From positions 434,001 through 498,000 of the forward strand of contig NZ_JAMQOQ010000003.1 of assembly GCF_031624635.1 (NCBI RefSeq): a DNA stretch of 64,000 nt, read 5' to 3'. The notes under the pieces are model-generated. The model was given only the letters and a program-made list of their open reading frames with translations. It was not told where the DNA came from and did no database searches. The translations under genes were made by a program, and so were the position numbers. Shown here piece after piece: positions 1 through 64,000 of the stretch. Within the stretch, counting starts at the first letter, position 1. Each line of letters opens with the position of its first letter. This DNA comes from Halogeometricum sp. S3BR5-2. Its GTDB lineage: Archaea; Halobacteriota; Halobacteria; Halobacteriales; Haloferacaceae.

Positions 1-155
1 CCCGTCGACCCCTCGACGGCGTCGAACCACGAACGCGCGAAGGCGGTTTGCGCCTCGGCGGTCCGCCGGAACGAGGCGGTGAACGCCTCGTTGGACTCTT
101 CGAGGAACTCCGACCACGGTCCTGCAAACGTGCTCCACTGGTTCGATTCGGACAT
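1..155 (-). CDS. PHA synthase subunit PhaE-like protein (partial, N-terminus only)
   Basis: Only the first 51 codons lie in the window. The gene starts with ATG at 155 on the minus strand and runs off the left edge. The visible protein begins MSESNQWSTFAGPWSEFLEE and is acidic, helical and rich in aromatic and Glu/Ala residues, as expected for the PhaE subunit of class III PHA synthases. PhaE pairs with catalytic PhaC to polymerise hydroxyacyl-CoA. The call rests mainly on position: it follows the phasin-like gene at 246-692 by 90 bp on the same strand, and haloarchaeal PHA loci commonly run phasin, PhaE, PhaC. PhaC would be expected just left of the window. It could instead be a second phasin. 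Confidence 0.5.
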   Translation of the reverse strand, partial: MSESNQWSTFAGPWSEFLEESNEAFTASFRRTAEAQTAFARSWFDAVEGST

Positions 156-245
156 GCTATTTGGTTGTGTCAGCGTCGTATTGAACGTTGTCCGCGCGGC
201 TTCGCAGACGACACCCGCGTCCGCGCGACCGTCCGGGGGCGACGC

Positions 246-692
246 TCATCCCCGTCGTTCGAATCCGTCGAGCGTTCGGGCGTACGTGTCGAACGAGTCG
301 TCGACCAACGAGACGTACTCCGCGAGCAGTTGCTCGTACAACTCCGCGTTGCCCTCCACGCCCGCCCGAACCGCCTCCCACGTTCGGTCGGTGAGTTCGT
401 GCGCCGCCTCGGTCTGCCGGTCGACGAGGGTGTGTAGCCCCTCGAACGCAGCCGAATCCGTCGGGACGCTCGCCTCCACCGCGTCGAGGTACGCTTCGAC
501 CGCCGTCCGTCCGACGTCGACCTCTTTGTTCTGAAGGGACTGCTGTGCGTCCAGACGCGCGGGTGCCGTCCGCAGCGAGTGTCGCTGGAACTCGGCGTTC
601 AGGTGTACGAGACTCCGCATCTGCTCTGCGACCCGACGCTGCGCGTCGAGATACCCGGTGAACGGGTTTCCGGCGTCGTCGACGCCGCTCAT
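246..692 (-). CDS. PHA granule-associated protein (phasin PhaP-like)
   Basis: A 148-residue acidic protein (MSGVDDAGNPFTGYLDAQRR...) that should be almost entirely alpha-helical, with heptad-like Leu/Ala/Val spacing and no transmembrane segment or catalytic motif. Phasins coat polyhydroxyalkanoate granules through amphipathic helices; size and composition match haloarchaeal PhaP. The ATG at 692 is chosen because the upstream in-frame extension is Arg/Pro-rich antisense sequence. It is followed by the PhaE-like gene and lies divergent from the MaoC hydratase, with a PhaB-type reductase 1.8 kb further on, which strongly suggests a PHA locus. It could alternatively be a PhaE paralogue; sequence alone does not separate these helical families. 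Confidence 0.6.
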   Translation of the reverse strand: MSGVDDAGNPFTGYLDAQRRVAEQMRSLVHLNAEFQRHSLRTAPARLDAQQSLQNKEVDVGRTAVEAYLDAVEASVPTDSAAFEGLHTLVDRQTEAAHELTDRTWEAVRAGVEGNAELYEQLLAEYVSLVDDSFDTYARTLDGFERRG

Positions 693-928
693 TCGGACCA
701 CCGTCCGTCGAGCCCCGCACGGGGACCTCTCGCGGTCGATATCGATCGCTGTCGTATCGGTTCGTTCGTCTCGCTCATCTCGTCCGCGTGTCTCCCTGAA
801 CGTACATAAAACTGGCCCGGCGAGCGAACGCCGGGGAGGGGCGCGGCCGGCCGCTCTTCCGCTCTCGGTCCGCTTCGGTCGACGGGAGCACCGCAAGAGG
901 CATACGGTGTGCGACGCGTTACTCCGAC

Positions 929-1612
929 ATGGGAGACGGAGAACTGACTCCGGAGAGACGGTGGCTCCACGAGACGGTCGAGGCGTGGGCCGCGGCGATG
1001 GGACACGCGACGAACGCCCTGGCGGAGACGAACCGCGCCGTTCTCTCCGCTTACGGTCTCACCGACGAGCGGAGCGGTACCGATGTCACTACCGACGCTG
1101 TCGCCGCGACCGCGTCCGAGCGGAACGCGTCGGGGTCGCGGCCGGACGCGGCGGCCGCGGAGTTCGCCGGGACCGACCTGTCCGACTGGCGAGTCGAGCG
1201 CGATATCGACGACCCCGCGACGCTCGGCGTCGGCAACAGCGTCCGGTTCTCGAAGCGACTCGACGAGGCCGACGTGACCGCGTTCGCGCGGGCCAGCGGG
1301 GACACGAACCCGCTCCACCTCGACGACGAGTTCGCCGGACGGACGCGGTTCGGTCGGCGAATCGTCCACGGTACGCTCGTCTCCGGACTCGTCAGCGCCG
1401 CGCTCGCTCGGCTTCCCGGGCTGGTTATCTACGTCTCACAGGACGTGACGTTCCTCGAACCGGTCGACGTGGGGCAGCGATTGACGGCCGTCGTCACCGT
1501 CGTCGAGGAGGTGTCGCGGGACCGCTACCGCCTGTCGACCGACGTCGTCGACGCCGAGGGGGACTCGGTTCTCGAGGGCGAAGCGGTGGTCGTCGTCGAC
1601 CCGCTCCCGTGA
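929..1612 (+). CDS. MaoC-like (R)-specific enoyl-CoA hydratase
   Basis: 227 residues. The C-terminal half (about residues 85-225) is a MaoC hot-dog domain containing ASGDTNPLHLDDEFA and FGRRIVHG, the hydratase motif with its catalytic Asp and His. The N-terminal 80 residues form a helical, Ala-rich, low-complexity extension not found in minimal PhaJ proteins; it resembles the helical granule proteins next door and might target the enzyme to granules (inference). PhaJ/MaoC enzymes hydrate trans-enoyl-CoA to (R)-3-hydroxyacyl-CoA and feed beta-oxidation intermediates into PHA. The gene is divergent from the phasin-like gene across a 236-bp gap, so a shared promoter region is likely. Confidence 0.8.
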   Translation: MGDGELTPERRWLHETVEAWAAAMGHATNALAETNRAVLSAYGLTDERSGTDVTTDAVAATASERNASGSRPDAAAAEFAGTDLSDWRVERDIDDPATLGVGNSVRFSKRLDEADVTAFARASGDTNPLHLDDEFAGRTRFGRRIVHGTLVSGLVSAALARLPGLVIYVSQDVTFLEPVDVGQRLTAVVTVVEEVSRDRYRLSTDVVDAEGDSVLEGEAVVVVDPLP

Positions 1613-1743
1613 CCGAGCGGTTCGCCGAGACGCGCCGCTCGGACGAGCGACGGGAGCGGAGAGGGCGCGACCCGGAGCCTACAGTTAAGTACGATGCGAT
1701 TGTACCTCCGTGCGAGCGGTTCACAGGCCGAGCGACATCAACC

Positions 1744-2211
1744 ATGAACTCCGAATCGTTACCGAACCGGTCGGTGAAGCTGTTCCTGCGTGCGGACCAC
1801 GATTTCGGTCGTGAGAGCCCACAGCAGCGAATCGTCGAGCAACTGTCGGCGCTCGAAGCGAACGGCGAACTCGACGACTACGAGGTCGTCGTCTGGGGTC
1901 GAGAACTCCGCTTGGACGGGCCGCTGACGGAGACTGACTACTACCGGCGCGTCGTGGACCACGTCGAGGAGTTCGAGGCGTGGGCGGCCGGGACCGACGT
2001 TTCCGTCGAGTACCTGTTCCGTCGTCGTCGAGTGGAGTCGGCGTTCGTCGACGAGACGTACGACCTCCTCTCGCTTCCGGTCGCCCTCCTCGCCATCTAC
2101 CGCGACGGCGACGTGGCGCAGGTGTACCCCTGCAAGCGGACCGACGGTCCGCGTCCGATCACGGAGTTCGCGAAACATTTCGAGTCGATTCTCACGTTGT
2201 CACCCACCTGA
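1744..2211 (+). CDS. Conserved haloarchaeal protein, unknown function
   Basis: 155 residues starting MNSESLPNRSVKLFLRADHD. It is a soluble, acidic alpha/beta protein with no signal peptide. The N-terminal part (a beta strand, then QQRIVEQLSALEANGELDDY, then VVVWGREL) resembles a family of small haloarchaeal proteins often loosely labelled HTH-domain proteins, but no DNA-binding helix is evident. ATG 1744 is preferred because the much longer in-frame extension upstream is antisense of other genes. It lies between MaoC and the PhaB-type reductase on the same strand, so it may belong to the PHA locus, but no specific role can be assigned. Confidence 0.7.
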   Translation: MNSESLPNRSVKLFLRADHDFGRESPQQRIVEQLSALEANGELDDYEVVVWGRELRLDGPLTETDYYRRVVDHVEEFEAWAAGTDVSVEYLFRRRRVESAFVDETYDLLSLPVALLAIYRDGDVAQVYPCKRTDGPRPITEFAKHFESILTLSPT

Positions 2212-2442
2212 ACATTCGCCGGTATCGAGAACTCCGTCACGGTCCTAACACGTCGAATTTCGCGACTCTCCGTCCCGATACCGAGGTGTCGGGAAAGATT
2301 CATACGGCACTCCGTGCATCGTCCTCCCACGGATATCAGTCGAGGTCGGTCGCCACGGTCGAGAGAGCGGCGTCGCCGCCGCATCGAAGCGGCGTAGTCG
2401 CCCCAGTCCGTGGCTCCGCCCGTCGACGTCCGCACGAACACA

Positions 2443-3186
2443 ATGTCACAACACGAACGAACCTGTCTGGTAACCGGCGCCTCGAGAGGCATCGGCCGAG
2501 GTATCGCCGAGCGACTCGCCCGCGAGGAGATGAACGTCGTGGTCAACTACTGCTCCTCGGAGACGGCGGCGTACGACGTCGTCGACGAGATAGAGGCGGC
2601 CGACGGAACCGCCGCCGCCATCCGAGCGGACGTCTCCGACCGAGAGGAGGTCCGGCGGATGTCCGAGCGAATCGACCGCACGTTCGGTCCGATCGACGTT
2701 CTGGTGAACAACGCGGGCGTCACCGCGGACCGGACCTTCGAGAAGATGACCCGCGAGGAGTGGGACCGGGTCGTCGACGTGAACCTCGGCGGCGTGTTCA
2801 ACTGTACGAAGGCGTTCTACGACGACGTCCGGCGCTCCGAGCAGGGACGGATCGTCAACATCTCCAGCGTCGTCGGCCAGCAGGGCAACTACGGCCAGTC
2901 GAACTACGCGACGACCAAGAGCGGCCTGTTCGGGTTCACCCGCACGCTCGCGCTGGAACTCGCGGACAGCGGAGCGACGGTCAACTGCGTCGCCCCGGGA
3001 TTCACCGAGACGGACATGCTCGCGCAGGTGAGCGACCGCGTCAGGGGGAAGATTCGCAAGCGAATCCCGCTCGACCGGTTCGCCGAAACCGACGACATCG
3101 CGGGGATGGTCGCCTTCCTCGCCGACGAGGAGTCGAGCTACATGACCGGGCAAGTCGTCGGAATCAACGGGGGGATGGAGTGGTGA
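2443..3186 (+). CDS. Acetoacetyl-CoA reductase / 3-oxoacyl reductase (SDR, PhaB-type)
   Basis: 247 residues, typical for PhaB/FabG. It shows the NAD(P) motif TGASRGIGRGIAERL near the N-terminus, the structural NNAG motif, and catalytic Ser (ISSVVGQQGNYG), Tyr and Lys (the YATTK motif), followed by the VNCVAPGF and GMEW-type C-terminal signatures of classical SDRs. The ATG at 2443 is chosen over an in-frame start 11 codons upstream because the conserved Rossmann strand begins directly after it (MSQHERTCLVTGASRGIG). In a PHA context the expected reaction is NADPH-dependent reduction of acetoacetyl-CoA to (R)-3-hydroxybutyryl-CoA. FabG-like activity on other 3-oxoacyl thioesters cannot be excluded. 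Confidence 0.85.
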   Translation: MSQHERTCLVTGASRGIGRGIAERLAREEMNVVVNYCSSETAAYDVVDEIEAADGTAAAIRADVSDREEVRRMSERIDRTFGPIDVLVNNAGVTADRTFEKMTREEWDRVVDVNLGGVFNCTKAFYDDVRRSEQGRIVNISSVVGQQGNYGQSNYATTKSGLFGFTRTLALELADSGATVNCVAPGFTETDMLAQVSDRVRGKIRKRIPLDRFAETDDIAGMVAFLADEESSYMTGQVVGINGGMEW

Positions 3187-3277
3187 CGTTCGACCGCCCG
3201 TCCCCGGCGCGCGCGAGAACCGATGTCGCTCGAACCGCCCGAACGACGCGGTCCGCTCGACAGCCACCCGCAACCAC

Positions 3278-3538
3278 ATGACTGATCGAGACACCTCGTC
3301 CGAAACCCAGCGGACGGACGACGCGCCCCCTCGACGGGACCCGACTCTCCCGGCGGAGTTGCGGTCCGCCGAGACGAAACTCGTCTACCTCTACGTTCGC
3401 CAAACCGGCGGGTGTACCCCGGCGGAACTGTGCGAATCGCTCCAGTTGACGAAGCTCTCGGTGCTTCCCCTCCTCCGGTCGCTCCGGGAACGGGAACTTG
3501 TCCGGAGAGAGGCGGACCGGTACGTCCCCGACGACTGA
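3278..3538 (+). CDS. Small winged-helix DNA-binding protein
   Basis: 86 residues. The first 25 are charged and disordered, followed by a compact winged helix (AETKLVYLYVRQTGGCTPAE, then a LTKLSVLPLLRSLRERELV recognition helix and a RREADRYVPDD wing) of the MarR/TrmB type. It has no ligand or dimerisation domain, a common format in haloarchaea. It lies 91 bp downstream of the PhaB-type reductase and may be co-transcribed, making it a candidate local regulator of the PHA locus. That role is inferred from position alone. Confidence 0.75.
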   Translation: MTDRDTSSETQRTDDAPPRRDPTLPAELRSAETKLVYLYVRQTGGCTPAELCESLQLTKLSVLPLLRSLRERELVRREADRYVPDD

Positions 3539-3665
3539 ACGCTCCCGTATCGGCTCCTCTCTCGGCGTCTCAGCCGGTTCGACGATGCGTCTTTCCGAGG
3601 TCGAGCGGTGGGGGAGTCGACAGTACTGTTATGCCCGTCGACCGCGACCACTCCCCTGAAGCACG

Positions 3666-4085
3666 ATGTACGAGACGATTCTCCTCCCCGTCGACGGGAG
3701 CGACCCCTCGAACAGAGCAGTCGAACACGCGCTCGAAATCGCCGAGCGCTTCGCCGCGACCGTCCACGCGGTTCACGTCGTCGACACGCGCCGCTACGGC
3801 GAGCCGACGCTGAGCAGCACGGAACTCGTCCTCGACGAACTCGAAGACCGCGGGCACGACCTGCTCGAAGAGCTAGCCGACCGAGCGGACAACAGCGGTA
3901 TCGCCGTCGAAAAACAAGTCTGTCACGGCGACCCGGCGACCGAGATAATCTCGCACGCCGACGCGGTCGACGCCGACATCATCGTTCTGGGTAGCCGCGG
4001 AACGAGCCATCAGCGGACGACTCACCTCGGGAGCGTGGCGGACCGAGTGGTCCGACGGGCGGGCCGACCCGTGTTGACGACGTGA
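3666..4085 (+). CDS. Universal stress protein UspA family
   Basis: 139 residues, a single Usp domain. It starts MYETILLPVDGSDPSNRAVE and ends with the nucleotide-binding loop GSRG followed by nine residues and GS (the G-2x-G-9x-G-S pattern), then a strand PVLTT. This pattern marks ATP-binding Usp proteins, cytoplasmic stress-associated homodimers. It is probably monocistronic, ending 94 bp before the convergent Hsp20 gene. A second full-length Usp lies at 39488-39949 and remnants occur at 35443-35688, so Usp genes are expanded in this genome. Confidence 0.88.
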   Translation: MYETILLPVDGSDPSNRAVEHALEIAERFAATVHAVHVVDTRRYGEPTLSSTELVLDELEDRGHDLLEELADRADNSGIAVEKQVCHGDPATEIISHADAVDADIIVLGSRGTSHQRTTHLGSVADRVVRRAGRPVLTT

Positions 4086-4158
4086 GGAACCCGACCCCGC
4101 GACCGCCCCGGTCCCGCACGGATGCGAGCGTCGCTCGAAGCGGTCCGACGCGCCGACG

Positions 4159-4165
4159 AAAAAAA
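4159..4165 (-). terminator. Poly-T tract downstream of the Hsp20 gene
   Basis: A run of seven A on the plus strand, which is T7 on the minus strand, lies 15 bp beyond the hsp20 stop codon and is followed by GC-rich sequence. Archaeal transcription commonly terminates at such oligo-T tracts. Inferred, not demonstrated. Confidence 0.5.
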
Positions 4166-4179
4166 GCCGCCGCTCGCGT

Positions 4180-4623
4180 TCACTCGATGTCTATCGTGCG
4201 GGGCTCCTCGGCCTCGGTTTTCGGGAGCGTGACGGTCAGCACGCCGTTGTTCATCCGCGCGTCGACGCTCCCCTTGTCGACTTCGTCGGGGAGCCGTATC
4301 GAACGCTGCACCGACTCGTTCCGTCGTTCGTGTCGGAGATACCGTTCCGCGGTCTCCTCGAACTCCTCCTCGCGTCGGGCCCCGATACGGAGCGTGTGGT
4401 CCGTGACCTGCACGGTGACGTCGTCGCCCTCGAACCCGGGCAGGTCGACGGTGACGACGAACTCGCCGTCGTGGTCGACGACGTCGACGGCCGTCGACCC
4501 GGCCTCGGCCCACTGCGCGAACGGGTTGTCCGTCTGCCACCGATGCGATACGTCGCCGAACTGCCGGTTCATTCGGTCGAAGAAGCGTTCCAACTCCTCG
4601 AAGGGGTTGCCGCGTGCGCTCAT
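4180..4623 (-). CDS. Small heat-shock protein Hsp20 (alpha-crystallin domain)
   Basis: 147 residues. The N-terminal arm (NPFEELERFFDRMNRQFGDV) is typical of archaeal Hsp20. The alpha-crystallin domain from about residue 42 includes VVTVDLPGFEGDDVTVQV and the diagnostic GVLTVTLPK near the C-terminus. It ends TIDIE, a shortened form of the I-x-I tail. The protein is an ATP-independent holdase that forms oligomers in the cytoplasm. It is transcribed convergently to the UspA gene and has a T7 tract after its stop codon. An inverted-repeat site lies upstream at 4823-4844, but it is closer to the divergent gene at 4929. Confidence 0.93.
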   Translation of the reverse strand: MSARGNPFEELERFFDRMNRQFGDVSHRWQTDNPFAQWAEAGSTAVDVVDHDGEFVVTVDLPGFEGDDVTVQVTDHTLRIGARREEEFEETAERYLRHERRNESVQRSIRLPDEVDKGSVDARMNNGVLTVTLPKTEAEEPRTIDIE

Positions 4624-4822
4624 CGTCTCACCTCGGCGGTAGTACAGCGACAGCCAGCAAATATCCTGCGGTCGTACGCTCCACGAGAGGTCGCTCTCTC
4701 AGCGGGGCCGGAAATCGCCGGGGTTCGCCGCTCACGAGGTGGTGACGGTGACTGTCCCCCGGCGAAGCGCGTCATCGTCGGCCATGGCACTTAGCGACCG
4801 AACTTCGGTCACCAACCAGCTT

Positions 4823-4844
4823 ATTACAGTCTTACTCTTGTAAT
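4823..4844. promoter_or_regulatory. 22-bp inverted repeat ATTACA-N10-TGTAAT (copy 1)
   Basis: Perfect 6-bp arms with a 10-bp spacer, 85 bp upstream of the FMN-binding protein start at 4929 and 200 bp upstream of hsp20. Copies with identical geometry occur at 12492, 27262 and 45833, and a weaker one at 36888, which suggests a dimeric regulator site. The cognate factor is unknown. Confidence 0.5.
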
Positions 4845-4928
4845 GGAAGTCCTCGGACGGCGGAATTTGACTCCGACCGAATGATGTCCTCCCAAGCCGT
4901 TTTCTCCCGCCACCGCGTTGTCGTCCGT

Positions 4929-5372
4929 ATGGAGAACCTCCGCTGGACGGAGTTGAGCGTGGACGAGCGCAACGAACTGCTGTCTCGAGGGGGAATCGGG
5001 GCGCTCTCGTTCTCGACTCCTCTCGAAGAACCGCCGGTGCTGCTGCCCGTCTCGTACGGGTACGACGCGGACACGACCAGTTTCTACTTCCGGCTCGCGT
5101 TTCCGGCCGACAGTCGGAAGACCGATGCCGTCGACGGACCGGTAGCGTTCACCACCTACGCCGAGACCGACGCGGGGTGGCGGAGCGTCGTCGCACGGGG
5201 GCATCTCGAAGAGGTGACCGACATGCCGTACGAGTCCAGCGCCGTACAGGGTATGTGGGCGGTGCGAATCCCGATGGTGGACCTCTTCGACCGGCCCCCG
5301 GAGGACGTCGCGTTTCGCTACTTCCGGCTCCGACCGGATTCGCTGACCGGGCGGAAGGAGGTCCGCGGCTGA
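4929..5372 (+). CDS. Pyridoxamine 5'-phosphate oxidase-like FMN-binding protein
   Basis: 147 residues. It starts MENLRWTELSVDERNELLSR and has the split-barrel pattern of the haloarchaeal PPOX-like group: GGIGALSFST, PVLLPVSYGY, FYFRLAFPADSRKTDAV, VAFTTYAE, WRSVVARGHLEEV. Members bind FMN or related flavins/F420 and are annotated as pyridoxamine oxidase or nitroimidazole-resistance-like proteins; the substrate is not predictable. The start at 4929 is preferred over an in-frame ATG at 4881 because family conservation begins there and the upstream 16 codons look like leader. The inverted repeat at 4823-4844 lies in its promoter region, so it may be under specific control. Confidence 0.78.
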   Translation: MENLRWTELSVDERNELLSRGGIGALSFSTPLEEPPVLLPVSYGYDADTTSFYFRLAFPADSRKTDAVDGPVAFTTYAETDAGWRSVVARGHLEEVTDMPYESSAVQGMWAVRIPMVDLFDRPPEDVAFRYFRLRPDSLTGRKEVRG

Positions 5373-5702
5373 GCGGACGCCGCGCGGCACGGCTTCCTGT
5401 GAGTTAGCACTCGCTTCTACGCGGTTGTGCTGAGACCGACCTGGTCTGTGCGTACCTGCAACCGTCTCTCCGAATAGACGTCGACACGAACGGTCCGTCT
5501 CGCCTACTGTGGAACGTCCGAGTCGGTCGTTTTCTCCCGCTCGGAGAGCGCCTCGCCGACCTTTCTTTCGACCGAACGCGCGACGGTCCGCCGCGATACC
5601 TCTCCGCTATGGAACCGGTATCGTCCGCGGACGGCGCTCGTTGCGAGGACACCGCATCGCGGTTCGACGGGGGAGACGAGACGCTTCGTCCGTCTCTCGG
5701 CG
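5373..5702. other. Intergenic gap without a supported gene
   Basis: 330 bp between the FMN-binding protein and the convergent LURP-one gene. The open frames here are short, Arg/Ser-rich and unlike their neighbours. No clear promoter, repeat or RNA gene was seen. Confidence 0.5.
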
Positions 5703-6251
5703 TCAGATCGCGTCGATGGCCGCCGCAACGGCGAGGACGAACGCGTCGTCTTCCCCGGAGACCACCTCGACTCCGTAGGTGTCCCGAACGCGGAACCAGC
5801 GCTTCGACACCACGGCGACGGGCGTGCCCTGTCGCGCGATGGTGTACTCGTGGTCGACGACGTTACCCTGTACGTGTAACGGCGGTCCGTCCGCGACCGT
5901 GACCTCGAAGCGGTCTCGAAGCGGCGTCACGAGGGCCTTCTTGACGGTCGCGACGGTCCGCCCGTCCCGTTCGATCACCATCGTGTCCCTGGCTCGGAAA
6001 ACGCGCTCCTGAACGCGGTAGAGGAGGCGCCCGTCCGTGCTTCGGATTTGAATCGTGTTTCGCGCCCTGAGCGCCTTCCCGTCGACTTTGTACGCGGGCC
6101 TCCCGTCACCCGTCTCGATGACGAAGTCGTCCCCGAAAGCGATGAGTCGCTCGCGCATGCGGTACCGCGCTGGCGTCGACCGGGCGTCCGCTCCGCCCCT
6201 CCTGCGCTCCTTTCGCGCCTGTCGTCGCTCACGGCGTCTCGTCGGACTCAT
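5703..6251 (-). CDS. LURP-one-related / tubby-like C-terminal family protein
   Basis: 182 residues from ATG 6251. The first 35 residues are a highly basic Arg-rich stretch (MSPTRRRERRQARKERRRGG). The rest is a beta-rich repeat of ERLIAFGDDFVIETGDGRPA, YKVDGKALRARNTIQIR, LLYRVQERVFRARDTMVIER and similar, the 12-strand barrel pattern of LURP-one/scramblase-like proteins. Function in archaea is unknown; homologues may bind membranes or nucleic acid. Starting at the MRERLIAFG methionine would remove the basic leader, so the N-terminus is uncertain. A longer in-frame extension to 6446 lacks family similarity. Confidence 0.75.
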   Translation of the reverse strand: MSPTRRRERRQARKERRRGGADARSTPARYRMRERLIAFGDDFVIETGDGRPAYKVDGKALRARNTIQIRSTDGRLLYRVQERVFRARDTMVIERDGRTVATVKKALVTPLRDRFEVTVADGPPLHVQGNVVDHEYTIARQGTPVAVVSKRWFRVRDTYGVEVVSGEDDAFVLAVAAAIDAI

Positions 6252-6656
6252 CGCTCCGTCCCCGTCGGGTTCTTCCCGCGATTCGATTCGCCGACCGTGT
6301 CCGTCCGACTGTTCGATGTCATGTTTCTCGGCTCCCGTGACGCGGCCCGACCCCGAACCTCCGCGCTGACGCATCGCACGCGTTGCACGCGTCCGCCGGA
6401 GTGCGAGGGAGAGTCGGTCCGCGTCGTCGCGTCCGGCGTCGGTCAAGAACGCTCCCGGAGGGAAGTCGGAGTGCGGAGTCGTTCTCTCTCGCCCTCCGCT
6501 CTTCCGTACCGCTCCGACCGACCGCCGTACTCGACACGTAACTGTTCGACCGATTTCGTAATAATACTAGCCGTTGAGCGGGTCGTGCGGACGTCTCGCC
6601 GGGGCAACGTCGCGAATGCATCCCCTGCTCTCGTCCGCTCCGCGGGGGAGGCAGAA
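6252..6656. other. Intergenic gap with an AT-rich patch
   Basis: 405 bp between two minus-strand genes. An AT-rich patch (TTCGTAATAATACTAG) at about 6555-6570 could be a core promoter reading leftward, but it is 300 bp from the LURP-one start. No gene is supported. Confidence 0.4.
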
Positions 6657-7631
6657 TCAGCGGCTACCCGCGGAGACGGCGCAGCGAAAGCCCACGTGCG
6701 TCGTCGAGGTGTCGACGGGCTCAGGATACCGCGCGGCCGGCCGGTACCTGACGCAGTAGTTCGGGGCGCAGAGGTGCGACCCGCCCTTCAGCACTTTCCG
6801 GGGTATTCGACTCGGGTCTCTCCGGTCTATGCTCTCCTCTCTGGTGCCGCCGCGGGGGTTTTTGGGCGTGCAGCAGGCGGGCGTCTCGTCCCCGCCGTCG
6901 CGGGCGCGGAACCAGTCGTCGGTCCACTCCCAGACGTTGCCGATGGCGTCGTAGAGACCGCACCCGTTCGCCGGAAACGCGCCGACCGGCGACGTTCGAA
7001 CGTATCCGTCCGCTTCGGTGTTCTGCCAGGGGAACGTTCCCTGCCACGTGTTGGCCATCGGTTCCCCGTCCGGCATGAACTCGTCGCCCCACGCGAACTC
7101 CGCTCCCTCGAGTCCGCCGCGCGACGCTCGCTCGTGTTCGGCCTCCGTCGGCAGGCGCTTGCCGGCCCACTCGGCGTAGGCCTCGGCGTCCTCGTGCGCG
7201 ACGTGAACGACCGGATGGTCCGAGCGGTCCGAGACGTCGTCGCCGGGTCCGAGCGGCCGCCGCCAGTTCGCCCCCGGGACGTACTCCCACCAACCGCTCG
7301 GGTCGGTGAGAGCGACCGGTCCGTCGGGCGGCACGAACACGGCCGACCCGGGTACCAGCGCCTCCGGGTCCGCGCCCGGGTAGTTCTCCGGGTCGGGGTC
7401 CCGTTCGGCGAGCGTGACGTATCCGGTGTCCTCGACGAACTCGCGGAACGCCGCGTTCGTCACCGGCGTCCTGTCGACCCAGAACCCGTCGACTTCGACC
7501 CTCCGAGTCGGCCCCTCCTCGGGATAGTGGTCGTCCGAACCCATGGTGAAGGTCCCGCCGGGCACCCACACCACGTCGTCGTGCGGTGGGTCGGTCGGTG
7601 CGTCCGTCCGCGGTGAACTCTCGTGGCTCAT
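6657..7631 (-). CDS. Formylglycine-generating enzyme (SUMF1/FGE family sulfatase activator)
   Basis: 324 residues. It opens with VWVPGGTFTMGSDD and carries the FGE-sulfatase fold markers VTNAAFREFV, GKRLPTEAEHERASRG, FPWQNT, GLYDAIGNVWEWTDDW and GFRCA. The two catalytic copper-binding cysteines are present as C288-x4-C293 in GGSHLCAPNYCVRYRPAAR, separating true FGE from catalytically unrelated family members such as EgtB-like proteins. FGE oxidises the cysteine of a CxPxR sulfatase motif to formylglycine. The only visible client with that motif is the arylsulfatase at 12874-15195. No signal peptide is evident, so maturation probably occurs in the cytoplasm. Confidence 0.92.
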   Translation of the reverse strand: MSHESSPRTDAPTDPPHDDVVWVPGGTFTMGSDDHYPEEGPTRRVEVDGFWVDRTPVTNAAFREFVEDTGYVTLAERDPDPENYPGADPEALVPGSAVFVPPDGPVALTDPSGWWEYVPGANWRRPLGPGDDVSDRSDHPVVHVAHEDAEAYAEWAGKRLPTEAEHERASRGGLEGAEFAWGDEFMPDGEPMANTWQGTFPWQNTEADGYVRTSPVGAFPANGCGLYDAIGNVWEWTDDWFRARDGGDETPACCTPKNPRGGTREESIDRRDPSRIPRKVLKGGSHLCAPNYCVRYRPAARYPEPVDTSTTHVGFRCAVSAGSR

Positions 7632-7770
7632 GGTTGATCAGTCGCCGCTATTTCGCCTTCGCGGGACGTAGCGGCTTTCAGGGCGTGGATACAGCAGCGT
7701 CCGACTTAATCGTTGTTCGTCGGCGACGGCCGTGACTTCGGAGGGCGTCGCACGGGGCCGTTCCCGACTC

Positions 7771-7938
7771 CTAATCGAGTATTTCGATCCGTATCTCGTG
7801 GCGTTCGTCGGTTCGGTGGCCGCAGAACGGGCAGAACTCGTAGTAGTGAGCCCCCGATTTCGCGTTGTACCCCTCGGTCCGGTCGCACTGGATGCGGGTC
7901 TTCGCGCGCGGGGCGGTCGTCGATGCGTGTTTTGGCAT
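7771..7938 (-). CDS. Small CPxCG-type zinc-finger protein
   Basis: 55 residues from ATG 7938 (MPKHASTTAPRAKTRIQCDR...). A C-terminal CPFCGH motif plus a single Cys at residue 18 suggests one incomplete or intermolecular zinc site. Small proteins with one or two CPxCG motifs are abundant in haloarchaea and mostly uncharacterised. The tail HEIRIEILD is beta-like. It sits between the FGE gene and DUF389 gene on the same strand, with an AT-rich stretch (GTTTATATTCC) upstream as a plausible promoter. No specific role can be given. Confidence 0.65.
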   Translation of the reverse strand: MPKHASTTAPRAKTRIQCDRTEGYNAKSGAHYYEFCPFCGHRTDERHEIRIEILD

Positions 7939-8085
7939 ACCACGACTTCGTCGGTGGAGGGATACCACGTCGGTTACCGTCGGTAATTGCCTCTAATCGT
8001 GACATTCGCACGTGTTTATATTCCTACACCCTCAACTTTCGGTCCCGCTCTCGCGTCGGTATCCCCGCGATGCGGCCGTCTACCG

Positions 8086-9459
8086 TCACGTCGGCGCGCC
8101 GCGGGCGTAGTCGCGGCTCGTCGGTTCGCCGCTCGCGGGCGCCTGCCCTCCGAACGGCGGGGTCGGGTCCTCCCGCTCCGACACCTGCGTTTCGATGAAG
8201 CCGACGCGGACGACCACGTCCCGACCCAGCCGTTCGGTCAAATCGTCGTCGAACCGCTGAGCCAGGTCCGGCGGAGCCTCCAAATCGCGCGGAATCCCGA
8301 CCAAGACGTCCACCTGCGGTTCGTTCCCGAGCAGTATGTCGACGGGTTCGTAGTCGACGCCGACGCTGACGAGTTCGACGCCCCCGACGTCCGCTTCGTC
8401 GAACACCTCCCGGAGTTCCGCCTCGGTCTGTTGCTCGAACGACTGCGTCTGGAACGTCGTCCAGGTGACGCCGCCGAGTACGATGGAGAGGACGGCGATG
8501 GCGACGGCGATGACGACGACGCGGGAGAACACTGACGCCCGGACTCCCTCGAACGTCCCCGCCTCCAGCGGCTTGAACCCGGACAGATAGAAGAGGATGA
8601 GCGCCGAGAGGTTGATGGCGAGGAGGTTCACGAGGACGAGGATGGCGGCCGCGACGGCGACGCCGGGGAGTCCGAAGGCGATTCCCAGCCCCGACGTCGC
8701 CGCCGGGGGAACGAGTGCGACGGCGATGGCGACGCCGACCAGCGTCGACCCCGACCCGCGCATGATGCTGATGGACCCGGCGAGCCCCGACCCGAGCGCC
8801 AGAAACAGCGACAGGAAGTTCGGCCCCGTCCGCTCTGCGACCTGTGGAATCGTCCGGATGTCGAGTCCGGGAGCGATGAGGATGGTCTGCTGCATCAGCC
8901 ACCCCATGATCGCCGCGGTCGCGATGGCGGCGAGCAGGCCCGTCACCTGAAGCTTGACCCCCCGAGACGCCATTTTCGGCTCGTCGAGGACGGTTCCGAC
9001 GCTGGCGGAGATGGCCGGTCCCATCAGCGGGGCGACGACCATGGCCCCGATGATAGTCGCCGCCGAGTCGAGCAGGAGTCCCGTGGTCGCGATGATCGTA
9101 CTCAAAATCAGGAAGGCGAAGAAGGTGGAGTTCGCGGGCGCGAGGTCCTGCGCCCGAGCGTACAGTTCCTCGCGGGAGATGCGGAGACCGGGGAATCGCT
9201 CGACCAGGGCGGAGAGACGCTCCGACACCACCGTCTCCGTCGGGAGCACGATAGTGTAGGCGTCGTCGCGAACGCCCGCCGCCGTCAGTCGCTCCAGCAC
9301 CGTCTCGACGCCGCTCGGGGGCACGGGAAACTGGACCATCGCCTCGAAATCTCCGCGTCCGACCTCCTCGAAAACGGCGTAGTCGATACCCTGCTCGTCG
9401 AGGGCCGCGAGCACGCTGTCTCGGGTACCCTCGGGTATCAGCACCTGTACGAGACGCAT
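8086..9459 (-). CDS. DUF389 (TIGR00341-type) membrane protein
   Basis: 457 residues from ATG 9459. An N-terminal soluble alpha/beta domain (MRLVQVLIPEGTRDSVLAAL, residues 1-95) precedes about six transmembrane helices including STIIATTGLLLDSAATIIGA, MVVAPLMGPAISASVGTVL and VGVAIAVALVPPAATSGLGI, the signature DUF389 segments. The C-terminal 120 residues are acidic and extend beyond the membrane domain. The family is of unknown function. The start is fixed by the conserved N-terminal strand; upstream in-frame sequence is antisense-like. Confidence 0.87.
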   Translation of the reverse strand: MRLVQVLIPEGTRDSVLAALDEQGIDYAVFEEVGRGDFEAMVQFPVPPSGVETVLERLTAAGVRDDAYTIVLPTETVVSERLSALVERFPGLRISREELYARAQDLAPANSTFFAFLILSTIIATTGLLLDSAATIIGAMVVAPLMGPAISASVGTVLDEPKMASRGVKLQVTGLLAAIATAAIMGWLMQQTILIAPGLDIRTIPQVAERTGPNFLSLFLALGSGLAGSISIMRGSGSTLVGVAIAVALVPPAATSGLGIAFGLPGVAVAAAILVLVNLLAINLSALILFYLSGFKPLEAGTFEGVRASVFSRVVVIAVAIAVLSIVLGGVTWTTFQTQSFEQQTEAELREVFDEADVGGVELVSVGVDYEPVDILLGNEPQVDVLVGIPRDLEAPPDLAQRFDDDLTERLGRDVVVRVGFIETQVSEREDPTPPFGGQAPASGEPTSRDYARGAPT

Positions 9460-9620
9460 AGGGCGGAATACAACACACGAGAATATAAATCGTGAGCGTC
9501 GACCGATGGGAGCGCCCTCGCCGCATCGGTCGCTCTGCCCCCCGTCACGCCCGCCGTCCGCCGGGTCGGACGACCTTCGATCGACCGACACCGACCGGTG
9601 CGACTTTCGGCCGTGAACGT

Positions 9621-9632
9621 CAGACATGTCTG
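9621..9632. promoter_or_regulatory. Perfect 12-bp palindrome upstream of the DUF1269 gene
   Basis: CAGACATGTCTG, 49 bp upstream of the start at 9681 and followed by AT-rich AAAAATGATTAAGG, which may supply the TATA element. Its position suits an operator; the paralogous gene at 16842 has no copy. No regulator can be named. Confidence 0.35.
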
Positions 9633-9680
9633 AAAAATGATTAAGGTAGTGACGGTCGTTCGAGGGGACGAGGTGTACGA

Positions 9681-10178
9681 ATGAGCTCACTGGTAGTACT
9701 CGCGTTCGAGACCAAGGACGGTGCAGAGGAGATGCGAGAGCGGATGTACGACTTCCAGCGGCGGGAACTCGTCACACTCGACGACGCCGCGGTCGTCGTC
9801 AGGAAGGAGAACGGTCACGTGAAGGTGAAGCAGGCGCACAGTCTCGTCGGCGCCGGGGCCCTCGGCGGAGCGTTCTGGGGTCTCCTCATCGGCGTCATCT
9901 TCTGGATGCCGTGGCTCGGAATCGCCATCGGGAGCGTTACCGGCGCGTTGGGTGGGAAGTTCACCGACGTCGGCATCGACGACGACTTCATCGAGGAGGT
10001 CGGCGAGACGGTCGAACCCGGCCAGTCCGCGCTGTTCCTCCTGGCCCGGGACGCGAACGTAGAGCGCATTCGGGAGGAGCTATCGGACGTCGAGTTCGAG
10101 ATAATCGAGACCAACCTCTCTCCGGAGGAGGAGACGAGACTGCGCGAGGCCTTCGCCGCCGAGGAAGTCGCCGGGTGA
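9681..10178 (+). CDS. DUF1269 family membrane-associated protein (paralogue 1)
   Basis: 165 residues. It starts MSSLVVLAFETKDGAEEMRE and contains a glycine-rich hydrophobic pair (GALGGAFWGLLIGVIFWMPW, then LGIAIGSVTGALGGK), giving one or two membrane-associated helices between acidic ends. The family is of unknown function and common in halophiles. A near-duplicate lies at 16842-17339 with matching length and most residues conserved. It precedes the HdeD-like gene by 121 bp on the same strand, so co-transcription is possible; the palindrome at 9621-9632 may control it. Confidence 0.85.
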   Translation: MSSLVVLAFETKDGAEEMRERMYDFQRRELVTLDDAAVVVRKENGHVKVKQAHSLVGAGALGGAFWGLLIGVIFWMPWLGIAIGSVTGALGGKFTDVGIDDDFIEEVGETVEPGQSALFLLARDANVERIREELSDVEFEIIETNLSPEEETRLREAFAAEEVAG

Positions 10179-10299
10179 GCGTCCGGCGCCGACGGCGCGA
10201 CGGAGGTGTTCGGCCCGCCGCATCTCTTCGCCCGGGAGACTTTCGCGAGAGGCGTACTGGCACTTTATGCTCTGTTCGGTCGAATTACGTACTGTAACC

Positions 10300-10926
10300 A
10301 TGAGCACTGACACGCAGGGTGAACCCGAGATGGTCGCCGAGTCCGAGGCTTCGCTCGAAAGACTCCTCCGGGACGAGGGCCGAACGTTGATGATCGTCGG
10401 CGGCCTTCTGGCGGTCTTGGGCATCGGTGCGATCCTGTTTCCCGTCCTCTCGTCGCTGACCGTCGGGCTGTTCTTCGGCGCCGCCCTCGCGGTTGCCGGG
10501 TTCGCCCACATCGCACACGCCTTCTCGGCGCCGGGCTGGAAAGGCGCGCTCGGAGAGATATTCCTCGCCGTCGTCTTCCTCATCGCCGGCCTCGCGATGC
10601 TGGTCAACCCCGTCCTCACGCTCACGACGCTGACCCTCCTCGTTATCTCGTACTTCGTGCTGGAGGGCCTCGCGCTCCTGTACTTCGCGTGGACGCTCCG
10701 AAACGAGCGGGGATGGGTGTGGTCCGTCGCGGCCGGCGTGGTCTCTCTGGTCCTCGCCGGACTCCTCTTCGCGGGGTTCCCGGCGACCGCCGCGTGGGCG
10801 CTCGGACTCCTGGTCGGTGTCAACCTCCTCACGACCGGCGTGTCGATGATGGTCGTGGGCAACGGCATCAGGAAGGGGGCCGACGCGACGGGCCCCTCGA
10901 TGGCCCACCCCGATACGGGCGTCTGA
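10300..10926 (+). CDS. HdeD/DUF308 family membrane protein
   Basis: 208 residues from ATG 10300, preferred over an in-frame ATG at 10267 because the acidic N-terminus typical of haloarchaeal homologues begins there. Six hydrophobic segments (such as TLMIVGGLLAVLGIGAILFP and SLTVGLFFGAALAVAGFAHI) match the DUF308 repeat of HdeD acid-resistance membrane proteins. It probably sits in the cytoplasmic membrane with a stress-related role. It lies between the DUF1269 gene and the AI-2E family gene in a same-strand run. Confidence 0.85.
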   Translation: MSTDTQGEPEMVAESEASLERLLRDEGRTLMIVGGLLAVLGIGAILFPVLSSLTVGLFFGAALAVAGFAHIAHAFSAPGWKGALGEIFLAVVFLIAGLAMLVNPVLTLTTLTLLVISYFVLEGLALLYFAWTLRNERGWVWSVAAGVVSLVLAGLLFAGFPATAAWALGLLVGVNLLTTGVSMMVVGNGIRKGADATGPSMAHPDTGV

Positions 10927-11078
10927 ATCCCCCCGACGCTCGACCTGCGCTCTTCTCCCGACTCTCGGAGCGGCCGTCGCCGGCGCGAGGCGTCCGCTGG
11001 GCGAACGAACGAAAGATTATGCTCTCGCCGCGCGTCTCTACTCCCGACACGACTCGAGCGGTCGTCGGATACTCAGTC

Positions 11079-12395
11079 ATGACCGAAGAACCCGAGAACG
11101 CCCCGTCGAAAGCACCCCCGCCGGAGGACTCCTCGGTGTGGCGAATCGCCACGACGGTGGAGCGGGGCCCTCTCGACCGGGAACGCGTGACGCTCTGGGG
11201 GGTCGCCATCGCACTCCTCCTCGCCCTCCTCTACGTCGGGTGGCGATACGTCGGAACCGTCGTCATGGGTCTCTTCGTCTACTACGTCGCACGCCCCGTG
11301 TTCCGGCGAATCAACGCGCGCCTCGCGAGCCGAACGCTCGCCGTCGGTGCGACGCTGTTGGCGGTCGCCCTCCCGCTGCTCGTCGTCGTCGGGTGGGCGT
11401 TCGCTATCCTCGCCAACGCGCTGGGCGACCTCCTCGACTCGGACGCGCTCGCGGAGGCCGAAGCGTTCATCCAGCCGTACGTCGGCCTGGTCGCGGAGCT
11501 GGAGACGTTCGCCGACGAGGTACTGACGGATCCGAGCCGGCTGACGGACCTCGAACTCGGACCCCTCCTCAACGACGCGGTGGGGTCGCTGCTCGCGTGG
11601 GCGGGGGTGGCGTTCAACGTCGGTATCCACGGCTTCATCGTCCTCATCATCGTCTTCTATCTGCTCCGGGACGACTACCGCATCGCCCGCTGGGCGCGGA
11701 ACACGTTCGTCGAGGAGGACGGCGTCTTGGAGTCGTATCTCACGACCGTCGACCACGACCTCCACAACGTCTACTTCGGGAACATCCTGAACGCGCTCAT
11801 GACCGGCCTGCTCGCGGCGGTGGTGTACACCGTTCTCAACCTGTTCGCACCGACGGCCACCCGAATTCCCGAGGCGGCCTTCCTCGGACTGCTCGTCGGC
11901 GTGGCGAGCCTCGTCCCGGTTATCGGCATCAAACTCGTCACGTGGCCGGTCGGCGCCTACCTCCTCGGACGCGCGCTCTGGCTGGCTCCCGAGGCGGTGT
12001 GGTTCCCCGTGGTGTTCCTCCTCGTCTCGTTCGTCGTCGTGGACTACATTCCGGACCAACTGCTCCGGCCGTACGTCAGCGGCCGGACACTCCACGTGGG
12101 GGCGGTGATGCTCGCGTACACCCTCGGTCCGCTGCTGTTCGGGTGGTACGGTATCTTCCTGGCGCCGCTGCTGTTCGTCGTCATCTTCGAGTTCGGCCGC
12201 ATCGTGTTCCCGTGGCTGCTCGCTCCGGACCCCCACGCGTCGTTCTCGGACCGGACCGAGGGCCCGCCGGAGTCGGGGGCGGAGACGGACGAGGAACGGC
12301 CGGTCGACGCGACCGGAGACGACCGTCCCGCCGGCGTTGACGACCGGCGGTTCCCCGACTCGACCGAGAGCGCGGACCCGGCCGGCGGGGAGTAG
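11079..12395 (+). CDS. AI-2E family (PerM-like) transporter
   Basis: 438 residues from ATG 11079. About eight transmembrane helices follow the AI-2E layout: a cluster of N-terminal helices, a soluble segment near residues 125-170, then FNVGIHGFIVLIIVFYLLRD and a C-terminal group ending HVGAVMLAYTLGPLLFGWYG. The last 65 residues are an acidic, Pro/Asp-rich tail presumably in the cytoplasm. Members export autoinducer-2 or act as Na+/H+ antiporters; substrate here is unknown. ATG 11018 is also in frame and gives a 20-residue extension after an AAGATTATG box. Confidence 0.82.
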   Translation: MTEEPENAPSKAPPPEDSSVWRIATTVERGPLDRERVTLWGVAIALLLALLYVGWRYVGTVVMGLFVYYVARPVFRRINARLASRTLAVGATLLAVALPLLVVVGWAFAILANALGDLLDSDALAEAEAFIQPYVGLVAELETFADEVLTDPSRLTDLELGPLLNDAVGSLLAWAGVAFNVGIHGFIVLIIVFYLLRDDYRIARWARNTFVEEDGVLESYLTTVDHDLHNVYFGNILNALMTGLLAAVVYTVLNLFAPTATRIPEAAFLGLLVGVASLVPVIGIKLVTWPVGAYLLGRALWLAPEAVWFPVVFLLVSFVVVDYIPDQLLRPYVSGRTLHVGAVMLAYTLGPLLFGWYGIFLAPLLFVVIFEFGRIVFPWLLAPDPHASFSDRTEGPPESGAETDEERPVDATGDDRPAGVDDRRFPDSTESADPAGGE

Positions 12396-12415
12396 TCCGC
12401 TCTCCCGACCGCCGG

Positions 12416-12833
12416 TCACCCGCGCGAGGCCCATCTGAATCGCTGAACCGCCGCCGGTACTCGCAATCGAGCTTCGCGTGTGAACTGTCTTATTACAAAG
12501 ATATATTTGTAATGGCAATCCCGCTCTCGGGAAATTGAGTCGGTGCGGACCGTCCGTTCCGGTTCGGAGAACGCGACGAACGTGACGGCGGCCGTCACGA
12601 GCACAGCGACCCAGAGCGGAGCCGTCGGCCAGCCGCGCCGGATTCCGCGGAACGTCTGTGTCGGAAACGCGCCGACGAGGATCGGCAGTATTCGAGCGAG
12701 GACGTCTCTCGACCGGTCGTACCCTCTATCAAGCGGGAGTTCCGCGCGCGAGGAACCAGGCTTCGGTCCAGCCGACGAGTTCTCGAAGGTCCGAACCGTT
12801 CGGTCGACGGTTCGCCGTCGTGTCTTCGACCAT
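12416..12833 (-). pseudogene. Possible frameshifted small membrane-protein gene
   Basis: Two adjacent minus-strand frames look like halves of one protein. The first starts with ATG at 12833, 41 bp after the sulfatase stop, and reads MVEDTTANRRPNGSDLRELV then GWTEAWFLARG before a stop near 12735. The other frame, open there, continues ELPLDRGYDRSRDVLARILP and then ILVGAFP, RRGWPTAPLWVAVLVTAAVT and FVAFSEPER, ending with a predicted transmembrane helix. A single-base shift would join them. This is either a real decayed gene or a sequencing error; I do not recognise the family. Confidence 0.35.
12492..12513. promoter_or_regulatory. 22-bp inverted repeat ATTACA-N10-TGTAAT (copy 2)
   Basis: The arms extend to a perfect 8-bp match (ATTACAAA / TTTGTAAT) around GATATA, so the site overlaps a TATA-like box. 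It lies in the gap between the AI-2E gene and the arylsulfatase and overlaps the 3' part of the broken minus-strand frame at 12416-12833. No intact gene starts immediately beside it. Confidence 0.5.
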
Positions 12834-12873
12834 AGCGTGGAAGTCGAGCGTGCTGACGAGCGCTCCCGAGCGC

Positions 12874-15195
12874 TCACTCCCGCGCCATGATCTTGTCCAT
12901 CTCCTTCTCGTCGTGGACGAACGTTTCCCCGCTGACGTCGACGGTGACGCGCGCGATGTCGCCCGTGAACGCGAACGGCGTGCGGTCCCGATACTCGTCG
13001 CTCACGGCGTTGAGGGCGTCGTTGCCGCAACTCAGCCCGGCGGTGAGTCCGGTCGTAATCGGAACCGTGACCGGCACCTCGCCCTCACCGACCTGCTCGT
13101 CGCCGTAGTAGAGTCGCACCGTTCCCGGCACGCCTTTGCCCTCTTCGGGACGCGCTTCGCCGGTCGTCTCGAACTCCATCCGGACCGACACCTCACCTTC
13201 GGGGAGCGACTCGTCGGCGACGACTTGGTACTCCTCGACACCGACGTAGTTGTGGACGTATCGGAGGCGCCCGTCGTCCACGTACAGCGAATACCCACCC
13301 GAGAGGGAGCCGTGGGCGAGGAGCACGCCCTCCGCGCCGCCCGTCGGAACGGTCAGGTCCGCAGTGATGCTGTGGTCGCGGTTGAGCACTTTCACGGCCG
13401 CGTTCTCGGGCACGTACTGTCCACCCGGGTAGTAGACGTACCGGTCGCGACGTTTCCCTGGCTCGGGCCGGAGCTCGACGAAGCGCTGGGTGGCGCGGCC
13501 GTCGAGCGGGAGGACGTCGTATTTGCCAGCCTCCGTCCACCAGAGCTGGGCGAGTTCGAGGACTTTCTCGGGGTATTGGTCCGCGACGTCGTGCGCTTCC
13601 GAGAAGTCCTCCTCGACGTGATACAGCTCCCACCCGGACTCCTCGAGGCTGGTCGCCGAGAGAGCCTCGGCCGTTATCGGTTCGCCGAACGGCCACGGGT
13701 GGACCGCACGCCAGCCGTCGTGGTAGATGGCGCGCGTCCCGAGCATCTCGTAGTACTGGGTGGTGTGCTGTTCGGGCGCGTCCGGTTCATCGAAGGTGTA
13801 CGCGAAGCTCGTCCCCTCGATGGGCGACTGCGAGTAACCCTTGACTTCGTCCGGTGCCTCGATGCCGACGGTCTCCAGTATCGTCGGGACGATGTCGATG
13901 GCGTGGACGAACTGCTCGCGAAGTTCGCCCTTCGCCTCGATGCCGTTGCGCCAGGAAACGATCAGGGGGTTGCTCGCGCCGCCGCGGTACGTCTCGCGCT
14001 TCCACCGGCGGAACGGCGTGTTCCCGGCCCACGCCCACCCCCAGGGGAAGTGGTTGAAGTATTTCGGTCCGCCCAGTTCGTCTATCGCTTCGAGGTTCTC
14101 TTCGAGGGACTCCGGGACGTTGTTGAAGAACCGGTTCTCGTCGACCGATCCGCTGGGGCCGCCTTCGGCGCTGGAGCCGTTGTCCCCGACGGAGACCAAG
14201 ACGAGCGTGTCGTCGAGTTCGCCGAGCTCCTCGAGGTAATCGAGCACCTTCCCGATCTGCGCGTCGGTGTGTTCGAGGAAGCCCGCGTAGACCTCCATCA
14301 TCCGAGCGTAGAGTTTCTGTTCGTCCTCCGAGAGCGAGTCCCACTCCTCGACGTCGGGATTCCGCGGTGAGAGCTCGGTGTCTTCGGGGACGACGCCCAA
14401 CTCCTTCTGACGTGCGAGGATCTGTTCGCGCGCCTCGTCCCAGCCCATGTCGAACTCGCCCTCGTACTTGTCGATCCATTCCTGTGGGACGTGGTGGGGT
14501 GCGTGCATCGCCCCGGGACAGAAGTACGTGAAGAAGGGTTTGTCCGGGTCGACCTGTTTCGTGTCGCCGATGAACTCGATGGCGCGCTGGGCGATGTCTT
14601 CGGTGAGGTGGTATCCCTCCTCGGGCGTCGCCGGTGGGTCGACTTGGTGGTTATCGTAGACGAGGTTCGGCGTGTACTGGTGGGTGTCCCCGCCGAGGAA
14701 GCCGTAGAATCGCTCGAACCCGCGGCCGAGCGGCCATCTGTCGTAGGGGCCGCTTGCACTCATCGCTTCGGCGGGGGTGAGGTGCCACTTGCCGAGTGCG
14801 AGGGTGCTGTAGCCTTCCTCGACGAGCATCTCGGAGATGAAGCCGTTCTCGTGGGGAATGTGACCGTTGTATCCGGGGAAGCCGGTCGAGATCTCCGTGA
14901 TGGCGGCCATTCCGTTCGAGTGGTGGTTCCGCCCCGTCATGAGGCAGCTCCGCGTCGGCGAACAGAGCGCGGTCGTGTGGAAGTTGTTATACTGGAGGCC
15001 GTTCTCGGCGAGACGGTCGAGGTTCGGCGTGTCGATGAGTCCGCCGAAACACCCGACGTGCCCGAATCCCGTGTCGTCGAGGACGACCATCAGGACGTTC
15101 GGGGCATCGTCGGGTGCTCGATTCTGTTCGGGCCACCACGGCTCCGATTCGTCGTACGTGCGGCCGATGCGGCCGTGAAAGTCTCGTTCTGGCAT
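12874..15195 (-). CDS. Arylsulfatase, Cys-type (CSPTR active site)
   Basis: 773 residues from ATG 15195 (MPERDFHGRIGRTYDESEPW). The metal-binding NVLMVVLDDTGFG segment (D40, D41) and the formylglycine motif C78-S-P-T-R82 followed by SCLMTGRN are intact, so this is a type I sulfatase needing FGE. Length and architecture, including a roughly 150-residue beta-rich C-terminal domain, resemble the large arylsulfatases of about 780 residues. No signal peptide is evident, suggesting intracellular hydrolysis of sulfate esters. An in-frame ATG at 15342 would add 49 basic, non-conserved residues and is rejected. FGE (6657-7631) and SulP (17396-19114) lie nearby. Confidence 0.93.
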   Translation of the reverse strand: MPERDFHGRIGRTYDESEPWWPEQNRAPDDAPNVLMVVLDDTGFGHVGCFGGLIDTPNLDRLAENGLQYNNFHTTALCSPTRSCLMTGRNHHSNGMAAITEISTGFPGYNGHIPHENGFISEMLVEEGYSTLALGKWHLTPAEAMSASGPYDRWPLGRGFERFYGFLGGDTHQYTPNLVYDNHQVDPPATPEEGYHLTEDIAQRAIEFIGDTKQVDPDKPFFTYFCPGAMHAPHHVPQEWIDKYEGEFDMGWDEAREQILARQKELGVVPEDTELSPRNPDVEEWDSLSEDEQKLYARMMEVYAGFLEHTDAQIGKVLDYLEELGELDDTLVLVSVGDNGSSAEGGPSGSVDENRFFNNVPESLEENLEAIDELGGPKYFNHFPWGWAWAGNTPFRRWKRETYRGGASNPLIVSWRNGIEAKGELREQFVHAIDIVPTILETVGIEAPDEVKGYSQSPIEGTSFAYTFDEPDAPEQHTTQYYEMLGTRAIYHDGWRAVHPWPFGEPITAEALSATSLEESGWELYHVEEDFSEAHDVADQYPEKVLELAQLWWTEAGKYDVLPLDGRATQRFVELRPEPGKRRDRYVYYPGGQYVPENAAVKVLNRDHSITADLTVPTGGAEGVLLAHGSLSGGYSLYVDDGRLRYVHNYVGVEEYQVVADESLPEGEVSVRMEFETTGEARPEEGKGVPGTVRLYYGDEQVGEGEVPVTVPITTGLTAGLSCGNDALNAVSDEYRDRTPFAFTGDIARVTVDVSGETFVHDEKEMDKIMARE

Positions 15196-15759
15196 GTCTC
15201 TGACCTTTTCCGCATCCCGTCCGGAGACGGGGGAGTTTCGCGTGGCAAACCCGAACGCCGTCGGTCGGGTGAGTCGCGTTGGAAGGGAGGCTTCCCCTCC
15301 CACGCCCGTTCTGTTTGACCGCACTTTGTAATGAAACTGCATACCACGAACCGGGGATGTACACGTACAATTAACGAGTGTGGTACTTATCTTGGATTAT
15401 CTCGACCGAATCAGAATCACGACCGAAGATGTTCGAGTTCTCAATGCGAGCGCCTCCCGTCGGCGTCGGCGTGATACGCGCACGACGGGCCGCGTTTAAT
15501 CCGACGGCGGTACGTACGGTCCACTGCAAACGACATTCCCGTGCCCGCCCGGCGAGAAGGAGTTCGCCCGATACCGAACTCCCGGGTGGCGTCGCGCCCT
15601 CCGACCCGCGACAGCACGCGACACCGAGGCGTACAGTCGCGTTCGAGCAGTATCTCAGCGTGGGCGCCATATTTATGCCGAATAATCGTCTTCTTCTCCT
15701 GGCGGAGGCCGCGGTTCCTAGTGCGAGCGACCCACTCCGGTGGGGTCGCACCCGGGTCG
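15196..15759. other. Intergenic gap upstream of the arylsulfatase
   Basis: 564 bp. AT-rich patches near 15365-15405 and 15665-15690 could hold promoters for the minus-strand sulfatase. No open frame here has gene-like composition. Confidence 0.4.
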
Positions 15760-16506
15760 TCAGATCACGAGTAGCAGACCCGCGTAGAGGAGGGTGCCGA
15801 GCACAAACGCGGCGAATCGGCTCTCGTCGACGTGCGGCAGTTCCTCCTTGATGACGTTCAGAACGACGGCGCCGGCGACGAATCCGTAGAGCACCGTCAA
15901 GCCGAGTCCGATAGCCTCGGCCGCGAACCCGAGGAGTCCGCCGACTGCGGTCCCGGCCGCGAGTATCCACCGACCGACTCGGTGGAACTCCTCTCCGTGG
16001 TGGCGGGCGAGTCCGTAATCGGTCACTTGGAAGTGAAACGCCATCGCGAGTGCGTACAGAAAGAGGTTCGCGAGGTTCTCGACCTCTTGGTGGAAGAGCA
16101 GGAACCCGATGATCGCGCTGTAGAGCGCGAACACGAGGACGTGGAACCAAAAGACGCCCGGTGCGTCCGTTGGGGACTCGGCCCGACGTTGTGCGACGAC
16201 GACCTCGACGCCGTAGAACGCGAGGAATCCCGAGAGGGCGGCCACGTAGAGGAGTTGCTCCGCGAGGAACGCCTCGCCCCGAAGCGAACCGGCGACGGCC
16301 GCCGCCTCGCTCACTTCCGGGAGGAGGAGGAGGAAGACGTACGCGACCGACGCGCCACCCGCCGCCGAGAGCCATCGCCGACGCTGGGGCGGCGAAATCT
16401 GCAGTCGATCCGCGAACAGATGCACGAGCGCGAGGCCGGCGGTGAACAGGCCGGCCGCGACCGAGAGGCCGCCGAATTCCGATTGGATGAGCCAAGTCGT
16501 GTTCAT
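15760..16506 (-). CDS. Polytopic membrane protein, possibly ZIP-like
   Basis: 248 residues from ATG 16506 (MNTTWLIQSEFGGLSVAAGL). Seven or eight hydrophobic helices separated by short loops, including SVAYVFLLLLPEVSEAAAVA, VFALYSAIIGFLLFHQEVEN and GLTVLYGFVAGAVVLNVIKE. Several His/Glu residues fall within or beside helices (for example HFQVTDYGLARHHGEEFH), reminiscent of metal transporters of the ZIP type, but the canonical ZIP histidine motif is not clearly present. The long in-frame upstream extension is low-complexity and rejected. It is divergent from the second DUF1269 gene across a 335-bp gap. Confidence 0.72.
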   Translation of the reverse strand: MNTTWLIQSEFGGLSVAAGLFTAGLALVHLFADRLQISPPQRRRWLSAAGGASVAYVFLLLLPEVSEAAAVAGSLRGEAFLAEQLLYVAALSGFLAFYGVEVVVAQRRAESPTDAPGVFWFHVLVFALYSAIIGFLLFHQEVENLANLFLYALAMAFHFQVTDYGLARHHGEEFHRVGRWILAAGTAVGGLLGFAAEAIGLGLTVLYGFVAGAVVLNVIKEELPHVDESRFAAFVLGTLLYAGLLLVI

Positions 16507-16841
16507 AACTGGAGCGCAGTTACGACGGCCGCCGGGTCGGTCCCCGACGACGAGTCGTCCGAACTCGGGCGACGGACTGACTAGCGTACCCTGCGAGTGT
16601 CCACGTCGCGGGCGCTCGGGTTTGTTATTCGTCTCCATCTCGGAGGCCGCCGCTCCGAATCCGAGCGCCGGGCGGCGGGACATCCGAGCACCCGGCGTCG
16701 TGATTCACCGTCCGACTGTATCCGAGTCCGGGAACTCCGCACATATCGTACATTACACCGCACACTCTTCTCTCCCGAGCCACTCTCCACGGGAAAAGGA
16801 AGAGAATTACAATGTACGTGTCTGGCCGTATACGCGACCGT
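16507..16841. other. Divergent intergenic region
   Basis: 335 bp between the minus-strand membrane protein and the plus-strand DUF1269 gene. An A-rich patch (AAAAGGAAGAGAATTACAAT) ends about 29 bp before 16842 and may contain its promoter. No gene was found. Confidence 0.4.
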
Positions 16842-17339
16842 ATGAGTTCATTGATCGTACTCGCGTTCGAAGACGAGACGGGCGCCGAAGAGATGCGCGA
16901 GCGGATGCACGACCTCCAGAAGCGCCAACTGATCACGCTTCAGGACGCCGCCGTGGCCGTCCGCAAGGAGAACGGCCACGTGAAGGTGAAGCAAGCCCAC
17001 AGCCTCGTCGGCGCGGGCGCACTCGGCGGGTCGTTCTGGGGGTTGCTCATCGGCGTCATCTTCTGGATGCCGTGGCTCGGCATGGCGATCGGCGCCGCGA
17101 CGGGCGCGCTCTCGGGGAAACTGTCCGACACCGGCATCGACGACGACTTCATCGAGGAGGTCGCCGACACCGTCGAACCGGGAACGTCGGCGCTGTTCCT
17201 CCTCGCGAGCGACGCCCGACTCGAACGCATCGAGGAGGAACTCGAAGGCACGCAGTTCACCATCCTCCAGACGAACCTCTCGCCCGAGGACGAGACCAAC
17301 CTCCGGGAGACCTTCGCCGCCGAGGAAATCACGGGATAG
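16842..17339 (+). CDS. DUF1269 family membrane-associated protein (paralogue 2)
   Basis: 165 residues from ATG 16842 (MSSLIVLAFEDETGAEEMRE). It matches the paralogue at 9681-10178 throughout, including ENGHVKVKQAHSLVGAGALG, FWGLLIGVIFWMPWLG and the acidic C-terminal segment ending in FAAEE. The conserved N-terminus fixes the start ten codons after an in-frame ATG at 16812. It lies 56 bp before the SulP gene and may be its operon partner. The shared glycine-rich membrane hairpin suggests a small membrane-associated accessory protein; function unknown. Confidence 0.87.
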   Translation: MSSLIVLAFEDETGAEEMRERMHDLQKRQLITLQDAAVAVRKENGHVKVKQAHSLVGAGALGGSFWGLLIGVIFWMPWLGMAIGAATGALSGKLSDTGIDDDFIEEVADTVEPGTSALFLLASDARLERIEEELEGTQFTILQTNLSPEDETNLRETFAAEEITG

Positions 17340-17395
17340 ACGTCCCGCGACGAGTCGCCGCCGATCGGTGATGCATTCCCTCGTCGATTCAGACC

Positions 17396-19114
17396 ATGGC
17401 AACAGACGGTCGTTCGGAGCGATTGAAACGGGTCGCGGAGTCGTCGCTTCCGATCGTCCGGTGGCTCCCGGCGTACGACCGGTCGTGGCTTCGACCCGAC
17501 GTGCTGGCGGGAATCACGGTCGCGGCCGCGGTCATCCCGGAAGGCTTGGCGTACGCGTCGCTCGCGGGACTGCCCCCGCAGACGGGGTTGTACGCCGCAC
17601 TGCTGGGCACCGTGACGTACGTTCTCTTCGCCTCGTCGCGGCAGGTGATCATGGGTCCGACTTCCGCGCTCGCTATCTTGCTCTTGGCGGGCGTGGGTCC
17701 GATCGCCGACGGGAGCGGGGCGCCGTACGCGTCTCTCGTCGTCGTGACGACCGTCCTCGTCGGTCTGTTCTGCGTGGCCGCCAGAGCGCTCCGACTGGGC
17801 CACCTCGTGCACTTCATCTCCGGGTCGGTCCTCACCGGCTTCTCGACCGGTGCCGCGCTGTACATCGTCTCGACGCAACTCGGGAAGCTCTTCGGTATCT
17901 CCGGGGCGTCCGGAACGTTCTTCGACCGCCTCTGGTTCGTCCTCAGCCACCTGAACGAGGCGCAGCCCGCGACGGTTGTCGTCGGACTCGTCTCGGTCGC
18001 CCTCCTGCTGGTCGGCCGTCGATTCTTTCCGCGAGTGCCCACGACCCTGCTCGTCGTCGTACTGGCCATCGCCGCGTCGTCAGCGCTCGATCTCCGAGCC
18101 CTCGGCGTCGAAATCGTCGGCCGACTTCCGAGCGGACTTCCTCCGCTCGCGGTTCCGTCGGTTCCCGAGGCGGGGGTCGTCGTGTCGCTCGTCCCCGTGG
18201 CGTTCGCGCTGTTCATCCTCTCGTACGTGCAGGGTATCGGCGCCGTCCAGACGTTCGCCCGCCGGAACGGCTACCGGGCGGACCCCGAACAGGAGCTTCT
18301 CGCGGAAGGGATGGGGAACCTCGCCGCCGGACTCTTCGGCGGCTTCGTCGTCGGCGGGAGCATGTCGCGGTCGGCGCTCAACGACTCCATGGGCGGGAAA
18401 TCGCAGGTCGTCGGCGCGGTGGTCGCCGTCGTCCTCGTCGTCGTCCTCCTGTTTCTCACCGGCCTGTTCACGACGCTCCCGGAGGCCACCCTGGGAGCGG
18501 TCGTCACCGTCGCGGTGCTCGGTCTCGTCGACGTCTCGAAGATGCAGCGACTCGGGAGCGTCAGTCGGAGCGAGTTCCTCATCGCGTCCGCGTCGCTGTT
18601 CGGGGTGCTCGCACTGGGGATGGTCTGGGGGGTGTTCATCGGCGTCGGACTCTCACTCCTCCACACCATCGCGCTCGTCAGCGACCCGAAGACGGAGGTT
18701 CTCGGTCGGCTTCGCGGCTCCGACCACTTCGTCAGCCGGGAGACCTACTCGGACGCGGTCGAGATTCCCGACGTGCTCGCGTACCGCGTGAACGCCGAAC
18801 TGTTCTACGCGAACACGAACGTCGTGCGAGACGACCTCGAAGCGCGCCTCCGAGAGCGCGGCTCGCCGGTCGCCCTCGTCGTCTTCGATCTCTCCTCTTC
18901 TCCCATCGTCGACCTCGCCGCGGCCGAGTTTCTCGGCGAACTCGAGGCCGACCTCCGGTCGAGAGGTATCGACCTCAGAATCGCCGGAGCGAACCAGGAG
19001 GTCGCGAAGATACTGCAGGCGACCGACGAAGAAGGGACACTCGGTGAGATACGCGAGGAGGAGGCGATCGCGTCAGTCATCGACCGGTGGCGGCGGGCGC
19101 AAAACGGGCCGTGA
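17396..19114 (+). CDS. SulP family sulfate/anion permease with STAS domain
   Basis: 572 residues. The membrane domain starts near residue 25 and carries the SulP signature AAAVIPEGLAYASLAGLPPQ with TGLYAAL, followed by MGPTSALAILLLAG and the conserved GGFVVGGSMSRSALN. A cytoplasmic STAS domain occupies about residues 435-555 (LAYRVNAELFYANTNVVRDD ... VVFDLSSSPIVDLAAAEFLG). SulP proteins carry sulfate, bicarbonate or other anions. With an FGE and arylsulfatase within 11 kb, sulfate is a reasonable substrate guess. It starts 56 bp after the DUF1269 gene, probably the same transcript. Confidence 0.92.
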   Translation: MATDGRSERLKRVAESSLPIVRWLPAYDRSWLRPDVLAGITVAAAVIPEGLAYASLAGLPPQTGLYAALLGTVTYVLFASSRQVIMGPTSALAILLLAGVGPIADGSGAPYASLVVVTTVLVGLFCVAARALRLGHLVHFISGSVLTGFSTGAALYIVSTQLGKLFGISGASGTFFDRLWFVLSHLNEAQPATVVVGLVSVALLLVGRRFFPRVPTTLLVVVLAIAASSALDLRALGVEIVGRLPSGLPPLAVPSVPEAGVVVSLVPVAFALFILSYVQGIGAVQTFARRNGYRADPEQELLAEGMGNLAAGLFGGFVVGGSMSRSALNDSMGGKSQVVGAVVAVVLVVVLLFLTGLFTTLPEATLGAVVTVAVLGLVDVSKMQRLGSVSRSEFLIASASLFGVLALGMVWGVFIGVGLSLLHTIALVSDPKTEVLGRLRGSDHFVSRETYSDAVEIPDVLAYRVNAELFYANTNVVRDDLEARLRERGSPVALVVFDLSSSPIVDLAAAEFLGELEADLRSRGIDLRIAGANQEVAKILQATDEEGTLGEIREEEAIASVIDRWRRAQNGP

Positions 19115-19253
19115 CGCCGAACGCACCCTCGATCCGAACGTCTGAACCTCGGAGAAGGGAGTCCGACGTGCGGTCTCCGTACTCGGCGCCGGGACGATTG
19201 CGACCGGCGTGAATCCGTCCGTGCCTTCGAGGTACCCCGCGGCAGGGGTTGCC

Positions 19254-19649
19254 TCAGCGGGACGTCGCTGCGCCGGAACGGGTCTCGCTGCGATTCTTGA
19301 GCCAGCCGCCGACCGCGCCGGCTATCGCGCCGGGAATCGCCATCATGAAGAGGGCGACGAGGGCGACGATGCTGCCGCCGATGGCCGGGACGAGGCCGAC
19401 GAACAGGATGCCGACGACCACGAGGATCGCGAGCACCGCGAGGGCCCCGACGACCGTCGCCAACCCGCCGTGAACGGCGCCCTGTTCGATACCAGACACC
19501 ATGTACCCGGCGACGAACCCGCCCACGAGTCCGGGGAGGGCGAGACCTAATCCGGTGGTCTCGGCCGGGGGGTACACCCACGACAGGAACAACCCGAGGA
19601 TCACCGCGACGACGAACCCGGTGAGTACTGCTCTCCAGTTGATATCCAT
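19254..19649 (-). CDS. DUF5518-like small membrane protein
   Basis: 131 residues from ATG 19649 (MDINWRAVLTGFVVAVILGL). Four hydrophobic, Gly/Ala/Val-rich helices with short loops, ending in a basic tail (WLKNRSETRSGAATSR). The pattern fits the haloarchaeal DUF5518 family of unknown function. ATG 19673 would add MSRNNYLI, but the TATA-like ATTATTTTAAG at about 19680-19690 sits only 10 bp from it. A transcript beginning about 25 bp downstream of that box would start near 19660, favouring 19649 with a very short leader. Confidence 0.78.
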   Translation of the reverse strand: MDINWRAVLTGFVVAVILGLFLSWVYPPAETTGLGLALPGLVGGFVAGYMVSGIEQGAVHGGLATVVGALAVLAILVVVGILFVGLVPAIGGSIVALVALFMMAIPGAIAGAVGGWLKNRSETRSGAATSR

Positions 19650-19678
19650 GATCAAGTAGTTGTTACGACTCATACGAG

Positions 19679-19692
19679 CTTAAAATAATATG
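19679..19692 (-). promoter_or_regulatory. TATA-like box for the DUF5518-like gene
   Basis: AT-only run reading ATATTATTTTAAG on the minus strand, about 30 bp upstream of ATG 19649. It is the only such run in the local GC-rich sequence and helps set the start. Confidence 0.5.
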
Positions 19693-19846
19693 CGCCTCGC
19701 TCACGTACTTCACCCGCGCCGACAACTCCTCCCGGTTACACGACCGGCTCTCGTCGGCGCCACTCCCGGCGCTTCTCGGGTTGTTCGGGCTGTTCGATGC
19801 GGTTTCGAGACGTCTTCGGACCGTCGGACGTCGTTCCCTTCTCCTC

Positions 19847-20668
19847 TCATTCCCCGGCCTCCGACGCGTCGCCCCGCGACCCGGTCCGCTTCCCCAGTTC
19901 TCCGCCGAGGGGCAGCAGGACGACCAGCATCAGCGTGGCGCCGACGACCAGAGCGGCCGAGACGTTGCGCTGAGCCGTTCCGAGGCCCATCGCGGACCGG
20001 TCTTCGGCGGCCGACCCTCCCAGGACCCACCCGAGCGCGAACGAACCGACGACGAACGCGAGCAGGGCGGCTATCGCGCCCGTTCCGATCACATCCAGGA
20101 CGGTCTGGTAGTTCAACACCAACATCAGCACGACCAGGAGAACCAGCGCCGTGCTGGCGGCCTGATTCACCGCCGGCTGAATCGAATCGGCCGTCTCTTC
20201 GTAGCGGGCTTTCACGACCAGTCCGATGGCGAGCGGAGTGAGCATCAGGACGACGAGCGAACTCGCGATGTCGAGCGGGTCGACCCGGACGCCCGGCAGC
20301 AACGCTGGGAGCACGACCGGAACGTAGGCGACGGTGACGACCATCAACAGGACCATCAGCCCGACGCCGAACGCGAGGTTTCCCTTCGCGGCCTCTACCA
20401 GTTTCGGGAGGAACGGCGCCCCGGCCGCGGTCGCCAGCAGTATCAGCCCGACGGACTGCGCCTCCGAGAGCGGGACGACCAGAAGGATGACGTACGCCAG
20501 TAGCGGTACGAGCGCGGAGTTCGCGAGGAGCGCCACCGCGACCCGGCGACGGTTTCGCAGCGGTTCGAGAATCTGCGCGACCGTCAGTGCGAGCCCCATC
20601 CCGAACATGCTCGACACGACGAAGACAAGCACCGACAGCCTCGCGAGAGATTCGAGTACTACGGCCAT
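19847..20668 (-). CDS. Bile acid:sodium symporter (BASS/ArsB-type) family transporter
   Basis: 273 residues from ATG 20668 (MAVVLESLARLSVLVFVVSS). Eight to ten hydrophobic helices with family features MFGMGLALTVAQILEPLRNR, ANSALVPLLAYVILLVVPLS and the conserved GLGTAQRNVSAALVV near the C-terminus. The substrate could be an organic anion; BASS proteins carry bile acids, pyruvate or pantoate. Upstream methionines at 20704 and 20737 add a basic leader and run into the IS5 terminus region. The truncated IS5 element begins 49 bp upstream of the start and may have displaced the native promoter. Confidence 0.85.
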   Translation of the reverse strand: MAVVLESLARLSVLVFVVSSMFGMGLALTVAQILEPLRNRRRVAVALLANSALVPLLAYVILLVVPLSEAQSVGLILLATAAGAPFLPKLVEAAKGNLAFGVGLMVLLMVVTVAYVPVVLPALLPGVRVDPLDIASSLVVLMLTPLAIGLVVKARYEETADSIQPAVNQAASTALVLLVVLMLVLNYQTVLDVIGTGAIAALLAFVVGSFALGWVLGGSAAEDRSAMGLGTAQRNVSAALVVGATLMLVVLLPLGGELGKRTGSRGDASEAGE

Positions 20669-20716
20669 CTTCCTCCGATATCTACGCTTTCTCCGCTCGG
20701 CCATTGTTATTAGTCC

Positions 20717-21322
20717 GGCTCTGTTGAAATCCTCCAAGGGTTACAGGTTCGCCTCGTAATTCGACGAGATGAACGCCCTCCCGAAGTCGCAGATTCTCCG
20801 GTTTACTGAGAAGGCGATCCATCTGGCCCGCCGAGCCGTTTCTCGATACTCCTCGAAGTTCTCCAAACACCGTTATACACTCCCGCAGCACGTTGTTCTG
20901 CTCTGTCTCAAAGTTCGGAAGAACACGACCTACCGTGGCCTGCTTGACGAACTGATCGAGATGCCACGCATCCGTCGCGCTCTTGGATTAGCTGAACTTC
21001 CTACGCCATCAACGCTCTGTAAGGCGTTCAATCGACTGGATATGGCCGTGTGGCGTATCATATTGACTCTCTCAGCGACCCTACTTCCGACGAGCGGAGT
21101 TGTTGGTGTTGATGCGTCAGGGTTTGACCGCAGTCACGCTTCGAAACACTACACGAAACGAGCCGAACTCACGATCCAACAGCTCAAGGTGACGTTGCTG
21201 GTCGATGCGAAGGTAAACGCGATTCTCGATTTACACGTGACGACGACTCGGAAACACGATAGCCAGATTGCTCCGTCGTTGATCAAGCGCAATCCTGAGG
21301 ATATTGACATTCTGCTCGGTGA
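20717..21322 (+). mobile_element. Truncated IS5-family element
   Basis: The left end appears to start at GGCTCTGTTGAAAT (20717), which resembles terminal repeats of haloarchaeal IS5 elements. The transposase frame starts 52 bp inside. The element stops exactly where the IS6-family element's terminal repeat begins at 21323, and no matching IS5 right half is found beyond the IS6 element, so the remainder has been lost rather than merely interrupted. Confidence 0.75.
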
Positions 21323-21338
21323 GGCACTGTCTAGTTAA
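20769..21338 (+). pseudogene. IS5-family transposase, C-terminally truncated
   Basis: 189 codons remain, the last few reading into the IS6 terminal repeat. The N-terminal helical domain (LPKSQILRFTEKAIHLARRA ...) is followed by the first catalytic region SGVVGVDASGFDRSHASKHY, containing the DDE Asp, and LKVTLLVDAKVNAILDLHVT. The second Asp and the Glu of the DDE triad are missing, so the protein cannot be an active transposase. GC content is lower than in flanking genes, as usual for haloarchaeal IS elements. Confidence 0.85.
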
Positions 21339-21780
21339 CCTCTTCAGCCGGCGTTCGTCCATTGAGCGCTTGATGCGGTCGTTGAACGTTATAGTAATGA
21401 GCGAACAGTGCAAGCCACTGGCGGACGCTCAGCCGACTGCCCACCCACGAATTATGGAAGCGGTCAACTCGCATTTTGAGGGTGTGAAACCACTTTTCGA
21501 TCAGATTTCGGTCCGTATAGTCGACCCGACCGCTCAGCCCTAATCGAGAGAGTGCAGTCCGATAACCGAATTGATCGACCAGAAACACCGTGTCTTCGCA
21601 ATTGTGTTTCTCGACGACTCCGTGAAGGAACGCAGCCGCCGGATCGGTTCCATGTCTTTTGAACAGCTGTACGTCGAGAAGTAACTTGGTGTCGATGTCT
21701 ATTGCAGCGTACAACCAAGACCACTCGCCATTGATTTTGACAGCGGTTTCGTCGACGGCGACCCGCGACGGCTGCGCCGT

Positions 21781-21836
21781 CACGAGAACGCGACGCGTTC
21801 TGGTTGGCTGCACGAGAGCGAAGCTCTCGTGAACGT
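21781..21836. repeat. Hairpin array 2 (two palindromes) inserted in the IS6 transposase
   Basis: The insert 21781-21833 is flanked by CGT on both sides (21778-21780 and 21834-21836). It holds a 7-bp stem with 3-nt loop at 21785-21801 (arms AGAACGC/GCGTTCT) and a 9-bp stem with GAA loop at 21811-21831 (arms CACGAGAGC/GCTCTCGTG). Hairpin centres are 28 bp apart. The net gain of 56 bp destroys the reading frame. Confidence 0.8.
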
Positions 21837-21989
21837 CGGCGGGTCCGAGACGCTGTCAGCCAGTCGATGAACCCACTGGAAAATTGCCTGAAACGAGCGA
21901 TCTACGCCGATCAAGTGCAGAATTGCCTCTGTTTCTCTGAGCGAGAGACCGGCAGCGTGGAGACGGACGGCGAACGCCCTGACGGGCGT

Positions 21990-22103
21990 CCCCAGAACCC
22001 TTCGGGTTCTGGTGTGCGAACGAGACGTGAAGCGTCTCGTCAACGTTCGAAAGACGCGATGCGTCTTTCGGGCCCACAAACTCGCTTCGCGAGTTTGGGA
22101 CGT
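21990..22103. repeat. Hairpin array 1 (four palindromes) inserted in the IS6 transposase
   Basis: The insert 21990-22100 is flanked by CGT (21987-21989 and 22101-22103). It contains four perfect hairpins with unrelated stems: 21992-22012 (CCAGAACCC, TTC loop), 22020-22040 (ACGAGACG, 5-nt loop), 22048-22070 (CGAAAGACGC, GAT loop) and 22077-22097 (CAAACTCGC, TTC loop). Centres are 28, 29 and 28 bp apart. The net gain of 114 bp is exactly 38 codons. Confidence 0.85.
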
Positions 22104-22238
22104 CGCCGTCCGCTCCTGCTGCCAACATTCAAGCGTAGCCGTGTCTAAACTCTGTCTGAGCAGGTCTGAGAGTGGCATGAAACACTAGCTCTTCGACCTG
22201 CTCGCTCCTTAACTAGACAGTGCCACAGTCCGGTTCCT

Positions 22239-22270
22239 ATCAAATATATTATTATACTATAGTTGTGTTT
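22239..22270 (+). promoter_or_regulatory. AT-rich core promoter upstream of the unknown gene pair
   Basis: The sequence between the IS6 right end and GTG 22276 is almost pure A/T (containing AATATATTATTATACTATAG). It places a TATA box 25-35 bp before the start codon, which suits a leaderless transcript. Confidence 0.6.
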
Positions 22271-22275
22271 ATTAC

Positions 22276-23373
22276 GTGGTGGCATTAACCGCGGGACAGG
22301 ATCTGTACGCCTCAGTCGGCGAGGAGGGAATCAATCGATTCGTTCGACATCTGTTCCGCCAGCGCCCCTCACTGTTCACCTTCGCAACGCCGGGCATCGC
22401 CGCGTACGCGGACGAGTTTCTCGACCCGGCGGTTCCGTTGTCGGACGCACAGGTCGCACGGGGCCAGCCTCGCGTCAGCGAACTGTCGGGGATCCCCGTG
22501 CCCGGGACAGACGGCCCCGTCGAACTGGAGTACTGCGTGCAGCTGACGGCTTTCGAGTTCGACTTCCACCCCGGCGACGAGTTCGAGCTCCCCGTGGGTA
22601 GAGAGCTGGAGGCACAGCAGTTCGGCGTGCACGTGGCGTTCGCCGTGGGGCTCGGCTGTCCAAAGGACGCTGCCCCAGATTTTAGACGCCGGATCCGTGA
22701 CCGGTCGATCTTCGAGGGAAACGTTCTGAGTGTCCTCCAGTCCCGAGGAGGCGAAACGCCCCCCGGTCAACGGTCGGTTGACCACGGGGAGGCCATGGAC
22801 GGATTGACGGGCGGACGCCCGCTTGCTGACGGCGGCCGAGCATCGGGGTCGACGTCGGTAGCGCAGTTCGGTTCCCTCCCCGCCGGACCGGGGCGGGACC
22901 GGTTCGTCGGCGGCGATCAGCGAGTCCTCGCCCCGCCGGACGTGGAGTTGATCAGGAAGCCGGACGTCACGATGCACCGCTTCGAGCTGCACGCGTTCCT
23001 CGTCGGCGGTGTCGACATCGGAACCGACGGGGACGAGAACGGAAACAGGGACGCGTTCGCGTTCGAACTTGACCACCTCGAACTCGGCGGGGGAGACGAC
23101 GGCTCGGCGATCGACCTTCCGACCGGCCTGAAGAACAGCATCGAGTGCTACGTCGACCTTTACGTCAGGCACGTCGTCCTGCCGAGCGTCTCGGAGATGA
23201 GCCAGAGCACTGTTGCGAGCGTCCTCGACAACGACCTCCTGAAGACGGAGCTCACGCCGGAGGACCCGACGGCCCGCTTCCCGGAGACGGATGCGATTCC
23301 CGACAATCCGAACCTCGCGGACGACCGGCTCGAAGTGTATGTCGACCTCAACATCACGGGAGACGGACAGTGA
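22276..23373 (+). CDS. Unrecognised protein A of a two-gene unit
   Basis: 365 residues with a GTG start at 22276 placed just after an AT-rich promoter. I do not recognise the family. The N-terminus (MVALTAGQDLYASVGEEGIN) includes RFVRHLFRQRPSLFTFATP. There are amphipathic beta-like stretches (VELEYCVQLTAFEFDFHPGD, FGVHVAFAVGLGC, HRFELHAFLVGGVDIG, SIECYVDLYVRHVVLPSVSE) and a Gly/Asp-rich low-complexity centre (residues 150-215). There is no signal peptide or membrane helix. Alternating hydrophobic strands with two long amphipathic regions are reminiscent of lipid-binding barrel proteins, but that is speculation. Its stop codon overlaps the next gene by 4 bp. Confidence 0.65.
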   Translation: MVALTAGQDLYASVGEEGINRFVRHLFRQRPSLFTFATPGIAAYADEFLDPAVPLSDAQVARGQPRVSELSGIPVPGTDGPVELEYCVQLTAFEFDFHPGDEFELPVGRELEAQQFGVHVAFAVGLGCPKDAAPDFRRRIRDRSIFEGNVLSVLQSRGGETPPGQRSVDHGEAMDGLTGGRPLADGGRASGSTSVAQFGSLPAGPGRDRFVGGDQRVLAPPDVELIRKPDVTMHRFELHAFLVGGVDIGTDGDENGNRDAFAFELDHLELGGGDDGSAIDLPTGLKNSIECYVDLYVRHVVLPSVSEMSQSTVASVLDNDLLKTELTPEDPTARFPETDAIPDNPNLADDRLEVYVDLNITGDGQ

Positions 23374-23750
23374 GCCAGCTGACCGTCGCCGTCTCGGAGG
23401 ACGGCCTGAACGAACAGCTGCAGGCTGTCCAAGAGAACGTCGCCGTCGGGATCGAGGGGACGTTCGGGGAGGGCGGGTTCGAGGTAGCGTACGAACTGGG
23501 CGTCAGACTGGAGGAGGGGACCGTCGAGCTCCGACCCGACCGGTTCGACCTGGACGAACTCGATGTCGTCTACGACCCGGTGCGCTTCGAGGTCCGGTTT
23601 GATATCCCGGAGCTGTGTACCCCGTTCGTCTGCATCCCCGGCTTCCTGGGCCTCGACGAGACGTGCCTCCCCCAGATATGCTTGTTCGAGACCGACTCGG
23701 AGTTAGGGCCCCTCGTCGCGAACGCCAATCGGTTCGGATCCCATAACTAA
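23370..23750 (+). CDS. Unrecognised protein B of a two-gene unit
   Basis: 126 residues with GTG at 23370, overlapping the stop of protein A (GTGA), a strong sign of translational coupling. It starts VSQLTVAVSEDGLNEQLQAV and consists of alternating amphipathic strands (VAVGIEGTFGEGGFEVAYEL, GVRLEEGTVELRPDRFDLDE). A Cys-rich C-terminal stretch follows: C at about residues 85, 89, 99 and 103 (PELCTPFVCIPGFLG, LDETCLPQICLFET). The strand pattern resembles that of protein A, as if both were one fold family. Paired cysteines could bind metal or form disulfides. No known domain is recognised. Confidence 0.6.
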   Translation: MSQLTVAVSEDGLNEQLQAVQENVAVGIEGTFGEGGFEVAYELGVRLEEGTVELRPDRFDLDELDVVYDPVRFEVRFDIPELCTPFVCIPGFLGLDETCLPQICLFETDSELGPLVANANRFGSHN

Positions 23751-24647
23751 TCAAGGGCGGTTATCGGAGTGGCCGCCAATCAGGACCGTCGCGACGAACT
23801 GGCCCGCTATCGTAATCAAGCTCGACTGCGATCCGAAGATAGGTGCAGGCGAGACAGTTATTTTCGGGTGCGAATAACGAGAAGTATCTGCGCTGGGGTC
23901 GCTTATCTACTTCTGAGGAGTACCCCCCACGTCTATCCCCCCGATACGCCCCTCACTCTTCCTGTTGGCTGGTTCTGCAGTAGATTGTCGGCCCGGGTCG
24001 CGGTGGCTACTGCCCTGGAGAAGACGCACGTCGACTGTTCGGACCCTCCCGAATCCTGTGGCGGGATTCGCGAACCCGCGGCGATGATGGTTGCCGCCGA
24101 CGAGCAGGGCTGTTGGTGAACTGTCGGTGAGTATCTTGACCGTCTCGACAGCGGTGTCGCGACCAAACGCATCGTCTCCCTCGACGACCAACTTGGAATC
24201 GACCTCCCGACCCGAGAGGCACTCGCCGAATCGTTCACTAGCGGCTACTCCCTCTCGATCCCACGCGTCCCGAAAAGGGGGCCACCGACAGTGCGTACCG
24301 CTCCCGGATCAACGTCGGGCCGGCGATGCTCAAGTCAACGGAGTCCCAAGCTAGATCGAGGTTACTACCCCTCTCAAGAAATTAGATCCCGTGAAAAGTG
24401 GTGTGTTAGACACGCCGACGCTCCCCGATTCGCCGGTAGGTTTAACCAACAATAGAGTCGGGAAGTTAACCAACAACGGGTAGGCGCGACGCCCCTGACG
24501 ACCCGGAAGCCCGACGTGAGGAGCTACCTCCCTAAAACGGAATCGAGTCTCACGACTACCTGAGCGACTGGCAGAGAATCAACGACGTGAGCGAAGGATC
24601 GAAGCCACCGTGCGAACGTTGATTGCCTCAGCAGTTCACATAGGATC
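23751..24647. other. Decayed intergenic stretch in the IS island
   Basis: 897 bp with no convincing gene. The minus strand around 23950-24260 reads, without a proper start, through VVEGDDAFGRDTAVETVKIL and SSPTALLVGGNHHRRGFANP, which looks like a degraded nucleotide-binding Usp-like domain; this is weak. Two 11-bp direct repeats TTAACCAACAA lie at 24442-24452 and 24466-24476. Confidence 0.35.
24442..24476. repeat. Two 11-bp direct repeats TTAACCAACAA
   Basis: Copies at 24442-24452 and 24466-24476 are spaced 24 bp start to start, a little over two helical turns, about 170 bp upstream of the gene at 24648. Tandem half-sites like this can serve as operators; no regulator is known for them. Confidence 0.35.
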
Positions 24648-25076
24648 ATGGCCGAGTTTACAGACGAACGACAGCTCGTACTACGGGCGCGCTCTCAGTT
24701 GGATCAGTGGACGAAACGTGCCCGAATGGAGGCGTACGCTGAACTGTTCGAAGGTGACAATCCCGTCCTCTCCCGGGACGAGGTTCGACTGCTCGATGCG
24801 CTCGACTCGGAACTGGAGCGAGAGGGTGGCGATGGCGTCTGGGGGACCGATCAGTACGGAATCCACACGGCTGGGACCTCGAGTTCGGATACCTCTCTCG
24901 GAGTAGTCTGCGTGTACCACCCACAGATCACCAAAGACTCCGTCCTTCGTGGGGCCGACGATCTTGACGACGAAACCGAAGAGCGACTCAACGCTGCACT
25001 CTGGAAGTACAGTGAGCGCGTCGCGACACTCATCGAAAGAGAACTCGACGAGTTCATCCGTCACACACAGGATTAG
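24648..25076 (+). CDS. Conserved haloarchaeal protein, unknown function
   Basis: 142 residues, acidic, soluble and mostly helical. It starts MAEFTDERQLVLRARSQLDQ and contains AYAELFEGDNPVLSRDEVRL, GDGVWGTDQYGIHTAG, and a C-terminal helix pair (DETEERLNAALWKYSERVAT). I recall similar haloarchaeal proteins of about this length that are annotated only as a domain of unknown function. It stands alone in a region of remnants, with IS debris upstream and an orphan ABC tail 10 bp downstream, so its original context has probably been lost. Confidence 0.7.
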   Translation: MAEFTDERQLVLRARSQLDQWTKRARMEAYAELFEGDNPVLSRDEVRLLDALDSELEREGGDGVWGTDQYGIHTAGTSSSDTSLGVVCVYHPQITKDSVLRGADDLDDETEERLNAALWKYSERVATLIERELDEFIRHTQD

Positions 25077-25085
25077 GCCCCAACC

Positions 25086-25250
25086 GGCACCCACGAGGTG
25101 CTACTCGGGACCGACGGGCTGTTCGCGAACTTCTGGCGGGTGCAGACCGGAGATATCGCATCGCTGCCCCGGGAGTTCCTCGAACGCGCTCTCCGTCGGC
25201 AGGCGGTCGTCGACCTCGCGGACGGAGAACCCGAGGAACGGTCGGGCTAA
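25086..25250 (+). pseudogene. Orphan C-terminal fragment of an ABC exporter ATPase
   Basis: An open frame of 54 codons with no start, reading GTHEVLLGTDGLFANFWRVQ then TGDIASLPREFLERALRRQA and ending TAA at 25248-25250. The GTHEELL...LYANLWRVQ pattern is the C-terminus of haloarchaeal ABC multidrug exporters, directly after the H-loop. Nothing upstream encodes the rest of the ATPase, so this is a deletion remnant. Confidence 0.6.
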
Positions 25251-25414
25251 GCAGACACTCGAACGGGACCACGACGTGGCCGCTCGGACCAATCACCCGA
25301 GCGGGTCCCGTTCGACGGCGACTGGCTGACCGTCATTGGCGTCTCTACGCGGAGACGGTCCCAAAGGAACTATCTGCTCCGCCGGCGACTCGTGAACCGG
25401 TACCGGGAACACTC

Positions 25415-26671
25415 ATGTCGTCGGCCACCGCGCTCGGAACGACGCCGCAGTTTCTCGTCTTGGTAGCGCTGTTGCTGGTCGTCGCGCGGGCTCTCGGGAG
25501 CGTGACCGAGCGGCTCGGACTCACCCGCGTCGTCGGCGAACTCGGGACCGGATTCGTCCTCGGTCCCTCGGTGTTCGGTCGTCTTCTTCCTTCGATGTAC
25601 GACCCGCTGGCCCCGGCGGTCGCGTCCACGTTGTTGAGCGACCTCTCGCTGCTCGGGCTGGTGTTACTCTTGACACTGGCCGGCCTCGAGACCGACGTCG
25701 AACTCGTTCGGTCGTACGCCCGCGACGTCATCACCATCGGCTCCGTCGGCGTCGCCGTCCCGTTTGCGTTCGGTCTCGCGTTCGGGTTGGTTATTCCGGC
25801 GTTTCTCCTGACCGATACGACGCCTCGACTGGTATTCGCACTCTTTCTCGCGACGTCGCTGTGTATCTCCGCGATTCCTGTGATCGTCCGCATCCTCATC
25901 GACCTCGAGGCGTTCGACAGTACGTTCGGCCAGCGGACGGTGGCGACGGCGATGTACACCGACGTGGTCGGGTGGCTTCTGCTAAGCGTCGTGGTCGGGG
26001 TCGCCCGCGTCGGCCGGCTCGACCTCCGGGCGGTCGGTGTCGTAGTTCTCACGCTCTCGGGCTTCCTTCTCGGAGCGGTCTTTTTGGGTCAGCGCGTCGT
26101 CGACGCAATCCTCGCGCGTCTCGACGACGCCGACGGCCGGGGGCACCTCGTCATCCTGGTCGCCGCGGCGGTCGGGGGGAGCGCGCTCACGTACGCCGCC
26201 GGCATCGAACCGGCGCTGGGCGCGTTCGCGGTCGGACTGTTGTTTGCCCGGGCCGGCGGCATCCCCGACCGGGCGCGGGCAACGTTCGAACAGATGACGT
26301 TGGGCGTGTTCGCGCCCCTGTTCTTCGGCGTCGCCGGCCTGAACGCCGACTTGGGGCTGCTATTCGATCCGACGGTCGCCGTCGTCGGCACGGCGACGCT
26401 GGTCATCGCGACGGTCGGAAAGATCGGGGGCGTGTCCCTCGCGGCCTCGTGGCTCGGGTACGACGGACCGGAGGCGGTCGGGATGGGAATCGGACTGAAC
26501 GCCCGTGGGGCCATCGAAATCGTCGTCGCGACGGTCGGGTTGGAGTTGGGAATTCTGAGCACTCGGATGTACACGGTCGTCATCGCCGTGGCGGTCCTGA
26601 CGTCGGCGATGACGCCTCCATTGCTCCGGCGAGTGCTCCAGGGAATCTCGGGCGACTCGACTCCCCGGTAG
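25415..26671 (+). CDS. Cation:proton antiporter (CPA2/KefB-like)
   Basis: 418 residues and about 12 transmembrane helices. Signature regions are RVVGELGTGFVLGPSVFG near residue 42, LLTLAGLETDVELVRSYARD, LATSLCISAIPVIVRILIDL, GAFAVGLLFARAGGIPDRAR and GLNARGAIEIVVATVGLELG near the C-terminus, all standard in Na+(K+)/H+ antiporters. The Kef regulatory RCK domain is absent. It probably exports Na+ or moves K+ in pH and osmotic homeostasis. It is monocistronic, with the ABC fragment upstream and a convergent small gene downstream. Confidence 0.9.
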   Translation: MSSATALGTTPQFLVLVALLLVVARALGSVTERLGLTRVVGELGTGFVLGPSVFGRLLPSMYDPLAPAVASTLLSDLSLLGLVLLLTLAGLETDVELVRSYARDVITIGSVGVAVPFAFGLAFGLVIPAFLLTDTTPRLVFALFLATSLCISAIPVIVRILIDLEAFDSTFGQRTVATAMYTDVVGWLLLSVVVGVARVGRLDLRAVGVVVLTLSGFLLGAVFLGQRVVDAILARLDDADGRGHLVILVAAAVGGSALTYAAGIEPALGAFAVGLLFARAGGIPDRARATFEQMTLGVFAPLFFGVAGLNADLGLLFDPTVAVVGTATLVIATVGKIGGVSLAASWLGYDGPEAVGMGIGLNARGAIEIVVATVGLELGILSTRMYTVVIAVAVLTSAMTPPLLRRVLQGISGDSTPR

Positions 26672-26793
26672 GCGTCTGAATCGGTCGAATAGGTCCCGAG
26701 CCGGGTGATTCACGGGGATGCGACGCAGAGCGCTGGCTAGGTCGTCCGGTCGGCCGCCGTCGAACGAGCTATCCGGGATACAGAACTCGGAAC

Positions 26794-27084
26794 TCACGCC
26801 CCGAGCCAGTCGTTGTCGCTGACTTCGTAACCGCTCTTCTGACAGAACTTCCGGCCCCGTTGACGGACCGCTCGGGAGCTCGGTCGCTCACCCGTCGACC
26901 GCATCTGTTCGACGATCCAGCCGGTCACCACCGCCACCCCCTCGTCGTCGTCGTCCGGGGTGATGTCCTCGAGCGCCCGGAACGTCCGTTCGTAGGCCTC
27001 GTACTGGTCGCCTCGGTCGTCGTCGCGCAGGCCCTCTTTCGACTCGGCCTCGCTGATACGCTGCATCGCAGTGTCGATAGACAT
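26794..27084 (-). CDS. Small conserved haloarchaeal protein
   Basis: 96 residues from ATG 27084 (MSIDTAMQRISEAESKEGLR). It is acidic and helical, with a DDRGDQYEAYERTFRALEDI segment, then EGVAVVTGWIVEQMRSTG and a basic C-terminal half (RAVRQRGRKFCQKSGYEVSD). It resembles uncharacterised haloarchaeal proteins of this size; function unknown. ATG 27129 would add 15 residues without matching composition. It is convergent with the antiporter. Confidence 0.68.
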   Translation of the reverse strand: MSIDTAMQRISEAESKEGLRDDDRGDQYEAYERTFRALEDITPDDDDEGVAVVTGWIVEQMRSTGERPSSRAVRQRGRKFCQKSGYEVSDNDWLGA

Positions 27085-27535
27085 AACCCACGATAGGACG
27101 CGAAGCGATGTAAAGCAGAGTATCCCCAATCAGGATGCGAGAGTGCGACCACGGCTCGGGGCAGACGGTTCCGTGAGGCGTCATCGGAGCGTTACGAGCC
27201 GTGGTCGCTGCGTTGGAACAGGAACGGACACCGGAGCTCCGACCCACGATGAACAGAATTCATTACAGGAATATACTTGTAACGTGATACTCGTTTCTAA
27301 GGCGGTGTGTTTAACAGGGTGACAACAACAGCGAGTCGGTCGGGGTTTCCAGCCGACGCGAGCCGTAGTACCGCGGTCGGGCGACGGTCAATCGCTGTCC
27401 CGCGTGCGGGTCAGAGCCCAAGCCAACCGGGAATCTATACTACGCGCGTCAAGTTCCCACCGATCCCGGACACTTGTTGTGATAAAACGGGTGAGAAACT
27501 CCACGGGTTTTCACTGCCCAGCACCACGTAGCACT
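27085..27535. other. Intergenic region containing inverted-repeat copy 3
   Basis: 451 bp between divergently oriented small genes. Apart from the 22-bp inverted repeat, it holds only short non-conserved frames. Confidence 0.4.
27262..27283. promoter_or_regulatory. 22-bp inverted repeat ATTACA-N10-TGTAAC (copy 3)
   Basis: Arms match at five of six positions (ATTACA versus TGTAAC). The spacer GGAATATACT contains TATA-like sequence. It lies 178 bp upstream of the minus-strand gene ending at 26794 and 250 bp upstream of the HalOD1 gene. Confidence 0.45.
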
Positions 27536-27841
27536 GTGGAGTACGAGATCGAGGGCGGTGAATCCATCAGTATGGCCGTTGTACGCACGGTGAGCGCAGT
27601 CGAAGGTCGCAAACCGTGCTCCCTCCGAACGCTGACGGACGTTCTCGACCCGGATGCGTTAGATGTGTTGTGTGCCCCGCAGTACGGCGGAGCAGCTCGA
27701 ACGGGTGGACGCGTTTCGTTCGTCTACAGCGGTTGCCGCGTCACGGTCGACAACGGTGAGTATCTCACTGTTCAACCGCTCGAAGACCGTCTCTACGACG
27801 AATCTGATCCAGAACCTACCGACAGACAGGTGAGCCGATGA
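27536..27841 (+). CDS. HalOD1 output-domain protein
   Basis: 101 residues with a GTG start (VEYEIEGGESISMAVVRTVS). It matches the stand-alone HalOD1 domain: a helix SMAVVRTVSAVEGRKP, then LRTLTDVLDPDALDVLCAP, a RVSFVYSGCRVTVDNGEYLT beta hairpin and a short acidic tail. HalOD1 is a halobacterial signalling output domain of unknown mechanism, often fused to response regulators; here it is alone. Upstream sequence in the same frame is basic and not conserved, supporting the GTG start. It is convergent with the TrmB-family gene. Confidence 0.75.
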   Translation: MEYEIEGGESISMAVVRTVSAVEGRKPCSLRTLTDVLDPDALDVLCAPQYGGAARTGGRVSFVYSGCRVTVDNGEYLTVQPLEDRLYDESDPEPTDRQVSR

Positions 27842-27856
27842 CTGCGTCTCTGCGGC

Positions 27857-28660
27857 TTACTGCTTGGGATCATGAACGGTCAACAACCCTTGAGCCATGA
27901 GTCGCCGGGCGATTACGACGAGGCCGTTCCCGAACCCTTCGCCGAAAATCGCTTGTTCCTCTTTGCTGCCGGGCATGATCGAACTCACGAGGATCGTCGA
28001 CCGGTCCGTCAGAAGAAGTCGGCCGATAGCCGTCTCGCTTTCAGTAGCGTGTTCGCCGTGTAACCACTCTAAGCCAGAGATGAACGTCGTGGCGTCCGGT
28101 ACTGCCGTTTGAATTTGGTCTTGTAGCGACTCCGTCAGCGCCCCGATGAGAAGGTCGACTCCGTTGCCAACGTCGTTGAGGCTGGCAACGAGATCCTTCG
28201 TCAAGAGTGACTCGTCGCCGACGACCAGAACGATCTCCTCGGACGCCTCCTTGATGAGCTGATTCGTCCGATTTTCTATCCCGTCTCGCCCGGACATCGC
28301 CCAGACCTGCTGGACGGGCGTCTCGTCGTCTTCGTCGACGATTCCGATCGTATCCAGCGCATCGTGGAGTCGCTCGACGCGGGTCTCGTACTGGTCGCGC
28401 AGGGTTTCCGTCGCCTCGTCGAGCGGAACAGCCCGGAACTGCTGCGGGCTCGAATGTTGGATCTCGACTAAGCCTTGCGCCTCCAGCACCCGAATCGCAT
28501 CGTACACCCGCGTTCGGGGAACCTCTGTCGTCTCGCTCAACTGCTTTGCCGTTCCCGCGTGGAGGCGAGACAAGCCGACGAAGCAGCGCGCCTCGTATTC
28601 TTTCAAGCCGAGTTGTTGGAGGACTTCGATCGCTTCGTCCAAACTGTCAGTAGTATTCAT
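27857..28660 (-). CDS. TrmB-family transcriptional regulator
   Basis: 267 residues from ATG 28660 (MNTTDSLDEAIEVLQQLGLK). The N-terminal winged helix (EYEARCFVGLSRLHAGTAKQ, LSETTEVPRTRVYDAIRVLE, AQGLVEIQ) is typical TrmB. It is followed by a coiled-coil linker (ATETLRDQYETRVERLHDAL) and a C-terminal PLD-like effector domain (GIENRTNQLIKEASEEIVLV and VDLLIGALTE). Such regulators in haloarchaea sense sugars or other small molecules. Which promoter it controls is unknown; the DUF7344-like HTH gene lies upstream on the same strand. Confidence 0.87.
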   Translation of the reverse strand: MNTTDSLDEAIEVLQQLGLKEYEARCFVGLSRLHAGTAKQLSETTEVPRTRVYDAIRVLEAQGLVEIQHSSPQQFRAVPLDEATETLRDQYETRVERLHDALDTIGIVDEDDETPVQQVWAMSGRDGIENRTNQLIKEASEEIVLVVGDESLLTKDLVASLNDVGNGVDLLIGALTESLQDQIQTAVPDATTFISGLEWLHGEHATESETAIGRLLLTDRSTILVSSIMPGSKEEQAIFGEGFGNGLVVIARRLMAQGLLTVHDPKQ

Positions 28661-28934
28661 GTGTCCCAACCTCACGGGGTATCCCCAGTGATTGTCTGGT
28701 AATTCACCCCCGGTACGGATAGGTATTGTCACTCAAGTCATGACGGGAATCGCCGGGAGGACGTGATACGACCCTCTGATGGTCCGACGTCGGTGTCCAA
28801 CCGACGCCTCTGCTCCGCTCAGATGATCATCGTGATATCTAGTGCCGCTTCGACTACTATCGAACGGGTCGTAGTAGTTCTCCGCGCGTGCAGACGACGA
28901 ACTCTCGCGCTACGAGACGTTCGATGTAGTCGCC

Positions 28935-29273
28935 TCAGACGTGCTTCCCGGTTACCGGTCTGTCGGCGGGTAGTGAGTCCAGTATCGACTCAACCCGATT
29001 GTCGGGCTGATACCGGACGATTCCGCGTTCGCGATCGTATTCGACGACACCCTGCTCCGCTAACTTCGGCAGTGAGATGTGGGAGAGATGGATTGTGAGT
29101 TGTTCTCGGTCCATACTTCGGTCGTCGGACTGCAGTTCGTCACCGTGTATTCGATCTACGAGGTCGTCGGTTACCGTTTTACCAGCGGTTTCGTGCCGTA
29201 ACTGCTGAATGAGCCGTCGCCGGTGACGATCAGCGACGAGTTGCAGACAATCGTCGAGGTCTTGTCCCTTCAT
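28935..29273 (-). CDS. DUF7344-like winged-helix protein
   Basis: 112 residues (MKGQDLDDCLQLVADRHRRR). It opens with the haloarchaeal DUF7344-type pattern, a short helix with LVADRHRRRLIQQLRHE, then a winged helix (REQLTIHLSHISLPKLAEQG, VVEYDRERGIVRYQPD). It is probably a DNA-binding regulator. The gene carries upstream (29313-29346) the same promoter element as the SPFH and MscS-like genes, with the element 40 bp from the start codon, so these three genes are likely co-regulated. Confidence 0.8.
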   Translation of the reverse strand: MKGQDLDDCLQLVADRHRRRLIQQLRHETAGKTVTDDLVDRIHGDELQSDDRSMDREQLTIHLSHISLPKLAEQGVVEYDRERGIVRYQPDNRVESILDSLPADRPVTGKHV

Positions 29274-29312
29274 AGTTGACGTATCGACTACTCATCTCAT
29301 AAACGGATAACT

Positions 29313-29346
29313 TCTTCACACCAAGCCGCTTTTTTTATTATGTGAG
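29313..29346 (-). promoter_or_regulatory. Shared promoter element, copy A
   Basis: On the minus strand it reads CACATAATAAAAAAAGC followed by GTGAAGA, ending 40 bp before ATG 29273. It matches the elements at 32557-32589 and 34107-34139, with one extra base between the two blocks. Confidence 0.65.
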
Positions 29347-29566
29347 TCACTGGTCGGTCCGGATATGGCCGAGGGAAGTGTCGCTCGACCCGGTTCCACA
29401 CTCGGAGAGCGGTCGATTTCTTACGCCAGCGGTGAACTACGAAGGCTGACGGCGTTCGGTTCCTCACCGAACGGAGTCGGGTGGATAGATATCTGTCGAG
29501 GAGTGCGCCCTCTTCGCGCGGTCCCTAATGGTCCTTCGAAGACTCCGACCACCTTCTTCGGAATCG

Positions 29567-29746
29567 TCAAGCGATGCTCCCGAGGTCCCGTACGTACTCT
29601 TTTTCGATGGTAATCCAGTGTGTCGTGGGTTCGCGTTCCGGATCGAAGACCGTCACTTCGGTTGGAGAGTCCTCGTCGTCGAACGCCCAACAAAGCGTGA
29701 AATCGGGAAGCTCTGCGGAGCGGGGTTCGCGGTCGTTCATAGACAT
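29567..29746 (-). CDS. DUF7511-like small haloarchaeal protein
   Basis: 59 residues from ATG 29746: MSMNDREPRSAELPDFTLCW, then AFDDEDSPTEVTVFDPERE and TTHWITIEKEYVRDLGSIA. The conserved end of this family, TTxWIxV/I followed by an acidic or polar helix, is clearly recognisable. Proteins of this type are about 55-70 residues and widespread in haloarchaea; function unknown. It is transcribed leftward. A longer frame covering the same bases in another register is Arg-rich and a shadow. Confidence 0.65.
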   Translation of the reverse strand: MSMNDREPRSAELPDFTLCWAFDDEDSPTEVTVFDPEREPTTHWITIEKEYVRDLGSIA

Positions 29747-30069
29747 GTATTTGGTAGACGCAGATGGTCGATTCGGGCCCGCGCTGGACGTCGACCGCAG
29801 CAGATTTCGTCCTCTGAGTCGCTCGTTCCTCGAATCGAGTACGAAGGTACTCGAACTCGACCCTCTTCAAGGAGCAACGTTTTCATCACACGCGTTGTAC
29901 TGATTACCCGAGTGAATCTCTCCGCAACTGCGCGGCGTGCGCGTCCGCCGACGACGGGGTTCGGGTAAGGGAGACCCGGAGGGTGCGTTCACCCGGTTAC
30001 TCAAAACAGAATCTCATTTGGAAATCCAGCGCTACTATCACCGTGTCAGTCCTACACGGCACTACTGAG
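29747..30069. other. Intergenic gap upstream of the diadenylate-cyclase gene
   Basis: 323 bp between divergent genes. It is moderately AT-rich after 29990, where a promoter for the gene at 30070 is expected. No additional gene was seen. Confidence 0.4.
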
Positions 30070-30627
30070 ATGAGTGAGCTATCCCCTAGCTCTGTCGCAT
30101 CAGAGCTGAAATCTACTAGTACAGATATCGACGCAGTGCTCGAACGGATCGAGAAATGCGTTGGAGAGATCAGTCACGGGTTCGAACGGTGGGACGACCC
30201 CTACGCTCGTGGACCCGGCCTCTACTTCGTCGTCGAACGTGATTCCATGGCCGAGTTCGCGGCTCCGATGGGGACGAACCGCTGGCCGGTTGAGGACTGC
30301 GGAAGCGTCTTCGCCGAGACCGACGTGTTTCTCGAAACCGCACAGAAGGTCGCGTTGTCCTGCGACGGTGCAGTCGTCGTTCGCAACGACGGTACGATCA
30401 GAGAGGAGATGGTCCGAGTAAAGCAACTCTCTGCGGACGAATATCGGCGGATTAACGACCTTCCCTATGCAGAGTGGATGGGTACCCGTCACATGAGTGC
30501 GCTGGAGACCTCGGTCCGCGAAGAGGTGATCGCTGCGGTCACACTCAGCGAGGAGAACGGACGGGTAACGGTCTTCATCGACGGCGCGTTCGAGGATTCC
30601 CCGGCGGCATTCCGGGTGACGGACTGA
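30070..30627 (+). CDS. Diadenylate cyclase (DisA_N/DacZ-like domain) protein
   Basis: 185 residues from ATG 30070 (MSELSPSSVASELKSTSTDI). The DAC domain shows the catalytic D99-G-A101 (SCDGAVVVRNDGTI) and the RHR-like site as R140-H-M142 (YAEWMGTRHMSALETSVREE), followed by VTLSEENGRVTVFIDGAF. DAC enzymes make c-di-AMP from two ATP; haloarchaeal versions control osmotic balance. The third residue of the RHR motif is Met here, which may be normal in this archaeal branch or may lower activity. Neighbours include an antiporter and an MscS-related protein, in keeping with an osmotic role. Confidence 0.75.
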   Translation: MSELSPSSVASELKSTSTDIDAVLERIEKCVGEISHGFERWDDPYARGPGLYFVVERDSMAEFAAPMGTNRWPVEDCGSVFAETDVFLETAQKVALSCDGAVVVRNDGTIREEMVRVKQLSADEYRRINDLPYAEWMGTRHMSALETSVREEVIAAVTLSEENGRVTVFIDGAFEDSPAAFRVTD

Positions 30628-31061
30628 CCAACCGGCGTGAGAACACTCGCGGCCGTTACCGCGTTCCTCGTACTTGCGCCCTTCATCGTTTTCCGTGACC
30701 TCCCTTCGAACCTCTCCGGCGTGCTCTGTTTCCGCTTCTGCGAATTCCGCTTCGTTTTCGGTCGCACTGACGGGGCTTACGTCACCGTCGAGAGTCTCAC
30801 TATCGACGAGTGCGGTCTCGACAGGCGTACCACCCGATCTGGGTCTGTCGAACTTCACTCTTGAGCACCCGCCGTCGATTGATACACGTTCGAAGGATGT
30901 CGTTCTCGTGGAACTCGCTCTCAATAGTGTCGCTCTGGATGGCCTCCTCGGCGTTCGTCTCGGTTTCGACGAATCGACCGCGTCGTTTGTCCGTACCCGA
31001 GATTTTCGCGCCGACGAACGTCCGCACAGTTATCCGAATCGAACGCCTATCTTGACGAAGG
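30628..31061. other. Intergenic region with a possible broken minus-strand gene
   Basis: 434 bp between two plus-strand genes. The only gene-like content is on the minus strand and is described in the entry for 30640-31036. Confidence 0.4.
30640..31036 (-). pseudogene. Possible frameshifted acidic haloarchaeal gene
   Basis: One minus-strand frame reads from about 31036 as VRTFVGAKISGTDKRRGRFV, ETETNAEEAIQSDTIESEFH, then ENDILRTCINRRRVLKSE. At that point a second frame takes over with VKFDRPRSGGTPVETALVDS, ETLDGDVSPVSATENEAEFA and EAETEHAGEVRREVTENDEG. Both stretches have the acidic composition of real haloarchaeal proteins, unlike the Ser-rich complement. The second frame has no stop before it enters the antisense of the cyclase gene, so the 3' boundary is undefined. 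Either one decayed gene or two short overlapping ones; not recognised. Confidence 0.3.
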
Positions 31062-31376
31062 ATGCCAGACGAGAACGTAAACGACGACCAGCAAGAGCAG
31101 TCGGAGCGGAAACGAGAAGACGTACGCGACCGCACCCGCGAAGATCGCGCGATGAGCGGTGACCCCAAGGGGCGGCTCGGGGGCCTCGACGAAGCACTCG
31201 AATCCCAGACCTATCCGATCACGACGGACGAGTTGGTCGAGGCGTACGGCGACTACGAGGTCGAAGCCCAAAGCGGGACGAAGTCACTCGAAGAAGTGCT
31301 CGCTCCGACCGATAACCAAACGTACGACTCCGCCGACGACGTCCGAAGCCGGGTGCTGGGACTGATACATCGGTAA
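31062..31376 (+). CDS. DUF5789-like protein (copy 1)
   Basis: 104 residues. An acidic, Gln/Glu/Arg-rich disordered N-terminus (MPDENVNDDQQEQSERKRED) precedes a conserved module: LGGLDEALESQTYPITTDEL, VEAYGDYEVEAQSGTKSLEE and VLAPTDNQTYDSADDVRSRV. That is the pattern of the haloarchaeal DUF5789 family, of unknown function. A second member with the same QxTYxSADxx signature lies at 32704-33009. The two flank the SPFH gene, suggesting a functional link. Confidence 0.75.
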   Translation: MPDENVNDDQQEQSERKREDVRDRTREDRAMSGDPKGRLGGLDEALESQTYPITTDELVEAYGDYEVEAQSGTKSLEEVLAPTDNQTYDSADDVRSRVLGLIHR

Positions 31377-31421
31377 CCGTCGTCGTCTCGGTCCTTTCTC
31401 GACACCCACTGAGTGTCGCGT

Positions 31422-32516
31422 TTAGGAGTTCTTCTCCCGAACGGGGGCGTTCTTCGCATTCGATTCACCGTCCTTGACCGCCTTGGCCTGTTGTTCCAAC
31501 TCTTCGACGTTCATCTCGGCTGCTTCCTCTATTTCGCCGAGAATCTCCTTGATGTTGTCGAGTCCGATCAGTTCGCGCGTCTCCTCGTCGAACTGCAGAC
31601 TGTCCAACCGCCGCCCGTCGGTCGCGACGTCGCTCCCCGTGAGGTGTTTGCCGTAGCGTCCGACCAGCGAAGTGAGTTCCTGCGGGAGGACGAACGTCGT
31701 CGATTCCCCTCGACCGATGGCTTCGAGCGTGTCCATCCCTTTGTCGATAATCGCGCGTTCGCCCATCGACTCCGCGGACTTGGCTCTCAGAACGGTCGAA
31801 ATCGCGTCACCCTGTGCCTCGAGGATCTGGCTCTGTTTTTCGCCCTGCGCGCGGATGATGTTCGACTGCTTGTCCCCTTCGGCCTGTTCGACTGCGCTCC
31901 GGCGCTCCCCCTGCGCTTCGAGGATCGTGGCCCGTCGTCTCCGCTCCGCGCCGGTCTGCTGTTCCATCGCGTGTTGGACCTCTTGGCTGGGATTGACCTC
32001 TCGGACTTCGACGGACTCGACGCGGATTCCCCATTCGTCGGTCGGTTCGTCGAGTTCCCTCCGGATACGGGCGTTTATTTCTTGGCGTTTGTTCAGCGTG
32101 TCGTCGAGTTCCATATCGCCGAGGACCGCTCGGAGCGTGGTTTGGGCGAGGTTCGAGACGGCCGTTTTGTAGTCCTCGACCTCCAGGAACGCCTTCTTCG
32201 CATCCATCACGCGGAGATAGACGACGGCGTCCGCCGTCACGGGCGAGTTGTCCCGCGTGATCGCTTCTTGTCGGGGGACGTCCATCGTCTGCGTCCGCAT
32301 GTCGAACGTGTACGTGCGCGACACGAACGGGGGGATGAAGTTGATGCCTGGTTCGAGCAGGCCGCGGTACTCGCCGAACACTGTGAGCGCCTGCTTGTCG
32401 TAGGCGTCGACGAACCGCACCATCTGCCAGACCGTTACCACTGCCAGCACCAGTACGAGCAGGCCACCTATCGCGAATCCGAGAGTCGAAGCCTGCAGCG
32501 AAACTAAATCGTACAT
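31422..32516 (-). CDS. Band-7/SPFH (stomatin/prohibitin) membrane protein
   Basis: 364 residues from ATG 32516 (MYDLVSLQASTLGFAIGGLL). One N-terminal transmembrane helix (LGFAIGGLLVLVLAVVTVWQ) is followed by the SPFH domain (residues about 30-210: YRGLLEPGINFIPPFV, QEAITRDNSPVTADAVVYLR, WGIRVESVEVREVNPSQEV). A long Ala/Glu/Gln-rich coiled coil (RRRATILEAQGERRSAVEQA) comes next. It is a membrane-microdomain scaffold protein that oligomerises on the inner face. Start 32516 is preferred over 32525 because the shared promoter element then lies 41 bp upstream, as in the sister genes. No NfeD-type partner is adjacent. Confidence 0.9.
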   Translation of the reverse strand: MYDLVSLQASTLGFAIGGLLVLVLAVVTVWQMVRFVDAYDKQALTVFGEYRGLLEPGINFIPPFVSRTYTFDMRTQTMDVPRQEAITRDNSPVTADAVVYLRVMDAKKAFLEVEDYKTAVSNLAQTTLRAVLGDMELDDTLNKRQEINARIRRELDEPTDEWGIRVESVEVREVNPSQEVQHAMEQQTGAERRRRATILEAQGERRSAVEQAEGDKQSNIIRAQGEKQSQILEAQGDAISTVLRAKSAESMGERAIIDKGMDTLEAIGRGESTTFVLPQELTSLVGRYGKHLTGSDVATDGRRLDSLQFDEETRELIGLDNIKEILGEIEEAAEMNVEELEQQAKAVKDGESNAKNAPVREKNS

Positions 32517-32556
32517 CTGTTTCACATTCGCTTTGTGACTGTATGAAGAGCCGATG

Positions 32557-32589
32557 TTTTCACGCGGGTCGGGTTTTTGATTATGTGAG
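32557..32589 (-). promoter_or_regulatory. Shared promoter element, copy B
   Basis: On the minus strand it reads CACATAATCAAAAACCC, seven variable bases, then GTGAAAA, 41 bp before ATG 32516. It has the same spacing as copy C. Confidence 0.7.
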
Positions 32590-32703
32590 AGACACGGCTG
32601 GCGGCACCCGACCGGTTCGACCGGCGCGCGAGTTCCGTCGGCGCTCCGAGCGCCTCCGACCTGCGGCTTTTCAGCCGTCCCGCATGCGCATCCTCCGACC
32701 TCT

Positions 32704-33009
32704 TCAGAACGAGACGTCGACTTCGTCCGTGGGTTCTAACGCCGCTTCGGAGGAGTTCCCGCCGCGGTCGTCGTAGAACTTGCGTCCGATGTACTCGTCG
32801 TTCACGTTCCCGATGATGGTCGTGAACAACTCGTCGGCCGACGCGTACGTCTCCTGTCCGACGGAACCGATGATCGTGGAGATAGTCTCGGTTTCCTGTG
32901 CGTCGGGGGCGTCGATTTCGACCGCTCCGACCTGTCTGATGACCGACTCGTGGTCAATCGGAAACGTGAGTTCGTCTTCGAGAGAGGCGAGTACGTCGCT
33001 TATCTTCAT
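32704..33009 (-). CDS. DUF5789-like protein (copy 2)
   Basis: 101 residues (MKISDVLASLEDELTFPIDH). The first half is a small domain with FPIDHESVIRQVGAVEIDAP, and the second half carries the DUF5789-type signature ISTIIGSVGQETYASADELF followed by VNDEYIGRKFYDDRGG. The GRKxYDDRGG tail is common in the longer members and is missing from copy 1. Function unknown; small, cytoplasmic and acidic. It is located between the SPFH and MscS-like genes on the same strand but lacks the shared promoter element. Confidence 0.73.
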   Translation of the reverse strand: MKISDVLASLEDELTFPIDHESVIRQVGAVEIDAPDAQETETISTIIGSVGQETYASADELFTTIIGNVNDEYIGRKFYDDRGGNSSEAALEPTDEVDVSF

Positions 33010-33281
33010 AGGATAGCTAAACTACCGTTCCCCTGTCACCTCAATTGGCATCATTTTGATTGCCGCCGCCTGTTTTGATTAACCGAGTTACCCGGGCCTC
33101 CACGTCGCTGGCGGTGATGTTACTCACCGAACGTCGCATGTGGCCGTTGCCGGCCGATCAGCCAAAGCGCCGTGGCCCAGCGTAGTACGGTAACATCGAA
33201 TGAGAGTCGGGAGGAAGAGGCCAATCAAATAGTGATCCGAACGGAGACGCCCCAGATGCCGGTGGGGCGGATAGCTACGTA

Positions 33282-34067
33282 TTACTCTCCGCCGTCGGAC
33301 TGGATGTCCGACGAGGTTCGACTCGCCTCACTTGCCTCACCGCCGTCGGCCTGCGGCGAGTTGTGCGGTGCCGGCGTCCCGGCGGACGCGCGTCCCATCC
33401 AGCGGTCAACGTTCTCCGCGACGTAGGTGTGGCCACCCCATCCCACGGCGACGCCGACACCGATTGCGACGGCCGCGGCGAGTCCCCACGCTAACGCGTT
33501 GGCGAAGACGAACAGGATGCCGACGTCGACGCCCATCGTGTCGAGTCCGATCACGATCGCGGTGAAGTAGAGGAACATCCGCGTCCCCTTCGCGAACCAC
33601 GAGGTGTATCCGGTACGGGTGGCCGTCCGGGTCCGTATGATGGCGTCGCCGATGAAGTCCGCGACGACGAATCCGAGGACGATCACCAACAGTCCGGCGA
33701 CGAACGCCGGGAGATACGAGACCGCCGTCGAGATCCACTCCGACAGCAGCGAAATCGCGAGCACGTTCGCGGCGGCGAGAATCGCTAGCGCGTAGACGAA
33801 CCACTTCGCGAGCGTCCCGAACGCGTTCGAAACGGCGTCTTCGGTTCCGCCCAAGATGCGTCCGATCGGCGTTTCAAGCACCATCCGGTCGATCTCGACC
33901 CGGTCCGCTACCTTCCGGACCACCTTGGCGGCCGCGACGCCGAGGACCCAGCCGATCAGGAGAACGAGGAGGGCCCCGACCAGACGGGGGAGAAACGAGA
34001 CGATCTCCGCAACCGTCTCCTCGAGGAACGCGGGAACGTTTATCTGTAGTACATACGGTTGTAGCAT
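33282..34067 (-). CDS. MscS-related membrane protein (conserved TM-helix family)
   Basis: 261 residues from ATG 34067 (MLQPYVLQINVPAFLEETVA). The N-terminal helix FLPRLVGALLVLLIGWVLGV, then AAAKVVRKVADRVEIDR, matches the conserved TM-helix repeat of CmpX/MscS-like proteins, and a second copy occurs near VSYLPAFVAGLLVIVLGFVV. About five membrane helices end in an acidic, Ser/Gly-rich C-terminal tail. The beta domain of full MscS channels is absent, so this may be a channel-associated protein. Start 34067 is preferred over 34094 because the shared promoter element then lies 40 bp upstream. Confidence 0.83.
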   Translation of the reverse strand: MLQPYVLQINVPAFLEETVAEIVSFLPRLVGALLVLLIGWVLGVAAAKVVRKVADRVEIDRMVLETPIGRILGGTEDAVSNAFGTLAKWFVYALAILAAANVLAISLLSEWISTAVSYLPAFVAGLLVIVLGFVVADFIGDAIIRTRTATRTGYTSWFAKGTRMFLYFTAIVIGLDTMGVDVGILFVFANALAWGLAAAVAIGVGVAVGWGGHTYVAENVDRWMGRASAGTPAPHNSPQADGGEASEASRTSSDIQSDGGE

Positions 34068-34106
34068 AACTCGAACGTCACCCGTCAGCATCATGAACGG
34101 ACGACA

Positions 34107-34139
34107 TTTTCACATCTCGAGGGTTTTTCATTATGTGGG
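34107..34139 (-). promoter_or_regulatory. Shared promoter element, copy C
   Basis: On the minus strand it reads CACATAATGAAAAACCC, seven variable bases, then GTGAAAA, 40 bp before ATG 34067. Identical spacing to copy B and nearly identical core to copy A. Confidence 0.7.
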
Positions 34140-34323
34140 TTACACCGTGAGCGTCAAAGTTCTCACCAGGGTAGTCTACTCACGCCCCCGAGCGAGAGGG
34201 TGAGATTCGTCTCAGTGGACTTTCCGTCGGTTCTTCGCTAGCGTCGCGCGAAACACAGGGCTGCGTCGACGGGTAGTAACCGTTCGAGATGCCGGTTACG
34301 TGCCCGTCCGTAACCTAACCGAA

Positions 34324-35598
34324 TCAGCCGCCGAGCCACCAGCCGTACAGCGGTGCCTGCTCCTCAGCGTCCGAACGCTTCTTCGATTGGCCGTAGGTCT
34401 TCCCCTTGAGGAGTTGGCGCTCAACCCCGTTCGCCGCGAGTCGAAGGGCGTGCGTGGCACCGAACCCCTCCCCGTCGGCCGTGAAGTATCCGCGGTCGGT
34501 GACCAGCCGAATCCGTGCCAGCACCAGCGGTACACCCCGGCTTCGTTCCTTGTGCTCCTGCAGTTGAATGCTGGCTTTGATCACGCTCATCTCTCCGTAC
34601 TTCGAGGTCATCTCCTCGATCAGCGCGGAGACGTCGTCGTAGTCCATCCCCTCCAGTAAGTCGAGTCCGAACACCTGGACGGCGTTCCGGTCCTCGCGTT
34701 CCCAGGTGAGCGCCTCGATGACATCTGTTTTCGTGATGATACCGACCGGCTCATCCGAGTCGTCGGCCGTGACGACGAGCGAGGAGATCTCACGATCGAA
34801 CATCGTCTCGACGACCTCGTCGAGCGGTGCGTTCCGCTCGATTGTCACGACTGCATCGGACATCAGGTTCCGTATCGGCAGGTCGAGCATCCGGTCGGCG
34901 TCGCCCTCGCGCGCGCCGAACCCACCACGGTTCTGTCGCCCGCCACCGCGGCGACCGGAACCACCCGACGACCCGCCCTGACTCTTACTGCCGCCTCGCG
35001 TCGTGAACTCGATGACGTCGTACAGGCTCAACACGCCGACGAGAGCGTTCCCATCGACGACCGGGAGATGGGCGATACCGGCCTCTCGAAGCGTATTGAG
35101 CGCTTTTCCGATCGTGGTTTCCGGGGTCGCGCTGACCAATTCCGCCGTGTAGGCGTCGTCGACAGTCGCCGCGTCGAGGAACGGACGGACCGCCTTGAGG
35201 ACGGCATCGGCGGTCACGACGCCGACGACACGGTCGTCGTCGAGTACGGGGAGCGTCTTGGCGTCGCTTCCGATCATGAGGCGCGCGACCTCACGGACGT
35301 CCTCGGTGCGGTCGACAGTCGGGACGTGCTGTACCTGTGAGCCGACCTTCGCAGATGGCTGGTTGGACGAGGATGCCAACTGTCGGCGACTGACGACGCC
35401 GCGATACTCGTCGCCGTCTGTTACGACGACGGCATCGAGTAGGAGAACGACGTCGACGAGATCTTCCTGGGAAGCCACGGCCGGGAGGGGACCTCCCGGA
35501 TCCTGTTCGGGAGCGTCGCCGAGCGGAACGAACCGGCGGACGCGATTCTCGACTACGTCGACGACCACGACGTCGACCTCGTGATACTGGGGAGCCAC
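34324..35598 (-). CDS. Four-CBS-domain protein with HPF-like tail, 5'-truncated and fused to UspA antisense
   Basis: The recognisable protein starts at about residue 52 of the open frame (LLDAVVVTDGDEYRGVVSRR) and continues through CBS repeats: VQHVPTVDRTEDVREVARLM, VSATPETTIGKALNTLREAG, and IRNLMSDAVVTIERNAPLDE. A Gly/Arg/Ser-rich linker (about residues 200-225) separates the pairs. The C-terminal 105 residues (YGEMSVIKASIQLQEHKERS, TDRGYFTADGEGFGATHALR) resemble ribosome-hibernation (HPF/S30AE) proteins. Residues 1-50 are the antisense of a Usp remnant, so the first CBS repeat has lost its N-terminus. It may be a pseudogene or use a chimeric start at 35598. Confidence 0.7.
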   Translation of the reverse strand: MAPQYHEVDVVVVDVVENRVRRFVPLGDAPEQDPGGPLPAVASQEDLVDVVLLLDAVVVTDGDEYRGVVSRRQLASSSNQPSAKVGSQVQHVPTVDRTEDVREVARLMIGSDAKTLPVLDDDRVVGVVTADAVLKAVRPFLDAATVDDAYTAELVSATPETTIGKALNTLREAGIAHLPVVDGNALVGVLSLYDVIEFTTRGGSKSQGGSSGGSGRRGGGRQNRGGFGAREGDADRMLDLPIRNLMSDAVVTIERNAPLDEVVETMFDREISSLVVTADDSDEPVGIITKTDVIEALTWEREDRNAVQVFGLDLLEGMDYDDVSALIEEMTSKYGEMSVIKASIQLQEHKERSRGVPLVLARIRLVTDRGYFTADGEGFGATHALRLAANGVERQLLKGKTYGQSKKRSDAEEQAPLYGWWLGG

Positions 35599-35688
35599 GG
35601 TCGGTCCGGCGCGTCGAGACTGCTCCTCGGAAGCGTCGCGGAGACCGTCGCGCGGCGGTCACCCGCACCCGTGACGGTCGTCCGGTGA
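35443..35688 (+). pseudogene. UspA remnant with internal tandem duplication
   Basis: A start-less frame reading DVDEIFLGSHGREGTSRILF then GSVAERNEPADAILDYVDDH, DVDLVILGSHGRSGASRLLL and GSVAETVARRSPAPVTVVR, ending at TGA 35686-35688. The Usp nucleotide-binding loop G-S-H-G-R occurs twice about 43 residues apart, so two C-terminal Usp pieces have been fused by deletion. It abuts the truncated 5' end of the CBS gene on the opposite strand, marking a rearrangement breakpoint near 35440-35450. Confidence 0.65.
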
Positions 35689-35696
35689 TAGCCTCT

Positions 35697-35990
35697 ACCG
35701 AGTCGCTCCCGCCTCGGAACGACGGCGAGTCCCAACGAACGGTTCGCGTTCGTGGAGCCGGTAACCTCGGAAGACTCTCGACGACGTCGAAGGCGAGTAC
35801 GCCTACGGTCGGACCGACGGACCGGACGAGACGGCGTTCGGCGCGTTCCCCTCGTCGCTGATAGGAGAGGACTGGGTCCGTCAGCACGAAAGGCGATTGG
35901 AAGCGCGTCTTCGCGTTCGACCTGAGAGGAAGTGAAGGGAGGCCGCTCTACGGGACGGTCGCGGAACGCCACCCCGACCCGGTGGACTAG
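35697..35990 (+). pseudogene. Degraded open frames of unknown origin
   Basis: One frame reads LDDVEGEYAYGRTDGPDETA then FGAFPSSLIGEDWVRQHERR before a stop. The neighbouring frame continues VFAFDLRGSEGRPLYGTVAE and RHPDPVD to a TAG at about 35990. The acidic, gene-like composition split over two frames suggests a decayed gene. The family is not recognised. Confidence 0.3.
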
Positions 35991-37184
35991 CCGAAACCGG
36001 GACGAACGACCTCTGAGCGGGGTCGACGGCGTCCCGTCGGTCGGAACCGGAGGCGAACCTTCGGGAGCCGACCTGCACGGTGACGATTCGGCGTCGGATG
36101 ACCCCGGTACTCTTTCGTCGTCTCGCCGAGGAACCCGCGCGTGACGCCACCTCCTCAGTGGAATTCGAAAACGAATAGTAAGAATACGAACGCAAATACG
36201 ACGAGAGTATTCTAACGATAGTGCTTTCTGCTGTAGAACGCTCGGTTCGAGTGGCGTCTAGTGCGTCCCTGCTGACCGAATCGACGCGTTATCCTCGCTC
36301 GGCGCGTAGACACGCCGCTAGCAGACGGTGGTGCCGGCACCCTCGGAGTCGCAATCCGAAGCAAACTCGCTGATCGGGGTACGGTAGGTTTGTCTAGCTC
36401 ACCGATATCTAAGGCGCGGTACTCTCGACTGTCCGAACGAGGGACGTTCCTAAACTAGCTACGTAAGCGCGTCTCGAGAGAGACCTCCGTTGCGGAGAAC
36501 GGTTCGGTACGAGGTGGGAGTACGAGGGTGAGACCGCCATCCGACTCATCGGAACGTGGACGACTTCGCGGGCACCGAGAGCCGTATCTCTCCCGCCGCA
36601 CCGACGCGGTCGGATTCGGGTCGGGACGGGTACGGACGCGAGTGTCCGTACCCTCACTTCGGAGCGGGCGTCCCCGAGGGTGAACGCGCCATCTCGGGAG
36701 CGCATCCGCTCGCAGCAGTGACTCTCCGATGGATTCGTGGACGTCAGCCACTCACTCGTCGGCGTGCGTGGTCGACTACCACCGTCTCGCTGATAGACGT
36801 TGACGGCCGTTCTTCACCGGGCGGCGCCGTCGCCTCGCCTACTTGTTTACCACTACTAAACAGAGAGCAAGCGCTCTTCGACTATGTATTACAGTAATAG
36901 TAACGTAACTGAAACTGTTCTTCCGTCCGGTTGGTCGAGCTAATTCGCTCTCCCCTTACACCACGTTTTCAGCCCGCTATCGGACTGATACGCCGGAACA
37001 GTGTCTCGGCGACGCCCGTGGGACGGCGTCGGAGACTTCCGCCTCGATTGCTTCACAGACGGACGCTCCTTTCGTTAGCGGAGGGGAGTCAGCTCGCATC
37101 GGCCGCGAAACGACCGAATAAACCGTTATAGACTCGGACTCGGGGTCGGACACCGGTCCGTTTTGCGATGCTAAACGAACCGCG
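35991..37184. other. 1.2-kb region without a supported gene
   Basis: Open frames here are Arg/Ser/Thr-rich and mutually antisense, with none resembling a known family. It contains inverted-repeat copy 5 (36888-36909) and several AT-rich patches (about 36165-36225, 36840-36920). Together with the remnants at 35.4-36.0 kb it looks like a decayed segment. Confidence 0.45.
36888..36909. promoter_or_regulatory. Weak copy of the 22-bp inverted repeat (ATTACA-N10-CGTAAC)
   Basis: Same geometry as the other copies, but the right arm differs from TGTAAT at two positions. It is in the gene-poor region 275 bp from the IclR gene end. Confidence 0.25.
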
Positions 37185-37982
37185 TCACTCGGCTCCCGAC
37201 CGGCCGATGCTCTCGGTCAGATTGATGTTGGCTTCGACGACGCTCGTCGTCTCCGTCACCTTCGCCGGGAGGGTGTCGCGAAACCGCTCCTCTTGCATCC
37301 GGCTGACGGGTCCGGAGACGCTCACCGCGCCGAGGACGCGTCCGGTTCCGTCGCGGACCGGCGCGCCGACGGCGCGGATGCCCTCGACCTCCTCTTGGTC
37401 GTTGAGCGAGTATCCGCGTTCCCGCGTCGCCGCGAGTTCGTCGAAGAGGGCGGCACGGTCGGTGATGGTGTTGCTCGTCAGTTCGGCGAGACCGTACTCG
37501 TCGACGATGCGCTCGACCCGCGACCGCGGGAGGAACGCGAGGATGGCTTTGCCCGTGGCCGTGTAGTGGAGGTAGTCGGGTCGCTGAAGCTTGACGGCGT
37601 GGAACCGCTCGCCGACTGCGTCGTCGCCGAGAAGCTTACAGAGTTTCATGCTCAGACCGTGCTGTTCGGTCGAGAGGTGGACGATTTCGCCCGTCTCCTC
37701 GACCAGTTCCTTGATCTCGGGCTCGCCGATCTGATAGAGGATGTCGTGGTTCCGGACGTACTCGCCGAAGATGAGAAATCGGAGGCTCAGCCTGTACCGC
37801 CCCTCCTCCTTGACGACGAACCGGTGCTGTTCGAGCGTACTCACGTGGTTGTGGACGGTTCCCTTCGTCGAGTCGAGGTGGTCGGCGAGTTCGGTCACCG
37901 TCGCGCCGTCCAGTTCCTTGAGCGCCTCCAACACCCGAATCGTCGTCTCTACCGCCCGAACCGGGTTGTTCGCTGTCTCCAT
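37185..37982 (-). CDS. IclR-family transcriptional regulator
   Basis: 265 residues (METANNPVRAVETTIRVLEA). The N-terminal winged helix (LKELDGATVTELADHLDSTK, GTVHNHVSTLEQHRFVVKEE) is followed by the IclR effector domain (GEIVHLSTEQHGLSMKLCKL, LHYTATGKAILAFLPRSRVE, GIRAVGAPVRDGTGRVLGAV, SVSGPVSRMQEERF). In haloarchaea, IclR proteins often control sugar and sugar-acid catabolism. It lies next to a GntP permease and opposite a four-gene catabolic run, so it is the probable local regulator, sensing the pathway substrate or an intermediate. Confidence 0.92.
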   Translation of the reverse strand: METANNPVRAVETTIRVLEALKELDGATVTELADHLDSTKGTVHNHVSTLEQHRFVVKEEGRYRLSLRFLIFGEYVRNHDILYQIGEPEIKELVEETGEIVHLSTEQHGLSMKLCKLLGDDAVGERFHAVKLQRPDYLHYTATGKAILAFLPRSRVERIVDEYGLAELTSNTITDRAALFDELAATRERGYSLNDQEEVEGIRAVGAPVRDGTGRVLGAVSVSGPVSRMQEERFRDTLPAKVTETTSVVEANINLTESIGRSGAE

Positions 37983-38073
37983 GCGTCGCGACGACGGTCT
38001 CCGCGAAAATAAGTCTGTTTACCAGCGCTAAACGAGATGCGCCTCCCTCCCGAGAACGTCGGACCGGAGGGAG

Positions 38074-39435
38074 TTACGCGAGCGGAACGACCGAGGAGAG
38101 CAGCAGCAACAGCAAGATACACGTCACGGACATTATCGTCGCACTCGCGGAGTACGTCTTGAACGTCTCGGTCTGCGTCAGACCGCCGACCTCCGAGACG
38201 ATCCAGAAGCCGCTGTCGTTGTACCACGGAGCGATCATGCCGCCGGCCCCGATGGCCAACATCAGGTAGACGGCGCCGACGGAGAGGTCGCCCGTGAGCG
38301 GCGCCATTATCTCCGCGCTCGTCAGCAGCGCGACGGTGGCGGAGCCCTGAGCGACGCGAATCAGGGCGGCGATGAGCCACCCCGCCACGAGCAGCGAGAA
38401 GCCGAAGCCGGTGACGATACCCGCGACGTACTCGCCCACGCCGGTCGTGTTGAGCATCGCACCGAACGCACCGCCGGCGGCGGTGATGGCGATGATGTTC
38501 CCGCCGCTCTTGATCGCACCCGTCAACTCTTCGTTGAGCACGTCGAGGTCGCGAACTTCCAGCCGGTAGTACGTGTACGTCGAGAACATCGCGGCCGCCG
38601 TCAGCGCGAGCGTCGCGTCGCCCGCGAACGCCGTGACGTCGCGAATCGTCGCCCCTTCGGCGTACACCGCGGCCGCGATGGTGTTCGACCCGATGAGGAC
38701 GAGGGGGAGGACGATGGGCGTCAGCGATTCGAGGAGCCCCGGACCCGTTCCCGACTCGTTCATCTCCTCTTCGACTTCCTCGGAGGAGACGCCCATCGAC
38801 TCGCGGAGGGGGAACTCCTCGCGGGCGTTCAGCGCCTTCCCGTAGACGACGCCGCCGAGCAGCGACGTCGGGAGCGCGACCACGCCGCCGACGAGGATGG
38901 CGAGCCCCAAGTTCACTCCCAGCGAGTTCGCGACGGCGAGCGGACCCGGAGTCGGCGGCACCAGCGTGTGCGTCGCGAGGGCACCCGCACAGAGAACGGT
39001 CATGTAGAGGGAGAACTTCACGCCGGTCCGGCTCTTCATCGCTCTACCGAGGGGGGCCAGCAGGTAGAACACGTTGTCGAAGAACACCGGAACGGAGAGG
39101 AGATAGCTGCTCGAGAGGATGGCGTACTCGGAGCGCTCCTGTCCGGTGACCGACAGCGCGGCGCGGACGATGCGGGCGGCCGCCCCGCTTTCCATGAGCG
39201 TCTTCCCGATTATCGCGGCCATGAGGATGGGGATGCCGACGCCGATGAGCGTCTCCCCGAACGCCTGCGCCACCTGCGCCGGCACCTCGCTGAGCGGAAC
39301 GCCGGACGAGATGACGGCCACGCCCAACGCGGCAATAATCAGTCCCACGAAGGGCGGGAGATTCAGGTACACGAGCAGGAACACGACCAGCACCACGCCC
39401 ACCGCGAGCGGGATGAGCGGATTTGACAATATCAT
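38074..39435 (-). CDS. GntP-family gluconate/sugar-acid:H+ symporter
   Basis: 453 residues from ATG 39435 (MILSNPLIPLAVGVVLVVFL). Around 12 transmembrane helices carry GntP markers: FGETLIGVGIPILMAAIIGK, SSYLLSVPVFFDNVFYLLAP, HTLVPPTPGPLAVANSLGV, and RVAQGSATVALLTSAEIMAP near the C-terminus. The family imports gluconate, glycerate and related aldonic acids. A TATA box lies 28-40 bp upstream. Transcription is opposite to the catabolic enzymes beginning at 40036. Together with the IclR gene it indicates uptake of a sugar acid. Confidence 0.93.
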   Translation of the reverse strand: MILSNPLIPLAVGVVLVVFLLVYLNLPPFVGLIIAALGVAVISSGVPLSEVPAQVAQAFGETLIGVGIPILMAAIIGKTLMESGAAARIVRAALSVTGQERSEYAILSSSYLLSVPVFFDNVFYLLAPLGRAMKSRTGVKFSLYMTVLCAGALATHTLVPPTPGPLAVANSLGVNLGLAILVGGVVALPTSLLGGVVYGKALNAREEFPLRESMGVSSEEVEEEMNESGTGPGLLESLTPIVLPLVLIGSNTIAAAVYAEGATIRDVTAFAGDATLALTAAAMFSTYTYYRLEVRDLDVLNEELTGAIKSGGNIIAITAAGGAFGAMLNTTGVGEYVAGIVTGFGFSLLVAGWLIAALIRVAQGSATVALLTSAEIMAPLTGDLSVGAVYLMLAIGAGGMIAPWYNDSGFWIVSEVGGLTQTETFKTYSASATIMSVTCILLLLLLSSVVPLA

Positions 39436-39462
39436 GCCTTCACTCGACCGTGCGGCTAAACC

Positions 39463-39475
39463 ATTATAATATTTG
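39463..39475 (-). promoter_or_regulatory. TATA box of the GntP gene
   Basis: CAAATATTATAAT on the minus strand, 28-40 bp upstream of ATG 39435; a good archaeal core-promoter position for a short-leader transcript. Confidence 0.6.
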
Positions 39476-39487
39476 TTGTGTCTGGTC

Positions 39488-39949
39488 TCAGGCCTCGTCG
39501 GCCCGGACCAACAGCACCTGCGTCTCGGCGTGCCGCGCGACTTTCCCGGCGACGTCGCCGAGGAGGAACTTTCCGACCGCGCTCCGCCCCTTCGCACCGA
39601 GGACGATGAGGTCGACGCCCTCCTCGGCCGCGTAGTCGGTTATCGTCTCCGCCGGGTCGCCGACCAGAACGACCTGTTCGACCGGCACCCCGCGTTCGGC
39701 GCCCCGCTTCGCGACGCGTTCGGTGAGTTCGCTGCCCGCCTCCTCCCTCCGTTCGTCCATCTCCCGACGCTCGTCCGCGTCCCGAGCGAGTTCGTTCACC
39801 GACTTCGAGACGTGACTCGACCCCCGGTCGTCCACGACGTGCATCGCGCGCACCGCGCTGTCGAACCGCTCGGCTATCTCGAGCGCCTGTTCGACGACCC
39901 GCTCCGACAGTTCGCTTTCGTCCACCGAGACGAGTATAGTCTCGTACAT
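39488..39949 (-). CDS. Universal stress protein UspA family
   Basis: 153 residues from ATG 39949 (MYETILVSVDESELSERVVE). A single Usp domain with an unusually long charged helix in the middle (SVNELARDADERREMDERRE) and the loop G-A-K-G-x9-G-D, where Asp replaces the usual Ser/Thr at the end of the ATP motif. That change could weaken ATP binding. It lies between the GntP gene and the divergent aldolase operon, sharing the 86-bp intergenic region with the latter, and might be regulated with the pathway. Confidence 0.88.
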   Translation of the reverse strand: MYETILVSVDESELSERVVEQALEIAERFDSAVRAMHVVDDRGSSHVSKSVNELARDADERREMDERREEAGSELTERVAKRGAERGVPVEQVVLVGDPAETITDYAAEEGVDLIVLGAKGRSAVGKFLLGDVAGKVARHAETQVLLVRADEA

Positions 39950-40035
39950 ATCTCCCCTAGGGACCGTCCCGAGTATAATAGTTGGTCCCGGGTGTGAGTA
40001 GTAACTATCATCCCGGGCGGCGTCGTACGCCCGAT

Positions 40036-41040
40036 ATGCCGCACAACGCAACCGCAGCGCTGGAGGACTGCTACGAGCGCGCCAGAGCGGGGAGCTACGG
40101 CTTCTTCGCGAGCAACGTGACTCACTTCGACGTCCTCGTCGGACTCCTGCGGGGGAGCGCGAGCGTCGACTCGGACCTGGTCGTGCAACTCGGCAGAGAG
40201 GAGGCGGCCTTCTTCGGCGACGGCGACCCCGCCGTCGGTCTCGACGTCTTCGGCGCCGCGCTCGACGGACTCGCGGAGCGCCACGGCGTCGACGCGTTCT
40301 GCAACGTCGACCACGTCCATCTCCCCGACGGCTTCGGCTTTCTGGAGACCGCGGTCGACTCCGGCGTCCCCGACTCGGTCATGGTCGACGCGTCGGCGGA
40401 GGCGTTCGAGCGGAACGTCGAACTGACGGCCGAGGCCGTCGACCGAGTCGGCGACGACGTCCTCGTCGAGGCCGAACTCGGGCGCATCGCGGGCGTCGAG
40501 GGGACCACGGAGACCCCCGACGACGAGGCGTTCTACACCGACCCGGCGGACGCCGTCGAGTTCGTCGACCGGACCGGCTGCGACCTGCTCGCCGTCTCCA
40601 TCGGCACGCAGCACGGCGTCGCGTCCGGCCGCGACCTGGACGTCAGACCCGACCTCGCGGCCGACATCGACGACGCGCTCCGCGACGCCGGTCACGAGAC
40701 GCCGCTGGTCGTCCACGGCGCCTCGGGGCTTCCGGACGAGCGAATCGAGGAACTGCTCGACGCCGGCGTCTGCAAGTTCAACAAGAACACCCGGTACCAG
40801 TACGAGTTCGCGCGCACGAGCGCGGACTTCTACCGCGACCACGCCGACGCGGTTCGACCGCCCGACGGCATCGAGGACGACCGGGCCGGGTTCTTCGCCG
40901 AGAGCGACTGGGAACCGGACAAGACGTACTTCCACCCGCACGCCGTGTCTGGGGCCGTCCGCGACCGCATCGCCTCGGTGATGGGCGACCTCTGCGAACT
41001 GACCGGGAGCGCCGGCGAGACGATGCGCTCGGAGCGATGA
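40036..41040 (+). CDS. Class II fructose-bisphosphate aldolase-family protein
   Basis: 334 residues from ATG 40036 (MPHNATAALEDCYERARAGS). Class II aldolase features are visible: AFCNVDHVHLPDGFGFLETA with metal-binding His, SVMVDASAEAFERNVELTAE, the ELGRIAGVEG motif with its Glu ligand, LLAVSIGTQHG with another His, and LVVHGASGLPDERIEELLDA then GVCKFNKNTRYQYEF. The family cleaves ketose 1,6-bisphosphates or other phosphorylated ketoses; with a FGGY kinase adjacent, the substrate is likely a phosphorylated keto-sugar or keto-acid. The stop overlaps the kinase start by 4 bp (ATGA). Confidence 0.88.
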   Translation: MPHNATAALEDCYERARAGSYGFFASNVTHFDVLVGLLRGSASVDSDLVVQLGREEAAFFGDGDPAVGLDVFGAALDGLAERHGVDAFCNVDHVHLPDGFGFLETAVDSGVPDSVMVDASAEAFERNVELTAEAVDRVGDDVLVEAELGRIAGVEGTTETPDDEAFYTDPADAVEFVDRTGCDLLAVSIGTQHGVASGRDLDVRPDLAADIDDALRDAGHETPLVVHGASGLPDERIEELLDAGVCKFNKNTRYQYEFARTSADFYRDHADAVRPPDGIEDDRAGFFAESDWEPDKTYFHPHAVSGAVRDRIASVMGDLCELTGSAGETMRSER

Positions 41041-42557
41041 GCAGCCGCGACTCCGACCCCGACCCCGGGACCGTCCTCGTCGGCGTCGACGCCGGACTCA
41101 CGAACGTCACGGTGACGGCGTTCGACGGCGCCGGCGGGGAACTCGCCAGCGCATCGCGGTCGACGCCGACCGTCGAGACGGCGTCCGGCCGCGACGAACA
41201 GGACCACGACCGACTGTGGGACGTCGTCTGCGAGGCGGTCGCCGCGGTCACGGAGCGTGTCCCGACCGGTGCGGTCGCCGGGGTCGGCGTCGCCGGTCAC
41301 GGACACGGCCTCTACGGACTGGACGCCGACGGGGCGCCGGTCTGTGGCATCAAGTCCACCGACAGTCGCGCGCTCGATACGCTCGAGGCGTCCCATTCGG
41401 ATGTTCTAGAGACGGTCGTCGACCGCCTCGGGTGGGAACCGTTCGGCGCCGACCCGCTGAGCCTCCTCGTGTGGCTCCGCGAGCACGACCCGGCCGCGTA
41501 CGACCGACTGGAGACGCTGTTGTTCTCGAAGGACGTGCTCACCCACCGGCTCACCGGCGAGCGCTCCACGGACCCCTCGGAGGCGAGCGTGTTCTACGGG
41601 CCGACGCCCGAGTACGACGAGGAAGTGTTCTCGGCGCTCGACATCGAAGACGCGTTCGACGCGCTTCCGCCCGTCGTCCCGAGCACCGAGCCATGCGGGA
41701 CGGTCACCGCCGCGGCCGCGGCGCGGACCGGACTCCCCGAGGGAACCCCAGTCGCCGCGGGGCTGCACGACGTCGCCGCCTGCACCCTCGGCGCGGGCGT
41801 CACCGAACCCGGCGACGGACTGCTCATCCTCGGCACCTGGGGGCAGAGCGTCGCCGTTCTCGACGCCCCCGAGGACGGCGAGTCGGGCCTGCCGCGGCGA
41901 TATCTGAACCGGTGGCTCCGGTACGAGGGGCTCCGGTCCGGCGCGGCCTGCGTCGAGTGGTTCGTCGAGAACTGCGGGGCCGACTGGCGGCGGGAGGCCG
42001 GGGAGCGCGGTGTCTCGCCGTACGTCGTCTACGAGGAGGCGGTGTCGGACGTGTCCCCCGGCGCCGACGGACTGGTGTTCCACCCGTTCCTCAAGGGGTC
42101 GACGGACCACCCGAACAGTTCGGGCGGATTCTACGGGCTCCGCCTCGAACACACGAGCGCGCACATGCTTCGTGCGGTCTACGAGGGCATCGCTATCTCC
42201 CAGACGAGCGCACTCGAGTCTATCGGGGCGGACGTGGACGCGATTCGGCTGACCGGTGGCGGGGCGCAGAGCGAGGCGTGGGCGCAGATGTTCGCCGACG
42301 TCTCGACGCTGCCGGTGACGGTGCCGACCGAGCGCGAGACGGGGGCGCTCGGCGCGGCGCTCTGCGGCGGCGTGGCCGCGGGCGTCTATCCGACCGTCGA
42401 GGCGGCGGTGGACCGCGCGGTCGGAACCGCCGTTCGCTACGACCCGGACCCCGAAACGGAGGCGCGCTACCGGGCGGTCGCCGACGCGTTCGCGGAGGTG
42501 GGCGACGCGATGGAATCGCCGTGGGAAACGCTCAAGTCGCTCGCACAGGAACGGTGA
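41037..42557 (+). CDS. FGGY-family carbohydrate kinase
   Basis: 506 residues overlapping the aldolase gene by 4 bp. The N-terminal actin-like ATPase domain starts VLVGVDAGLTNVTVTAFDGA. The middle has VAGVGVAGHGHGLYGLDADG and LLFSKDVLTHRLTGERSTDP, and the C-terminal domain has IRLTGGGAQSEAWAQMFADV, then STLPVTVPTERETGALGAAL, the FGGY phosphate and adenosine motifs. Members phosphorylate xylulose, ribulose, gluconate or related polyols. The substrate here is unknown but is presumably produced by the dehydratase or dehydrogenase encoded downstream. Coupling with the aldolase implies kinase then aldolase as consecutive steps. Confidence 0.92.
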   Translation: MSSRDSDPDPGTVLVGVDAGLTNVTVTAFDGAGGELASASRSTPTVETASGRDEQDHDRLWDVVCEAVAAVTERVPTGAVAGVGVAGHGHGLYGLDADGAPVCGIKSTDSRALDTLEASHSDVLETVVDRLGWEPFGADPLSLLVWLREHDPAAYDRLETLLFSKDVLTHRLTGERSTDPSEASVFYGPTPEYDEEVFSALDIEDAFDALPPVVPSTEPCGTVTAAAAARTGLPEGTPVAAGLHDVAACTLGAGVTEPGDGLLILGTWGQSVAVLDAPEDGESGLPRRYLNRWLRYEGLRSGAACVEWFVENCGADWRREAGERGVSPYVVYEEAVSDVSPGADGLVFHPFLKGSTDHPNSSGGFYGLRLEHTSAHMLRAVYEGIAISQTSALESIGADVDAIRLTGGGAQSEAWAQMFADVSTLPVTVPTERETGALGAALCGGVAAGVYPTVEAAVDRAVGTAVRYDPDPETEARYRAVADAFAEVGDAMESPWETLKSLAQER

Positions 42558-42561
42558 GCCG

Positions 42562-43590
42562 ATGAAGGTGCTACTCTGCGGGGACCCGCAGCAGCCGAGC
42601 GAGTACATGCACGAAGCCCTCGGGTCGTTGGAGGCCCGCGGGATGACCTTCGAGCGGATGGACTGGATGGGCGACGCCTCGCCGGCCGAGTTCCGCAACG
42701 TCACGATGGACATGGAGTCGCGCGGTCCGGCGGACTACGACACCGACGCCATCGCCGCGAACCTCGACGGCGCCGACGTCCTCGTCGTCCACAAGGCGCC
42801 GGTGTCCCGCGAACTCATCGAGAGCGCCGACCTCTCCGTCGTCGCCGCGGCCCGCGGCGGCACGGAGAACGTCGACCTCGACGCGGCCGCGGACAACGAC
42901 GTGACCGTCCTCCACGCACCGGGGCGGAACCGCGACGCGGTCGCGGACTACGCGGTTTCGATGCTGCTCTCGCGGCTTCGCGAGATTCCGTTCAACCACG
43001 CCGAACTCTCGGACGGAGAGTGGAATCAGGTGTTCGACCCCGACCTGCTGCCGCCGGACGTGCGGACGACGACCGTCGGCATCGTCGGGTTCGGCCACAT
43101 CGGCCGCGGCGTGGCCCGCCGACTCGCCGGCTTCGACCCCGAACTCCTCGTCTACGACCCGTTCGTCGACGACGAGGAGATACGCGAGGTCGGCCCCGAA
43201 CCCGCGGACCTCGACACCCTGCTCGGCGAGTCCGACGCGGTCACCCTCCACGTCCGCCTCTCCGAGGACACCGAGGGGATGATCGGACGCGAGGAGTTCG
43301 CACAGATGAACGAGGCGGGCTACCTCGTCAACACCGCCCGCGGCGGCCTCGTCGACACCGACGCCCTCGTCGACGCCGTCTCCGAGGACGACATCGCCGG
43401 CGCGGCGCTGGACGTCTTCGAGGAGGAGCCGATTCCGGAGGGCCATCCCCTGTTCGATCTCGACGGCGTCGTCTTGACCCCGCACGTCGCCGGGTCCACC
43501 CGCGACGCGGTGCTCGGCGGCCCCCGCATCATCGCCTCGCAACTCGAAGCGTATCTCGACGACGAGACGCCGGCCCACGTCGTCCGATAG
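42562..43590 (+). CDS. D-2-hydroxyacid dehydrogenase (NAD-dependent)
   Basis: 342 residues starting 4 bp after the kinase. NAD-binding motif VGIVGFGHIGRGVARRLAG in the centre, active-site RGG (VNTARGGLVDTDALVDAVSE), Glu in DVFEEEPIPEGHP and the catalytic His in LTPHVAGSTRDAV. Two-domain fold as in phosphoglycerate dehydrogenase. The N-terminal region (MKVLLCGDPQQPSEYMHEAL) is a substrate domain without an ACT domain. Probably it interconverts a 2-keto acid and a D-2-hydroxy acid of the pathway; direction and substrate are not predictable from sequence. Confidence 0.9.
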   Translation: MKVLLCGDPQQPSEYMHEALGSLEARGMTFERMDWMGDASPAEFRNVTMDMESRGPADYDTDAIAANLDGADVLVVHKAPVSRELIESADLSVVAAARGGTENVDLDAAADNDVTVLHAPGRNRDAVADYAVSMLLSRLREIPFNHAELSDGEWNQVFDPDLLPPDVRTTTVGIVGFGHIGRGVARRLAGFDPELLVYDPFVDDEEIREVGPEPADLDTLLGESDAVTLHVRLSEDTEGMIGREEFAQMNEAGYLVNTARGGLVDTDALVDAVSEDDIAGAALDVFEEEPIPEGHPLFDLDGVVLTPHVAGSTRDAVLGGPRIIASQLEAYLDDETPAHVVR

Positions 43591-43704
43591 CGGTCGCTCG
43601 CGGCTCGCGGGCGTCGCCAATCGTCGGCGGCGCGTTCGGACCCGGTTCCGGCCGAAAATTCACGGCCGAAAAGACATATACGTCGCCGTTTCGATAGCGA
43701 AATC

Positions 43705-44880
43705 ATGTCGCTCGAAATCACTCGGATAGAGTCGACCGAGTTCAGCTATCCGCTCGAAGACGTGGGAACGGACGGCCACGGATTCAACCCGGTGTACGAC
43801 CCCGGAAGCACGCTCGACCGAAAACTGTTCGCGATAAAAGTACACACGAACGAAGGCGTCACGGGGACGTACGTCGGCGGGAGTTCGCCGGGCGCGGCGC
43901 AGATCAACCTGTTCGGCGACTACCTCGTCGGGAAGAACCCGCTGGACCGCGAACGGCACTGGAGCGAGATTAAACGCGCTCTGCGGAAGTACGACCGCAT
44001 GGGCATCGGTCCCATCGACATCGCCCTCTGGGACCTCGCCGGGAAGTACTACGACGCCCCCGTCCACGAACTGCTCGGCACCTACCGGACCGAGTTGCCG
44101 GCGTACGCGTCGACGTACTTCGGCGACACGAACGGCGGCCTCGACTCTCCGGAGGCGTTCGCCGACTTCGCCGAGACGTGTCGGGACATCGGCTACCCGG
44201 CGTACAAGATACACAGTTGGGGCGGTTCGGACGCCGACCGCGACATCGACCGCGAAATCGAGATGGTGTACGCCGTCGGCGAACGCGTCGGCGAGGAGAT
44301 GGACCTCATGCTCGACCCGGCCTGCGAGTACGAGACCTACCTCGACGCGCTGAAGGTCGGCCGAGCGCTCGACGAGGAGGAGTACCTCTGGTACGAGGAC
44401 CCCTACCGAGACGGCGGTATCTCCATGCACGCCCACGAGCGTCTCTGCGAGGAACTCGACACGCCGGTGCTGCAGACCGAACACGTCCGCGGACTCGAAC
44501 TGCACAGCGACTTCATCGCCAACGGCGCGACCGACCTCGTCCGCGCGGACCCCGAGTACGACGGCGGCATCACGGGCGCGATGAAAATCGCGAAGGTCGC
44601 CGAAGGATTCGGTCTCGACGTCGAGTTCCACGCCCCCGGACCGGCGTCCAGACACTGCATGGCCGCGACGCGGAACACGAACTACTACGAGGTCTCACTC
44701 GTCCACCCCGACTGCGGGAACACCGTCCCGCCGGTGTACCTCGGAGACTACTCCGACGAACTGGAGACCGTCTCCGCGGACGGAACCGTCCCCGTCCCCG
44801 AGGGTCCCGGCCTCGGCGTCGAGTACGACTGGGACTACATCGAGGACAACAAGACGGGGAGCGTCCACGTCTACGAGTAA
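43705..44880 (+). CDS. Enolase-superfamily sugar-acid dehydratase (mandelate racemase-like)
   Basis: 391 residues. The capping domain (residues 1-125) is followed by the barrel with Lys168-x-His170 (YKIHSWGG), metal ligands Asp204 (LMLDPAC), Glu231 (WYEDPY) and Glu259 (LQTEHV), then Asp282/Asp286 (RADPEYDGG) and His309 (VEFHAPG). This is the mandelate-racemase-subgroup layout; members dehydrate aldonic or aldaric acids. A standard galactonate dehydratase third-strand DxH is not present. It starts 114 bp after the dehydrogenase with a TATA-like AAAAGACATATACG upstream, so it may have its own promoter. Confidence 0.87.
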   Translation: MSLEITRIESTEFSYPLEDVGTDGHGFNPVYDPGSTLDRKLFAIKVHTNEGVTGTYVGGSSPGAAQINLFGDYLVGKNPLDRERHWSEIKRALRKYDRMGIGPIDIALWDLAGKYYDAPVHELLGTYRTELPAYASTYFGDTNGGLDSPEAFADFAETCRDIGYPAYKIHSWGGSDADRDIDREIEMVYAVGERVGEEMDLMLDPACEYETYLDALKVGRALDEEEYLWYEDPYRDGGISMHAHERLCEELDTPVLQTEHVRGLELHSDFIANGATDLVRADPEYDGGITGAMKIAKVAEGFGLDVEFHAPGPASRHCMAATRNTNYYEVSLVHPDCGNTVPPVYLGDYSDELETVSADGTVPVPEGPGLGVEYDWDYIEDNKTGSVHVYE

Positions 44881-44900
44881 CGGGGTCGCCCCGGTGACGC

Positions 44901-45130
44901 TCACGAACGCTCTCTACGATATCTGACCGCGCCCTCGGTGCCGGTCTGCAGTCGGTCCGCGGGGGCATCGTCAACCGCGCTGACGAAATCTTCGATGCGT
45001 CGCGACCCAACGAGTACGGACCGGCCACCCGCCCACCCGACTCGGACGCCTCGATTCGCTCCGGTGTCCGCCGAATTCCCGGCCGCCGAACTCGCGAAGC
45101 GTCCCCTCCGTTCTCGATTCCTGTTACGCG
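44901..45130 (-). pseudogene. Possible remnant of a small haloarchaeal gene
   Basis: A start-less minus-strand frame ending TGA at 44901-44903 reads GANRGVRVGWAGGRSVLVGS then RRIEDFVSAVDDAPADRLQT and GTEGAVRYRRERS. The RVGWxGGRSVLVGS...EDFVSAV pattern looks like the end of a bacterial-PH-type domain. There is no upstream domain or start codon, so it is at best a fragment. Confidence 0.25.
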
Positions 45131-45832
45131 CTTCCGACCACGAGAGTCGCTGAGGCGACCGGTGGATAGACCACGCCTCGAGATAGATTCCGTCCGCTCT
45201 GACCTCGGTTTCCCCGCCACCAGCGCATCTCTATCCTCGGTTGTAATGATAGAATTCGGAATTTTAGAATCAGCACCGTCGAATAAGGATTTGAAATGTT
45301 CGGGAGCGTCTCCGTACCGCTACGCGAGTTTGAGAAGAGAGCGGATGCGCGAACAGACGACCGACTCTCGGTGAATCTGACACCAAGTGCTCTCGTCGGG
45401 CGATTTCTCAGAGGCACCCTTGCCGACCGATAGCGTCTCAGGCCCGCCGACGTTCACGGGAGTTCGCCTCTACCTTGTATCGAGGGCTCGACGCAGGTAT
45501 ACCGACTCAGAAGGCCGACCGGACGGCATCGAGTCGGTGATGAAATCGGGCCGAAAAGAGATTCTCATCCGCGTTACTCGCCGAATAGACAAAGTTCGGG
45601 AAATTTAAACACCGAATATGCGACTTCGAGTTGTAGAATTACGCTACAAGGAAATACCTAAACCCGAATTCGATTCTCTGTTCGCTCCGCCCTAGATTCT
45701 GTCAGTATTCCAGAAGGTTCGTCCGAGGCCTCTCCTATCGACCGATTAGTGCGAACGGCCGGATTGCGAGTCGGTCGACCGCTAGCCGGTTCTCGCAACT
45801 GCCGACCTCTCCGGACCGTTCGGGACGCTAAC

Positions 45833-45854
45833 GTTACATATCTAATCTTGTAAC
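45833..45854. promoter_or_regulatory. 22-bp inverted repeat GTTACA-N10-TGTAAC (copy 4)
   Basis: Perfect 6-bp arms with the same 10-bp spacer as copies 1 and 2. It lies in the AT-rich region 3' of the convergent bat-type regulator. No intact gene begins next to it on either strand. Confidence 0.45.
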
Positions 45855-46065
45855 AGACGCATGGCTGTCGAAACACTACTTATATATCGCCATCTACGCT
45901 CCGGGTGTGCAGACCGTCCGTTCGTCGTTCTCCGCAGACGTTTCGAGTAGTCAGCGAGAAACCTCGCTCGACGTCGTCCGCTCGTCGACGGAACCGGCGC
46001 ACCGAACCGGACCGGAGCCGGAGAGACGTCTTCTCACACCCGTCGGCAGAGTCGAGCGAACCGGG

Positions 46066-46773
46066 TCAGTCGTTTTCGAGACGTGGGTCGGGTTTCTCCT
46101 CGGGCCGGACCAACTGCTTCGGTTCGACCAGCGCGTTGCCGAGCAACGTATCGATACCCCGGCGCAGTCGCTCCGAGACCGCGTTACTGGAGACGCCGTG
46201 GCGGTCGGCCAACTCCACGAGCGAAGTCTTCCGCGGGACCTCGAAATATCCCGACTCGTAGGCCTCGACGAGAGTCTTCCGCTGGGTAGCGGTGAGTCCG
46301 TACCTGTGTCTCCGCTCGTTCATCCACGGGGCGTTCTGTTGGATTCTGAGCGGATTCACGCTGATGTTCGCGCTCCGATACCCTCGATAAAACCGCGAGA
46401 CTGCGTCGGCGGTCTGAAACCTGAGCGTGAGATTCCATCCCCCTCCTGTCCCCACCGCCTCCGATACCGCCACGGGAAGTCCCCGAAGCGTCGCCAGTAG
46501 CGGGTTGACGTTCTCGTCGTCGTCCCACGCTAGTCTGACGAGAAATCCGCCGTTCGTCGTGTCCACTATCTCCGCGTCTCTCACGTGCGGTTCCGACGAG
46601 AGCAGTCCTTCGAGTCGGTCGGACGGGACGTCGGCGGTCCAGACGTACGGGACCATCTCGGCGTCGATGGAGATAGACGGCTCCAACTGGATCGTACAGG
46701 AGGGGTAGTTCGTCAGCACGTTCTGGAACAAGAAGTCGCTGGTCGAGACGGACGCCTCCATGAGCACACTCAT
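46066..46773 (-). CDS. Bat-type helix-turn-helix transcriptional regulator (HTH_10)
   Basis: 235 residues from ATG 46773 (MSVLMEASVSTSDFLFQNVL). The N-terminal 130 residues form the beta-rich sensor-like domain seen in bacterioopsin-activator relatives. The C-terminal HTH_10 domain is clear: RHRYGLTATQRKTLVEAYES then GYFEVPRKTSLVELADRHGV and SSNAVSERLRRGIDTLLGN. It is probably a transcription factor with an unknown signal. An AT-rich promoter (GAATATAAATTG) lies about 30 bp upstream. The ATG at 46794 would add seven residues. Confidence 0.9.
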   Translation of the reverse strand: MSVLMEASVSTSDFLFQNVLTNYPSCTIQLEPSISIDAEMVPYVWTADVPSDRLEGLLSSEPHVRDAEIVDTTNGGFLVRLAWDDDENVNPLLATLRGLPVAVSEAVGTGGGWNLTLRFQTADAVSRFYRGYRSANISVNPLRIQQNAPWMNERRHRYGLTATQRKTLVEAYESGYFEVPRKTSLVELADRHGVSSNAVSERLRRGIDTLLGNALVEPKQLVRPEEKPDPRLEND

Positions 46774-47159
46774 ACTCTTAGTGGGCTGACACACTACCCT
46801 CGAATATAAATTGTCCTCAAGAAAATCGTATATTGTTTTCTATATCTATTTTTGAGCTGACGAATGCTCCGATATTCGGTATCGATTATCGTACCTCTCG
46901 GCTGAAATTAGAACTCGGTCGTGTCGATTCGGGTACCCGTACCCGATAGGTGGGACGAGGCTGATATCCCGCTCAGCTAATATATAAAAGCCACCTCAGC
47001 AGTGAGGCAGAACTGACACCCCGCCGTCAGACAATCAGTTATGCTGTGCGTGGCGGATCGCACTGCCCCGTCTACTACGAGGTACACCCAGGGAGCGAGG
47101 TGGAGCGGGCGGTCCCGAATCGGGGGCGGTGAGTCGACACGCCGAGTGCAAGCAAAACT
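46774..47159. other. Divergent promoter region
   Basis: 386 bp between the bat-type regulator and the glycan cluster. It is AT-rich at 46800-46910. A strong TATA-like box at 46978-46990 reads toward the glycan cluster. Confidence 0.5.
46978..46990 (+). promoter_or_regulatory. TATA box upstream of the glycan cluster
   Basis: TAATATATAAAAG is the best TATA match in the gap. It lies about 170 bp before the ATG at 47160, implying a 5' leader of roughly 140 nt, long for a haloarchaeon, or a start not recognised here. Confidence 0.5.
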
Positions 47160-49205
47160 ATGGATACGGATACGACGCGGCGACGACGACCGGCAATCGG
47201 GATGATCGCGACGACGGGGAACGTCGACGTGATCGCTCGAAACGTCGTCCGAGCCCACGAGAGAGGGTACGACTGCCTACTGGCGTACGAAGACGGGATA
47301 GCGCCCGAACGACTGCCGTCGGTTCGGGGAACCGGAACGGAGGTGGTACACCCGGCGGAGTCCGTCGACGACCGACTCGACCCCCGGTCGCGCTTGAAGC
47401 GGGAGGCGCGGCGGCGAGGGCACTCCGGTCTGTTGGTTCACGAGTCGGGGGAATCGATCGATTTCGAGCGCAGCGAGGCGGCGTTACGAGCGTCGCAACT
47501 GTACGCCGTCGACACGGTTTCGGCGCCGACGAACCGAGACGGCGACGCGGCGGAGGCGGGGACGGGGATAGTCGCTGCGATACCGGCGTACAACGAAGCC
47601 GGGGCCATCGGTCGGGTCGTGGCGGAAACGAAAGAGTTCGTCGAGCAGGTGCTCGTCGTCGACGACGGGAGTACCGACGAGACGGTGAGGGCGGCCCGCG
47701 AAGCCGGGGCCACCGTCATCGAACACACTACCAACGGAGGGTACGGCGCGGCGCTCCGGACGGCGTTTCGGGAGGCCGACGCGCGCGACGCCGAACGACT
47801 CGTCGTGCTGGACGGCGACGGTCAGCACGACCCCGCGGACATCCCGACGCTGGTACGCGGACAGCGTGAGACCGGCGCGGAGATAGTCGTCGGAAGCCGG
47901 TTCGTCGACGGTGCGACCTGTGATGCTCCTCTGTACCGGCTCTTCGGACTGCAAGTCGTCAACGTGCTCACGAACCTCAGTACGGGTATCGTCCGGGGGA
48001 ACGCGTGGGTCGCCGACACGCAGAGCGGCTTTCGTCTCTACGATAGATCGGCGATAGAGTCCCTCTCCAAAGAGAAAATCGGGGAATCGATGAGCGCGAG
48101 TACGGACATCCTGTATCACGCTCACCGGAACGACTACGAGGTCGACGAGGTGGGTGTTTCGGTGACCTACGACGTGGAGAACCCCAGCAGTCACCATCCG
48201 GTCCTCCACGGACTCACGCTCGTCTCGAACATCCTGAAGACGGTCACGCGGGACCGATCGCGGACCGTGTTCGGTCGAACCCGTCCCGACGCCGACGTGA
48301 CCAACGCGCTCAGTTTCGACCTCGAACACTGGCACTCGGCGACGCTCCTCCGAGACGAGGTCGACGACCCCGCCGACCGCGTCGAGGAGTCGGTCGCCAT
48401 CGTGCTCGACTTGCTCCGGCGCCACGACGTTCACGCGACGTTTTTCGTCGTGGGCGAACTCGCGGCCGAGTATCCGCGACTCGTCCGAAGAATACGGAAA
48501 GAGGGGCACGAGATAGCCTCGCACGGGCACACCCACACACCGCTGTTCGAACTCACCCCCGAGACGTTCGCGGACGAACTCCGGCGCTCGTCGGAGGCCA
48601 TCGAAGACGCCGCGGGGGTCCGTCCCCGGGGGTTCCGCGCGCCGAACTTCTCGATTACTCCCGTGACCGATTGGGCGTTCCAAGTCCTCGAATCGAGCGA
48701 CTACCTGTTCGATTCGAGCGTCTTCCCCGTGAAGACCCCCATGTACGGCGTGAGCGGAGCCTCGACCGAACCGTACACGGTCACGGCGGACTCGCCGTTC
48801 GGCCGCCGGAACGGGACGCCCTCGAACGGACTCGTGGAGTTCCCGCTCTCCGTCGCCAGCGCTCGCGTGCCGTTACCGATCGCGGGCGGGTTCTACGCCC
48901 GCGTGCTTCCGGCGTCGGTGCTCGACCGGGGGATACGACGGCTGAACCGTAGGGGCACTCCGGCCAACCTCTACTTCCATCCGTGGGAGTTCAACCCGGA
49001 CGTTCGGATCGACTGCTCGCTCCCGAAGCGAACGGTGAGTTTCGCCGGCATCGAGCGGACGGAGGCGAAGTTGGACCGCCTCCTCGCCGCCCACGAGTTC
49101 GGGACGGTCGGATCCGTTCTGGCGGAACGGGCGTTCCTCGACGAACAGGCGTCGTCGCCGCTCTCGGCGCTCCGCGAAACGGACGTGGAGGTCGACCGAG
49201 GGTGA
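47160..49205 (+). CDS. GT2 glycosyltransferase fused to polysaccharide deacetylase
   Basis: 681 residues in three parts. Residues 1-130: an acidic N-terminal domain (AIGMIATTGNVDVIARNVVR). Residues 136-365: a GT-A glycosyltransferase of the DPM1/DPG-synthase type with AAIPAYNEAGAIGRVV, VVDDGSTDET and VVLDGDGQHDPADIP. Residues 383-660: a NodB-type polysaccharide deacetylase with SFDLEHWHS, HATFFVVGELAAEYP, the metal-binding SHGHTHTPL and RAPNFSI. The two activities suggest transfer of a sugar to a polyprenyl phosphate plus removal of an N-acetyl group from the product. No membrane helix is obvious. It is the first gene of the glycan cluster. Confidence 0.88.
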   Translation: MDTDTTRRRRPAIGMIATTGNVDVIARNVVRAHERGYDCLLAYEDGIAPERLPSVRGTGTEVVHPAESVDDRLDPRSRLKREARRRGHSGLLVHESGESIDFERSEAALRASQLYAVDTVSAPTNRDGDAAEAGTGIVAAIPAYNEAGAIGRVVAETKEFVEQVLVVDDGSTDETVRAAREAGATVIEHTTNGGYGAALRTAFREADARDAERLVVLDGDGQHDPADIPTLVRGQRETGAEIVVGSRFVDGATCDAPLYRLFGLQVVNVLTNLSTGIVRGNAWVADTQSGFRLYDRSAIESLSKEKIGESMSASTDILYHAHRNDYEVDEVGVSVTYDVENPSSHHPVLHGLTLVSNILKTVTRDRSRTVFGRTRPDADVTNALSFDLEHWHSATLLRDEVDDPADRVEESVAIVLDLLRRHDVHATFFVVGELAAEYPRLVRRIRKEGHEIASHGHTHTPLFELTPETFADELRRSSEAIEDAAGVRPRGFRAPNFSITPVTDWAFQVLESSDYLFDSSVFPVKTPMYGVSGASTEPYTVTADSPFGRRNGTPSNGLVEFPLSVASARVPLPIAGGFYARVLPASVLDRGIRRLNRRGTPANLYFHPWEFNPDVRIDCSLPKRTVSFAGIERTEAKLDRLLAAHEFGTVGSVLAERAFLDEQASSPLSALRETDVEVDRG

Positions 49206-49324
49206 CGGCGCCGCGGGGTCGGGTACACCCCGTACCGCTCGGATGCATCGGGGATGAGACGGAATCCGAGTCGAGACCGAAGCCGTTGGGCCGAGTCGAC
49301 CGTCGGACTCCAAAGCGTGCGACG

Positions 49325-50776
49325 CTATTTGATGGACGCGACCAGCAACTGATCTCTGTCGGTGTAGGCGCGGTTGATGGCCATGTAGACGAAGACCACG
49401 CCGGCGATAGATCCGCTGAGCAGGAGCTTCAGCGCCGGCGGTGCCCCGATCTGGCTTCCGAGAAGCATTACTCCCAGGGCGACGGTCAGAGGGACAACGG
49501 CCCGGACGTATTCGCGGGAGTACGGCCAGATGTTCAGCAGGTAACGAACCTCGAGTAAACGCAGCAGATTCTGAAATCCGATCGAGAAGGACGTGGCCAT
49601 CGCGGCACCCATGATTCCGAACTCGCGGATGAGTACGAAGTTCAGAACGACGTTCAACGCGCCGCCGACGACGTTGTTGCCCATCTCCACGCGCTCGTGG
49701 TCCGACATCAACAGGAGGTAGCCGGCCGGGCCGACGAAGTTACCGACCGCCTGTCCGAGGAGCGCGACGACCAACACGGTGCTCGCCTGACGGAATCCCT
49801 CGCCGAAGACGCTCATGAGTTCCGTCGAGAAGACGAGGAAGAACAGCATCGCGAAGGCGGTCAGGAACGTTATCCACTTCGTGACGACGGTGTAGAGGTC
49901 GTCGAGTTTCTGCGTCTCTCGCTCGTGGTGGAGTTCGGAGGCGACCGAGGGGAATATCGAACTCACCGAGGCCATCGCGAACGTGATGAGAACCGCCGTA
50001 CTGAACGCCGCCCGGTACTGTCCGACCTCGGTGTTGCTCACGAACACGCCGAGCATGAGGTAATCCGTGTACTTGAGCATCTCTCCGGAGAGCGCGCCCA
50101 CGGCGACTGGGAGCGAGTACCGATAGGTCTCCGGGAGGTTCAGCTTCGCGGTTCGGATCCTGTCGAAACACCCCAGACGGTACAGGAAGACGATACTCAG
50201 CAACACGCCGATACCCAGCGAGACCAAGTACGCGACGGCTGCCGAATAGATCGTTCCGAAGAGGAGAACCGCGACGGCGACGAGCAGTACGGCCGACCCC
50301 GATTGCCCGAAGTCGCGGATGTACACCGCGTACTTAGTCTCCTTGAATCCTCGCGTCGTGGCCTCTCCGATACGAAACATGGCGAAGAGCGGAACGCCGA
50401 GTAAGAGAGCGTAGAGGACGGTGCTGTCGCCGGGGTTGTCGAACAGATGGAATCGGTGTAACGCGAAGTACAACGCGGCCGCGAGCAGCGACCCCACGAG
50501 CAGCGGGGAGACGAACCCGAGGAGCGTCAGTCCGGCCAGCCGTTCGTCGTCGTCCTGCTTTCTGAAGATGGGGACGTACCGTTGAACGGTCGTATTGAGC
50601 CCGAGCATCGCGAGGAACCCGGCGATCTGCAGCACCACGACGGCGACCGTGAACCGACCGAGCGCCTCTGCACCAAGTGCTCGACCGATCAGAACGATCA
50701 GGCCGTACTCGAATCCGCGCCCCGCGAGTTTCCCGAGGAACGTGATCGACGACAGTTTGCTGATGCTCTGATTCAT
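49325..50776 (-). CDS. Oligosaccharide flippase (Wzx/MATE-like, MVF superfamily)
   Basis: 483 residues from ATG 50776 (MNQSISKLSSITFLGKLAGR). About 14 transmembrane helices; the N-terminus FLGKLAGRGFEYGLIVLIGR, then ALGAEALGRFTVAVVVLQIA is characteristic of polysaccharide biosynthesis flippases. Conserved pieces include KYTDYLMLGVFVSNTEVGQY near the centre and GPAGYLLLMSDHERVEMGNN. It moves lipid-linked glycan to the outer face of the cytoplasmic membrane for S-layer N-glycosylation or exopolysaccharide. It is convergent with the GT2-deacetylase gene and 22 bp downstream of the phosphatase-superfamily gene. Confidence 0.92.
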   Translation of the reverse strand: MNQSISKLSSITFLGKLAGRGFEYGLIVLIGRALGAEALGRFTVAVVVLQIAGFLAMLGLNTTVQRYVPIFRKQDDDERLAGLTLLGFVSPLLVGSLLAAALYFALHRFHLFDNPGDSTVLYALLLGVPLFAMFRIGEATTRGFKETKYAVYIRDFGQSGSAVLLVAVAVLLFGTIYSAAVAYLVSLGIGVLLSIVFLYRLGCFDRIRTAKLNLPETYRYSLPVAVGALSGEMLKYTDYLMLGVFVSNTEVGQYRAAFSTAVLITFAMASVSSIFPSVASELHHERETQKLDDLYTVVTKWITFLTAFAMLFFLVFSTELMSVFGEGFRQASTVLVVALLGQAVGNFVGPAGYLLLMSDHERVEMGNNVVGGALNVVLNFVLIREFGIMGAAMATSFSIGFQNLLRLLEVRYLLNIWPYSREYVRAVVPLTVALGVMLLGSQIGAPPALKLLLSGSIAGVVFVYMAINRAYTDRDQLLVASIK

Positions 50777-50798
50777 GTGTGCTGTCCCGGGGACCGCA

Positions 50799-51767
50799 CT
50801 AGACGTATCCCAGGTCTCGAAGCCGCTGTTCGATGCGGGCATCGTCGCTCCCGTCGCCCGCATCGTCAGCAGCGACCTGAGGCGGATCGGACCGAACCGA
50901 CCGGTGGCGCTCGAACGGCGGAACGAACCACGGAACGGTCACGAGTTCCGGGGTCCTGAAACCGGGCGGATGTCCGTACGTCCGAATCGGGAGCGGACGG
51001 ACCTTCTCGCCGAAGAGGTTGCCGTGGTCGGCCGTGACGACCGATTTCCCCTCGAGGACGTCGAGGAGTTCCTCGACGGCGGGCAGCACGAGCGCCAGGT
51101 TCTCGGCGTACGCCGTCCAGACCTCTTCCAGCGTCGCCTCAGAGAGTCGGTATCGAAGCATCGTCCAGATCGGGAGGTCGGCGGAGTCCGCCTTTCGATC
51201 CAACTCCGTGACCTCCCCGGACAACCCTCGGTGGCTCATCTTCCGGCCCGTCTCACCGATGAACGGATAGTGGGGTTGCATGAAGTGACTGATAATCCGC
51301 TTGTCGGGGTAGCGCTCGTATGCCTTTCGCGTGTGTTCGACGACCGCATCCGGCGTGACCGTCCGGAGGTCCTCGTCCCAGGCGAGGTCGAAGACGTTGA
51401 CGACGTCGTGGAACACGCCGTCCTCGATGAGCACTTCGGTGAAGGGATTCGCCGATACGTAAACCGTGTCGTGGAAGGTCCGACCTGAGAAGTTCTCCGT
51501 GATGAACTCCTCGCTGTTACTCCCTCGAGATTCGACGCTGCTGAGCGTCCCCTCCAGACGGTGGGTCTCCTCGAAGACATCGTATCGACATCCGTCGAGG
51601 ATGAGTAGGTTCTCCCACGGTTCGTCCATGACGTACAGTCCCCGGTTCGGAGACGCGACCCGATGGTACGCGCGGTTGAGTTTGTTCACCTTGCGTTCTA
51701 GTTCTCCCACGAGGATCTGCGGGGATTCGATCGTCCGCCGGAAGTTTTCGAGGGTGTATTTTCTCAT
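50799..51767 (-). CDS. Alkaline-phosphatase-superfamily (sulfatase-like) protein
   Basis: 322 residues from ATG 51767 (MRKYTLENFRRTIESPQILV). The metal-binding core is ENLLILDGCRYDVFEE near residue 53 and KSVVTADHGNLFGE toward the C-terminus, with HFMQPHYPFIG between. The region after the first Asp lacks CxPxR, so it is not a formylglycine sulfatase; it could be a phospho- or glycerophospho-transferase acting on the glycan. It overlaps the upstream membrane-protein gene by 4 bp (ATGA), so they are translationally coupled. A longer frame extending to 52700 runs through that gene's antisense register and is rejected. Confidence 0.78.
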   Translation of the reverse strand: MRKYTLENFRRTIESPQILVGELERKVNKLNRAYHRVASPNRGLYVMDEPWENLLILDGCRYDVFEETHRLEGTLSSVESRGSNSEEFITENFSGRTFHDTVYVSANPFTEVLIEDGVFHDVVNVFDLAWDEDLRTVTPDAVVEHTRKAYERYPDKRIISHFMQPHYPFIGETGRKMSHRGLSGEVTELDRKADSADLPIWTMLRYRLSEATLEEVWTAYAENLALVLPAVEELLDVLEGKSVVTADHGNLFGEKVRPLPIRTYGHPPGFRTPELVTVPWFVPPFERHRSVRSDPPQVAADDAGDGSDDARIEQRLRDLGYV

Positions 51768-54094
51768 TGTGTACTGCTGGTTCGTTCGAGGCGTCCAGTG
51801 ATCGCTACCGGTCGCGGGCGAGACGAGGGTCTCGCTCGCGGCGATACTCGCTCCGACTCGCTTGTCACGTATAGAGTTTTTCCCGACGGCGCCGGCGTGA
51901 GTCGACCGTTCTCCCGAGAGCATTCGGGTCGCTCGCGAACGCGATAGATTCGGACGTTGTCTCGGGCGTAGACGACTTCCGCGTGCGTGAGGATGTGGTC
52001 GTGGTATTCGGTCGAGTTCGGTTCGATGTAGCGGCCGAGTTCGTTCCGGTAATCGAGTGGTCGGTCGCTCACGTACATGTACGTTGAGTTCTGGATGGTC
52101 GTCTGATTCGGTGAGATCAGTTCGATCCGGGGCTGTGGAATCACCTCGCCCAACAGTAACCCGTCGCGACTGTTCGCCCTCGACCGGTCGCTGTAGACCC
52201 CGATTCCGGCGCAGACCGGGAGTTGGTCGTCGGCCCATTGAGTCGCCGCGACCTCGTTTTCCGTGTAGACGGGGAAGCCGGCGTTCTTGTTCAGCCCGAC
52301 GCTGTACTCGGGGACGTCCTGTCCGGCGACGGCGAACACCGCTCCGGAGCTGAACACGAACATCACCGCCAGAAAGACGGACAGCGCGGTGGTCGCGTTC
52401 CGCGCACTGAACAACGACGAGTAGGACGTCCGCTCGGCCAGCAGGGCGACGGGCCACCTCGCACCGAGCACAACGAAGGGAGCGAGAACGACGAGTCCGA
52501 TGTGGAGTGCCCGATCGAATCCCATGTTGTAGGTTACGACCGCGGCCGACGCGATGAAGGCGCACATCACCGCGCCGATGAGGGCGTACTCGCCTCGGAC
52601 GTCGATCGTTTGCCGGTGGTACAGCGACACGAGCTCCCGAAGCACGCCGAGTCCTCCGAGACCGATGACGACGACGTATATCGCCTTGTGCAGGACCCAA
52701 AGGAGCGACTCGGACGACCGGGTCGCGTAGGCGATACCGCTCCTATCCGACGTCTGACTGAAGAGCCCGTGGACGGTCGACTGAGCGGTCGAGATAACGC
52801 GCTCGACGACGACACCGCCGCCGGTGAAGTTGAACCAGAGGAGCCAGATGAGTCCGAGGGAGACGACGAAGAGCGGCCGAACGATCGTATAGCTCTCCGG
52901 CGCAGTGAAGCGAGACGTTCGCGTGAGAGCGAGTGCCCCCGCGTACGCCGCCCCGAGGAAGAGACAGAACAGGAGCGACGCCGCGTAGTGCGAGAAGACG
53001 AGTGCGCTCAGGAAGCAGATGGCGAGAACCGCCCGTTTGGATTCGGTGAGGTGGGACCTGACCGCTGCGACCAAGAAGAGGACGAAGAACACCTCCGCGA
53101 ACGCCTGCTTCCCGGGAATCACCTTGAAGAACCCGTAGTAGAATATCGTGAAGAAGGGGGCGATAACCGCGAGACCGCGGTCCTCGAACACGTGGGCGGA
53201 CACGACGTAGACCCCGACGGGCATCAGCGCGAAAATAACGGGGTAAACGACCTTCAGCACGGATACGAGCGGTAAGCCGGTGACGGTCGTGTACAACCCG
53301 GAGAGAAACGTGACCGTGAGCAGCGGTACGAGGGAGTTGGATACGGTGGGGTCCCAGTGTCTTTCGAGCAGACGGAGACTGATGTTGTACTCGTAGTGCG
53401 TGTCCCAGCCCCAGATGTGAGGCGAGATCAACGACGTGTGATAGAGGACGGCGAGGGCGACACAGAACACGGCGTACGGCCTGAGCGATCGCGGGATCAC
53501 CCTCGTGCGGAGTAGAATCGGGAGGGTGGCGGCGAGGAACACGAACAGGAGCGCCACGTGGTTGGAGTTGGACTGATTCACGAAGTGGGTCCCGAGGACG
53601 GAGACCAGCGGGAGTGCCGTGAGCAGCGCGACCGCCGGTCGGAACCGCCGATCCGATCTGACCGACGGAGAGAGGGACGGAGGTTTCCACTCTCCCCGTC
53701 GAATCACGATCACGACCATCGCGCTGATCGACAGAACGAGGACGACGGAGAACGCGCTTCCCGGCGGCGGCTCCGCGATTCGCGACAGGACGACGTCGAG
53801 CAGCGCCGCGACGACCACGCAGTAGAGAATACTCAGGCCGACACTGTCGAGCAGTGACTGGAGCACCGACGACGCCTGAATTCGGAAAAGCCGTCTGAGG
53901 AGATAGCCGGGGACGAGCGTGATGAACGCGAATCCGACGACCACGCGGAGGCTACCGAGGACGACGTTGTCGATGTTCACCGCGGCGAGCGCCAGCAGAT
54001 ACGTCCCGGCGAGGAAAACTAACACCCCGCCGAGAAGCCGTTTCTCGGAGTCGGTCGGATTCTGATGGAGAATCCGCCTAACGGACATCTGCAC
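51764..54094 (-). CDS. Large polytopic membrane protein (DUF2206-like, glycan cluster)
   Basis: 776 residues (MQMSVRRILHQNPTDSEKRL). Residues 20-560 hold about 14 membrane helices. The rest, about residues 580-720, is an extracytoplasmic alpha/beta domain (AATQWADDQLPVCAGIGVYS, YVSDRPLDYRNELGRY) followed by a Ser/Arg-rich tail. The loop WGWDTHYEYNISLRLLERHW is typical of archaeal DUF2206/glycosyltransferase-like membrane proteins, suggesting a GT-C-type role such as sugar or oligosaccharide transfer. MSVRR at 54088 is an alternative start. It overlaps the phosphatase-superfamily gene by 4 bp. Confidence 0.72.
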   Translation of the reverse strand: MQMSVRRILHQNPTDSEKRLLGGVLVFLAGTYLLALAAVNIDNVVLGSLRVVVGFAFITLVPGYLLRRLFRIQASSVLQSLLDSVGLSILYCVVVAALLDVVLSRIAEPPPGSAFSVVLVLSISAMVVIVIRRGEWKPPSLSPSVRSDRRFRPAVALLTALPLVSVLGTHFVNQSNSNHVALLFVFLAATLPILLRTRVIPRSLRPYAVFCVALAVLYHTSLISPHIWGWDTHYEYNISLRLLERHWDPTVSNSLVPLLTVTFLSGLYTTVTGLPLVSVLKVVYPVIFALMPVGVYVVSAHVFEDRGLAVIAPFFTIFYYGFFKVIPGKQAFAEVFFVLFLVAAVRSHLTESKRAVLAICFLSALVFSHYAASLLFCLFLGAAYAGALALTRTSRFTAPESYTIVRPLFVVSLGLIWLLWFNFTGGGVVVERVISTAQSTVHGLFSQTSDRSGIAYATRSSESLLWVLHKAIYVVVIGLGGLGVLRELVSLYHRQTIDVRGEYALIGAVMCAFIASAAVVTYNMGFDRALHIGLVVLAPFVVLGARWPVALLAERTSYSSLFSARNATTALSVFLAVMFVFSSGAVFAVAGQDVPEYSVGLNKNAGFPVYTENEVAATQWADDQLPVCAGIGVYSDRSRANSRDGLLLGEVIPQPRIELISPNQTTIQNSTYMYVSDRPLDYRNELGRYIEPNSTEYHDHILTHAEVVYARDNVRIYRVRERPECSRENGRLTPAPSGKTLYVTSESERVSPRARPSSRPRPVAITGRLERTSSTQ

Positions 54095-54313
54095 TCTTGA
54101 CGGCGACCTGTGTTCGAGTATCTTTCGGAGACGCTCCTCTCAGTCGGTCCGGACGGACCGAGTCGATAGTGGGTTGCATGGTTCCGTTCTCGGTTTATCG
54201 TCGTGAGATAGTGCTCGTGACGCTGGGCGATCGCGTACGAATCATTGCACTGACAGTCAGTTCAGACACAACGCACATAACTTTTTCGTGGCCTGACCGC
54301 CGCGGCACTTGAC

Positions 54314-54400
54314 ATCCTCCCCGCCCAGAAGGGCGAGGATTCCTCTTAGGGCGACACAGCCAAGCGACGCCCGGAGGAGCTTGATAGTTCGTCTAGTCCT
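54314..54400 (-). ncRNA. Candidate TnpB guide (omega) RNA 3' scaffold
   Basis: By family rule, TnpB guide RNAs cover the end of tnpB and the right-end hairpin, then continue into flanking DNA as the guide. Here the hairpin at 54314-54340 lies 5 bp beyond the tnpB stop, and the guide would be the sequence to the left of about 54310 read on the minus strand. The length is an estimate. Confidence 0.4.
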
Positions 54401-55794
54401 CGTTGGTAGTCTAACGACCCAAGCGTTCGCATCGCCTCGGTGACGACTGCTGTCCACTCGTGGTCATCCCACTGGAGGTACGTGACCTCGTAGTCTCCGT
54501 CCCGTGGACTTCCAGCCTCACGGGAGACAGGCCGTGCCATCGACCCTCGTTCATCACTCGGTTCAAACCACTCCGCAACATCTACATCCTCGTTCCCCGC
54601 GAGAATCAGAGACGCGCCTACGATATCTGAATGCGCCTCTACCCCGCACTTAGAACACGAGAACTCGTCTCCATCTCGACTCACTTCTGAAGACGAGCAA
54701 TATGGGCACGTCGAACTCGTCCCATACTCGCCGACCTCTACGAGTCCCAATCCAGCGACCTCGAACGTCTCTTCGAGACGCGCAGTTAATTGCCCGTGCG
54801 ACCAGAAATTATGCGTCTTCTGGTTCACCTCCGCCGACCAATGCGTATCGAGCACGTCCGACACGTCTCCGACGTACACAGTCTCAACGCCTTGTGAGAC
54901 CAGCCATCGGGCAGCGTGTTTGACTGCGGTGTCTCGGTGATGGTCTCGCCGACCATACAGCGAGTCGAACCGACGGCGGATACGCTCGCTCGAATACACG
55001 TGCTCTGCTAACTGCGACTGTAGCTCCGAGATTTCGTCGTAACCGTGTTGGAACTCGTGGAACTCCGGGCGAGCATGGAACACGAGTGAATCTCCGTCGC
55101 TCGTGACGATGGTCAGGGTATTGTTCGCGCCAACGTCGATAGCCGCGCTAAGCGAATCTGTAGATTCCGTGTTCTCCTGTTGGAGTGTAGTAGTGGCAAA
55201 TTCGGCCTGTCGGACTACGTCGATGTAGTCTGGCTGTACGGTGACAGGCTGATTGACACGGAAACACTGTGATTCCTCATCAAACGCGATATCGAGTCGG
55301 CCTTGCTTCCCCTTCCATCGCGGGTTCCCTCGAAGCTCTAATTCAACGAGGTATCCTCTGCCGGGGATGTCGTATTTGTCGTTGAGTGCTTTCCCGACGG
55401 GGATTCGGATTGTTGAGCGGTCTGCGCTCCACTCTACGTCGTACAAGTCACCGCGAACGACTGATTTTAACTCGTAGCCTTCTCTGCGATTCCCCCAGTA
55501 TCCGGGTGGACTGGGGTTTTCGGCGGGGTTGTTGTCGAGTTCGTCGAATCCCCGCCATGTTTCGGCGTTCTTGCGGACGAGTTGTTGGCAGGCTGCTTTG
55601 CTGGTGACAGCGGCGTAGTCGTCGTATAAGTCTGAGTACGTCGCAGTCTTCCAGTTGCCTGTCTCGAAGTAGGCTTGTCGTCGGCGGTAGTTGACTTGGT
55701 TGTAGAAGGCGCAGCACGCGGCGAGCCACTCACAGAGACACACTTTTTGCCACGATTCGGTGGCGTGAGCGGTTAACGAGTTGGCTCGTCGCAT
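54346..55794 (-). CDS. TnpB-family RNA-guided endonuclease, altered RuvC-II motif
   Basis: 482 residues from ATG 55794. Helical N-terminal domain, then the RuvC-like core: D220 in AAIDVGANNTLTIVTSDGD, the RuvC-II strand reads VETVYVGDVSDVLDTHWSAE, and D390 in VEAHSDIVGASLIL. A zinc finger is formed by C363-x2-C366 and C380-x2-C383. The catalytic Glu normally seen in RuvC-II is Gly309 in YVGD; E322 in HWSAEVN might take over from a shifted position, or the nuclease may be inactive. The 3' end and right hairpin should yield a guide RNA. Upstream in-frame codons to 55902 belong to the element end. Confidence 0.85.
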   Translation of the reverse strand: MRRANSLTAHATESWQKVCLCEWLAACCAFYNQVNYRRRQAYFETGNWKTATYSDLYDDYAAVTSKAACQQLVRKNAETWRGFDELDNNPAENPSPPGYWGNRREGYELKSVVRGDLYDVEWSADRSTIRIPVGKALNDKYDIPGRGYLVELELRGNPRWKGKQGRLDIAFDEESQCFRVNQPVTVQPDYIDVVRQAEFATTTLQQENTESTDSLSAAIDVGANNTLTIVTSDGDSLVFHARPEFHEFQHGYDEISELQSQLAEHVYSSERIRRRFDSLYGRRDHHRDTAVKHAARWLVSQGVETVYVGDVSDVLDTHWSAEVNQKTHNFWSHGQLTARLEETFEVAGLGLVEVGEYGTSSTCPYCSSSEVSRDGDEFSCSKCGVEAHSDIVGASLILAGNEDVDVAEWFEPSDERGSMARPVSREAGSPRDGDYEVTYLQWDDHEWTAVVTEAMRTLGSLDYQRGLDELSSSSGRRLAVSP

Positions 55795-55897
55795 ACTTGT
55801 TTGTACGGGTGTTCGAATGTTAACAGTTTGGTTTGCGGTGATTGCGTGGGTGTCGCGGATTGGTGGGGAGAGACGGTCTGTGGAAAGTTTTGTCGGA

Positions 55898-55928
<31 letters not shown>

Positions 55929-56081
55929 CCTCGACTCTCCGTAACGCATCTCAGCCGACGGGATGCGGTGCAAGCCCCTGCCGAGGCAATGCCGAAGGCC
56001 AGTCGGTGGCGAAGTGACGGGTTCCGAGTCGCTCGGGCAAACCCTTTACGCCAATCGACCCCTTCATCGGGTAGACCGAGG

Positions 56082-57239
56082 ATGACAGACGTGTCCAGAC
56101 GGGAGTTGCTGAAACTGACCGGTACCGCCGCCGGTGGGGGAGCGATCACGTACGCGGCTACGAACGGCCGAGCACGATTCGACCGGGAGGAGGAGGACGA
56201 AACGACCACGCCTCGCGGGGGTGCCCGTTCGCTCCCCTCTGACAGCGCTCTCGCCCGCGAAAACACCTATTTCGTTCCGCCTGCGGACGGCATCGGGGGA
56301 ATCCAAGCGGTCATCGACGACCACGCGCCGGACGTTACGGTCGTTCTGGGAAGCGGGACCTACGTCGGCTCCGAACTGACGGTGAGACACGACGTTCGGT
56401 TGATCGGTGCCGGGGTGAACGCGACGACTCTCAAACTCGCCGACGGCGCGAACACCGACCTCGTCGTCACCCCGAACCCCGACCGCCGAGCGAGTCTGAG
56501 AGTTCGGATGGAACACCTCACCTGCGACGGAAACAAAGCGCACAACTCGACGGGCGATATCGTCTACGGCGTGTTCTGGAACGGCCGGTTCGTCGACTGC
56601 GAGTTCGTCGACGCGCCGACGAACGGGTTCTGGCTCGCCGGATCACCGAACGCGTCCACGGATAACAACGTCTTCCGAAACTGCCTGTTCGCCCGCTCGA
56701 AGGGGAACGGACTCAGACTGGGCGGAAGCCGGACGACCGGCGCAGCGGTCGGGGTCGCTCGTATCGACACCTGCTGGTTCGGGCGGAACGGAGGGGACGC
56801 GATGCAAATCCGCGGAAACGGGAACTTCGTGACGAGCGGAAAGTTCTACGAGAACGCCGGGACCGACGTGTACATCGACCGAGGCCACCGAAATCTGGTT
56901 CTCGACAGCGACCTGTCGAAGCCGATTCCGACCGCGCCGTGCATCTCCGTCAGGTCGGCCAAGGGAGTCGATTCGTCGGGGAACCGAATCGCGGGGAACG
57001 TAATCTACGGCTCGTTCCCGGACGCGGTGTTCTGTCGAGCGGACGGAAACGACGTGCGGTCGCTTCAGATACAGAACAACATGATCGACGGGAGCGGAGA
57101 GGGCACCCGAACCGGGATTCGCGCGGTCGGCGGAGAGTACATCGGGTGCGTGGCGCAGGGTAATGCGGTGGTCGGGAGCTTCTCCGAAGCCGCCATCCAA
57201 CTGCCCTCTTCTTGGACGACGACCGGCAATTCCGCCTGA
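56082..57239 (+). CDS. Tat-exported right-handed beta-helix protein
   Basis: 385 residues from ATG 56082. The N-terminus MTDVSRRELLKLTGTAAGGG carries the twin-arginine motif RRELLKL and a weak hydrophobic stretch; there is no lipobox Cys. From about residue 70, beta-helix repeats follow (DGIGGIQAVIDDHAPDVTVV, SGTYVGSELTVRHDVRLIGA, NNVFRNCLFARSKGNGLRLG, GNRIAGNVIYGSFPDAVFCR) as in pectate-lyase-like and carbohydrate-binding proteins. It is probably secreted, binding or cleaving surface polysaccharide. No catalytic Asp cluster is evident, so enzymatic activity is uncertain. A GAGG ribosome site lies just before ATG. Confidence 0.83.
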   Translation: MTDVSRRELLKLTGTAAGGGAITYAATNGRARFDREEEDETTTPRGGARSLPSDSALARENTYFVPPADGIGGIQAVIDDHAPDVTVVLGSGTYVGSELTVRHDVRLIGAGVNATTLKLADGANTDLVVTPNPDRRASLRVRMEHLTCDGNKAHNSTGDIVYGVFWNGRFVDCEFVDAPTNGFWLAGSPNASTDNNVFRNCLFARSKGNGLRLGGSRTTGAAVGVARIDTCWFGRNGGDAMQIRGNGNFVTSGKFYENAGTDVYIDRGHRNLVLDSDLSKPIPTAPCISVRSAKGVDSSGNRIAGNVIYGSFPDAVFCRADGNDVRSLQIQNNMIDGSGEGTRTGIRAVGGEYIGCVAQGNAVVGSFSEAAIQLPSSWTTTGNSA

Positions 57240-57290
57240 GACGGCGTCAGCGAGCGTTTTATTACGGCTCCACTGAAACCACGCTACCCG

Positions 57291-58703
57291 ATGACGCGTA
57301 ATATCATCGTCGTCTGCCTCGACTCCGTCCGCAAGGACTACTTCGACAGGCACGCCACGCGCGTTCGTTCGATGGCGGACGTGTCGGTCGAGCAGTGTCG
57401 GGCGGCGAGTTCGTGGAGCGTTCCGAGTCACGCGAGCATGATAACGGGCCAGTTACCTCACCAGCACGGTCTCCACACGCACAACCGCGACTTCTCGACG
57501 CTCCCGCGAGAGCGGACGTTGTTCGAGCATCTCCCTCGGGAGTATCACACGGCCGGAATCAGCGCGAACGTGTACGCCGGCCCGGCCTACAACTTCGACC
57601 GGTTCTTCGATACGTTCGTCGACGCACCTCGGTACCAGTACTTCGTCGACGGGCTGAACGCGACGACGTACTTCAACGAGACGGGAAAACGTGGGCGAGA
57701 ACTCTACGTCGGGTTTCTCCGGGAGGCGATGCGCCACGACCGGCCGTTCCGGAGTCTCGCCAACGGCGTGGCAGCACAGATGAAACAAACGGCGATGGGG
57801 TCGCCGATACCCGACCCGATGGACGACGGGGCGAAGTTGATTCGGCGGGAAGCGCTCGAACTTCTCAAGGAACGGGACGCCCCGCAGTTCCTGTTTCTGA
57901 ACTTCATGGAGGCTCACGCGCCGTTCAGTCCGATAATCGGGATGGATCGGTCGCTGTACTCCGTCCCGAACTCCTGGGACTCGGACCGCGAGCAGTTCTG
58001 GGACGTCTCGCTGGCGGCCGAGCGGTATCCCGACTACCTCCGCGGGTTCAGGGAGCTGTACGCCGCGAACATCGACTATCTCGACCGGGTCGTCTCCGGA
58101 CTGATCGAAGAGATCCGGCGGACGGTCGACCGCGAGACGACCGTACTCGTCACGGCCGATCACGGCGAGAACCTCGGATATCCGTTCGAGGACGGGCTAC
58201 TCGGCCACAAGAGCAGCCTCTCCGAATCCCTCCTCCACGTTCCGCTGGAGATCATCGATCCCCCGCGCGGATGGGAGGAACCGACCGGGAGGTTCGTCTC
58301 CCACCTCGAGTTGCCGGACCTCGTCTGCGGTCTCGCGGACGGGGAGACCCCTGATATCGGTACGGATCGAGCGGTCGCCGAACACGTGGGTCTCAGCCCC
58401 GGGCCGGAGCCACCCCGCGACCGCGATTACTGGGACCGGATGATGCGGTGTGCCTACGAGGACTCCCGGAAGGTCGTCTGGGATTCCCTGTCCACCGTGA
58501 CGGCGTACGCCCTCGATACGGCGCGACCGTGTTGGCAGTCGGAGTTCGACGAGGATGCCGCGGAGGCTGCTATCCCGGAGTGGACGGCCGACTGGTTCGA
58601 CGACGACATCGAGGAGTACAAACAGCGGGCACGAGCGCACTCGAATTCGGTCGCCGTCGACGATGCGACCGCGAGCCGATTGGCGGACCTGGGATACCTT
58701 TGA
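57291..58703 (+). CDS. Sulfatase-fold hydrolase/transferase without a formylglycine motif
   Basis: 470 residues (MTRNIIVVCLDSVRKDYFDR). Metal Asp11 in VVCLDSVRKD, the nucleophile region AASSWSVPSHASMITGQLPH, LFLNFMEAHAPFSPI, then VLVTADHGENLGYPFEDGLL with GHKSSLSES. The motif is S-V-P-S-H rather than CxPxR, so it does not fit the FGE substrate pattern. Such S/T-type members are often phosphoglycerol or phosphoethanolamine transferases, or unmodified hydrolases. It follows the beta-helix gene by 51 bp and is likely co-transcribed, suggesting it modifies the same surface glycan. Confidence 0.85.
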   Translation: MTRNIIVVCLDSVRKDYFDRHATRVRSMADVSVEQCRAASSWSVPSHASMITGQLPHQHGLHTHNRDFSTLPRERTLFEHLPREYHTAGISANVYAGPAYNFDRFFDTFVDAPRYQYFVDGLNATTYFNETGKRGRELYVGFLREAMRHDRPFRSLANGVAAQMKQTAMGSPIPDPMDDGAKLIRREALELLKERDAPQFLFLNFMEAHAPFSPIIGMDRSLYSVPNSWDSDREQFWDVSLAAERYPDYLRGFRELYAANIDYLDRVVSGLIEEIRRTVDRETTVLVTADHGENLGYPFEDGLLGHKSSLSESLLHVPLEIIDPPRGWEEPTGRFVSHLELPDLVCGLADGETPDIGTDRAVAEHVGLSPGPEPPRDRDYWDRMMRCAYEDSRKVVWDSLSTVTAYALDTARPCWQSEFDEDAAEAAIPEWTADWFDDDIEEYKQRARAHSNSVAVDDATASRLADLGYL

Positions 58704-58771
58704 TCCGCCGACGGGCGCTCGTCACCGATTCACGCCCCCGGTCAGGAGTCGCCGGTTCCGGCCGCTCGGGG

Positions 58772-59974
58772 TCAGTTTCGATCCGAGAGGACGTTTCGCA
58801 GTCCGCTGACGAACGGGACGGGGTCGTCGGCGACGAGGAAGTAGGAGTTCGGGTGCTCGTAGACCGACCCGAGGACCTCTCGGAGCGCAGTTCCGAACCT
58901 CGGGCGGGCGGCGTTCGGGTAGTCGTCGCAGAGGACGCTGCGGAGGTACTGGAACTCGCCGAAGAGGAGGTGAGCGGCGAACCCTTCCTCGTACGTCGGC
59001 TGGATTCGCTCGGCCATGCCTCGTGCTAACAACCAGTAGAAGTAGGGGTAGTCGACGCCGCCGCGGACGTCGAGGGGAATCGACGTCCACGTCCGAGGGT
59101 TGATCTCGGTGAACTTGAGTTCGCCAGTGCGCGCGTCCTCGATGAACTGGACCGAGGCGATTCCGTGCCAATCGAGGTGTTCCAGTAGTCGCCGTCCCAT
59201 CTCTTCGATCCGTTCGTCGCGGATCAACTCACAGAAGACGCTCGCCCCACCCGCGTACGTCTTTCCCCGAACTTGCCGCTTCAGACTGGTCGCGACCGGG
59301 TCGCCGTGATCACAGAGCGCCCGAAACGAGTACTCCTGGGCGATCGGGACGTACTCCTGGACGATCGGCGGGTTACGCGCGAACGCCTCGTCGATTACGT
59401 CCCGACTCGGGGGTGTGCCCGGACTCGGGTGGACGGGGTCGGTCTTCCCTTCGCAGACCGTCGGCGACAGCGACGGTGCGTACTCGCTGGTGAGAATCGA
59501 GTACCGGGCCTTGACGATGAGTTCGCGTGACCAGTCGTCGACCTCGTCGTACAGCATCGTCTCCGGCACCCGGAGTCCGACCTCTTGTGCGACCTCCGGC
59601 AGACGCTTCCCGTCGTGCGCGGTTCGGAGCGTCTCCATCGGCGGCCACAGCGGTGCGACGTGTTCTGCGAACTCCTCGGAGTACTTCGAGAGGAGGAACG
59701 CGTCTTCCTCCTGAGAGGGGATGATAACCGAGACATCCGGTCGCGCCGCGAGTTCCAAGAGCGCGTCTTTGTACGCGAGCAGATCCTCCCACGGAGATGG
59801 AACTACGATCGCTTCGTCGCAGTACCTCGATGCGAACGCCGGGACCGATCGCCTGTGAGAGGCGACGACGGTGTGCACGCCGTGCGAGCCGAGCGATCTG
59901 ACCGAAGTGAGACTCTTGGGCGAGAACCCGGCCGGTATCAGGACTGACCGATCGCTCGCGTGCTGCTGAACCAT
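58772..59974 (-). CDS. ATP-grasp carboxylate-amine ligase-like protein
   Basis: 400 residues from ATG 59974 (MVQQHASDRSVLIPAGFSPK). Pre-ATP-grasp Rossmann region (SVLIPAGFSPKSLTSVRSLG, VIIPSQEEDAFLLSKYSEE), then the ATP-grasp with ELIVKARYSILTSEY, QEYVPIAQEYSFRALCDHGD, and the metal-binding strand GELKFTEINPRTWTSIPLDV. This resembles CarB-type and peptide/sugar carboxylate ligases found in archaeal glycan clusters. It could activate a carboxylate for amide formation with a sugar amine. It is convergent with the sulfatase-fold gene and 92 bp downstream of the FkbM gene on the same strand. Confidence 0.82.
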   Translation of the reverse strand: MVQQHASDRSVLIPAGFSPKSLTSVRSLGSHGVHTVVASHRRSVPAFASRYCDEAIVVPSPWEDLLAYKDALLELAARPDVSVIIPSQEEDAFLLSKYSEEFAEHVAPLWPPMETLRTAHDGKRLPEVAQEVGLRVPETMLYDEVDDWSRELIVKARYSILTSEYAPSLSPTVCEGKTDPVHPSPGTPPSRDVIDEAFARNPPIVQEYVPIAQEYSFRALCDHGDPVATSLKRQVRGKTYAGGASVFCELIRDERIEEMGRRLLEHLDWHGIASVQFIEDARTGELKFTEINPRTWTSIPLDVRGGVDYPYFYWLLARGMAERIQPTYEEGFAAHLLFGEFQYLRSVLCDDYPNAARPRFGTALREVLGSVYEHPNSYFLVADDPVPFVSGLRNVLSDRN

Positions 59975-60066
59975 GGTAACGAATCGACGCTTGCCGTAAT
60001 GAAAGTACCTCATACTTCGGGTGGTCGGTCGACCCGGTCGATGCGGGACCGCTCTCGTCGGGCCAC

Positions 60067-60921
60067 TCAACGGTGCGCCCGCAGGAAGTACACGCCGGGC
60101 CGCCCGTTCGTCGGTTCACCTAATCGCTCGGTCGCGTACCCGCGGTCCGCCAGAAAAGCCTCGACCTCGTCGGTCGTCGACCCGTACCACGCCGTCTTCT
60201 CTCTGTGCATCTCGACGTAGACCGTCCCGACGCCGTCCAGCACCGCACCCATGCCTCGCAACACCTGCAACTCGGCTCCCTGAACGTCGACCTTCAGAAC
60301 GTCCGGAGCGGGCACCCCAGCGGCGCAGAGGCCCGCCCCTCGCCGCACTTCCACGGGAGTCCCGCCACCCGCGGCGTCAGATGCGGCGAGGCGGTGGTGT
60401 CCCCCGCCGGCCTCGGTGAACTCCGATGCGAGCGGTGTCGACCCGTCGTAGTCGGAGAGCGCGGTCGGCAGCGCCGTCCAGCGCGACGCGGGGGCGTTCT
60501 CGCGCAGGTTGGATTCGAGCCGCCGGCGGTTCGTCGGCTCGGGTTCGAACGCGACGACGTGGCCGTCCGCGAGTCGCCCAGCCGCGAGGCAGGCGTACGT
60601 TCCGACGCAGGCCCCGACGTCCCAGAGCGTCTCGTCTCCGGTTAGCTCATCGAGGAGCATTTCGAGGACGAAGCGCTCTCCGCCCAGATGCCTGACGCGC
60701 CGCCGTTCCGACCGCGTCGCCACGGCGAAGCGGGCCGTCGTCCCTCCGACCCGGACGGTACCGCCCTCGGCGAACGCGGCGAGACGCGCCCGCCAGTAGG
60801 CTCGGTGGATAGTCCCGAGAACGTCGTATCTGTTCGCTAACCGCGACGCGACACCCAAGAGGGCTCCTTTGGAAGTCACGTCCGAGAGGCGCCCCTGTCG
60901 GTCATCCGATCGAGTCGTCAT
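60067..60921 (-). CDS. FkbM-family SAM-dependent methyltransferase
   Basis: 284 residues (MTTRSDDRQGRLSDVTSKGA). The methyltransferase core has DETLWDVGACVGTYACLAAG (SAM-binding), GHVVAFEPEPTNRRRLESNL, and the FkbM-typical DVLKVDVQGAELQVLRGMGA with GTVYVEMHRE. Members mostly O-methylate sugars or lipids. In this cluster it probably methylates a glycan hydroxyl. Residues 1-60 are a less conserved lead region. Same strand and near to the ATP-grasp gene. Confidence 0.87.
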   Translation of the reverse strand: MTTRSDDRQGRLSDVTSKGALLGVASRLANRYDVLGTIHRAYWRARLAAFAEGGTVRVGGTTARFAVATRSERRRVRHLGGERFVLEMLLDELTGDETLWDVGACVGTYACLAAGRLADGHVVAFEPEPTNRRRLESNLRENAPASRWTALPTALSDYDGSTPLASEFTEAGGGHHRLAASDAAGGGTPVEVRRGAGLCAAGVPAPDVLKVDVQGAELQVLRGMGAVLDGVGTVYVEMHREKTAWYGSTTDEVEAFLADRGYATERLGEPTNGRPGVYFLRAHR

Positions 60922-61149
60922 CGAACCGAGTGACGAGTCCGACGGTTATGAGTCCGGCGGTCGGTGCGCTCGCGTCAGTGGGCGCTCCCGGCCGACGACG
61001 CACTATTATTGCTCTCGCAGACGAACTGCTCGACGATGACCCGCAATCGAAGCTCGAAGTGTGAGGACGGAGCTCGGTTCGGTTCGAGACCGACTTCGGC
61101 GACTCTCGGCGGAGCGAGCCGAACGGACCCCTCCAGTCATGTGCCGAAT

Positions 61150-61721
61150 CGCGGTTCGATCGGGGGTCCATGATACCGTACGCCCACGCGGCGATCGGCT
61201 ACCTGCTGTGGACCGGTATCACTCACCTCTCGGACGGACGTCCGCCCGGTCACGCGGAGGTCTGGCTCCTTCTCCTCGGGACGCAGTTTCCCGATATCGT
61301 GGACAAACCGCTCGCGTGGACGTTCGGTGTCCTCCCGTCGGGACGGTCGCTCGGTCACTCGCTCTTCACCGTGGCCGTCGTCTTCGCCGTCCTGTACGCC
61401 GTGGGAACGCGATTGGGTCGAAAAAATCTCGCGCTCGCGTTCGGCGCCGGTCACCTCAGCCACAGCCTCGCCGACGTGTATCCGTTTCTGTTCCAAGCGA
61501 GATACGAGTACCTCGGATATCTGGTCTGGCCGATTCTCTCCGGCCCACCGGACGCGGGGAAGTCCTTCGCCGCCTATCTCCAGCGACTGAGTCTGCAGTC
61601 GTTTCTGAGCGTGCAGGCGTTGCTCGCGGCCCTCATCGTCGCAATCTGGGTCGCCGACGGGATGCCCGGCCTCCGTATCCCACGTCCGGGCGATGCCGAC
61701 AGCGCGCATCTCGACGACTAG
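61150..61721 (+). CDS. Membrane-bound metal-dependent hydrolase-like protein (DUF457/YdjM type)
   Basis: The core 183 residues begin at ATG 61170 (MIPYAHAAIGYLLWTGITHL); I give a slightly wider span because the ribosome site and exact start are not distinct. It has four membrane helices and the family's His/Asp pairs HAAIGYLLW, GTQFPDIVDKPLAW, LGHSLFTV and FGAGHLSHSLADVYPFLF. These positions match YdjM/DUF457, a membrane hydrolase family of unknown substrate. The C-terminus is a short charged tail. It is convergent with the GT4 gene and probably monocistronic. Confidence 0.82.
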
Positions 61722-61757
61722 AGACGGTCGCGACCCGTCGCTCATCCCGCAAGCCGG

Positions 61758-62942
61758 TCACGTACGAGAGACGGGCCGGTGGACCGCCCTCCCGGCGAGG
61801 ACGCTCTCGTAGACCGCAAGATACCGCTCGGCGACGCTGTCCCACGAGAGTCGCTCCGCCATCCGAAGGCTGTTCGCCGCCATCCGCTGTCTCGCCTCGT
61901 CGTCGGTCAGGACGCGGACGATAGCGTCCGCCAACCGCTCCGGGTCCTCGGGCGGGACGACCAGTCCGCTCTCCGTCTCGCCGACCAGCGACTCGAACTC
62001 GCCGGCCGTCGAGGCGACGACGGGCTTCCCGAAGGAGAACGCCGTCGCCAGCGCACCGCTGTGTCCCTTCGTCCCGTCCTGGAAGCGGTACGGGAGCGTC
62101 ACCACCTCGGCGCGCGCGAAGAACTCCTTCACGCGGTCGTTGGGGACGAAGTAGTCGTGGACCTCGAAGTTCTCCTCGTGCGCTCCGATGATGGCCCGCG
62201 ACCGCTCCGGAATGTTTCCCTCGCCGGCGATCAGGAGGGTGACGTCGGGAACCTCGCGCTTGACGAGCGGAATCGCCTCGACGAGCGTGTCGATTCCCTT
62301 CGGCGTGACGACGTTCCCGAAGAACAGGAGGCAGTTGCGCTCGGTCGGCGCGTCGACGTCGGAGTGGTCCCCGAACACCGAGTACGCGCCGTGCGGGATG
62401 ACGTCGATTGCCTCCGGGGGCGTCCCGCGCCCGATCATGGCTCGCCGCTGGTTCTCCGTGTGGACCACGACCCGAGCCACGTTCAGGTCCGGAATCACGT
62501 AGTCTATCGCGTCTTCGACCATCACCGGCGGTCGACTGAGCGAGAGGCGCTTGCTGCTCACTTCGTGGCGCGTCACGACGAGGGCGTGGCGGTCGTCGAT
62601 ACCGTAGAGTTTCAAGAACAGTTTCACCTGCGGGAACAGGTCCGTCGTATCGTGGACGATGTCGACGTCGACGCCCCGGAGTCGCTTCACGTTCCGATAC
62701 GACAGGAACCCCCTCGCGAAATCGAGCGGGTTGACGTCGAGTTTGTACAGTTGCGGCATCGAGACGCCGAGGTGGTCGAACGCGTCGATCAGCGTGACCT
62801 CCTCGTCGAAGAGGTCGTCAGCGGTCGTCTCGGCCGGCTTCATGACGGTGACGTCGGCGTGCTCGGAGACGGCGTTCGCCAACTCCGCCGTGTAGTGGGG
62901 GAGGCCGCCGGTGCTCTGACCGACGATGTAGAGGACGTGCAT
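61758..62942 (-). CDS. GT4-family glycosyltransferase
   Basis: 394 residues (MHVLYIVGQSTGGLPHYTAE). GT-B fold: an N-terminal domain with the GGLPHYTAELANAV loop, and a C-terminal domain with CLLFFGNVVTPKGIDTLVEA, EVVTLPYRFQDGTKGHSGAL and ATAFSFGKPVVASTAGEFES (the E-x7-E donor-binding motif region), then LVVPPEDPERLADAIVRVLT. It adds a sugar from an NDP donor to the growing lipid-linked glycan. It lies 6 bp from the FemAB-like gene on the same strand, clearly one operon. Confidence 0.92.
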   Translation of the reverse strand: MHVLYIVGQSTGGLPHYTAELANAVSEHADVTVMKPAETTADDLFDEEVTLIDAFDHLGVSMPQLYKLDVNPLDFARGFLSYRNVKRLRGVDVDIVHDTTDLFPQVKLFLKLYGIDDRHALVVTRHEVSSKRLSLSRPPVMVEDAIDYVIPDLNVARVVVHTENQRRAMIGRGTPPEAIDVIPHGAYSVFGDHSDVDAPTERNCLLFFGNVVTPKGIDTLVEAIPLVKREVPDVTLLIAGEGNIPERSRAIIGAHEENFEVHDYFVPNDRVKEFFARAEVVTLPYRFQDGTKGHSGALATAFSFGKPVVASTAGEFESLVGETESGLVVPPEDPERLADAIVRVLTDDEARQRMAANSLRMAERLSWDSVAERYLAVYESVLAGRAVHRPVSRT

Positions 62943-62948
62943 CTCAGG

Positions 62949-64000
62949 TTAGAGGCTGATTCCCTTTCGAATCGACGGGCCGATGACGCGCGTTACGGGA
63001 ATCGGGAGCCGTCGCCAGACGCGTTTGAGTCGGTCGTAGGTCTCGTCGTCCGGGTCGGGGAGGTCGACTGGCCCGTTCGGAAAGTGATGCACGTCGTCGT
63101 ACCACACCTTCCGACCCCCGAAACTCTTCTTGAACATGTACACGCCCGACCCCTCCCGGGTTCGTCCCATGTCGTACACGTCGTGCCCGTCCGCGCACGC
63201 GCGGTCGAGCGACCGCCAGAGCGCCAGACTCCCCCCGTTGAGGTCCCGGTGCTCGTAGTCGGTGATGACCCCCCACTGGTGGACGCTCGTCCCGAGCGAG
63301 AGGTCGATGATAGCGTTGATCAGCGACCCCTCCCGTTCGACCATGCCCAAGTGGAGGTGTTCGGGGGCCAACTCCTCCCAGAGCGTTCGGTAGAACTCGA
63401 ACGAGTGCGGCGGGGAGCCGTGTCCACGGTTCGACCGGAGGTAGAGCCGGTAGTACTGCTTCAAGTCGTCGAGGGAGTCGCCGACGCGATAGGTGAGCGA
63501 AGCGTCCTCGGCCTGTCTCACCTGTCGCTGTCGACTTTCCTTCAGACCGCCCCACACGCTTTTGCTCCCCTCTTGCAGGTCGACCTGAAACGTGACGAAT
63601 CGCCGCTCTCGGGTGAACCCGTCCGGGAGTTCCTCGTCGACGTTCGACCCTCGAAGGCTGACGAAGTCGACGCCCAACTCCGCCGCCAGTTCTTTCGTCC
63701 GTTCGAGGAGGGCCGTCGTCGCCGCCCTCGGTCTCTCCCCGTTCAAGACGAGCGACCCTCGCTCGCCGAACGGCGGTGAGACGAGTTGGGAGTCGAACAG
63801 CGTGCTCTTCATGTAGATGAGCGGGAGGGCGCCGACGACGCGGTCCCCGTCGCGCGCGACGAGGTACCACCTGTCGTGTCCGTACGTGACGAGTGCCTCT
63901 CCCCACCCCCACAGGCTGAACGGCGAGCCGTCGTTCGCTTCGACGAACTCGTCCCATTCTGCGGCATTCGTACAGCGCTCAACTGTCAACTCCGGTGTCG
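62949..64000 (-). CDS. FemAB/GNAT-fold aminoacyl- or acyl-transferase-like protein (start beyond window)
   Basis: At least 346 residues. Two GNAT domains in the FemAB layout: FVEANDGSPFSLWGWGEALV, WYLVARDGDRVVGALPLIYM and LVSPPFGERGSLVL in the first, then FVTFQVDLQEGSKSVWGGLK, ESRQRQVRQAEDASLTYRVG, GHDVYDMGRTREGSGVYMFK and KSFGGRKVWYDDVHHF in the second. FemAB enzymes transfer amino acids to peptidoglycan bridges; archaeal homologues in glycan clusters may add an amino acid or acyl group to a sugar. The frame stays open to the window edge and a TTG at 63989 is the only internal candidate, so the true start is probably outside. Confidence 0.82.
   Translation of the reverse strand, partial: TPELTVERCTNAAEWDEFVEANDGSPFSLWGWGEALVTYGHDRWYLVARDGDRVVGALPLIYMKSTLFDSQLVSPPFGERGSLVLNGERPRAATTALLERTKELAAELGVDFVSLRGSNVDEELPDGFTRERRFVTFQVDLQEGSKSVWGGLKESRQRQVRQAEDASLTYRVGDSLDDLKQYYRLYLRSNRGHGSPPHSFEFYRTLWEELAPEHLHLGMVEREGSLINAIIDLSLGTSVHQWGVITDYEHRDLNGGSLALWRSLDRACADGHDVYDMGRTREGSGVYMFKKSFGGRKVWYDDVHHFPNGPVDLPDPDDETYDRLKRVWRRLPIPVTRVIGPSIRKGISL

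Follow-up and report, generated by a model that had tools for sequence, protein, structure and literature searches.

Among the closest described systems, DUF4403 (PF14356) is a bacterial full-length BPI-like TULIP (Levine 2019, PMC6791001), and P47 and OrfX2 (PF06597) are TULIP proteins of toxin clusters, which are multi-gene prokaryotic clusters (PMC7020563). A text search of an open-access library turned up no publication on archaeal TULIP proteins. Here, we analysed a stretch of 64,000 nucleotides from Halogeometricum sp. S3BR5-2 (the window), in which an earlier note had described a translationally coupled pair of unrecognised genes directly behind an insertion element. We conclude that this feature is almost certainly a deletion-damaged copy of a translationally coupled three-gene operon, A-B-C, and that the best structural lead for the A and B proteins is a lipid-binding (TULIP) fold. 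Taken jointly, the broken operon and a TULIP lipid-binding mechanism come to slightly less than an even chance. What had been a puzzling gene pair thereby becomes a defined and conserved unit of three genes, intact copies of which are open to study; the feature in the window is itself degraded, and the interest rests in the family behind it.

Gene A and the region upstream

Gene A is intact in the window and lies on the forward strand at 22276..23373. Its open reading frame, from 22276 to 23373, comprises 365 codons. The second GTG (22279) aligns with the ATG start of both intact close relatives, one on a plasmid and one in Halogeometricum pallidum, a species of the same genus, and is probably the true start, from which the frame stays open over 364 codons. 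The window gene has a copy 96% identical on contig C7 of the same genome and one 95% identical in H. pallidum; homologues occur across genera and phyla, with identities of 28-35% in other genera. These distant homologues, together with a dN/dS of 0.16 for the plasmid copy versus that of H. pallidum, both intact and closely related, identify gene A as real and not a chance reading frame.

The AT-rich, promoter-like stretch that had been described 5' of A is indeed present as the TATA-like TATATTATTATACTA at 22245-22259, ~20-34 nt upstream of the gene, and both the plasmid copy and that of H. pallidum retain it. The whole region from 22226 to 22278 (forward strand) is kept in both (from L008 8803 on in the plasmid, from L009 8959 on in H. 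pallidum). Directly upstream, also in agreement with the earlier reading, lies an IS6-type insertion element (21324..22225, reverse strand; Pfam DDE_Tnp_IS240) with the terminal inverted repeats GGCACTGTCTAGTTAA / TTAACTAGACAGTGCC, which ends at 22225, ~51 bp 5' of gene A, and stands in place of the ancestral upstream flank of A. A related IS6-type copy is found on the plasmid (L021 6558-7347). The window element measures 903 bp as compared to 790 bp for the plasmid copy, contains hairpin-rich extra sequence at ~21990-22110 and has its transposase split into two frames. It disrupts an IS5-like transposase gene on its left (20769-21338) and shows no matching target duplication on its right. Elsewhere in the window, two direct copies of ~515 bp with 77% identity lie at 9678-10192 and 16839-17353, the second overlapping a 175-aa ORF (16812-17339).

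The intact operon and the deletion in the window

In H. pallidum, whose loci L009 and L012 are one and the same DNA, gene A is followed by B (311 aa) and then C (390 aa), each gene overlapping the next by GTGA. Another copy resides in the Halogeometricum genome itself, on contig C7 of 153,153 bases, with A near the end of the contig and the rest of B together with C at its start. Since the two ends of C7 overlap by 104 identical bases, we read the contig as a circle of ~153 kb. Reading through this joint yields a plasmid B protein of 311 aa with a single amino-acid change compared to H. pallidum; the two B genes differ by 20 synonymous and 1 nonsynonymous changes (dN/dS 0.016).

Comparison with these copies revealed the origin of the second gene of the supposed pair. 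The overlap by GTGA stands as described (A to 23373, ORF 2 from 23370), and ORF 2 (23370-23750, 126 aa) does contain four cysteines, at residues 83, 88, 99 and 104, which fall within the N-terminal region of B. ORF 2 is, however, a deletion product made of the start of B and the tail of C, i.e., 109 B residues and 17 C residues in frame. The 5' part of gene B (23370..23695, forward strand, 109 of 311 codons) matches L009 10104-10430 of H. pallidum and, across the C7 joint, the plasmid copy, with the shared base C at 23696 completing B codon 109. The final 17 codons of gene C and its stop follow at 23697..23750 (forward strand), in frame with the B remnant, and this tail reads SELGPLVANANRFG in C of both H. 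pallidum and the plasmid copy. At the junction (23695..23696) 1,724 bp are gone, comprising the 3' part of B and the 5' part of C. Window 23695|23696 corresponds to L021 223|1948 in the plasmid copy and to L009 10430|12154 in H. pallidum: the window is 95% identical up to L009 10430, and the alignment resumes at 12154, within the final 17 codons of C. The deletion ends share about one base and no repeat. Downstream, the region 3' of gene C (23751..23860, forward strand) is common with H. pallidum (L009 to 12318), the identity over 23696-23860 being 92.7%. The deletion jump joined the B frame by chance to the C frame and thereby gave rise to the 126-aa open frame. ORF 2 is not a natural protein but a truncated B fused to the C tail, and it illustrates how a deletion can yield a convincing yet false small gene. 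A general metal or disulfide role for the four cysteines was considered and rejected, as the fused homologue L038 is without them.

An assembly artefact may in principle lie behind the apparent deletion; the junction is located within a long contig and without a repeat. We consider it highly improbable that A and ORF 2 form a working two-gene unit with a functional 126-aa second protein. In its favour, the fused frame remains open with the GTGA coupling preserved, but the break lies inside B and inside C, both of which are intact in all other complete loci, and the fused B-C frame exists nowhere else among the loci found. On the window branch, 12 codons of A changed synonymously and 12 nonsynonymously, among them a start codon altered from ATG to GTG, L75P and I308S; constraint is relaxed, yet drift is not free. 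That A alone is still in use in this strain would agree with its 364 open codons, with the conserved upstream region and with 12 nonsynonymous changes being fewer than neutral drift would predict beside 12 synonymous ones. We nevertheless regard this as unlikely, given that the deletion may be recent, that the start codon and residues 75 and 308 have changed as described, and that the plasmid carries an intact A. With most of B and C missing, the window copy is probably no longer functional, with the plasmid copy doing the job.

From 24405 on, window and H. pallidum sequences run colinear (94% over 4.5 kb), which identifies the window locus as corresponding to the operon of H. pallidum. That species also carries an isolated C tail (L009 5089-5434) with an ArdC-like gene behind it, and the same ArdC-like gene flanks the plasmid operon, the matching plasmid region being L021 1755-3463. 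Each species therefore seems to have retained one of two loci intact, with reciprocal loss of one operon copy in the two species. The window also has a segment of 544 bp (23861-24404) that the colinear site of H. pallidum lacks; the beginning of this segment resembles plasmid sequence 3' of C.

Distribution of A-B-C

Three consecutive intact genes are found in the plasmid copy and in L009, L010, L011, L013 and L036; in the window copy, A is whole while B and C are truncated and fused. L010 and L011 derive from two further haloarchaeal genomes, and L036 (reverse strand; A to 9556, B 8639-9556, C 7890-8642) from a single genome belonging to a second class of the same phylum. L013 belongs to the bacterium Agaribacillus aureus (Bacteroidota; A 1174-1971, B 1976-2887, C 2912-3643), where the module is followed at 5027-7268 by a fusion protein of C39-peptidase-like and VKOR parts and then by a second C39-type protein. 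Three genomes of this same second class encode A and B as a single fused chain of 547-623 aa, with one of these chains ending early at an IS5-like transposase gene; a C gene was sought in the three genomes and not found. The unit is rare: gene A was seen in 4 of 391 genomes from the class to which the window belongs and in 5 of 238 of the second class, and gene B in 1 of 395 Bacteroidota. A weak B-like match with stops was seen in genome G206. Relatives of A-B-C were sought in viral contigs, phages and plasmids, and none was found.

A adjoins B in every intact locus read, and their fusion in some genomes suggests that the two proteins work as a single unit. The expectation that the pair is kept together therefore held, with the two genes adjacent in intact loci and fused in three archaeal genomes; the idea of a two-gene unit did not, as the intact form has three genes. 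In L011 (6141-14581), the operon has an Orc1/Cdc6 gene on one side and a ParA gene on the other, a plasmid- or megaplasmid-like setting. Being patchy, plasmid-linked and common to archaea and one bacterium, the unit is probably mobile, in line with the transfer that had been proposed, and its distribution suggests horizontal spread. No recurring neighbour genes of A-B loci were observed, except an SBF-type (sodium/bile acid symporter family) transporter gene, which lies near the window locus (19847-20662) and in L037 (9681-10661), 0.6 kb 3' of the fused A-B. This is perhaps a coincidence.

Neither protein of the window pair belongs to a named family, as the earlier note had stated: the window ORFs gave no family match in Pfam, NCBIfam or PHROGs. 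Searches of A, B and C against Pfam, NCBIfam and PDB sequences returned sub-threshold chance matches, apart from a helix-hairpin-helix (HHH_5) tail in the Halogeometricum C protein, which scored just below the cutoff. A-B-C is a previously unrecognised operon. By hydropathy, neither a signal peptide nor a clear membrane helix was detected in any copy, which leaves the suggestion of a secreted pair without a basis. A as a paralogue of B was also rejected, as the similarity of their N-terminal motifs lies within the range of shuffled sequences.

A-B-C could instead be a plasmid-spread conflict system for antagonism or defence, in which lipid binding would at most be a means, as for P47/OrfX. Its rare, patchy and plasmid-linked occurrence in archaea and a bacterium would fit, as would the presence of the TULIPs P47 and OrfX2 in toxin clusters (PMC7020563). 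We find this quite unlikely, as no toxin, immunity or defence gene recurs beside A-B-C, nine A, B and C proteins gave no match to known anti-phage defence systems in a PADLOC search up to E = 1, and the proteins show no signal peptide by hydropathy.

Structural leads for A, B and C

Structure prediction and structural search, both named in the earlier note as ways to check the pair, were run for A and B on the Agaribacillus proteins, to which rows from H. pallidum and the window were added, giving three usable sequences per alignment. The A and B models reached pLDDT values of 34 and 35 and pTM values of 0.33 and 0.24, respectively. The A model (pLDDT 34) consists of long strands followed by a 34-residue helix. 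Its best 12 rows in Foldseek were all TULIP-superfamily members, at this same pLDDT of 34, and so were the best 17 rows in VIA-align, with Z scores of 8.4 to 6.1, where unrelated models reach Z 6-8. The neighbours include SPLUNC1, BPIFA1, LBP, Der p 7, YceB, BPI, CETP and Mdm12, and further down the list P47 (Z 5.8) and OrfX2 (Z 5.3). The structural matches of the B model (pLDDT 35) were incoherent and pointed to no consistent fold. In profile comparison, B residues 3-72 aligned to the C-terminal half of DUF4403 with a score of 27.8, the highest of 240 column shuffles being 23.6; column shuffling is a lenient control, and several profile comparisons were tried. A gave no match in the corresponding alignment to DUF4403, and by sequence neither A nor B matched any TULIP family in Pfam or PDB. 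The TULIP guess of the earlier note thus gains modest support from the A-model matches and the B-DUF4403 alignment, set against the lack of a family match by sequence. These are two weak, independent lines that together offer a lead, not a proof, and we place a BPI-like lipid-binding TULIP pair of A and B just below even probability.

C residues 86-146 aligned to halocyanins with a score of 25.8, as compared to a maximum of 20.3 in 200 shuffles, again a lenient control. The alignment spans most of the domain, including the FDS..L and PG.Y motifs. C had no match to a Pfam cupredoxin family above the cutoff, and when the copper ligands His, Cys, His and Met were sought at the aligned positions of five C proteins, the Cys-His-Met set was absent. 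C may thus contain a cupredoxin-like domain without copper ligands.

In the mechanism we propose, A and B would each form a TULIP-type domain, and the two would meet head to head as the two halves do in BPI or DUF4403. The resulting tube would hold a lipid or another hydrophobic molecule, presumably in the cytosol, and C would be a beta-sandwich partner of A-B whose cupredoxin-like domain has lost its former copper ligands. We tentatively describe A-B-C as a mobile archaeal and bacterial module, in which two TULIPs form a BPI-like heterodimer (sometimes fused) for cytosolic lipid carriage with a copper-free cupredoxin-like partner; this full description has a real chance of being correct, if a lesser one than the TULIP pair taken by itself. 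An alternative of the same standing as the full description is that A-B-C is real and A and B act jointly, but as another beta-rich complex with C, e.g., structural or carbohydrate-binding, and not as TULIPs. The lack of a confident fold for A and B, the lack of a sequence link to any TULIP family and the beta-sandwich-like character of C speak for such a complex, while the uniform TULIP list of the A model and the B-DUF4403 alignment speak against it. Should A and B be TULIPs, archaea would also possess BPI-type lipid-carrying tubes, which have been described in eukaryotes and bacteria, and a BPI-like heterodimer module would extend TULIP lipid carriers to this domain. Archaeal membrane lipids are chemically different from those of eukaryotes and bacteria.

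Comparison with described systems

Halocyanins (cupredoxins, PF00127) resemble C in that the aligned residues 86-146 cover most of their domain, but C is without the Cys-His-Met copper ligands and without a Pfam match above the cutoff. P47 and OrfX2 share with A-B-C an organisation in multi-gene clusters and are matched by the low-confidence A model; A-B-C differs in having no Pfam match and no toxin genes beside it in the loci read. The solved structures of BPI, LBP, SPLUNC1, Der p 7 and YceB are the top matches of the A model, with Z scores of 7-8.4 over 111-130 residues at ~10% identity to A and from a model of very low confidence; these proteins are mostly secreted or periplasmic, whereas A has no signal peptide. 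DUF4403 differs from A-B-C in that the latter usually comprises two separate genes plus a third, has no Pfam match, leaves A unaligned and is without a signal peptide. However, the C-terminal half of DUF4403 aligns with B residues 3-72, and DUF4403 is built from two TULIP halves, the arrangement that we propose both for the A and B pair and for the fused A-B chains of 547-623 aa.
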